From a virus, in IMG/VR virus record IMGVR_UViG_3300025815_000091, positions 1-26,612 of that record: 26,612 nucleotides of DNA. The stretch is one strand, 5' to 3'. Position numbers and translations under genes: made by a program. Under the pieces are notes generated by a model that made no database searches, was not told where the DNA came from, and saw only the letters and a list, made by a program, of their open reading frames with translations. Below are positions 1-26,612 of the stretch, in pieces (position 1 is the stretch's first letter; each line of letters opens with the position of its first letter).

Positions 1-120
1 CTCGTAGTGCCGACCTTCAACGAACTTTCCGGTTTCGGCATTGTAGAGGTTGGCGTAGTAGTTGCCGATGGATTCTTTAGAAAGATCTACGGGTGTCTTA
101 AAACGATGGATTTTGGACAT
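1..120 (-). CDS. Hypothetical protein, 3'-truncated by window edge
   Basis: The first 40 codons of a minus-strand gene that runs off the left end of the window. It starts MSKIHRFKTPVDLSK and includes NYYANLYNAETGKFVEG. An AAGGA ribosome-binding site lies about 8 bases before the ATG, and a clear sigma70-type promoter (156-184) lies just upstream. I do not recognise the family. The placement, one small gene directly behind its own promoter, matches the other early-type units in the first 5 kb. The function is unknown and the C-terminus is not visible. Confidence 0.7.
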   Translation of the reverse strand, partial: MSKIHRFKTPVDLSKESIGNYYANLYNAETGKFVEGRHYE

Positions 121-155
121 CTTGTGTTCCTTCTGTTATGTGTTAGTGTTCTTAC

Positions 156-184
156 AGTATAGTACCAAAATGAATTAATGTCAA
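156..184 (-). promoter_or_regulatory. Sigma70-type promoter (P1)
   Basis: Read on the minus strand: TTGACA (179-184), 17-bp spacer, TATACT (156-161). It sits about 36 bp upstream of the ATG of the gene at the window's left edge. The TGA stop codon of the preceding 52-residue gene (181-183) is inside the -35 hexamer. Confidence 0.75.
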
Positions 185-339
185 CCAATTTTGTAAGTTG
201 TTGATTGTGTTGTATGTTCTACCGCCTTTGCTGTATCATAATCAAATTCATCTGCAAGCCGGTCCAGATATTCTTCGTATTCCTCACGAATCTTAGGATC
301 TCGAAACTCTTCTTCATACAACTCAATAAGTTCAAACAT
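181..339 (-). CDS. Small hypothetical protein (52 aa) with a borrowed C-terminus
   Basis: An acidic, helical 52-residue protein starting MFELIELYEEEFRDPK. The body (residues 1-34) is E/D/Y-rich and unrecognised. The tail DTAKAVEHTTQ is nearly identical, in the same frame, to DTAKAVQHTTQ inside the 266-residue protein at 581-1381. The DNA at 205-237 matches 1148-1180 at 32 of 33 bases. The gene sits immediately downstream of promoter P2, with no strong Shine-Dalgarno. Its stop codon TGA lies within the -35 box of P1. I infer a small early gene whose 3' end was remodelled by recombination with a fragment of its neighbour; its function is unknown. Confidence 0.6.
   Translation of the reverse strand: MFELIELYEEEFRDPKIREEYEEYLDRLADEFDYDTAKAVEHTTQSTTYKIG
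205..237 (-). repeat. 33-bp partial gene duplication (second copy at 1148-1180)
   Basis: This segment matches 1148-1180 with a single mismatch and keeps the same reading frame in both genes (TAKAV[EQ]HTTQ). It fuses a fragment of the 266-residue gene onto the end of an unrelated small gene. Confidence 0.8.
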
Positions 340-369
340 CACATTCACTCACTGTTTCATCATTTTTAT

Positions 370-398
370 ATAATACAACAGAAATGAATTAATGTCAA
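370..398 (-). promoter_or_regulatory. Sigma70-type promoter (P2)
   Basis: On the minus strand: TTGACA (393-398), 17-bp spacer, TATTAT (370-375). It lies about 30 bp upstream of the 52-residue gene. It shares the TATTATATAAA and TTGACATTAATTC surroundings with P1, P3 and P8, so it belongs to the second promoter subfamily in this window. Confidence 0.75.
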
Positions 399-449
399 CG
401 AAAAAGTTGAAGAATTTGCCTCTTAGATTCAGATGTCATCGATAACACA

Positions 450-541
450 TTATACGCCAATTCTCTCTACAAAGATACCCACACCAGCGGGAGTTGCAAG
501 ACTAACACTAAGAACAGCAGGATTACAAGTTGCAATCATAT
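450..541 (-). pseudogene. Truncated copy of part of the 266-aa gene
   Basis: Bases 467-541 are identical (75 bp) to 661-735 inside the gene at 581-1381. In the same frame they encode MIATCNPAVLSVSLATP and the next few residues, then diverge into a short tail and stop at 450-452. There is no Shine-Dalgarno before the ATG at 539. I read this as a dead internal fragment left by a local duplication. Most of the roughly 240-bp gap between 340 and 580 consists of this fragment and promoter P2. Confidence 0.7.
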
Positions 542-580
542 AGTATTGTATTCTGACCAGACGTTAATCTAACATCCATA

Positions 581-1381
581 TCAACTCACGGCGTTTTTCA
601 TTCCCTTTGGCGCAATCTTTTCACATACCAATTGAGCAACAATTGGAGAAATAACACTACCTACAAAGATACCCACACCAGCGGGAGTTGCAAGACTAAC
701 ACTAAGAACAGCAGGATTACAAGTTGCAATCATATTCACAATGACGTTGTTCAACATCTTTTTATCACAATTACCTTTCACACCAGGAATTAACCAAATG
801 CTTTCTGTAATCAAACCACCAACGGCTACAGCACAGGCGGTATTCATACCTTGTGTTGCAATATAACCAAGATAGGTAGAACTAATTGCTGTTGAAGTTA
901 CCGTTCCCGGATCAGTAGCACTTGGTTTCGGTGTAAAGTATGCGACACATCCAGTAGTAAGAGCGAGATTAAGTCCAATATAACAAGCATTCGCATCTAA
1001 CCATTCATATGCTTCTGTTGCTGCCCATTCTACGTATTCAACACCATGACTTACACTATCAATACAAGCCTTTGTTCCGTTCTTCCATTCTGTGGAAGTA
1101 ACATCGAAACCTTGTTTTGCATACTCAGATGCCTGCGATGTACAAGTTTGTGTTGTATGTTGTACCGCCTTTGCTGTATCGTTAGCAAGTGATTCGGCAA
1201 AATCTTTCGTTGCATTATAAGCATCAGTAGCGCCATCAGCAACTTTATTAGCAGTATCAGTAACTGTATCGGCGACATCATTTGCGGTGTCTGTTACGGT
1301 ATCTGCCACGTCATTAGCAGTATCCGCAATGTCGTCTCCTAGTTTAGTCCAACTGCTTTTCTTAAATGGATTCCAACCCAT
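581..1381 (-). CDS. Late-expressed 266-aa protein: LEA-like N-terminus, hydrophobic Cys-rich C-terminus
   Basis: Residues about 15-75 are an imperfect 11-residue amphipathic repeat (D-T-A-N-D-V-A-D-T-V-T type), resembling LEA or apolipoprotein-like helices. Residues about 130-260 hold two or three hydrophobic, Gly/Ala-rich stretches (for example GLNLALTTGCVAYF, PAGVGIFVGSVISPIVAQ) with several cysteines, so the C-terminal half is probably membrane-inserting. No N-terminal signal peptide is apparent. The ATG has an AGGA site 7 bases upstream. A TATAAATA late promoter lies about 113 bp upstream, between this gene and the tRNAs. I do not recognise a named family. A membrane-active late protein (lysis or virion) is possible but unproven. 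Two fragments of this gene are duplicated downstream. Confidence 0.75.
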   Translation of the reverse strand: MGWNPFKKSSWTKLGDDIADTANDVADTVTDTANDVADTVTDTANKVADGATDAYNATKDFAESLANDTAKAVQHTTQTCTSQASEYAKQGFDVTSTEWKNGTKACIDSVSHGVEYVEWAATEAYEWLDANACYIGLNLALTTGCVAYFTPKPSATDPGTVTSTAISSTYLGYIATQGMNTACAVAVGGLITESIWLIPGVKGNCDKKMLNNVIVNMIATCNPAVLSVSLATPAGVGIFVGSVISPIVAQLVCEKIAPKGMKNAVS

Positions 1382-1493
1382 AGAACATCCTTTCTATAAA
1401 AAAAAACGATGACCACGATTTTTCCTCTCTTTCAGTACTCCATCTGCCATCCCTACTGGTACCTCTCTGAAACGAGCCTCAGCAGCACGGTGT

Positions 1494-1501
1494 TATTTAT
1501 A
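1494..1501 (-). promoter_or_regulatory. T4-type late promoter TATAAATA
   Basis: A perfect TATAAATA on the minus strand, right after the CCA end of the last tRNA and about 113 bp upstream of the 266-residue gene. This is the consensus used by the T4 late sigma factor gp55. The long leader (1382-1490) contains a run of nine T/A near 1399-1407 but no other feature I can support. Confidence 0.7.
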
Positions 1502-1503
1502 TT

Positions 1504-1599
1504 TGGTACGCCCACCAGGATTCGAACCTGGACCGCTCCCTAATCTGGGGACCATATGCCGGATATAAGCCGGGTGTTCTACCGTTAAACTATGGGCGC
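1504..1599 (-). tRNA. Atypical tRNA, apparent anticodon UAU (Ile?) with 26-nt variable region
   Basis: The acceptor stem (GCGCCCA/TGGGCGT, one G-U pair), D-arm (GTTT-AACGGTA-GAAC), T-arm (CCAGG-TTCGAAT-CCTGG), A73 and encoded CCA are all intact. The anticodon stem CCCGG/CCGGC has one C-C mismatch, and its 7-base loop CTTATAT would give anticodon TAT. Between the anticodon stem and the T-stem there are 26 bases, far more than the 4-5 of a type I tRNA, although the D-arm is type I. The stretch CCGGCTTATAT followed by CCGGCATATGG looks like an imperfect 11-base tandem duplication. The tRNA call is strong; the isotype is uncertain. Confidence 0.8.
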
Positions 1600-1604
1600 A
1601 TATT

Positions 1605-1681
1605 TGGCGATCTCGGCAGGACTCGAACCTGCAACCTAGAGCTTAGAAGGCTCTTGCTCTATCCAATTGAGCTACGAGACC
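1605..1681 (-). tRNA. tRNA-Arg(UCU)
   Basis: A full cloverleaf: acceptor GGTCTCG/CGAGATC (one G-U), D-stem GCTC/GAGC, anticodon arm AGAGC-CTTCTAA-GCTCT giving anticodon TCT, T-arm GCAGG-TTCGAGT-CCTGC, G73 and encoded CCA. It reads AGA/AGG codons, which are frequent in this AT-rich phage. Confidence 0.95.
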
Positions 1682-1766
1682 AATTAACAGTTCCAACACA
1701 ATTTCGAAATTGCGTATGCAAAAGGCAAAAATGATAGTAGAACAAATATTACCATATACCAATCAA

Positions 1767-1910
1767 TCAAGGTAATACTCTCTTTACGACTACATGCCCC
1801 ATCTCAAATGGTAGAGTTACGACGTCGTAAGCAATACCAATAGGTGTCAATGGTGTTACAGCACAGGCTGAAAGCAAAAGACTGAGACTGATAATGATTA
1901 CCTTTTTCAT
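1767..1910 (-). CDS. Small lipoprotein (47 aa)
   Basis: A short secreted protein beginning MKKVIIISLSLLLSACAV. It has two lysines, a hydrophobic core and a lipobox LSAC with the lipidated Cys at residue 16, leaving a mature peptide of about 32 residues. The ATG overlaps the stop of the PurS gene (ATGA), with GAGG four bases upstream, so translation is probably coupled. Phages carry small lipoproteins as outer spanins or superinfection-exclusion factors. Nothing in the mature part (TPIGIAYDVV...) decides between these. The reading frame and lipobox are seen directly; the role is unknown. Confidence 0.75.
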   Translation of the reverse strand: MKKVIIISLSLLLSACAVTPLTPIGIAYDVVTLPFEMGHVVVKRVLP

Positions 1911-2128
1911 AGTTCCTCAATCACATAATTTTCCATTACTTCATTATATACAGACTTGGCAATGTCGTCAACTAAATTTTCATCACATTCAATATGTATA
2001 GTCTTACCGATTCGAACATTTTCAACCATATCATATCCCATAGATCGTAAAGCATTTGCTACTGCATCGCCTTGCATATCTTTGATACCGGGACGAAGAG
2101 TTGTGGTGATCCTATATTTCTTTATCAT
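1907..2128 (-). CDS. purS: PurS-like subunit of phosphoribosylformylglycinamidine synthase
   Basis: At 73 residues it is close to the roughly 80 of bacterial PurS. It matches the family pattern: an N-terminal beta strand (YRITTTLRPG), the D-x-Q-G-x-A(V)-x-x-A-L stretch (DMQGDAVANALRSMGYD), V-R-x-G-K (NVRIGKTIHIE) and the C-terminal VIE(E) strand. In bacteria PurS bridges PurL and PurQ, channelling ammonia for purine synthesis. No purL or purQ is in this window, so it may act on the host complex or on partners elsewhere in the genome. The upstream gene ends exactly where this one starts, and the lipoprotein gene overlaps its stop. Recognition is from memory of the family pattern; I am fairly confident. 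Confidence 0.75.
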   Translation of the reverse strand: MIKKYRITTTLRPGIKDMQGDAVANALRSMGYDMVENVRIGKTIHIECDENLVDDIAKSVYNEVMENYVIEEL

Positions 2129-2563
2129 TTAGTTTTTCTCCACCATTTCACCGTTACGAACAACGTAGTGTTTAACTTCACACATACTTGACTTAATATA
2201 AGCACGGCCTCCGTCGATCATATTGCCGTTCTTAAACCGTTTATAATCATGGCGATGTGCGCTGTACTGTAGATTGCCATCATCATCTTCAACAAGCCCA
2301 AACTCTACAGATTCAATTCGATCTGCATTGGTAATCATAATTTGTGGCTTTTGTGTTACTCGTGTATCAACCATATTGTAATATAATCCAAAGTAATGGT
2401 TACCAAACTCAGGATGTGGAGTCTCTCTGTAAAAGATATCCATTGCCCATGCCTCAGAGCCCAGAGCACTTGTACACACATAGGTAACAGGAACACCATC
2501 TTTCTTAGTATAGTGTTCACTAATCTTGTCAGTATCAAATAGTGGTTCGTGTTTAATCATCAT
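2129..2563 (-). CDS. Conserved phage hypothetical protein
   Basis: I chose the start MMIKHEPLFDTDK (144 aa), with GGGA five bases upstream. A longer frame begins at 2632, but that start has no ribosome-binding site and would overlap the preceding gene by 26 bases. Conserved-looking parts are KKDGVPVTYVCTSALG, WAMDIFYRETPHPEFGNHYF and YIKSSMCEVKHYVV. This looks like a mixed alpha/beta protein with no signal peptide or membrane segment. I have the impression that similar proteins occur in marine T4-like phages, but I cannot name a function. It abuts the PurS gene with no spacer. Confidence 0.7.
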   Translation of the reverse strand: MMIKHEPLFDTDKISEHYTKKDGVPVTYVCTSALGSEAWAMDIFYRETPHPEFGNHYFGLYYNMVDTRVTQKPQIMITNADRIESVEFGLVEDDDGNLQYSAHRHDYKRFKNGNMIDGGRAYIKSSMCEVKHYVVRNGEMVEKN

Positions 2564-2606
2564 TTCAATCCCATAGCGATTTGTTATTTTATGATATAAT
2601 CTAGAT

Positions 2607-2864
2607 TTAACCAGTCTTTTCAGACATTGCATGTCTTAGAATGGTCTCGTACTTCTCAACCTTCTTGCGAAGGAGTAGTACTTCTTCATAATAATCTTCA
2701 GTCCAATGGAGATCGCGATTTTCCGTTTCTCTTGCTTTTGCAAGATCAAGACATGCGTCCTGCAACCATGCTTTCATCAGTGGATCAATCTGCATGTTCC
2801 ACGTTTGATTTAGACACTGACGAATAAGGTATTCTGCATTATTAATAAAATCGATGGTATTCAT
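2607..2864 (-). CDS. Hypothetical helical protein (85 aa)
   Basis: A small protein starting MNTIDFINNAEYLIRQCLN and predicted to be mostly helical. The C-terminal third (YYEEVLLLRKKVEKYETIL) reads as a short coiled coil. Its ATG overlaps the stop of the upstream 129-residue gene (ATGA), arguing that both are translated as a coupled pair. No family is recognised. Confidence 0.65.
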   Translation of the reverse strand: MNTIDFINNAEYLIRQCLNQTWNMQIDPLMKAWLQDACLDLAKARETENRDLHWTEDYYEEVLLLRKKVEKYETILRHAMSEKTG

Positions 2865-3250
2865 CCTCGCCTCTTTCCAGTGGTTGGATCATTAGCGTCT
2901 TCTTTAGATAGTACCTGTAGACCACCTTTGTTATACGCTTGACCGACAACATATTGAGAACTATACATCAGTTTTGTCTCTCTGTCAACTGATTTATTCG
3001 TTTGAATCGGTACAATTTTGTTACTGAGAGGAATTTGGTCGGGGATGCTGGATTCGAACCAACGACCTGACGCTCCCAAAGCGCCCGCTCTACCAGACTG
3101 AGCCAATCCCCGTTTATCTGCATGAACACCCATCTTACGAAGCCATTTATCATGTTCGATATCGGCTTGTAATTGACGTTTGGTCTTTTTAGATTTACGT
3201 TTACGAGTGGATGTTGTTGTCATCCACGGTCCCACAAGATGCATACTCAT
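2861..3250 (-). CDS. Phage hypothetical protein with a tRNA-Pro gene in its reading frame
   Basis: The frame stays open for 129 codons through the same-strand tRNA-Pro gene. Residues 1-46 are a Lys/Arg-rich head (RKRKSKKTKRQ, DIEHDKWLRKMGV), and residues about 47-71 are the translated tRNA (SGRAGALGASG, RWFESS). Residues about 85-129 are a conserved-looking tail (YVVGQAYNKGGLQVLS, NDPTTGKRR) of the kind I recall from marine phage proteins. A GGAG site lies five bases before the ATG, and the stop overlaps the next gene (ATGA), so both ends look like a real gene. Either the tRNA inserted into a linker without breaking the frame, or the head and tail are two gene remnants. RNase P and 3'-end processing of the tRNA would cut this mRNA. 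Confidence 0.5.
   Translation of the reverse strand: MSMHLVGPWMTTTSTRKRKSKKTKRQLQADIEHDKWLRKMGVHADKRGLAQSGRAGALGASGRWFESSIPDQIPLSNKIVPIQTNKSVDRETKLMYSSQYVVGQAYNKGGLQVLSKEDANDPTTGKRRG
3036..3112 (-). tRNA. tRNA-Pro(UGG)
   Basis: A complete cloverleaf: acceptor CGGGGAT/ATCCCCG, anticodon arm GGCGC-TTTGGGA-GCGTC giving TGG, T-loop TTCGAAT, A73 and encoded CCA. It lies wholly within the open reading frame 2861-3250 on the same strand. Confidence 0.95.
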
Positions 3251-3264
3251 ATCATCTCCAAAAA

Positions 3265-3341
3265 TGGTGCTGGTGGAGGGACTCGAACCCCCGACCAGAG
3301 GTTTACAAAACCCCTGCTCTACCCAACTGAGCTACACCAGC
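3265..3341 (-). tRNA. tRNA-Thr(UGU)
   Basis: A complete cloverleaf: acceptor GCTGGTG/CACCAGC, D-stem GCTC/GAGC, anticodon arm GGGGT-TTTGTAA-ACCTC giving TGT, T-loop TTCGAGT, A73 and CCA. The next gene's Shine-Dalgarno begins only a few bases after the CCA. Confidence 0.95.
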
Positions 3342-3345
3342 AAAT

Positions 3346-3420
3346 TGGCTCCTGGAGAGGGATTCGAACCCCCGACCGGGCGGTTAACAGCCGCCAGCTC
3401 TACCACTGAGCTACCCAGGA
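3346..3420 (-). tRNA. tRNA-Asn(GUU)
   Basis: A complete cloverleaf: acceptor TCCTGGG/TCCAGGA (one G-T), anticodon arm GGCGG-CTGTTAA-CCGCC giving GTT, T-loop TTCGAAT, G73 and CCA. Four bases separate it from tRNA-Thr. Confidence 0.95.
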
Positions 3421-3429
3421 ATAAACTCA

Positions 3430-3519
3430 TTAAGAGAACGCTACCATATACATTAGGATAACTGCCATCAGACAAGAGAAAGCAGTAAACTCGACCAACA
3501 TCTTCAGAGCATTCAACAT
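3430..3519 (-). CDS. Single-span membrane mini-protein (29 aa)
   Basis: A very short gene between promoter P3 and the tRNAs. An AAGGAG site is followed by three ATG codons in a row. The third (3519) has 7-base spacing and gives MLNALKMLVEFTAFSCLM and so on; the first would add two Met. Almost the whole product is one hydrophobic helix (about residues 7-28). Small membrane peptides like this are common among early phage genes, but the role here is unknown. Confidence 0.5.
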   Translation of the reverse strand: MLNALKMLVEFTAFSCLMAVILMYMVAFS

Positions 3520-3548
3520 CATCATTCTCCTTCGTTCATCATGTTTAT

Positions 3549-3577
3549 ATCATACCAAAAGAATTAATTTTTGTCAA
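3549..3577 (-). promoter_or_regulatory. Sigma70-type promoter (P3) for the tRNA/PurS unit
   Basis: On the minus strand: TTGACA (3572-3577), 17-bp spacer, TATGAT (3549-3554). It overlaps the 3' end of the upstream gene: the -35 box encodes its last residues (VDK) and the stop follows within the spacer. About 24 bp past the -10 (ATATAAACATGATGAACGAA) are nearly identical to the region after P8. Confidence 0.75.
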
Positions 3578-3794
3578 CCAATATCTCAAAATCTGGATCA
3601 TTTTTTAAAGCGATCCAACGATGGTCACCCGTGGGGCTAAACACCATTGCAAAAGGTCCTGGCAGCGAACGGTGTTTGGTTGTTTGAATACGGTCGCGAA
3701 TCTCGCTGATCCAAAACTCCGTACCAAACTGCTGGATGCGATTCTTACCGTGTTTGCTCTTACCTTTGAGCTGGATTTTATCACCTATTTGCAT
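3564..3794 (-). CDS. Small basic protein, paralogue of the gene at 12415-12639
   Basis: I chose the start MQIGDKIQLKGKSKHGK (76 aa) because AAGGAG lies 8 bases upstream; an upstream in-frame ATG at 3827 has no such site. The shared core with the gene at 12415-12639 is KHGKNRIQQ, a central W-[FV]-I/V-x-E-x-R strand and a C-terminal RW(I/V)xLxNDP(D/N)FE. The pattern (GD.I.LKGK at the N-terminus, short strands) suggests a small beta-barrel of the SH3/KOW kind, but I cannot assign a family. It has its own promoter, P4. Confidence 0.7.
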   Translation of the reverse strand: MQIGDKIQLKGKSKHGKNRIQQFGTEFWISEIRDRIQTTKHRSLPGPFAMVFSPTGDHRWIALKNDPDFEILVDKN

Positions 3795-3838
3795 AGTATC
3801 TCTCCTTTGCTTGCTCCGTTGTCTCACTCACTATAATC

Positions 3839-3867
3839 ATTATCTTACAGTGGAGATTAAATGTCAA
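3839..3867 (-). promoter_or_regulatory. Sigma70-type promoter (P4)
   Basis: On the minus strand: TTGACA (3862-3867), 17-bp spacer, GATAAT (3839-3844), then GATTATAGTGAGTGAGAC. It shares TTGACATTTAATCTCCA with P5-P7. It lies between the stop of the gene at 3874-4152 and the gene it drives (3564-3794). Confidence 0.75.
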
Positions 3868-3873
3868 GCAAAA

Positions 3874-4152
3874 TTATTCATATCCCCGAAAATTTTTGAT
3901 AGACCACTTTTCAACAATCGGCGTACCATCGCCGCCTTCGTCTACGACCACATACGCTACAGTCTTCTTAACAAGACCAATACGAGTTTCGTCGTTACCA
4001 ACGAAAATCTTGTGGGGATATTCATCAGCAAACCAATCATCATTCTCAGCAAACTCAAACAAGTGATCATACTCCTTTTCTCGGAACTGACCCAGAACTT
4101 TAGAGTCAATTCCAATCGTGCGACGGTCGTTGGTATAAGGAGCAAACGCCAT
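3874..4152 (-). CDS. Hypothetical protein (92 aa)
   Basis: Starts MAFAPYTNDRRTIGIDSK with a GGGAGG site 6 bases upstream. The longer frame beginning at 4197 overlaps the previous gene without a site. Features: an acidic centre (EFAENDDWFADEYPHK), a strand-rich second half (KIFVGND, RIGLVKKTVAYVVVDE) and the C-terminal TPIVEKWSIKNFRGYE. The last 19 codons are duplicated as a remnant at 4438-4494. It is the second gene of the P5 unit, one base after the stop of its partner. Function unknown. Confidence 0.65.
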   Translation of the reverse strand: MAFAPYTNDRRTIGIDSKVLGQFREKEYDHLFEFAENDDWFADEYPHKIFVGNDETRIGLVKKTVAYVVVDEGGDGTPIVEKWSIKNFRGYE

Positions 4153-4153
4153 A

Positions 4154-4369
4154 TCAATCCTCCCACTTGACAGTGAAACTAACCTTCGCCTCAGCATTCC
4201 GCTTGGCGATATCGAAGGTTTCGTACATCTCTACGAAATTTTTGCCAATCCAAAGTTCGTATTCATCATTAATGTTTTCAATGATATCAACTTCACTTTC
4301 GGCATTGGTAGCCATCCAAGCGGTCTTGATATCGATGGCTTTGGTGTCGTATTTGGCAAATTTCATCAT
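4154..4369 (-). CDS. Hypothetical protein (71 aa), first gene of the P5 unit
   Basis: Starts MMKFAKYDTKAIDIK. An in-frame upstream ATG at 4405 lies inside the -10 box and could not be on the transcript, so the ATG at 4369 is chosen. The weak purine-rich GAGAGAGACAGAAAC serves as ribosome-binding site. The product has repeated strand-like segments (AWMATNAESEV, YELWIGKNFVEMYETF, AKVSFTVKWED) and no Cys. A small single-domain protein of unknown family and likely early expression. Confidence 0.6.
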   Translation of the reverse strand: MMKFAKYDTKAIDIKTAWMATNAESEVDIIENINDEYELWIGKNFVEMYETFDIAKRNAEAKVSFTVKWED

Positions 4370-4403
4370 GTTTCTGTCTCTCTCTGTCTCATTCACTATA
4401 ATC

Positions 4404-4431
4404 ATTATACTCGATGGAGATTAAATGTCAA
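4404..4431 (-). promoter_or_regulatory. Sigma70-type promoter (P5) with palindromic -10 region
   Basis: On the minus strand: TTGACA (4426-4431), 16-bp spacer, TATAAT (4404-4409). The -10 is half of the perfect palindrome TATAATGATTATA (4397-4409). From here to the ATG the sequence (4366-4431) is identical to that of P6 (4728-4793). Confidence 0.8.
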
Positions 4432-4494
4432 GCAAAATTATTCATATCCCCGAAAATTTTTGATAGACCACTTTTCAACAATCGGCGTACCATC
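4415..4494 (-). repeat. 80-bp duplication of 3851-3930
   Basis: Identical to 3851-3930 at a distance of 564 bp. It carries the -35 half of the promoter spacer plus the last codons and stop of the gene at 3874-4152. Together with the repeated promoter-leader it brackets two small genes with homologous ends. Confidence 0.9.
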
Positions 4495-4503
4495 ACAACC
4501 ACA
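4438..4503 (-). pseudogene. 3' remnant of a copy of the 3874-4152 gene, in frame behind a TGA
   Basis: Encodes CGCDGTPIVEKWSIKNFRG plus YE and a stop. The last 19 residues equal the C-terminus of the gene at 3874-4152. It is in frame with the gene at 4504-4731, separated only by that gene's TGA stop. Readthrough would give a 97-residue fusion. I interpret it as the leftover end of a displaced gene. Confidence 0.7.
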
Positions 4504-4731
4504 TCATCCGATCGTGATGGGGTAAGAGTGGCTATCGTCATCAATGGATGCGACGGATTCGATGAGAGACTTGCACTCCGCGAAGGATGCCCACCGCCCC
4601 GCATAGTCGCCGTATTTTACGAACCAAGTTGAAGGATCGTCATACGCCCGCTCGATATAGGCGACTGGCGAGGTGTTCGTCGTTTTGTGGGCTCCGGGGC
4701 AGAGGCATGTGGTTTTTACGCGGCTGGTCAT
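4504..4731 (-). CDS. Hypothetical protein (75 aa)
   Basis: Starts MTSRVKTTCLCPGAHKTTN at the end of the shared promoter leader (P6); the in-frame ATG at 4767 overlaps the -10 box and is rejected. Visible features are a CLCPGAHK motif near the N-terminus and WFVKYGDYAGRWASFAECKSLIES, a compact mixed segment, then an acidic tail. Its base composition is more GC-rich than the genes on either side, which suggests a different origin. Its TGA stop is followed in frame by the remnant at 4438-4503. Function unknown. Confidence 0.6.
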   Translation of the reverse strand: MTSRVKTTCLCPGAHKTTNTSPVAYIERAYDDPSTWFVKYGDYAGRWASFAECKSLIESVASIDDDSHSYPITIG

Positions 4732-4765
4732 GTTTCTGTCTCTCTCTGTCTCATTCACTATAATC

Positions 4766-4793
4766 ATTATACTCGATGGAGATTAAATGTCAA
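4766..4793 (-). promoter_or_regulatory. Sigma70-type promoter (P6) with palindromic -10 region
   Basis: On the minus strand: TTGACA (4788-4793), 16-bp spacer, TATAAT (4766-4771), inside the palindrome TATAATGATTATA (4759-4771). The promoter and leader are identical to P5 over 66 bp. Confidence 0.8.
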
Positions 4794-4801
4794 CAGTTTT
4801 T

Positions 4802-5182
4802 TTATGCAATCTCCAAATTAAGTTCGTCCACCTCATCAAAACCAAAACTTGCAACCATGTGGTACATGCCGTTCTCATCCATGATCACATCACCAACACT
4901 CAGGCTGTGCATGGGAAGAAACCGTTCGATGTTCTCTTCTGGACCCATATTACCAACATGGAACACACCATCAAGGCTATTAGCGGTGATGTTGCTGACA
5001 TGCTCATAGTAACCTTTCTCAAAGGCTTCCTTGACCAGATGTCCAACAGGTTTACCAAACGACATATCAATCTTCATACGCAGCACGTTCTTAGAAACAG
5101 CGCCATGGTCACCGGTGCGGTTGATGGTGTCAACTTCTTCATCGGTGAGGTTGATCTGGAAAACTTTGTAAATGCCTGTCAT
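4802..5182 (-). CDS. Conserved phage hypothetical protein (126 aa)
   Basis: Starts MTGIYKVFQINLTDEEVD; the in-frame ATG at 5218 lies in the -10 box of P7. The N-terminal part resembles a common phage pattern (YKV.QI.LTD.EVD.IN). The C-terminal part has NIERFLPMHSLSVGDVI, then GMYHMVASFGFDEV, a pair I associate with a widespread phage protein of unknown function. It is single-domain, without signal or membrane segments. It stands alone behind P7 and upstream of P6. Confidence 0.7.
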   Translation of the reverse strand: MTGIYKVFQINLTDEEVDTINRTGDHGAVSKNVLRMKIDMSFGKPVGHLVKEAFEKGYYEHVSNITANSLDGVFHVGNMGPEENIERFLPMHSLSVGDVIMDENGMYHMVASFGFDEVDELNLEIA

Positions 5183-5216
5183 GTTTCTGTCTCTCTCTGT
5201 CTCATTCACTATAATC

Positions 5217-5244
5217 ATTATATACGGTAGAGATTAAATGTCAA
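5217..5244 (-). promoter_or_regulatory. Sigma70-type promoter (P7) with palindromic -10 region
   Basis: On the minus strand: TTGACA (5239-5244), 16-bp spacer, TATAAT (5217-5222), inside the palindrome TATAATGATTATA (5210-5222). The leader to the ATG is the same as in P5 and P6; only the spacer centre differs. Confidence 0.8.
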
Positions 5245-5252
5245 CAGTTTTT

Positions 5253-5579
5253 TTACGATTTTGGAGATTTTTTTTCGGGCTTGGGCTGTACTGTTACCTC
5301 ATGAAACCCTTCACCGGCAATCGTGGCACAAATCGTTTTTTGTCTCTCTATATAACCAATACGAACAATGGTAAATGAACCCGTTTCAACATTTGCCCAT
5401 ATTTCCACCATAAATCTGCTATTGTCCGTAATTCCTCTATATAAAACTTTTTCTTCATATGTCTCAATAAGAGGTGTGATAGCATCATCATAAGGAACAC
5501 AGGTAACTCGTTGAGCAGCGGCGGTGTTAGTGAAACCTACTGAAAACAGCAGGGTTAGGATGAACAAGATTCTTTTCAT
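5253..5579 (-). CDS. Secreted phage protein (108 aa)
   Basis: Starts MKRILFILTLLFSVGFTN and continues TAAAQ, a clear signal peptide with a probable cleavage site after residue about 22. AGAGGA lies 7 bases before this ATG; an in-frame ATG at 5600 has none. The mature part contains LIETYEEKVLYRGIT, MVEIWANVETGSFTIV and a Cys pair, and ends in a Lys/Pro tail (PKPEKKSPKS). Small exported proteins with an 'EIWAN.ETGSFT' segment are, as I recall, common in marine T4-like phages, with unknown role. The first 53 bases overlap the 3' end of the nuclease gene in another frame. Confidence 0.75.
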   Translation of the reverse strand: MKRILFILTLLFSVGFTNTAAAQRVTCVPYDDAITPLIETYEEKVLYRGITDNSRFMVEIWANVETGSFTIVRIGYIERQKTICATIAGEGFHEVTVQPKPEKKSPKS

Positions 5580-6228
5580 CGTAGAATCCTCTAATAGCAT
5601 CGACCAGCGGAGAGATATAATCGTCTCTCTTGCCGAGAAAAATTTGTGGTTCCGATTCCTGGTCTACTGCTATTAAAACGACAAATCGATCCACCGGCGT
5701 ACCTGTTAGTTCTTCAAACATCACACAATATGCGGTACATTGCATAAAATAATTATCGATCCAATCACGTTTCTTTAATTTACGAGAAGTCTTGAAATCA
5801 ACGATTGACGCTTTACCATTCCATTTACAGACAAGATCTACTCTACCCGCTATACCAAGATACTCAGAATATAACGGAACCTCTTGCCCATAAACCTCTT
5901 CTATCATACTATCTAGTGTATTTTGAACACTTAAAAACATCTCCTTATCTAAAGGAGACTTGAAAACAGGTTCAACATTATTTATATAGTCTTCACAAAT
6001 TTTATGAAGCCTAGTACCTCTGGAAGATGCTTGTCCTGAAATTCGATTTGCCTCTTCTTCACCAACTTTTTTTCGCCATGCCATAATACCGTCACGAGAC
6101 AACCGACCAAGAACAGTGGTGATAGAAGGTAAGTCACCGGCAGGAGTATGATACATCCTGCCGGTTTCCTTATTCGTTGTTGCCTTGATATCAGGTAAAC
6201 TTATTTGGCGATGAATAAATTTCATCAT
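5527..6228 (-). CDS. PD-(D/E)XK family exonuclease (RecB/MGME1-like)
   Basis: A 233-residue single-domain nuclease. Visible catalytic pattern: H75 in GTRLHKICED, E122 in SEYLG, D131 in GRVDLV, D144-x-K146 in IVDFKTS and Q163 in YFMQCTAY. This matches the RecB-like/mitochondrial MGME1 subgroup, which degrades ssDNA or resects ends. The N-terminus has a YHTPAGDLPSITTVL strand typical of the phage versions. ATGA overlap with the gene upstream. A role in host DNA degradation or recombination is inferred from the family and the location near PhoH and RNase H. Confidence 0.85.
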   Translation of the reverse strand: MMKFIHRQISLPDIKATTNKETGRMYHTPAGDLPSITTVLGRLSRDGIMAWRKKVGEEEANRISGQASSRGTRLHKICEDYINNVEPVFKSPLDKEMFLSVQNTLDSMIEEVYGQEVPLYSEYLGIAGRVDLVCKWNGKASIVDFKTSRKLKKRDWIDNYFMQCTAYCVMFEELTGTPVDRFVVLIAVDQESEPQIFLGKRDDYISPLVDAIRGFYDEKNLVHPNPAVFSRFH

Positions 6229-6590
6229 CTTGGATAACCTTCATCAAACTCCCATCCTAAAAAAGTGTTATCGTTTTTATTAGGAAATAAAGGGTCTACA
6301 TCGCCGTAACCATATAAAAAATCATTAGCATACTTTATTTTGGATACTTGTTTTGTAATTTCTTTATTCAACTGATCTAGTGTCGAGGGCGGAACTAGAT
6401 TAACTCCAACCTTTTCTCGCCAACGAGTACCGTGAACTACATTCATATAACAATCTAATTGTTTTTCAATCAGTTCCAATAGATACTCATTTGTATATTT
6501 TCGAAGTTCATCTGCTTTATATGGAATTTCCCGATCTTCTTCATTACGTACACAGTAATCTAAAACAAGTTCAATCAACTTTTCGCGCAT
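6225..6590 (-). CDS. Hypothetical protein (121 aa)
   Basis: Starts MREKLIELVLDYCVRNEED with GGGAG about 9 bases upstream. The N-terminal 60 residues are helical, with YLLELIEKQLDCYM, and the C-terminal part is Asp/Gly/Tyr-rich (YGYGDVDPLFPNKND, GWEFDEGYPR). No family is recognised. It lies between phoH (two bases) and the nuclease (4-base overlap), so it is co-expressed with both. Confidence 0.65.
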   Translation of the reverse strand: MREKLIELVLDYCVRNEEDREIPYKADELRKYTNEYLLELIEKQLDCYMNVVHGTRWREKVGVNLVPPSTLDQLNKEITKQVSKIKYANDFLYGYGDVDPLFPNKNDNTFLGWEFDEGYPR

Positions 6591-6592
6591 AT

Positions 6593-7333
6593 CTACAAAA
6601 CTCCCTGCTTTGCTTTTGAGATTATATAGTCTTTCACGATACTGCTTCGCACAATATCGTCTTCCTCAAACTCTACTGTTTGAAACTCTTCTATTGTATC
6701 AAGAATTTTCATAAATGTCAATAATCCTTTTCTTTCTTCATCTCTAATAAGATCACTCTGTCTAAAGTCACCACAGAACATAATACGACTATTTTCACCA
6801 AGTCTGGTAATGATAGAATCCAACTCATGGAAGTTTAAATTTTGAGCCTCATCAACTATTACAATCGTATCATCTAATGTTAGTCCACGAATATAAGATG
6901 TTGTAACAAAGTTGATAAGATTCTTTGTTTTCAGAATCTCGTATGCATCGCCTCTTCCAAATAATTCACTACAGATGCTAGAGTATGGCGCTTCGTATAC
7001 TTTGGATTTTTCTTTTTCGCTTCCTGGTAGAAATCCCATATCTCTTGTTGGGACTACCGAGCGAACAATGGTAACATTATGTTGGTCGCAGTCTTGGCTT
7101 AAAACGTCAGACAGTGCTAAGTAGAGTGATATGAAGGTCTTTCCTGTTCCTGCAAGACCATGCAGTAGAAGATTATATTCTTCGTCATAGTGATCAAAGG
7201 CTCGTTTTTGATTTTGTGTTTTCGGTTGAATAGATCGTATTCTAAGCGAATTACTCTGTTGTTTTCTCAGTTCTCTTTTTTGCCTTTTTGTAAGTTTACC
7301 TACGCCGTAATCTTCTAGGTTAATAAGGGACAT
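6593..7333 (-). CDS. phoH: PhoH-like P-loop ATPase
   Basis: A 246-residue phage-type PhoH. Walker A GLAGTGKT at residues 59-66, Walker B TIVIVDEAQN at about 156-165, and sensor FCGDFRQ near 192. PhoH-type ATPases resemble the N-terminal domain of superfamily I helicases. Phage copies are widespread in marine viruses, with RNA- or DNA-related roles proposed. The basic N-terminus (KLTKRQKRELRKQQ) fits nucleic-acid binding. AAGGA lies 8 bases before the ATG. The family is certain; the exact role in infection is not known. Confidence 0.92.
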   Translation of the reverse strand: MSLINLEDYGVGKLTKRQKRELRKQQSNSLRIRSIQPKTQNQKRAFDHYDEEYNLLLHGLAGTGKTFISLYLALSDVLSQDCDQHNVTIVRSVVPTRDMGFLPGSEKEKSKVYEAPYSSICSELFGRGDAYEILKTKNLINFVTTSYIRGLTLDDTIVIVDEAQNLNFHELDSIITRLGENSRIMFCGDFRQSDLIRDEERKGLLTFMKILDTIEEFQTVEFEEDDIVRSSIVKDYIISKAKQGVL

Positions 7334-7354
7334 TTATTAGTTCCTTTGTGCGAG

Positions 7355-7678
7355 TTAAAGTTTTGCTGAGTCTCCACTTTTTGCTCGCTGCTTTCTCCAC
7401 TTTTCTACAGCCTGTCTTGTTTTTACCTCCTTTGATGTTTGCCGTGATCCTCTAGAAGCAGCAAACGTGGAGTTTGGATTAGCATCAGACACTCGGTCCA
7501 TTACTTCGTTCCAACCCCCATCATTCTTAATACCACCAACTCCAGAAACGATGTTCATGGAGCTGATAACCTGTTTAATATGAGAATTATTTTTGAGAAA
7601 TTTTTCTTTTTCTGAGATTGACATAATGTCATCCCATTCCATGCCGGATTCTTCATTAAAAAATGTATAAGTTGGCAT
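7355..7678 (-). CDS. FmdB-like phage protein lacking the zinc-ribbon cysteines
   Basis: A 107-residue protein starting MPTYTFFNEESGMEWDDIM. The opening has the FmdB/CxxC regulatory-protein pattern (MPTYxF, x-x-ISE, I-K-x-V-I), but the usual Cys-x-x-Cys pairs are absent, as in other phage versions I recall. It continues GGIKNDGGWNEVMDRVSDANPNS and ends in a Lys/Arg-rich tail. An AAGGAGG site precedes the ATG. A GATAAATA motif at 7695-7702, one base off the late consensus, lies about 20 bp upstream, so weak late expression is possible. Function unknown. Confidence 0.7.
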   Translation of the reverse strand: MPTYTFFNEESGMEWDDIMSISEKEKFLKNNSHIKQVISSMNIVSGVGGIKNDGGWNEVMDRVSDANPNSTFAASRGSRQTSKEVKTRQAVEKWRKQRAKSGDSAKL

Positions 7679-7700
7679 TAGTCCTCCTTATCTCTATTTA

Positions 7701-8522
7701 TCAAATAGTGTCTTTTGTCTCATCAAAATCTCTAGAAAACACGCTTTTGAAATTTTCTTTCCAAAGATCAGAATATTCGCTATCCTGATATAATCTAAAA
7801 ACAGGTGAACCTAAAGTATGATGAATGTTAGATGGAAGTTCATCTTTTTCTAATCCGTAATAATCTCGATCCATTGGTTCGTCTACTAGATAATTCCATT
7901 TTAAAGGAAGTTCTCCAATATCATTATCATCGAACCCTTGAAATCTATGAAGATATGCCGGATCTTTTGTATCAGCTAATTTAAAGGTCATCTGTTTGCT
8001 TTTATCATGAAGACAATTCCACAGTGTAACAGAAGACCAGTTCTTTCTAGGATAATTCTCTTGGGGAGTACCATGCATCTTATAACGAGATGCAGAAGAA
8101 TAATCGTGTTTACAAACAGAAACTGGTTTGGACAAGTCCGCCACTTTTAATAAATTCCAAACAGATTCAGTAAACATCATATCACAATCTAAAAATAAAG
8201 AATATCTTTCTAATAAACCTTTATATTTATTTTCTATACTTTCAGGATATTGCATATGTAATCTTGTGATAGGAACACAAAGAAATCTAGTCATAGAAAA
8301 TTCTGTAGATCCTCTTTTATCTAATTTTCTTGATGTATATTCATTGGCATAAAGTTGATTGTAGATCAAAGGAATAATTACAAAATCTTTTCTATGATTA
8401 CTATATTTTCTAATTGTATGCGCTAGTATTTTAGCGCAGAAATCTTCTTTAGAATCATATCCTATGAATATGGTTAAAGTAGTGCTTCCTGCTTTTTCTA
8501 GTGGATCAAAAAGAAATGTCAT
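7701..8522 (-). CDS. GT-A fold glycosyltransferase
   Basis: 273 residues. It starts with a beta strand, IFIGYDSKE, followed by FCAKILAHTIRKY. The STEFSMTRFLCP segment and the metal-binding DxD motif at D112-C-D114 (LFLDCDMMF) follow. Later it has SVTLWNC and LPLKWNYLV, as in glycogenin/GT8-like and related phage transferases. It would transfer a sugar from a nucleotide sugar to a phage or host acceptor; the substrate cannot be read. It overlaps the upstream Rossmann-like gene by 17 bases, suggesting joint function. Confidence 0.75.
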   Translation of the reverse strand: MTFLFDPLEKAGSTTLTIFIGYDSKEDFCAKILAHTIRKYSNHRKDFVIIPLIYNQLYANEYTSRKLDKRGSTEFSMTRFLCVPITRLHMQYPESIENKYKGLLERYSLFLDCDMMFTESVWNLLKVADLSKPVSVCKHDYSSASRYKMHGTPQENYPRKNWSSVTLWNCLHDKSKQMTFKLADTKDPAYLHRFQGFDDNDIGELPLKWNYLVDEPMDRDYYGLEKDELPSNIHHTLGSPVFRLYQDSEYSDLWKENFKSVFSRDFDETKDTI

Positions 8523-9132
8523 CTGTTAACATCTTCTCAAACATTGAATAAGACAAACCATGCATATTATTGGATTGACATCTGTAAAACTCATATTGTT
8601 TATCAAAAACAAATATAAAGTCTACAAGATGATTATGCGACATAAACCAATCTAGATATCTAATTCTATTTGGATTATCCGCAGCTCTTGTTCTTGTTTC
8701 AGCCTTTCCTTTAAACATATTGCTGATAGATTGAGTCTCGTCGTTTTTAATTAAAGAGTCGAATCCTAATATATATAACACCGAACAACCTGTTCTTATA
8801 GCACATTTCATAGCAAACATACCAGTATTAGAACGAGGACGAGGACCAGCGTGTCCATGATAAAACATAGACTCTACATGGTCCTCAATATCTTCTGGAT
8901 AAATTATAGGGGACTGGTCTTCTTTTTCTAACTGGTCTCTCCTATACTCTTCAATGGTAACATGATAATCTACTTTATTAGGATCGTCAAATCCTTTGTA
9001 AGCAACGCCACACGAGTAGATTAAAAGATTTTCTTTATTAACAAGATTATTTAAATTGAAATTTTGTCTTGTAGTACCATTACCTATAATAACAGCCGAT
9101 TTACGATTTATGAATGGTATGTTCTGGATCAT
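8506..9132 (-). CDS. Rossmann-like enzyme, DUF115/sialyltransferase-like
   Basis: I chose the start MIQNIPFINRKSAVIIGNG (208 aa), with AAGGTG 5 bases upstream; an ATG four codons earlier has no site. It opens with a nucleotide-binding-like strand and turn, AVIIGNGTTRQNF, then LLIYSCGVAYKGF. The central RPRSNTGMFAMKCAIRTG is followed by VLYILGFDSL. This organisation is seen in DUF115/MptE-like proteins and some GT42-type sialyltransferases of phages. Given the overlapping glycosyltransferase downstream, a role in glycan modification is plausible. The exact reaction is unknown. Confidence 0.6.
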   Translation of the reverse strand: MIQNIPFINRKSAVIIGNGTTRQNFNLNNLVNKENLLIYSCGVAYKGFDDPNKVDYHVTIEEYRRDQLEKEDQSPIIYPEDIEDHVESMFYHGHAGPRPRSNTGMFAMKCAIRTGCSVLYILGFDSLIKNDETQSISNMFKGKAETRTRAADNPNRIRYLDWFMSHNHLVDFIFVFDKQYEFYRCQSNNMHGLSYSMFEKMLTDDISF

Positions 9133-9280
9133 CTTCACCTTCATTTAAATTAAATTTATTTTTTAAAGATTCTTGACGTTCTTCTCTCATTTTTCGAAAT
9201 TTTTTTACTCGTCGTGGATTATCATAATCATCGTAATCATCATCCCACTTGTTACGGCGAGCCCGAAAAGTCTTAGACAT
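9101..9280 (-). CDS. Small charged protein (59 aa)
   Basis: Starts MSKTFRARRNKWDDDYDD. It alternates a basic start, an acidic patch (DDDYDDYDN), a strongly basic centre (RRVKKFRKMREERQESLKNK) and an acidic end. Likely disordered or nucleic-acid binding. A TTG four codons earlier is a weaker start. The 3' end overlaps the following gene. No family is recognised, although similar short charged proteins sit beside DUF6433 genes in related phages as far as I recall. Confidence 0.6.
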   Translation of the reverse strand: MSKTFRARRNKWDDDYDDYDNPRRVKKFRKMREERQESLKNKFNLNEGEDDPEHTIHKS

Positions 9281-9285
9281 AACTA

Positions 9286-9711
9286 TTACCAATCCTTTGC
9301 TTCTGTGAAAGTTTTCTTAATAAGCGCCTTAGTGATTCCTTTATAAGGACTCTTTTTATTTTTGATGGACAACATCATTAGAGCATCGTCTGGATCCATA
9401 GATTCCAGAAATTCGATAAACATCGTTTCCCGTTTAATCGGTTTGATGTTTTCATACTGACCTTTAATAAAATACTTTATTCTACGAAAATCGTGATATA
9501 GGTAATTTTGTAAATCAGACTCTTTTGGTTGTGGTTTGTATGGTGGATCACCCTCTGGGAGATCAAATAATACTTTCGGATCAAACATTAGTCTGAACAT
9601 AAGTATCAATGGTATACAGGTCTTTGACGATTCTTGTAAATACGCAATTTTCTCATTTTCTGTCTTTAACTTAGACGCCTTTTCAATAATTTCAGCAATA
9701 CCATCTTTCAT
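9286..9711 (-). CDS. DUF6433-like conserved T4-like phage protein
   Basis: 141 residues. Conserved pattern: EKIAYLQESS, PLILMFRLMFDPKVLFDLPEG, PPYKP, FRRIKYFIKG, KRETMFIEFLESMDPDDALMMLSIKNKK and SPYKGITKALIKKTF. I recognise this as a protein conserved in marine T4-like phages (DUF6433) with unknown function. It starts one base after the RNase H stop and is probably translated with it. Confidence 0.75.
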   Translation of the reverse strand: MKDGIAEIIEKASKLKTENEKIAYLQESSKTCIPLILMFRLMFDPKVLFDLPEGDPPYKPQPKESDLQNYLYHDFRRIKYFIKGQYENIKPIKRETMFIEFLESMDPDDALMMLSIKNKKSPYKGITKALIKKTFTEAKDW

Positions 9712-10554
9712 TTAAAACTCCTGAATATCAGACATTAGATTTTTCAACCTCTTCTTAATAAAATAGTTCAACAACTTTGATTTATCCTTTTTTTCATAGT
9801 TCTTATATGTATCTATAACTTGTGTACGGATTGTTTCTGGTATACGAGATAGATCAATCAACTGAATGTTTCTCATATAGTTTCGATGTACTTCACCATC
9901 AAAAGGAGTGATACCACGATTCATATCATCAATCATTGCAGCAACCTTTTTCTTTGTTAATGGACGCTGTCTAGCACCAACGACGAAAACATCATCACGA
10001 GAAAGAATATTAGGTACTCCGTCGCCGGCATCGCCCCTGATAACATGTTCGTAAAGGTAAGCCATAGGATCTTCAACTCTAATAAACTTCTTCGTAATAG
10101 GGGAATACTGTTCAACATTCTTATACCTTTGCAATTGTGAAAAGTCTTTATCGCCAGAGACAATCATGATCTTTTCACCATTACCACCAAATCGTTCGAC
10201 CATTGTAGCAATGATGTCATCAGCCTCGGCAGATTCGATTTGAATTAAGACATATGGAAAATTATCTCGAATCTCTTCTTTGATTGAATTCAGCGTATCA
10301 AAGATAAGATTCCAGTCGAGTGGTGATTCTTCTCGACTCTTCTTACGATTTGCCTTATAGTAAGGAAAGATTTGACGACGCCAATAGTTCTTGTCATCGC
10401 AACAGAGTATCATTTCTCCGTATTCAGAGAACCGTGTCTTAAAGCTACGGATTGAGTTTAGTACCATGTGACGAATAAGATCTTCACTAAAATCTTTATT
10501 GCCACTCGCCAGAATGCCTGATAGACATACCTGTGAAAAATCTAACAAAATCAT
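9712..10554 (-). CDS. rnh: T4-type RNase H / 5'-3' exonuclease (FEN family)
   Basis: 280 residues, near the 305 of T4 RNase H. Acidic metal-binding residues in order: D5 (LLDFSQ), D53/D54 (LCCDDKNYWR), E110/D112/D113 (ESAEADD), D135/D137 (SGDKDFSQ) and D175/D178 (GDAGDGVPN). Basic bridge residues are present in YYKANRKK. The family removes RNA primers and flaps during lagging-strand synthesis. The helix-hairpin region IRGDAGDGVPN is typical. It is a good marker that this is a T4-like replication system. Confidence 0.92.
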   Translation of the reverse strand: MILLDFSQVCLSGILASGNKDFSEDLIRHMVLNSIRSFKTRFSEYGEMILCCDDKNYWRRQIFPYYKANRKKSREESPLDWNLIFDTLNSIKEEIRDNFPYVLIQIESAEADDIIATMVERFGGNGEKIMIVSGDKDFSQLQRYKNVEQYSPITKKFIRVEDPMAYLYEHVIRGDAGDGVPNILSRDDVFVVGARQRPLTKKKVAAMIDDMNRGITPFDGEVHRNYMRNIQLIDLSRIPETIRTQVIDTYKNYEKKDKSKLLNYFIKKRLKNLMSDIQEF

Positions 10555-10562
10555 ATCACACC

Positions 10563-10940
10563 TTATTCTTCGTCATCTTCCTCTTCGTCACCAAATACAA
10601 TATCGCCATTCTCAATCATCTTCTTGAGACGGTCACGATTGTTTAAGATGACATCATATAAAGGATGTTCGATATCCACACTATTATATAGTATGGCTCT
10701 CATCATCTCTCCAACAAAAATATAATCCTTGAAGAATCCAGAATCTTCTATAGGAAACCCTTGCATCATCATTTTCGTAGCAAGACGGCTAAATTCTGTG
10801 TTGACTACTTCGTCTACCAACATCATTCGATTGATTGTGATAGCCTTTATTGTCTCTTCTTCAGATTGTGGAAGATTCCTTTCTTTTACAATGGGCGATA
10901 CACCCATTCGTTCCAAAGGAAACTGAATCACATTGCTCAT
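10563..10940 (-). CDS. Conserved phage hypothetical with acidic tail (125 aa)
   Basis: Starts MSNVIQFPLERMGVSP. The middle is helical (INRMMLVDEVVNTEFSRLATKMMMQGF, then DYIFVGEMMRAILYNSVDIEHPLYDVI) and the last 11 residues are almost all Asp/Glu. T4 has gene 33 close to rnh, but the sequence does not resemble gp33, so I do not make that call. The acidic tail could mimic DNA or bind a basic partner. It lies 8 bases upstream of rnh and overlaps the 345-residue gene (ATGA-type). Confidence 0.7.
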   Translation of the reverse strand: MSNVIQFPLERMGVSPIVKERNLPQSEEETIKAITINRMMLVDEVVNTEFSRLATKMMMQGFPIEDSGFFKDYIFVGEMMRAILYNSVDIEHPLYDVILNNRDRLKKMIENGDIVFGDEEEDDEE

Positions 10941-11974
10941 AATACTCTCACTAATAGTGTATCTTTATTGATACGACCTGTAAACGTTGATGGTTTGGTT
11001 GTTAGTTTATCCATGAAAGTCCTGAGTTTGACCTTTCCCGATTTTAGCAACTCACCTAGTTGCTCTTGAGGTTTACGTAACATCTTACACATACTTGTTT
11101 CCATATCAAAGTTTTGAAGTGTGGTTCCTTTCATCTTAAAACCACCCTCCAAAGAGTTATAACAAGTCAATTTCTTATACTTAACATTATATACCCACAA
11201 TTGTTTCATGTCAACAATTGTTTCTGGACTTACCGACACAACTTTCAACTCATTCGATTCTTTGAGATATTGGACGTTTTTTACGAGTTGCGCGGCAGAC
11301 TTTACCTTTGGTTTACGTGGACGACGTATTACCTTTTTATTATTTATATGCTTGTCTAGTTCAGACAATAGACGTTCAAAAAATGCAATACGATTTGTCA
11401 AACCTTTACGTTTTAGATATCCCCAGGCTTCTTTAAGATCCTCACTTTTACCTTTCTTTACTTCCAAGAGTTCTTCATATTCTCTTTTATAATATTGAAT
11501 GATTTTTTCAGTTTGTGCTTTGTTCATATTCTTGATTCGAGCAAACTGATAGAAATCAAACTTGTCATCTTGTCGGTCTACTACCTCTTCTAATTCGCCA
11601 ATCCATTCTTTTACTGGATCAATCTTATCTTTTTGTGTCGTATTCTTATTAGGGGATTTTACGACTTTCACTTCTTCCTCTGCCAGTTGAGAAATTCTAT
11701 TTCGAAGATAGTCCATACGAGAGGAATCGTTTGTGTGAATAATACATGCCCAGTGTGGAAACATAAATTTCCAGTCTGGTTGTTTTAGAATAGATGTGGC
11801 AATTTTCTTAGGAAACTCAGTACGAATCCAAGACTTGACCAATTCTATAATCTGTTTATTCTCAACTTCGTATTGAAAATAAAAATCAGCCGCCCGTCCA
11901 GGAGTCTTAGGGGCACCACTAAGACCTGTTACTCGGCGAGCAAGTACACGTTTCTTACGAGGTTTAAGAGACAT
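10937..11974 (-). CDS. Conserved T4-like phage hypothetical (345 aa)
   Basis: A highly basic N-terminus (MSLKPRKKRVLARRVTGLSG) is followed by a long helical and coiled middle (residues about 120-210, rich in E/K). A basic linker (VIRRPRKPKVKSAAQ) leads to a strand-rich C-terminal domain with KQLWVYNVKYKKLTCY and MCKMLRKPQEQL. I recall a closely similar marine phage protein with unknown function. Nucleic-acid binding is likely from the charge pattern. Its ribosome-binding site AAGGA lies in the repeat-gene junction sequence just upstream. Confidence 0.75.
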   Translation of the reverse strand: MSLKPRKKRVLARRVTGLSGAPKTPGRAADFYFQYEVENKQIIELVKSWIRTEFPKKIATSILKQPDWKFMFPHWACIIHTNDSSRMDYLRNRISQLAEEEVKVVKSPNKNTTQKDKIDPVKEWIGELEEVVDRQDDKFDFYQFARIKNMNKAQTEKIIQYYKREYEELLEVKKGKSEDLKEAWGYLKRKGLTNRIAFFERLLSELDKHINNKKVIRRPRKPKVKSAAQLVKNVQYLKESNELKVVSVSPETIVDMKQLWVYNVKYKKLTCYNSLEGGFKMKGTTLQNFDMETSMCKMLRKPQEQLGELLKSGKVKLRTFMDKLTTKPSTFTGRINKDTLLVRVL

Positions 11975-11987
11975 TTAGACTTTTCCT

Positions 11988-12413
11988 TCATTCATTACCA
12001 GTCACCCTAGCGTTACCAGTCACCCAAGCGTTATCATACACCCTAGCGTTATTATACACCCTAGCGTTATCAATCACCTTAACGTTATCATACACCTTAG
12101 CGTTACCGTACACCCTAGCGTTATCAGACACCCAAGCGTCACCAGTCACCCAAGCGTTACCAGACACCCAAGCGTAATCAGACACCCTAGCGTAATCAGA
12201 CACCTCAGCATTACCAGACACCTTAGCGTAACCAGTTACCCTAGCGTTATCATACACCTCAGCGTTATCATACACCTCAGCATCAGGTCCAACATAAGCG
12301 GTCTCAGAAACAGTGGCGGTATCAGCAACCCAACCGCCTCCGTTAGGATGACGGTGAGCGGGAACCGGACCGTTGCCAAAATCAAAAGTAGTCATTTCAT
12401 TAATATCGTTCAT
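11988..12413 (-). CDS. Hexapeptide-repeat (left-handed beta-helix) protein C, 141 aa
   Basis: The third of three tandem paralogues. Start MNDINEMTTFDFG, with AAGGAG 7 bases upstream. Residues about 7-45 are the common head (TFDFGNGPVPAH, GGGWVADTATVSETAYVG). The remainder is about 15 hexads of the form V-[STY]-[GD]-[NDY]-A-x (for example VYDNAKVSGNAE), the left-handed parallel beta-helix pattern. There is no acyltransferase catalytic histidine or other domain, so this looks like a bare structural helix. The end GGTAATGAATGAAGGA carries its stop and the next gene's Shine-Dalgarno. Role unknown; fibre-like or polymer-forming surface protein is a guess. Confidence 0.75.
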   Translation of the reverse strand: MNDINEMTTFDFGNGPVPAHRHPNGGGWVADTATVSETAYVGPDAEVYDNAEVYDNARVTGYAKVSGNAEVSDYARVSDYAWVSGNAWVTGDAWVSDNARVYGNAKVYDNVKVIDNARVYNNARVYDNAWVTGNARVTGNE

Positions 12414-12414
12414 T

Positions 12415-12639
12415 TTAGACTCCTTTTACCCATTCAAAATTTGGGTCATTTTGTAATTCTACCCAACGTCCGTCAAAATCCTTATTATGCATAGGACCAT
12501 CAGTTTTGTGTTCACTACGGAGATGCATTTTACCACCTCGTACTTCTTGTACAAACCACAATTTACCATGTTGCTGAATACGGTTTTTACCATGGCGTGT
12601 CTTGCCTGTAAGAACAACTGTATCATTAACTTGTAGCAT
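12415..12639 (-). CDS. Paralogue of the 3564-3794 small protein (74 aa)
   Basis: Start MLQVNDTVVLTGKTRHGK, chosen because AAGGAG lies 8 bases upstream. It shares RHGKNRIQQ, a central WFVQEVR strand and the C-terminal RWVELQNDPNFEWV with the gene at 3564-3794 (roughly half the residues identical by eye). It sits between two hexapeptide-repeat genes, with its stop followed almost at once by the next gene. A small beta-rich domain is likely; no function is known. Confidence 0.7.
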   Translation of the reverse strand: MLQVNDTVVLTGKTRHGKNRIQQHGKLWFVQEVRGGKMHLRSEHKTDGPMHNKDFDGRWVELQNDPNFEWVKGV

Positions 12640-12640
12640 T

Positions 12641-13276
12641 TCATTCACTCCTTCTTTCATTACCAAACACCTGAGCGTTACCAGACACCACAGCGTTACC
12701 AGTCACCCAAGCGTTACCGTACACCACAGCGTCACCAGACACCTTAGCGTAACCAGTCACCACAGCGTTACCATACACCCTAGCGTTACCAGTCACCCTG
12801 GCGTAATCAGACACCTCGGCGTAACCATCCACCACGGCGTAACCATCCACCACGGCGTAACCAGACACCCAAGCGTAATCAGACACCCAAGCGTTACCGT
12901 ACACCACAGCGTCACCAGACACCTTAGCGTAACCAGTCACCACAGCGTCACCAGACACCTTAGCGTAACCAGTCACCACAGCGCCACAATACACCATAGC
13001 GTTACCAGACACCCTGGCGTCACCAGACACCCAAGCGTAATCAGACACCCTAGCGTTATCATACACCCTAGCGTCACCAGTCACCACAGCGTCACCAATC
13101 ACCACAGCGCGACCAGACACCTTAGCGTTACCAGACACCATAGCGTTACCAGACACCATAGCGTCAGGTCCGACGTAGGCGGTTTCAGAAACAGTGGCGG
13201 TATCCGCAACCCATCCACCACCGTTAGGATGCTGGTGGGCGGCGACCAGGCCGTTGCCAAAATCAAAAGTAGTCAT
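12641..13276 (-). CDS. Hexapeptide-repeat (left-handed beta-helix) protein B, 211 aa
   Basis: The middle paralogue. Start MTTFDFGNGLVAAHQHPN, with AAGGAG 8 bases upstream. The head is nearly identical to paralogue A (FGNGLV.AHQH.NGGGWVAD). About 28 hexads follow ([A]-x-V-[STY]-[GD]-[NDY]) with only scattered irregularities (YCGAVV, GRAVVIGD), ending VFGNERRSE, where the junction has drifted by a frame. A regular helix of roughly nine turns is expected if three hexads make one turn. No signal peptide, no catalytic domain. Confidence 0.75.
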   Translation of the reverse strand: MTTFDFGNGLVAAHQHPNGGGWVADTATVSETAYVGPDAMVSGNAMVSGNAKVSGRAVVIGDAVVTGDARVYDNARVSDYAWVSGDARVSGNAMVYCGAVVTGYAKVSGDAVVTGYAKVSGDAVVYGNAWVSDYAWVSGYAVVDGYAVVDGYAEVSDYARVTGNARVYGNAVVTGYAKVSGDAVVYGNAWVTGNAVVSGNAQVFGNERRSE

Positions 13277-13289
13277 CTCATTCACTCCT

Positions 13290-13895
13290 TCATTCATTAC
13301 CAGTCACCACAGCGTTACCAGACACCATAACGTTATCATACACCATAGCGTTACCAGACACCCAAGCGTTATCAATCACCTTAGCGTTACCAGACACCTC
13401 AGCGTCACCAGTCACCTCAGCGTCACCAGACACCACAGGGTCACCAGTCACCCAAGCGTTACCAGACACCCAAGCGTTATCAGTCACCCAAGCGTTACCA
13501 GACACCTCAGCGTTATCATACACCTTAGCGTTACCAGACACCACAGCGTAACCATACACCTTAGAGTTACCAGACACCCAAGCGTTACCGTACACCTTAG
13601 CGTTACCAGACACCTCAGCGTCACCAGTCACCACAGCGTAACCAGACACCACAGCGTAACCAGACACCACAGCGTAACCAGACACCACAGCGTAACCAGA
13701 CACCATAGCGTTACCAGACACCATAGCGTTATCATACACCACAGCGCAACCAGACACCCTAGCGTTACCAGAAACCACAGCGTTAGGCCCAACATAGGCG
13801 GTCTCAGAAACAGTGGCGGTATCAGCAACCCATCCACCACCATTAGAATGCTGGTGGGCGGGGACCAGGCCGTTGCCAAAATCAAAAGTAGTCAT
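13290..13895 (-). CDS. Hexapeptide-repeat (left-handed beta-helix) protein A, 201 aa
   Basis: The first gene of the array, behind promoter P8. The transcript should begin near 13919, so the ATG at 13895 (MTTFDFGNGLVPAHQHSN) is chosen over one at 13919. After the 38-residue head come about 27 hexads, including a run of near-identical VVSGYA units. The repeat keeps V at position 1 and A at position 5 throughout. The end (VVTGNE, stop) is the same junction sequence as paralogue C and provides the Shine-Dalgarno of paralogue B. Confidence 0.75.
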   Translation of the reverse strand: MTTFDFGNGLVPAHQHSNGGGWVADTATVSETAYVGPNAVVSGNARVSGCAVVYDNAMVSGNAMVSGYAVVSGYAVVSGYAVVSGYAVVTGDAEVSGNAKVYGNAWVSGNSKVYGYAVVSGNAKVYDNAEVSGNAWVTDNAWVSGNAWVTGDPVVSGDAEVTGDAEVSGNAKVIDNAWVSGNAMVYDNVMVSGNAVVTGNE

Positions 13896-13925
13896 CTCAT
13901 TCACTCTTTCGTTCATCATGTTTAT

Positions 13926-13954
13926 ATAATACCAGAGATTTTATTTTTTGTCAA
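13926..13954 (-). promoter_or_regulatory. Sigma70-type promoter (P8) for the hexapeptide-repeat array
   Basis: On the minus strand: TTGACA (13949-13954), 17-bp spacer, TATTAT (13926-13931), then ATAAACATGATGAACGAA, nearly the same as after P3. The -35 box codes for VDK near the end of the upstream gene, whose TAA stop lies in the spacer. Confidence 0.75.
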
Positions 13955-14177
13955 CCCCTTTTTTTGTTGTGATATAAAATTTTTGGTCTTTGCCAAAATC
14001 GTAGGTCCATCTCAATCCGGGGCCCCATGGTGTATCTGTTCCCTTCCAATCCATATCTTTGAGAAACTGCTGTAACTCAACACGACCACCATATCTCGTA
14101 TCGATATAATCTATAAACTCATCACACCAGGGATCGTCTGGTTTGACGTATCCTGCATGGCCAGGCGGTTTTCTCAT
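13941..14177 (-). CDS. Hypothetical protein (78 aa)
   Basis: Starts MRKPPGHAGYVKPDDPWCDE at an ATGA overlap with the upstream HExxH gene. A longer frame from 14324 would overlap that gene by 150 bases and is rejected. The product is Trp/Asp/Gly-rich (DTRYGGRVELQQFLKDMDW, WGPGLRWTYDFGKDQ) and ends KKGVDKK. It has one Cys and no signal peptide. No family is recognised. Coupling to the secreted metallopeptidase-like protein suggests the two act together. Confidence 0.6.
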   Translation of the reverse strand: MRKPPGHAGYVKPDDPWCDEFIDYIDTRYGGRVELQQFLKDMDWKGTDTPWGPGLRWTYDFGKDQKFYITTKKGVDKK

Positions 14178-14626
14178 CGTGCTCGACCATCTCCCATCAA
14201 TCCAGGACAACTCATTGCCCCAAGAACCCACAATGGACTTAAATATTCCCAGATATTTTTGTCTTGTTGATCCAGCCACTCTTTCTGAATCATTATAGCA
14301 TGATATTCTCTTCGCTGTGGACATTCGTATAAATCCTCAATGTCATTATATTCTTGATAATGATGAATGAGTTCGTGTAATAAAATGCTTTGATCCCATA
14401 TATCATTCACATCAAAATCATTTGGTAGATATATCGTATCAGATACATACACTCCCATCACATTTACTGATTTCTCAGGACCTTCATATTTCACTCCTGG
14501 ATAAACCATATGAAATAACTGTTCTTTATCTTTTAACATTATATCTGGTAAATGAGGTATTGTCAACCCTGTATGAACATTCATCCATATCATAAAAGAT
14601 GCTAATAAAGTTTTTATTGTGAGCAT
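14174..14626 (-). CDS. Secreted HExxH protein (DUF6647-like putative metallopeptidase)
   Basis: 150 residues. An N-terminal hydrophobic segment (TLLASFMIWMNVHTG, residues about 6-20) looks like a signal sequence. H84-E-L-I-H88 in ILLHELIHHYQEY is a zincin-type metal site. Upstream is the strand SDTIYLPNDFDVND. The third ligand is not obvious; YHAIMIQKEWL downstream is a candidate. I recognise the small HExxH family DUF6647 found in phages and bacteria. A periplasmic or cell-wall protease role is inferred only. AAGGA lies about 9 bases before the ATG. Confidence 0.7.
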   Translation of the reverse strand: MLTIKTLLASFMIWMNVHTGLTIPHLPDIMLKDKEQLFHMVYPGVKYEGPEKSVNVMGVYVSDTIYLPNDFDVNDIWDQSILLHELIHHYQEYNDIEDLYECPQRREYHAIMIQKEWLDQQDKNIWEYLSPLWVLGAMSCPGLMGDGRAR

Positions 14627-14642
14627 TTTAAATATCCTTAAA

Positions 14643-14650
14643 TATAAATA
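14643..14650 (+). promoter_or_regulatory. T4-type late promoter TATAAATA (virion operon)
   Basis: A perfect TATAAATA in the 61-bp divergent gap, 37 bp upstream of the first ATG of the plus-strand operon. It is followed by a strong Shine-Dalgarno AAGGAGGTG (14669-14677). Its position and the virion-type genes behind it make this the best-supported late promoter in the window. Confidence 0.85.
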
Positions 14651-14687
14651 AACCGTATAGACAATAATAAGGAGGTGTAAGGCAAAA

Positions 14688-15281
14688 ATGAAAACCGCAA
14701 TACCGTTTTTGGTATTTATCGTGGTTTTTATGTTTTCATCTTCTGTGTTTGCTCAAAGCACTATTACTACAAATAACAATAACAATAATGTGAATACGAG
14801 TAATAGTAGCAGTACTAGTAATGTCGTTACTGACACTGATACAAAAACGATAGTGATTAATCCACCACCCAGCGCTATTTCTCCAAGTATTAATAGTAAT
14901 AATATGGATCTTTGCACTACGGGCGCGAGTACTGCTGTACAAACACAGATTTTAGGTCTCAGTAAAGGGACCACTGTTCGTGACCCAAATTGTGAGAGAT
15001 TGAAGTTGAGTAAAACCCTTTATGATATGGGCATGAAAGTCGCCGCTGTTAGTGTTCTCTGTCAAGATAGAAGAGTGTTTGATGCCATGAAAATGGCAGG
15101 TACACCCTGTCCTTATCTTGGTCAAATTGGACAACCAGCCGCTGACCAGTGGGATGCAAACCCCGAAATGGTTCCAGATGCAGAATCAAAAGATCTAGAT
15201 GGAGACAAAGTAGATGACGATGAAGCTAAAGTATTTGGCGTCGGCATTCTTGGCATTCTTGGTTTGCTTTTGCTCCTATAA
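14688..15281 (+). CDS. Exported virion-type protein with C-terminal membrane anchor (197 aa)
   Basis: Signal peptide MKTAIPFLVFIVVFMFSSS with cleavage after VFAQ or so. An Asn/Ser/Thr-rich linker follows (residues about 24-60), then NPPPSAISPSIN, MDLCTTGASTAVQTQILG, GTTVRDPNCERLKLS, KVAAVSVLCQD and GTPCPYLGQIG, with four conserved-looking Cys. An acidic spacer (DLDGDKVDDDEAK) leads to a C-terminal hydrophobic segment, GVGILGILGLLLLL. I recognise the central block as a common protein of marine T4-like phages. First gene of the late operon, so structural or virion-associated. The C-terminal membrane segment is coded by DNA that also encodes the next gene's signal peptide. Confidence 0.85.
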   Translation: MKTAIPFLVFIVVFMFSSSVFAQSTITTNNNNNNVNTSNSSSTSNVVTDTDTKTIVINPPPSAISPSINSNNMDLCTTGASTAVQTQILGLSKGTTVRDPNCERLKLSKTLYDMGMKVAAVSVLCQDRRVFDAMKMAGTPCPYLGQIGQPAADQWDANPEMVPDAESKDLDGDKVDDDEAKVFGVGILGILGLLLLL

Positions 15282-17565
15282 CGCTAGTGCTCAAACACAA
15301 ACATTTGACACCTCTACAGGTGCTCCTACAATCGTTGAACATAATATCAGCGACGATGGTTACGCACAGGTAAATCTAGGATTTTCATTTCCTTTCTATG
15401 GAAATACTTATACCACATCCTATATGCATAGTAATGGTGTTGTTCAATTTGTAAATCCAACGACCCATTGGTGTTGTAATGGTATTAATTTAGACACCAA
15501 TTCAACCCTTAGTTCGTCTTATAACTATGCAATTGCTGTATTATGGACAGACTTGATAGACAATTCAACAGAAGGAAGATTTTACACACAGGGTAATGAA
15601 AATTACCAAAGATATCAATGGAATAATATAAGTGAATATTATAACAGTAATCGGAATACAGTAGGTCTAGAAATTCGTCCAGATGGTAGTTTTGATATGT
15701 ACCATCAAATGATCAACATACAAAACCATGCTTTCACTATTGGTGTTATAGGCGATGCTACACAAGGCGAATGGACACAATATCAATATACAAATCCAGG
15801 TGGTACATTATATAATTTTGGATCTTCTACAGCCGATGATAGAGTAACTGGTTGGTCAGCGACAAATAACGTGTATAGTTATAGTGATGGAACTGCTGGT
15901 ACTGCATCTGCTTCTGATCCTTGTGATAGTGATCCATTATACTCAGAGAATTGTTCTGGTTACGTTCAAGCATACTATAATCAACAGTGTGAACTAGACG
16001 CTCTGTATGATAGTGGATGTTCAGGATATGCTGATGCCTACTTTAGTCAACAGTGTTCTTTAGATGCTTTATATAATGAAGATTGTTCAGGATATGCGGA
16101 AGCTTATTTCGATCAACAGTGTTCTTTAGACCCTTTATATAACGAAGACTGTTCAGGATATGCAGAAACTTATTTTAATCAACAGTGTTCTTTAGACCCT
16201 TTATATGATATTGAATGTACTGGTTATGCAGAAACTTATTTCGATCAACAATGTTCTTTAGACCCTTTATATGATACTGACTGCACTGATTATAATGAAA
16301 CATATTTCAACCAACAGTGTTCTTTAGATCCTCTTTATAATAGTGAATGTCCTGGATACACACAGGCATACTACGATCAACAATGTTCTTTAGATCCATT
16401 ATATGATTCTAGTTGTCCGGGATATAAGACCGCTTATTATAATCAGCAATGTAGTCTTGACGCTCTCTATGATACAGAATGCCCAGGTTACGCAACTGCT
16501 TACTACAATCAACAATGTAGTCTTGACGCTCTCTATGATACAGAATGCCCAGGTTACGCAACTGCTTACTACAATCAACAGTGTTCTTTAGATCCATTAT
16601 ATGATACAAGATGTCCGGGTTACGAACAGGCGGTTATCGCTAGAAACTGTAATATAGATCCTTTGTTTAGTCCTACATGTGATGGATATGCAGCAGCACT
16701 AGCAGCGCAACAAGAGAAACAAGCAGAAGAAACAAAAACCGCTGAAGACGAACAACAAGTAGAGACAGTAGCAGAAGCAAATCCAATAGAAGAGACTGTA
16801 GTTGTTGCAGTCACAGAAACAAATAAAGAAGAGATTACAACATCAGTAGTTGAAGTTGAAGGTATTCCTAATGTAACTGTAGTTATACCAGAAGTATCAC
16901 AACTAGATACAGCAACAGCGGCGTTTACCGCACGAGTAGAAACTTTACAAGCAGAAACTAGACAAGAGGTTCAACAAGCTGTAGCAGCAGAACAACAAGC
17001 AGTAGTCGCAGAGATTGAGTCTGAGGTAGAACAAGAAATTGAACAACAGATAGCAGCAGAAGTAGAGACTAATACTGAAGAAGTCAAAGAAGAAACTAAG
17101 GAAGAAACAAAAGAAGAAATTAAAGTTGCCGCTGTAGAAGAAAAGAAAGAAGAGAAGAAGGAGGAAAAGAAAGAGGAGACTAAAGAAGAAGTAAAAGAAG
17201 AGAAAAAAGAAGAACCCAAAAAGAAAGAAGCAAAGAAGGAAAAAGAAAAACCTTCTAAAGAAGTACGAATTAAACAAGCTATACAGGAACGTATTGAGTC
17301 ATTAGCAGAAAAGATGGGTGAGTCAGCAGCACTTGAAACACAAGTAGCAGCACAGGCATCAATCGTCGCTATGATGGGATATGTTCCGGGATTTAAAGAT
17401 TATACTGGCGTGCAGTTACAGGATAAACCTTTTTATGAACAAACACAGATTCCTGGTGGAAGTATACAGGATAACAGATTTATTAGTCGATTCTTGATGA
17501 ATGATCAGAAGTTTAATGAGTTAGAAAGATCACAATTCAATAATAGGGTAATAGGTACAAGGTAA
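15214..17565 (+). CDS. Large virion-type protein: NIDO-like domain, twelve 22-aa Cys repeats, K/E coil (783 aa)
   Basis: Start ATG with GGAG 9 bases upstream. Signal peptide about 1-26 (LASAFLAFLVCFCSYNASA). Residues about 30-215 resemble a NIDO-type beta domain (DDGYAQVNLGFSFPFYGNTY, HSNGVVQF, IAVLWTDL, VGLEIRPDGSF). Residues 237-500 hold twelve 22-residue repeats with Cys at positions 1 and 11 (C-S-L-D-P-L-Y then C-P-G-Y, ending in QQ), likely disulphide-linked after export. A Gln/Glu/Ala coil (about 500-620) and a Lys/Glu-rich stretch (620-690) follow, then a conserved globular end with AAQASIVAMMGYVPGF. Similar proteins occur in marine T4-like phages. A fibrous surface or tail role is inferred. 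Confidence 0.85.
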   Translation: MTMKLKYLASAFLAFLVCFCSYNASAQTQTFDTSTGAPTIVEHNISDDGYAQVNLGFSFPFYGNTYTTSYMHSNGVVQFVNPTTHWCCNGINLDTNSTLSSSYNYAIAVLWTDLIDNSTEGRFYTQGNENYQRYQWNNISEYYNSNRNTVGLEIRPDGSFDMYHQMINIQNHAFTIGVIGDATQGEWTQYQYTNPGGTLYNFGSSTADDRVTGWSATNNVYSYSDGTAGTASASDPCDSDPLYSENCSGYVQAYYNQQCELDALYDSGCSGYADAYFSQQCSLDALYNEDCSGYAEAYFDQQCSLDPLYNEDCSGYAETYFNQQCSLDPLYDIECTGYAETYFDQQCSLDPLYDTDCTDYNETYFNQQCSLDPLYNSECPGYTQAYYDQQCSLDPLYDSSCPGYKTAYYNQQCSLDALYDTECPGYATAYYNQQCSLDALYDTECPGYATAYYNQQCSLDPLYDTRCPGYEQAVIARNCNIDPLFSPTCDGYAAALAAQQEKQAEETKTAEDEQQVETVAEANPIEETVVVAVTETNKEEITTSVVEVEGIPNVTVVIPEVSQLDTATAAFTARVETLQAETRQEVQQAVAAEQQAVVAEIESEVEQEIEQQIAAEVETNTEEVKEETKEETKEEIKVAAVEEKKEEKKEEKKEETKEEVKEEKKEEPKKKEAKKEKEKPSKEVRIKQAIQERIESLAEKMGESAALETQVAAQASIVAMMGYVPGFKDYTGVQLQDKPFYEQTQIPGGSIQDNRFISRFLMNDQKFNELERSQFNNRVIGTR
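15922..16713 (+). repeat. Twelve 66-bp tandem repeats encoding 22-aa Cys modules
   Basis: Twelve in-frame units, each beginning at the first Cys codon. Units 9 and 10 (16450-16515 and 16516-16581) are identical at 65 of 66 bases, while the others differ at many synonymous sites, so that pair is a recent duplication. Confidence 0.9.
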
Positions 17566-17566
17566 A

Positions 17567-18079
17567 ATGGCAGAGATAGAATTTGCTGGAGTTAAATTCA
17601 AGGGTGGCAAGATGGTTGCTGTCGCAATGGCGCTATCCACTTTAATTGGTGGTTTGTACGGCGCCTTTGAGGTCTATAAAGATTATACGACAATGAAACA
17701 AAAGATTACAACATATGTTGCTCCTGATCTTTCTGGCTTCGATAAAAGAGTAGAATTATTGAAACAGAAGGTCGAAGAGTCATATGTACTAGTAGGTGAG
17801 GCTCAAGAAACCGCGCGAGATATGCGTACCGATCTAAAGAACGATATGAATCAATTATCAGACACGATATACGAACTAGAGAAAAAGAATTCTGCTACAG
17901 AACGCGAAATCAGAGAACTTATGAGATCTACTGAAAAAGATATGAGAGAGATGATTAACTCTGCGGATGATAGAATGGATGCAACGCGAAGAAAAGTAGA
18001 ATCTGATATTCGCGAACTAGAAGATAGGGTAAACAAGACTATAGAAAAAGCCTTGAATAACCCTCTAAACAAACTATAA
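17567..18079 (+). CDS. Membrane-anchored coiled-coil protein (170 aa)
   Basis: Residues about 17-36 (VAVAMALSTLIGGLYGAFEV) form a single membrane span. It is followed by a long Lys/Glu/Arg coiled coil to the C-terminus (for example LKNDMNQLSDTIYELEKK, VESDIRELEDRVNKTIEKAL). It starts one base after the stop of the 783-residue gene and closes the late operon. The layout resembles a trimeric or dimeric stalk or a spanin-like spacer. The operon position favours a virion-associated role. The specific family is not recognised. Confidence 0.75.
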   Translation: MAEIEFAGVKFKGGKMVAVAMALSTLIGGLYGAFEVYKDYTTMKQKITTYVAPDLSGFDKRVELLKQKVEESYVLVGEAQETARDMRTDLKNDMNQLSDTIYELEKKNSATEREIRELMRSTEKDMREMINSADDRMDATRRKVESDIRELEDRVNKTIEKALNNPLNKL

Positions 18080-19069
18080 TTACTTTTCGTGGTCTAATAG
18101 GGATTTTAATAATCCCTCCCATTCTTGTGCTCGTAGATCCCAGCTATAGAATGTGTTTGTGTAGAGTTTCTGAAACTGCAATTTTGTTTGCATATCTTCT
18201 TCCCAATATGATTCTATAGCCGCATTTAGAACTTGGTAGAACATATGAGCGTGTTGATTCTTATCCTCATCAAATGGATACATAAGAGAAAAGTTAGAAG
18301 TAGTTTCTGGAAGTGCCGCTAGAGATGGACAAACTACGCAACAACCAGCACTCATCGCTTCAATCGCAGCAATACAAGAAGTTTCTTGCCATGTGCTGGG
18401 GTATGCAAAAATATGTGCTTTTTGTAATGCTTCTCTTACTTCTTGATTGGATACAGTTCCATGGTATGTGATATGTTCATGATCACGACAAATTTGAAAT
18501 AATTGTTCAAATGGTTCATCTCTCTGTGGCCATCCATAGATATTAAAAGATGAGTATACATCTAGATGAACTCTATCGCCCCATTTTTCAGATAGTTTCT
18601 GATAAACAGCTAACAACACATCAAGACCACGGTGTGGTGTAGTGTGATAGATGAGTCTCAATGGACCTTCTTTTGATTTTTCGTGAGTAGGAATAGGTTC
18701 AATAGCGTTTCTAATAACAATAGAATCGCTGTAGGGGACACCTAAAACTTTATGATAAGTTGTAAATTGCCAGTGGGATACAAAAACAAGTCGTCTGAAT
18801 CTGCTCCGATTTCCACTATCACTGAGGTGCCTGGATTCAGGGTCTTCCGCCAAATCGTGCAACCAGAGAATAGGAAGACGATTAGGATCAATATTCCTAA
18901 CTCTAGATGGAATAATTTGGAATTTATCTAACAACTCCTTTGATAACTTTGAATATAATGCATGTTGCATCATCTCTGTGCCACCCATAGCATTTCTATT
19001 CAATTCGTTTGTCTCAATACCAATAGAATTGTTTAACTCGTTTTCATTCATAACTACTTTCAACGACAT
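18080..19069 (-). CDS. GT-B glycosyltransferase (GT4/Glycos_transf_1)
   Basis: 329 residues. The C-terminal domain carries the GT4 hallmarks: RLIYHTTPHRGLDVLL (about 138-153), HITYHGTVSNQEVREAL, and the E-x7-E motif at E229 and E237 in WQETSCIAAIEAMSAG, followed by PSLAALPE. The N-terminal half has ILWLHDLAEDP and VFVSHWQF. It would use a nucleotide sugar (often GDP- or UDP-linked), fitting the Gmd/aminotransferase genes further right. Its stop directly abuts the stop of the convergent plus-strand operon, with no terminator hairpin. Confidence 0.88.
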   Translation of the reverse strand: MSLKVVMNENELNNSIGIETNELNRNAMGGTEMMQHALYSKLSKELLDKFQIIPSRVRNIDPNRLPILWLHDLAEDPESRHLSDSGNRSRFRRLVFVSHWQFTTYHKVLGVPYSDSIVIRNAIEPIPTHEKSKEGPLRLIYHTTPHRGLDVLLAVYQKLSEKWGDRVHLDVYSSFNIYGWPQRDEPFEQLFQICRDHEHITYHGTVSNQEVREALQKAHIFAYPSTWQETSCIAAIEAMSAGCCVVCPSLAALPETTSNFSLMYPFDEDKNQHAHMFYQVLNAAIESYWEEDMQTKLQFQKLYTNTFYSWDLRAQEWEGLLKSLLDHEK

Positions 19070-19081
19070 TCTTAAAAACCT

Positions 19082-19243
19082 TTAATCAGTATAATAATCT
19101 TTGTGATATGGACAATTTAATCTATGACAATTATCTAATGTAGATGTAATAGCAGGTCTTTGACATTCTTCACAGATTTCGTTTTTTCTTGGTACATAAA
19201 TTTCATCTATAAAATCTGGGTAATCATCTCTTCTATGCGACAT
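19082..19243 (-). CDS. Zinc-ribbon-like mini-protein (53 aa)
   Basis: Starts MSHRRDDYPDFIDEIYVPR with GGAGG 6 bases upstream. It has CEECQRP, then CHRLNCPYH: a C-x2-C plus C/H-x(3-4)-C-x2-H arrangement that could hold one zinc. Such tiny zinc proteins are frequent in phages, and some are nucleases or regulators; no assignment is possible here. A strong hairpin ends just before its Shine-Dalgarno. Confidence 0.65.
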   Translation of the reverse strand: MSHRRDDYPDFIDEIYVPRKNEICEECQRPAITSTLDNCHRLNCPYHKDYYTD

Positions 19244-19259
19244 AATATCCTCCATTATG

Positions 19260-19288
19260 ATTATAGGGGGAATTTCACCCCCTATAAT
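19260..19288 (-). other. Strong intercistronic hairpin (11-bp stem)
   Basis: A perfect inverted repeat: TTATAGGGGG pairs with CCCCCTATAA around a 7-base loop, and one further A-T pair extends the stem. It lies between the stop of the outer-membrane-like gene and the Shine-Dalgarno of the mini-protein gene. There is no T-run after it on the minus strand, so it is a weak candidate terminator. mRNA stabilisation or control of the downstream ribosome-binding site is as likely. Confidence 0.7.
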
Positions 19289-19291
19289 ATA

Positions 19292-19684
19292 TTAAAACCT
19301 TTTTGAGATTTTAACACCAACTGTTGTTTCTTGATGTTCTAAATTTCTGTCCATGATAACGTCTGCGTGTGGAGATAGTTGAAACCATTCGGCATCAAGA
19401 TCCCAAGTAATCTCTGCTTTGTATTCAGATGCATCTTGTGAATCCCAATGTACTAAAGGATACAATCCCACGAGAATACCTAAATTAGTAGCTTCCGCTT
19501 CTATACCAAATTCAGTCTTAAAATTTTCTGATTCAACAGAATACATATTGTCTGCGCTAATAATAAAATCAAGACCAGGAACAAGTTCTGGCGCCTTTGT
19601 CGTTGATTCTTCCGCCTTTGCTACCGAAACTGTTGTTAAAAATAACAAAGTAACTACAGATAGATATTTAATATATTTAAACAT
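19292..19684 (-). CDS. Exported outer-membrane-like protein (130 aa), late promoter
   Basis: Signal peptide MFKYIKYLSVVTLLFLTTVS ending VAKA. The mature part (about 106 residues) alternates polar and hydrophobic residues (FKTEFGIEAEATNLGILVGLY, YKAEITWDLDAEWF, ETTVGVKISKRF). It ends in Phe, as outer-membrane beta-barrel proteins usually do. It has no Cys. AAGGAGAT lies upstream, and a TATAAATA late promoter at 19733-19740. A small outer-membrane barrel or periplasmic beta protein made late in infection is inferred. I recall small signal-peptide proteins of this sort in marine phages but no function. Confidence 0.75.
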   Translation of the reverse strand: MFKYIKYLSVVTLLFLTTVSVAKAEESTTKAPELVPGLDFIISADNMYSVESENFKTEFGIEAEATNLGILVGLYPLVHWDSQDASEYKAEITWDLDAEWFQLSPHADVIMDRNLEHQETTVGVKISKRF

Positions 19685-19732
19685 AGTTTTACCTTTTTGT
19701 TGTTAATAATATCTCCTTCAAAATTATCATAT

Positions 19733-19740
19733 TATTTATA
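19733..19740 (-). promoter_or_regulatory. T4-type late promoter TATAAATA (outer-membrane-like gene)
   Basis: A perfect TATAAATA on the minus strand, about 49 bp before the ATG at 19684. It contains the TAA stop codon (19736-19738) of the upstream gene. Confidence 0.75.
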
Positions 19741-20002
19741 CTTCAAATTTCTCCCAATCCGCCCAACTTTTTAGAGTATCCCAACGAAAGGATCGCCAAC
19801 CCATATTATCTAGGTCATATACAGGGCGTACTTCTGCTGTCTTTAAAACACCTTCGCCTGAAGGTTGATGTTCTGATGGAATCATATCTTCCTTTAGAGT
19901 AGCCTTCATTACACGATATTCACCACTCTTCTTAGTAAACTCAAGACGAACTACACTTGTACGTAAAGCATGAACCAACAAATCACGTTCAAATTCTTGC
20001 AT
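19736..20002 (-). CDS. WYL_2/DUF2693-like phage protein (88 aa)
   Basis: Start MQEFERDLLVHALRTS, with GGGAG 6 bases upstream; a TTG two codons earlier is rejected. The core reads VVRLEFTKKSGEYRVMKATL, then RPVYDLDNMGWRSFRWDTL. I recognise this as the small Sm-like/SH3-type beta-barrel protein (PF10902, WYL_2) found in many phages. It may bind nucleic acid; no role is established. It follows the glutaredoxin gene by two bases. Confidence 0.7.
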   Translation of the reverse strand: MQEFERDLLVHALRTSVVRLEFTKKSGEYRVMKATLKEDMIPSEHQPSGEGVLKTAEVRPVYDLDNMGWRSFRWDTLKSWADWEKFEV

Positions 20003-20004
20003 TC

Positions 20005-20259
20005 TCAACTCCCACTATAATGATTATCAATCCAATCACAGAACTCATCATATCCGCCAATATGTTTATCGTTGATGAAAATCTGAGGAACAGTTTTTAC
20101 ATCTGGCACTCTATTTTTCAATTCGTTTTTCCAAACCTCGCTTTCAGAAATATTATACTCAACATATTCAGGAAACATTTCCTGTTTACTTATATAAAGA
20201 GTTTTTGCTCTTGTACAATAAGAACATCCATTTTGTGTATATATTTCTAGCTTTGTCAT
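20005..20259 (-). CDS. grx: Glutaredoxin
   Basis: 84 residues, the usual glutaredoxin size. Active site C12-S-Y-C15 (NGCSYCTRAK), cis-proline T56-V-P58 (KTVPQIFIND) and glutathione-binding G68-G-Y-D71 (HIGGYDEF). It reduces disulphides using glutathione; phage copies usually feed ribonucleotide reductase. No nrdA/nrdB genes are in this window. ATGA overlap with the gene upstream. Confidence 0.92.
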   Translation of the reverse strand: MTKLEIYTQNGCSYCTRAKTLYISKQEMFPEYVEYNISESEVWKNELKNRVPDVKTVPQIFINDKHIGGYDEFCDWIDNHYSGS

Positions 20260-20528
20260 GTCGTACTAACCGCCATTCGAAACTCTCCCTTTGGATCTCC
20301 AAACAAGTCATTAGTGCGAACACGAATATGGCGTTTGTTTGTTTCCTTCGTATTTGGATTAGGAATCGTAATCCAAGGATTCTCTAAACGTCGCCACGCC
20401 TTCATAATATCATCCAATCGGTCCACTCGCGTAATATTACGTCTGACCGACTTTACAGTAGACCTGTTAACGTTTGGACGTTCACCATTAGATACGTAAT
20501 GTTTGCCTGAAGCCTTCTTCTTACCCAA
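20256..20528 (-). CDS. Conserved basic phage protein (90 aa)
   Basis: Starts MGKKKASGKHYVSNGERPNV. It is rich in Lys/Arg (VKSVRRNITRVDRLDD, KRHIRVRTND) and has the block MKAWRRLENPWITIPNPN. The opening KxSGKHYVS is shared with a family of T4-like phage proteins I recall as hypothetical. Probably nucleic-acid binding. It overlaps the glutaredoxin start by four bases. Confidence 0.7.
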   Translation of the reverse strand: MGKKKASGKHYVSNGERPNVNRSTVKSVRRNITRVDRLDDIMKAWRRLENPWITIPNPNTKETNKRHIRVRTNDLFGDPKGEFRMAVSTT

Positions 20529-20540
20529 CTCAGTTTCCTT

Positions 20541-20795
20541 TCATAAATGATTTAGTTGTCGTAAAATGCGTTCTTTGTTTAGTACTCTTAGTTTCTCTTC
20601 CCACTTTGCTGCTTGTTCTCTGTAGTATATATGGGCGTATCTCCATGAAGAGTTTGGAGCTTCTAACAGACATTTAGCTTGCATTGGTTCAAGCCATTGT
20701 ACGTCTGTTTCATCATGATTTATAAGAGGGATCGTTCCACCATTGAGGTACGGATCTGTTTGTCCACTTTGCGAAACTTGCTTTTTCACCAACAT
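20541..20795 (-). CDS. Hypothetical protein (84 aa), start overlaps upstream gene
   Basis: Start MLVKKQVSQSGQTDPYLNG has a very good AGGAG site 6 bases upstream, although it overlaps the 3' end of the preceding gene by 83 bases. A later ATG (MQAKCLLEAPN) lies after that stop but lacks a site. The C-terminal half is helical and charged (REQAAKWEEKLRVLNKERIL). No family is recognised. Confidence 0.55.
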   Translation of the reverse strand: MLVKKQVSQSGQTDPYLNGGTIPLINHDETDVQWLEPMQAKCLLEAPNSSWRYAHIYYREQAAKWEEKLRVLNKERILRQLNHL

Positions 20796-21267
20796 AATAA
20801 CTCCTATAAGCGTCTACGAAATGAGAACTTTTGTATTTATCAGGCATTGCTTGTGGAATGGGTGTAAACTTGGCTCGTTGAATATTATTTGGTACATGAG
20901 ATAGTATATCAACGAGTTTCTCTTCTGTCAAATGTTTTTTGTGATATCGATATGTATATTCACTACACAGGGCTTCAAAATGACATTGTAACCAAATGTA
21001 ATTATTGTTACATTCACGTGCCCATACCGCAGAAGGATGATTGACATGTGATGCTTTGTAGAGACTAGATTCTAAATTATGATTAGGATGTCGCCATCGT
21101 TTGATAGACCTACCGTTAGCAGTCTTATCGGTATATTGTTCGCCATCTAGAATACGATGTGCTGTTGATAGAAGTTGTGCAGTTTCCACAATCATCTTGA
21201 CAACATGTTTATCACACATCATCTGTGCAGATTCTTCAGGACACGTTGATAGAGCAAAAATATTCAT
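20713..21267 (-). CDS. Conserved phage protein, possibly pyrimidine-dimer glycosylase-related
   Basis: 184 residues starting MNIFALSTCPEESAQMMCDK. It continues HVVKMIVETAQLLSTAHRILDG, HVNHPSAVWARECNNNYIWL, CSEYTYRYHKKH, IPQAMPD and YRSYYVGEKASFAKW. This pattern is widespread in marine phages. The opening CP..SA.....KHVVKM..ETAQ resembles the Pyr_excise (DenV-like) family, but I cannot confirm the catalytic threonine or equivalent. Treat as conserved protein, possible DNA repair. ATGA overlap upstream. Confidence 0.7.
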   Translation of the reverse strand: MNIFALSTCPEESAQMMCDKHVVKMIVETAQLLSTAHRILDGEQYTDKTANGRSIKRWRHPNHNLESSLYKASHVNHPSAVWARECNNNYIWLQCHFEALCSEYTYRYHKKHLTEEKLVDILSHVPNNIQRAKFTPIPQAMPDKYKSSHFVDAYRSYYVGEKASFAKWTNRSVPQWWNDPSYKS

Positions 21268-21455
21268 CGGTATTCACACCATGCATCAATATTGTTATAG
21301 GTATACTCTTCAATATTACGATAGAACTTACCGGGATTGTTCTTGATAGATTCAGCAGCAATAGCACAATCTCGGTAAGAAGATGTTTCTTGTTCGTATC
21401 TAATATCACCGGCAAGACCGCCAAATGAGGTTAGAATGATCAGAAAAACTTTCAT
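21264..21455 (-). CDS. Small secreted-like protein (63 aa) with borrowed segment
   Basis: Starts MKVFLIILTSFGGLAGDIRY, with AGGAG 7 bases upstream. The first 15 residues form a short hydrophobic leader. Residues 14-22 (LAGDIRYEQ) are encoded by 26 bp identical to a segment in the neighbouring gene. The rest (SYRDCAIAAESIKNNPGKFY) resembles the small Cys-containing periplasmic phage proteins. It has two Cys, one possible disulphide. Function unknown. Confidence 0.6.
   Translation of the reverse strand: MKVFLIILTSFGGLAGDIRYEQETSSYRDCAIAAESIKNNPGKFYRNIEEYTYNNIDAWCEYR
21391..21416 (-). repeat. 26-bp perfect repeat shared by adjacent genes (other copy 21703-21728)
   Basis: Identical 26-bp segments in two neighbouring unrelated genes, both read in the same frame as LAGDIRYEQ. 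Bases on both sides differ, so the match has sharp borders. Confidence 0.85.
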
Positions 21456-21470
21456 TGGTCAACTCCTTTA

Positions 21471-21770
21471 CTAATGTAACGTTTTGTTAGTTGTAGTAGG
21501 AACATTGAACTTCTGTACATGACGTTTGCTTGCCACGATACCTTCTACGATACCTTCTACTATATCATCAAATCCGTCTTCTGTCAACATTGTTTTGTAT
21601 ATACTCAATGCTTGGGTTAACATTACACCTGCAACTATAAGACCATTACCATTACAATTATCAATGTGTTTTACTGTATTATCAAGTACCTCGTCGTATA
21701 CCTGTTCGTATCTAATATCACCGGCAAGGTCGTATATTTGTTTCAGTAATTTTTCATCAATATCAGTCAT
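21471..21770 (-). CDS. Conserved phage hypothetical (99 aa)
   Basis: Starts MTDIDEKLLKQIYDLAGDIR. The central helix GLIVAGVMLTQALSIYKTML is followed by GFDDIVEGIVEGIV, which contains a 12-bp tandem duplication (IVEG twice). Similar short proteins with an (I)AGVM.AQ.L..YKT..L core occur in T4-like phages as I recall, with unknown role. Its ATG overlaps the stop of the HAD gene (ATGA). Confidence 0.65.
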   Translation of the reverse strand: MTDIDEKLLKQIYDLAGDIRYEQVYDEVLDNTVKHIDNCNGNGLIVAGVMLTQALSIYKTMLTEDGFDDIVEGIVEGIVASKRHVQKFNVPTTTNKTLH

Positions 21771-22354
21771 GATGTAATTACCCTTTCATAAATTTCTTTC
21801 CAGTTTTTGACGATTGGATATGAAAGATTCTCTTCATTCATATTGAAACCGTGTTCTACTAGAAGAGGTTTCATACCAACAGCTAGACCATCGTCTGCAT
21901 TCTCTACCTTATCTTCAATCCAGATGTATCCTGAATCTTCGTAGTGTTCTTTAAGATACTTATCTTTTCGAGCACCAGTAGCAAGACAGATGATATTACG
22001 AAAAGTGTTCTCGCCGAAAACCTTCTTAAGATTCCGTTCACGTAGCATTGCAGCATGTTTATCAGTAGAGAGACTGGTTACAACATCAAAGACATATCCA
22101 TGTTCTTCATGGAGTCGTTTGACGTACCAAACGGCATCTCGGAGGGCTGGTAGAAAACCAATTGCAGCAGATTGATTGAATTCTGCTATAAAACTCTTAC
22201 CTTGTTGTTTTGTGAGACCATATCGAGATCCAATCTCATAATAGAGATCAGACTCTGGACCTTTGAAGAATCCACGTTCATTCATCCAACAATCAAAAGC
22301 GTACTCCCAATTCAGAAGTACACCGTCGCAATCAGCGACAATTATCTTTTCCAT
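21767..22354 (-). CDS. HAD-superfamily phosphatase
   Basis: Start MEKIIVADCDGVLLNW (195 aa), with AAGG 7 bases upstream. A longer form from 22399 would add 15 residues and has a GGAG closer in. Motif I is D8-x-D10-G (ADCDGVLL), a likely motif II Ser/Thr lies in VVTSLS, a Lys in the ATGARKDKYL region, and motif III in YIWIEDKVENADDG. The cap region between suits a 5'-nucleotidase or small-metabolite phosphatase. Substrate unknown; a nucleotide salvage or sugar-phosphate role is possible given the neighbours. Confidence 0.8.
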   Translation of the reverse strand: MEKIIVADCDGVLLNWEYAFDCWMNERGFFKGPESDLYYEIGSRYGLTKQQGKSFIAEFNQSAAIGFLPALRDAVWYVKRLHEEHGYVFDVVTSLSTDKHAAMLRERNLKKVFGENTFRNIICLATGARKDKYLKEHYEDSGYIWIEDKVENADDGLAVGMKPLLVEHGFNMNEENLSYPIVKNWKEIYERVITS

Positions 22355-22431
22355 TATACTACCTTTATATATTTCCCAAACAGTCGTTTCATAAGACATA
22401 GGTCTCCATAGAAACTGAACTCACTTTAATC

Positions 22432-22460
22432 ATTATAGTACCATGCTGATTAAATGTCAA
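22432..22460 (-). promoter_or_regulatory. Sigma70-type promoter (P9)
   Basis: On the minus strand: TTGACA (22455-22460), 17-bp spacer, TATAAT (22432-22437), then GATTAAAGTGAG. The TTGACATTTAATC start and the TATAATGATTA.AGTGA end match P4-P7 although it is 17 kb away. The TGA stop of the upstream gene (22457-22459) is inside the -35 box. Confidence 0.8.
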
Positions 22461-23425
22461 CAGAAATTTTTTAATTTTTTAAAACTTTCTGGATTGGTAT
22501 AATCGTAATGAGTCTCATACCAAGTGTGAATGAATTTATTGTATCTTTCAAAATTAATCCAATCAGTGTTATAAGCATTAGATAAAGAATCACGATATTC
22601 TTTAGGATTTACCTTCCATGTGACGGTATCATAATCTGCCCTACCAAATGTGACAACTTTCTTGCCGGCTAAGATAGATTCTAACCCCACACCACTGTTT
22701 ACAGTCACAACCATCTCACTATTTTTTATCAAATCAAAGATGTTGAAATTATCTACCCAAACGCAATTATAACGATTAGCAACTTTTTTTATAGATTCCA
22801 TAGAACCTGGATTGACAGGATGACCTTTGATAACAACCTTCTTAGCAGTTGTTGAAGCCCAATCTAGGGTCATCTCCAAAGCTTCTTCTACTTTCACGTC
22901 ACTATGATATATGATAGTCTCATCGTGTGGTATCTGACAAGGAAAAAACACATATGGTTTGAAAGATAAAGCTGTATCGTTTGAACTAGGTTGATCAAAC
23001 TTTGTCTCACCAGAATCAACTCTATCAAATAGATGGTGTCTTTCAGTATTCTTACTAAGATTTTCCATAGGATAAGATGAAGCAGTAGCGCACCAACCTT
23101 TACTATCAATAGAAAAGATATGTGGTATAACCATCTGCATATAATATCTAACACGATTATCTAACCACCAAGTTTGTTCCATCTTGTGTGGTATATAATA
23201 AACATCAGCGTCTTTGCTGTGTTCTTTTACAAATTCAGTCGTAATCTGCCACAAAGGAACTTCAATGACTCTTACGTCGTCTTTTAAAACGTCATGAGCA
23301 TTATATAGTTGTTCAATAAACTTTATCCAATGGACTCGTATTGGAGCGATTGGTCCTCTTTGTTCTGGAACAGGACCTTCTTTAAACATAACGTCTAGTC
23401 TAGGCATGTATATATCAACTTGCAC
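22457..23425 (-). CDS. KpsC/KpsS-like capsule-type glycosyltransferase
   Basis: 322 residues, probably from a GTG start (GAGGA 8 bases upstream); an ATG six codons later (MPRLDVMF) lacks a site. The C-terminal half shows the capsule-synthesis (KpsC/S, beta-Kdo transferase) pattern: FPCQIPHDETIIYHS, KVVIKGHPVNPGS, then MVVTVNSGVGLESILAGKKVVTFG. The N-terminal half (WHIxF-type, DVYYIPHK) is less conserved. It would add a sugar to a lipid or polysaccharide acceptor. It ends within promoter P9 and overlaps the next upstream gene by 11 bases. Confidence 0.75.
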   Translation of the reverse strand: MQVDIYMPRLDVMFKEGPVPEQRGPIAPIRVHWIKFIEQLYNAHDVLKDDVRVIEVPLWQITTEFVKEHSKDADVYYIPHKMEQTWWLDNRVRYYMQMVIPHIFSIDSKGWCATASSYPMENLSKNTERHHLFDRVDSGETKFDQPSSNDTALSFKPYVFFPCQIPHDETIIYHSDVKVEEALEMTLDWASTTAKKVVIKGHPVNPGSMESIKKVANRYNCVWVDNFNIFDLIKNSEMVVTVNSGVGLESILAGKKVVTFGRADYDTVTWKVNPKEYRDSLSNAYNTDWINFERYNKFIHTWYETHYDYTNPESFKKLKNFC

Positions 23426-24098
23426 TTTTGCGTTCCTCTAGATAGTTTTTTTGATTTTTTCGATTACCTTTGCCAGTCCAGATGATACTGTCTTCATTAA
23501 ACTCCCAATCAATATACTTAGAGGGCATCTGAACAAACTTCAAGTCTTTTATATTTTGATGAACTTTCCACAAAATGACTTGATCCATAAACCAAATACA
23601 GCCATGTTTTTTGATATTTTCCATGAGATTATGTGCCACGGTATCAATGAAACTATAACCCGACTTTCTCAGATACATAGCACCAGCAGCTACATGGGTT
23701 CCTTCATTTTCCCATCCTACTGTTCCTGGTAACGGATCTCTTGTGAAAATTGAATAATCACAATTTTTAAAATCGTCCCAATCAATAGGTTTTCTTAGAA
23801 ATCCATCAATATCAACAATCAACATTTCAGAAACATTGTCTTGTCTAATTATATCAGAAGCAACTATAAATCTAGAACAAGCATACATCATGCGATCTTT
23901 TGGTTCAATGTCACTAAAACTAAAATGACACCCGATATGCCAATCAAAAGAATTCTGATTCAGAATCTCTTGTTTCGTTTCTTCGTCACAAAGAATATGA
24001 ATCCAAGGTGTTTCGCCATTCTTTATCGCACTCTTAGCAAAAGCCTCTCCGTGTTCTTTTAAATAGATGGGATCACAACAGGCGAAAACAATTTTCAT
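23415..24098 (-). CDS. GT-A fold glycosyltransferase-like protein
   Basis: 227 residues. The N-terminal strand MKIVFACCDPIYLKEHG is followed by FAKSAIKNGETPWIHIL, then the CSRFIVASDI and LIVDIDGFLRKPID segment, with the metal-binding DxD at D96-I-D98. Then come HVAAGAMYLRKSG and WFMDQVILW. This is the arrangement of GT8-like and phage sugar transferases. Target unknown. ATGA overlap with the Gmd gene, 11-base overlap with the KpsC/S-like gene, so it belongs to the same sugar operon. Confidence 0.75.
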   Translation of the reverse strand: MKIVFACCDPIYLKEHGEAFAKSAIKNGETPWIHILCDEETKQEILNQNSFDWHIGCHFSFSDIEPKDRMMYACSRFIVASDIIRQDNVSEMLIVDIDGFLRKPIDWDDFKNCDYSIFTRDPLPGTVGWENEGTHVAAGAMYLRKSGYSFIDTVAHNLMENIKKHGCIWFMDQVILWKVHQNIKDLKFVQMPSKYIDWEFNEDSIIWTGKGNRKNQKNYLEERKSAS

Positions 24099-25060
24099 GT
24101 TTTACCCATCCAATATTCTATCATCTCTTCTAACATCAACTCAAAAGTATAATTAGGTTTCCAATTTAGTATCTTTCTAGTTTTTTCTGAATCACCACAG
24201 AGATATTTCAATTCTTCTGGTCTCATATACTTTGGATTTTGTACTACAAAGTCTTCATAATTTAAATCTAGTCGGCCAAAGACATATTCACACATTTGTC
24301 GGACAGTATAGGATTTACCAGTTGCTACAATCCAATCGTCTGGATCACTATGATTAATAATTTTGTGCATTGCTCTAACATAATCAGAACTATGACCCCA
24401 ATCACGACTGCTATCCATATTACCCATCTCAAGTTTATTGAGTTTGTTTTTCTTGATTAGAACAGCGTTCTTCACAACTTTATTCGTTACAAAGTTTGTT
24501 CCACGTCTAGGAGATTCGTGATTGAATAAAATTCCGTTACAAGCATGCATATTATATCCGTGTCTATAATGTCTTACAAGATTATAACCAAGAACTTTAG
24601 AACAGCCGTATGGACTGACAGGATTCATTGGTGTTGTTAGTCTTTGAAATCCGTCTTCATCTACACTGTTACCAAACATTTCACTAGAAGATGCTTGATA
24701 AAACTTTGCTTCTGGACAGAGTTTACTAGTAATCTCTAGCATATTTAAAACACCTAGAGAATTTGTTTTAATAGTAAAAGAGGGGATGTCAGAAGAAATT
24801 CTAACTTGACTCATAGCAGCCAAATTATAGATTTCATCTGGTTTAACTTTATTAATGATATCATATAATGAGTGTACATCTAATAGATCGCCGTAATGAA
24901 GACCGGCAATTTTATCAGAGAATTTTTCTAATCTTGCACTTTGATTTTCTGCTACACTATGTCTACGGACAATACCATGTACTTCGTAATCAAGACTTAA
25001 AAGATATTCTGTAAGATAAGAACCATCTTGTCCACTAATACCTGTAATTAACGCTTTCAT
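24095..25060 (-). CDS. gmd: GDP-mannose 4,6-dehydratase
   Basis: Start MKALITGISGQDGSYLTEYL (321 aa, near the usual 340-370). A longer frame from 25153 adds 31 residues of overlap and is rejected. NAD(P) site G7-x2-G10-x2-G13. Catalytic S125/S126-E127 in SSSEMFGN, and Y151-x3-K155 in SPYGCSKV. Further family blocks: LNMLEI, GILFNHESPRRG and VRQMCEYVF. It converts GDP-D-mannose to GDP-4-keto-6-deoxy-D-mannose, the precursor of fucose, rhamnose and perosamine. The adjacent aminotransferase points to an amino sugar. Confidence 0.92.
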   Translation of the reverse strand: MKALITGISGQDGSYLTEYLLSLDYEVHGIVRRHSVAENQSARLEKFSDKIAGLHYGDLLDVHSLYDIINKVKPDEIYNLAAMSQVRISSDIPSFTIKTNSLGVLNMLEITSKLCPEAKFYQASSSEMFGNSVDEDGFQRLTTPMNPVSPYGCSKVLGYNLVRHYRHGYNMHACNGILFNHESPRRGTNFVTNKVVKNAVLIKKNKLNKLEMGNMDSSRDWGHSSDYVRAMHKIINHSDPDDWIVATGKSYTVRQMCEYVFGRLDLNYEDFVVQNPKYMRPEELKYLCGDSEKTRKILNWKPNYTFELMLEEMIEYWMGKT

Positions 25061-25754
25061 TAAAAAACCTCGCTTTTGATAAATCAGGATAATTCTTCCA
25101 ATCACCACTATCGTCATTATATTCAGGAATCTGGTCCATAATAATGATACCACGAGCGGCGTCTTCTGGTGTCATATAATAATGCCATCCCAAGTATTCA
25201 AAGGAATCTTCATCATATTTACCATCTAAATCTCTACCATCGTATCTAATCTTTTTAAGATACTCGTATTCGTTCTTATTGTCAAGTAAAATCATACCAC
25301 CTCTACCAATAGGTACTCGTTTCTTTAATTGAAAAGAAACGATATGAAATCCACCCATATACATATCTCTTTGCCAACGAGTAGCTCCATCCCATATCCT
25401 ATAAGGTTTTAACTGATATATACCTGACCATTCTCTATCTTCTAATTTTACTTTAAATCCAGCATGTATTATCTGTTGAGGTACTGAAACATATGTGTGT
25501 TTAGGAATAGTAATAGTTGATATATTTTTTCTGTGTCTTTTTATACATTGTAATGCTAGAAAGATACCGTGCGAACAGCAGTCTACAGAAACCGCGTACT
25601 TTGATCCTGCGTATTTGGCAACTTTTTTTTCAAACATATCTACTACATCGCGTGGATCTTTCCAATCGTAACCGAGTTCTCTAATTTGGTCTAGCTCTGG
25701 TCTTTGTAAATGTTTAGGTAGTTGTCCTATTGGCCATGCGTTATATTCTACCAT
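25035..25754 (-). CDS. Compact DegT/DnrJ/EryC1-type sugar aminotransferase
   Basis: Start MVEYNAWPIGQLPKHLQ, with GGAGG just upstream. At 239 residues it is far shorter than the 360-400 of the family. PLP-binding features remain: SVDCCSHGIFLALQ, TIPKHTYVSVPQ, D122 in RIWDGATRW (the cofactor-ring Asp), and K145 in SFQLKKRVPIGRGGM (the Schiff-base Lys region). The end YMTPEDAARGIIIMDQI matches the usual A-A-x-G-x-x-Q-L helix. The loop between the first and second half and most of the C-terminal domain are missing. With Gmd it probably makes GDP-perosamine or a similar 4-amino sugar. Confidence 0.75.
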   Translation of the reverse strand: MVEYNAWPIGQLPKHLQRPELDQIRELGYDWKDPRDVVDMFEKKVAKYAGSKYAVSVDCCSHGIFLALQCIKRHRKNISTITIPKHTYVSVPQQIIHAGFKVKLEDREWSGIYQLKPYRIWDGATRWQRDMYMGGFHIVSFQLKKRVPIGRGGMILLDNKNEYEYLKKIRYDGRDLDGKYDEDSFEYLGWHYYMTPEDAARGIIIMDQIPEYNDDSGDWKNYPDLSKARFFNESVNYRY

Positions 25755-26541
25755 CAATATCCTCCAGATATGTTCTTATATTATAATACTCGTTACACCA
25801 TTTTTTAGCATACTTACCTTCGCTAGGTCTAGAGAACATTGGATGATAGTACTCAGAACACCCCTCAAAGAAGTAGTGTATCGCCTGTGCTTTTCTTGTT
25901 TTATCTTTGTGTGGCGTAAATGTACCGCCATGTAGAAGATTTGCTTCCCATATAATCGCTTCACCTTTTTTCACGGGAACAGGAGTTCTCTTTCCTTTTT
26001 TTATCAAAACAAGATGCTCTATAAACTTCTCATATTCTCTATAGTTTATCTCTTCACCATTCTCTATATCGTCTGGATGTGGAAGACCTAGAGATTCATA
26101 GTTATATATATCCCAGTCGTGACTACCTGGAACTACAGACAAAGCACCATTCTCTATAGTCGCATCTTCTAAAGCAACCCATACACCAATCATCATTCTC
26201 TCTGGTATGGTATGAAAATGAATACAATCGCTATGTAGTGGTTGATTAGATGGACCTGTAAAATTGATTGTAGAAAACGGAAATGCCTTCTTCATATACC
26301 AATTTTCTAGATGACGAAGTATTTTTTCATTCATACAGAGATTGGCGATATTTCTACTCTTTTTCCACGCTTCAAATAATCTGGGCCACTGTGTATATTG
26401 ATAATGGTCAGATTGAATCGTCTTATTCTCTAGTGCTAGAATGTTTGTTACATCATCATTTATACCATTAATTTCGGCATCAGTCAACTCCAAATCAATG
26501 ATATCATAACCTTCACTATTCCAGAATTTATTAAAAGTCAT
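25741..26541 (-). CDS. PhyH-like Fe(II)/2-oxoglutarate dioxygenase
   Basis: 266 residues. Iron ligands H103-x-D105 (PLHSDCIHFH) and H204 (ANLLHGG), and the 2-oxoglutarate-binding R216 (KTRKAQAIHYF). Family blocks WVALEDATIENGALSVVPGSH and VKKGEAIIWE are clear. Family members hydroxylate small molecules, lipids or sugars; marine phages carry many with unknown substrates. Its place at the head of the Gmd/aminotransferase pair suggests tailoring of a sugar. The start has AGGGAG about 8 bases upstream and overlaps the preceding gene. Confidence 0.85.
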   Translation of the reverse strand: MTFNKFWNSEGYDIIDLELTDAEINGINDDVTNILALENKTIQSDHYQYTQWPRLFEAWKKSRNIANLCMNEKILRHLENWYMKKAFPFSTINFTGPSNQPLHSDCIHFHTIPERMMIGVWVALEDATIENGALSVVPGSHDWDIYNYESLGLPHPDDIENGEEINYREYEKFIEHLVLIKKGKRTPVPVKKGEAIIWEANLLHGGTFTPHKDKTRKAQAIHYFFEGCSEYYHPMFSRPSEGKYAKKWCNEYYNIRTYLEDIDGRI

Positions 26542-26612
26542 AACCTAACTCCCTAGCATACTTATAAGCAAGTTCGTTTGGTCTTTTCTTTACCGGTCTT
26601 GCAGGACTGCCA
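26531..26612 (-). CDS. C-terminus of a partial gene, possibly a hexapeptide acyltransferase
   Basis: Only the last 26 residues are in the window: GSPARPVKKRPNELAYKYAR then ELGYDF and a stop. The G-x-P-A-[KR]-x-[IV]-x-[KR] pattern is how left-handed beta-helix sugar acetyltransferases usually end, so a sugar O- or N-acyltransferase is a reasonable guess. Its stop overlaps the start of the PhyH gene by 11 bases, which fits membership of the same sugar operon. Too short to be sure. Confidence 0.5.
   Translation of the reverse strand, partial: GSPARPVKKRPNELAYKYARELGYDF

Follow-up and report, generated by a model that had tools for sequence, protein, structure and literature searches.

Near-identical promoter-leader cassettes as probable exchange points for small accessory genes in a T4-like phage

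Introduction

Why should three unrelated small genes of one phage each begin behind almost the same stretch of promoter and leader DNA? The question is raised by a promoter cluster in a 26.6-kb piece of a virus genome (26,612 nucleotides of IMG/VR record IMGVR_UViG_3300025815_000091, hereafter the window), which carries the T4-like genes PhoH and exonucleases as well as five tRNA genes at its left end. An initial annotation of this DNA had proposed both gene swapping favoured by a shared 5' end and a common on/off switch acting through a palindrome over the -10 box. It is argued here that the three cassettes, P5, P6 and P7, are very probably recent copies of one promoter and leader, and that recombination between such copies adds, deletes and swaps modules in a T4-like phage. 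The locus thereby offers natural before-and-after comparisons of the exchange of small accessory genes in T4-like phages, a class of genes that includes host-takeover and anti-defence proteins.

The main comparison was made with G003, a relative of 126.9 kb that is approximately 96% identical to the window in this region and encodes a T4-type portal, major head protein, sheath, baseplate wedge and DNA polymerase, which identifies the carrier as a T4-like myovirus. No annotated close relative was found among isolate phages by DNA and protein comparison; window positions 3560-5610 gave no DNA match to them and a single, distant protein match (Salicola phage SCTP-2). All genomes compared are metagenome assemblies, in which assembler errors are possible at repeats of 25-66 bp. 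One of the related phages, L163, carries a permuted tmRNA of alphaproteobacterial type (4069-4443, minus strand; Rfam alpha_tmRNA, 107 bits), which suggests an alphaproteobacterial host for that phage.

Anatomy and copy number of the type A cassettes

P5, P6 and P7 all lie on the minus strand and have 62 bp in common, which begin with TTGACA and end immediately ahead of the start codon; together with the ATG, this agrees with the length of about 65 bp first reported. The layout is in each case TTGACA, a 16-bp spacer, TATAAT, then GATTATAGTGAATGAGACAGAGAGAGACAGAAAC and the ATG, with a purine-rich leader that extends right up to the start codon. Over the entire 62 bp, P6 matches P5 without a difference, as had been claimed, and P7 departs from them in the spacer alone. 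Upstream of both P6 and P7 stands TAAAAAAACTG, which starts at the stop codon of the upstream gene. Two further promoters, P4 and P9, are diverged members of the same family, designated type A, and P4 to P7 all fall within 1.4 kb:

5183..5244, minus strand: P7 type A cassette; -35 box at 5244-5239, -10 box at 5222-5217, palindrome at 5210-5222; in the same place in G003
4732..4793, minus strand: P6 type A cassette; identical to P5
4370..4431, minus strand: P5 type A cassette; -35 box at 4431
3795..3867, minus strand: P4 diverged type A cassette; -10 box GATAAT, spacer of 17, a different ribosome-binding end (GGAG)
22400..22460, minus strand: P9 diverged type A promoter; upstream flank the same in G003, where two extra ORFs follow

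The 17-mer TATAATGATTATAGTGA, with up to three mismatches allowed, occurs eight times on the minus strand of the window and never on the plus strand, and a reversed control gave no occurrence. A model of the type A family scores 42-49 bits at P4 to P7, a range far from that of shuffled windows, which never reach 14. The sigma-70 consensus is matched at 12/12 positions in P5 to P7 and at 11/12 in P4 and in P3 and P2, two members of the second family described below. Genome-wide, five type A copies were counted in the window and four in the whole of G003, two of the latter with a perfect palindrome. The motif is far above chance, but the regulon that the initial annotation had envisaged reduces to a small family: a local duplicated cluster with one outlier.

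No terminator-like hairpin was found on the minus strand from 3800 to 5300, where only TAAAAAAACTG or the tail of an upstream gene (gene X, below) precedes the -35 box, and the predicted RNA fold of the P7 leader is no better than that of shuffled sequences (z=0.12). A loose-consensus scan for single promoters returned 21 sites against 21 expected in such AT-rich DNA and was for that reason set aside; the conclusions rest on cassette copies and genome comparisons. The near-consensus sigma-70 promoters, the small accessory genes behind them and the adjoining tRNA genes point to promoters that would act early and, by their consensus match, strongly. In L019 (9003-9060), a member of the same virus population, P4 carries a P7-type spacer and -10 box plus one extra G, possibly through gene conversion between cassettes or as an assembly chimera.

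Genes carried by the type A cassettes

The genes in and around the cluster are as follows:

4802..5182, minus strand: P7 gene, 126 aa; weak YodL-like match (E=0.0045, below the cut-off)
4504..4731, minus strand: P6 gene, 75-aa ORFan; 56% GC, absent from G003
4154..4369, minus strand: P5 gene (MMKFAKYDTKAI...); kept in G003 and in the L163 lineage
3874..4152, minus strand: gene X (MAFAPYTND...); phrog_23785, E=2.4e-13
4432..4494, minus strand: remnant of the gene X 3' end before P5; matches the sequence ahead of P4 at 100%
3564..3794, minus strand: P4 gene; promoter-gene module missing in L163, L164 and L166

The proteins behind P5, P6 and P7 show no mutual similarity, which bears out the description of the cargo as different unrelated small genes. 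Homologues of the P7 gene were found at 59 viral loci (53-100% identity). The P6 gene, with a GC content of 56% against 38% for the window, has no homologue in the matching region of G003 and no relative outside its own virus population among viral contigs and isolate phages, where no donor was found. The dN/dS ratio is 0.11 for the P5 gene, from few changes only, and 0.20 for gene X. An 80-bp repeat, 100% identical, links the regions upstream of P4 and P5 (3851-3930 and 4415-4494); it consists mostly of the gene X tail, which is complete ahead of P4 and survives as a stray fragment ahead of P5, and therefore records a duplication of that tail.

Gain, loss and swap of modules between relatives

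Five comparisons between related phages, spanning several lineages and three cassette families, revealed modules that are present in one genome and absent or swapped in the other, with the junctions lying inside a cassette or at its edge. The simplest is that with G003, which lacks the 362-bp P6 unit and in which the P5 gene follows directly on the P6 upstream flank: window positions 2861-4431 correspond to G003 32662-34229 and positions 4728-6327 to 34164-35771, and the 66-bp overlap is the cassette. A collapsed repeat is an unlikely explanation for this junction, because the cassettes and flanks carry independent lineage-specific substitutions.

At P9, the upstream gene and the promoter are common to the window and G003 up to ..ATTAAAGTGAGT, after which G003 has approximately 630 bp more, with two ORFs, the first of them paralogous to the P7 gene (36%, E=4e-21), and the window retains just a 3' remnant of the second; the window's downstream junction shows only about 5 bp of similarity. 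In the lineage of L163, L182, L183, L185 and L186, the P7 upstream flank runs into a cassette of the P6/G003 type, as would be expected after a crossover between P7 and P6, and from there, at the ATG, into an unrelated gene (MKFDNAK...). L163 becomes homologous to the window again within the P5 leader and stays so through gene X as far as the TTGACA of P4; in L163, L164 and L166 alike, the gene X tail leads straight into a cassette of the second family, type B, and the P4 module is absent, its boundary being the -35 hexamer. The last comparison is the closest, L182 and L163 being 99.9% identical over 3144 bp and 99.6% beyond, with one extra 375-bp promoter-gene module in L163 flanked by two copies of TTGACAAAAAACTTCCATGATGTTA; the repeat behind it is about 29 bp, compared with 66 bp for the window and G003. 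Two sequences, L095 (in which the cassette is joined to a different gene body) and L019, were left out of the recombinant count as possible assembly chimeras.

Cassettes are one exchange route among several, because some indels avoid promoters: those between the window and G003 at approximately 423-1380 and 2140 have boundaries away from promoters, and a gene replacement at 2561-2861 is bounded by start codons. In the first of these regions, the window holds a perfect 75-bp direct repeat (467-541 and 661-735), a fragment of a 266-aa gene (581-1381) copied just past its end; G003 lacks that gene wholly and retains its ribosome-binding site.

A model of module exchange and its alternatives

Heavy recombination is a trait of T4-like phages. 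The cassette would be a compact host-type (sigma-70) promoter with a 5' leader that fills the gap from one stop codon to the next start codon, with one or two small accessory genes driven from each copy. Recombination between identical copies, whether homologous or over short homologies and presumably by the phage's own machinery, would move whole promoter-gene modules, and every gene would keep a working promoter and leader after the exchange, so that the cassette would serve as a recombination docking site too. Modules could be added, deleted or swapped in this way because identical cassette copies recur. The P6-P5 pair is probably the record of one such event, as a cassette-bounded unit, holding the GC-rich, foreign-looking gene and the duplicated gene X tail, is present here and absent in the relative. 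The likely order is a tandem duplication via unequal crossing-over at the cassettes, followed by replacement of the duplicated genes with a foreign ORF. That the junctions in several relatives fall within a cassette or at one of its edges speaks for the initial proposal that gene swapping is favoured by the shared 5' end.

The clustering of P4 to P7 within 1.4 kb and the gene X tail copied in register with its cassette could have arisen by local tandem duplication and later decay, with no exchange between lineages and no special part for the promoter. Such a history is improbable given the distant copy P9, the other lineages in which the same flank and cassette lead to other cargo, and breakpoints that recur at TTGACA or ATG. 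That a short repeat unit stands ahead of unrelated genes would also suit an autonomous small mobile element, MITE-like or associated with a homing endonuclease, inserting before genes; however, neither terminal inverted repeats nor target-site duplications can be seen, the copies always sit exactly between stop and start codon in the coding orientation, and the repeats flank the cargo and leave genes uninterrupted, which makes an element of this kind highly improbable. Convergence is scarcely more credible as a general account. TTGACA and TATAAT are the consensus, strong host promoters look alike, and similar -10 regions occur in unrelated phages, but the copies agree with one another through spacer, leader and flanks (62-78 bp, identity up to 100%), far past what a promoter consensus demands; for P5 to P7 convergence is thereby refuted, and it is a possibility for the P9 leader only. 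Exchange of modules between cassette copies is thus the reading preferred here.

The palindrome in the -10 region

As first noted, the TATAAT of P5 to P7 lies inside a perfect 13-bp palindrome, TATAATGATTATA. Of the four G003 copies, two have it in perfect form, as do the lineages L095 and L163. A dimeric repressor or activator bound there, over the -10 box, could switch a regulon of accessory genes on and off, and the inner TAATGATTA, kept in all five type A copies of the window, might be taken in its favour. P4 and P9 do belong to the pattern as diverged type A copies; nevertheless, the symmetry is broken in both (GATAATGATTATA and TATAATGATTAAA, respectively) and compensating changes are absent. 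The palindrome was found neither in type B nor in other promoters of the same phage, and in the window and G003, TATAAT followed by N-ATTATA has no occurrence outside these type A cassettes. In distant phages, homologues of the P7 gene are preceded by different sequences that lack the palindrome, and many of these sequences have strong promoters of their own. By number, too, palindromes are unremarkable, since the window holds 10 odd palindromes with arms of at least 6, against 9.1 +/- 2.7 in shuffles.

A further argument for an operator comes from L095, whose block from -10 to ATG is identical to that of P7 (40/40) at a gene identity of 86%. This leader would be either constrained or recently exchanged, and its conservation is no pointer to the palindrome because it extends fully to the ATG. 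The motif adjoins TATAAT in unrelated phages as well, in a set picked by that very pattern. The palindrome is probably a by-product of the AT-rich -10 region, and a switch of the proposed kind is hard to credit; with the symmetry lost in P4 and P9 and missing across the genome, the operator reading is rejected.

If an early regulon under operator control is sought, phages with P7-gene homologues offer a stronger candidate than the palindromic type A, in the form of a cluster of early-type promoters (G007, the record of L136, at ~76800-82700; and G008 and G014, L138). Many of these promoters hold, in the spacer between the -35 and -10 boxes, a 14-bp palindrome (GTAAGGATCCTTAC, GTAAGACGTCTTAC and GTAAGGCGCCTTA) centred on GTAAG, in which both sides change symmetrically, with a mean of 2.4/5 matched pairs at the proper centre versus about 1 at slid centres.

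Type B and further cassette families

Type B (TTGACAAAAA...TATTATATAAACATGATGAACGAAGGAGTGAATGA), the second family of cassettes, is represented in the window by P2, P3 and P8:

3530..3577, minus strand: P3 type B cassette (TTGACAAAAATTAATTC..TATGATATAAACATGATGAACGAAGGAG); 3' limit approximate
13915..13954, minus strand: P8 type B cassette, before a beta-solenoid repeat gene; 3' limit approximate
350..398, minus strand: P2 type B-like cassette; 3' limit approximate

G003 has eight type B copies, in several places, compared with four of type A, and among viral contigs type B stands ahead of nine unrelated ORF clusters; it is thus more dispersed than the palindromic type A. Tentatively, it may be supposed that several families (type A, type B and a TTGACAAAAAACTTCC type) coexist as terminator-less cassettes running from stop to start codon, that they recombine across families at the shared -35 hexamer, and that single genes turn over frequently within populations.

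Directly after a type B cassette, L163 has a hammerhead type III ribozyme-like match (9890-9927, minus strand; 31.3 bits, E=1.4e-4, short of the gathering score), and the same sequence occurs in L164. In the window, 11988-13919 contains three tandem, GC-rich beta-solenoid (YdcK-like) repeat genes, which differ in repeat number among relatives and at whose N-termini the type B leader is itself part of the reading frame (M..NERVNEMTTFDFGNG).

Relation to known systems

The nearest parallel is the promoter-early stem-loop (PeSL), which joins a sigma-70 early promoter to a stem-loop and is reportedly treated for T4-like phages by Arbiol et al. in 2010 and Comeau et al. in 2014. A description of PeSLs is given in PMC4503421. 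Type A resembles them as a set of repeated sigma-70-like early promoters, predicted to be strong from their consensus match, that stand in several near-identical copies amid small, variable accessory genes of a T4-like phage, where modules are gained, lost and swapped with junctions within the repeats. It differs in having no stem-loop or terminator and in including a conserved ribosome-binding leader up to the start codon. The type A system would therefore appear to work like PeSLs as a terminator-less variant, and it is classed apart from them because the defining stem-loop is absent; a terminator directly before an early promoter does occur in the related phages L104 and L119, and also in L166 near a type B gene. 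The type A cassettes suggest that promoter and leader alone, in the absence of the terminator hairpin of PeSLs, are enough to mark module boundaries.

Early promoters of T4 and their relatives in five T4-like phages are likewise served by the host polymerase and stand ahead of novel ORFs, many of them ORFans (PMC1524935), but what is described there is a promoter consensus and not near-identical cassettes flanking swapped genes. In HGTV-1, conserved upstream motifs made of a TATA-like box and an inverted repeat were proposed to aid genome shuffling (PMC3950731); the repeated promoter-like motif and its suggested role are alike, whereas HGTV-1 is an archaeal virus with an archaeal promoter, likened here by description and not by sequence.

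The type A and type B cassettes can serve as search strings for listing accessory modules in uncultured phages. Elsewhere in the window, a secreted-looking protein of 783 aa (15214-17565), for which no PHROG match was found, contains 66-bp (22-aa) repeats with Cys at 15931-16656.
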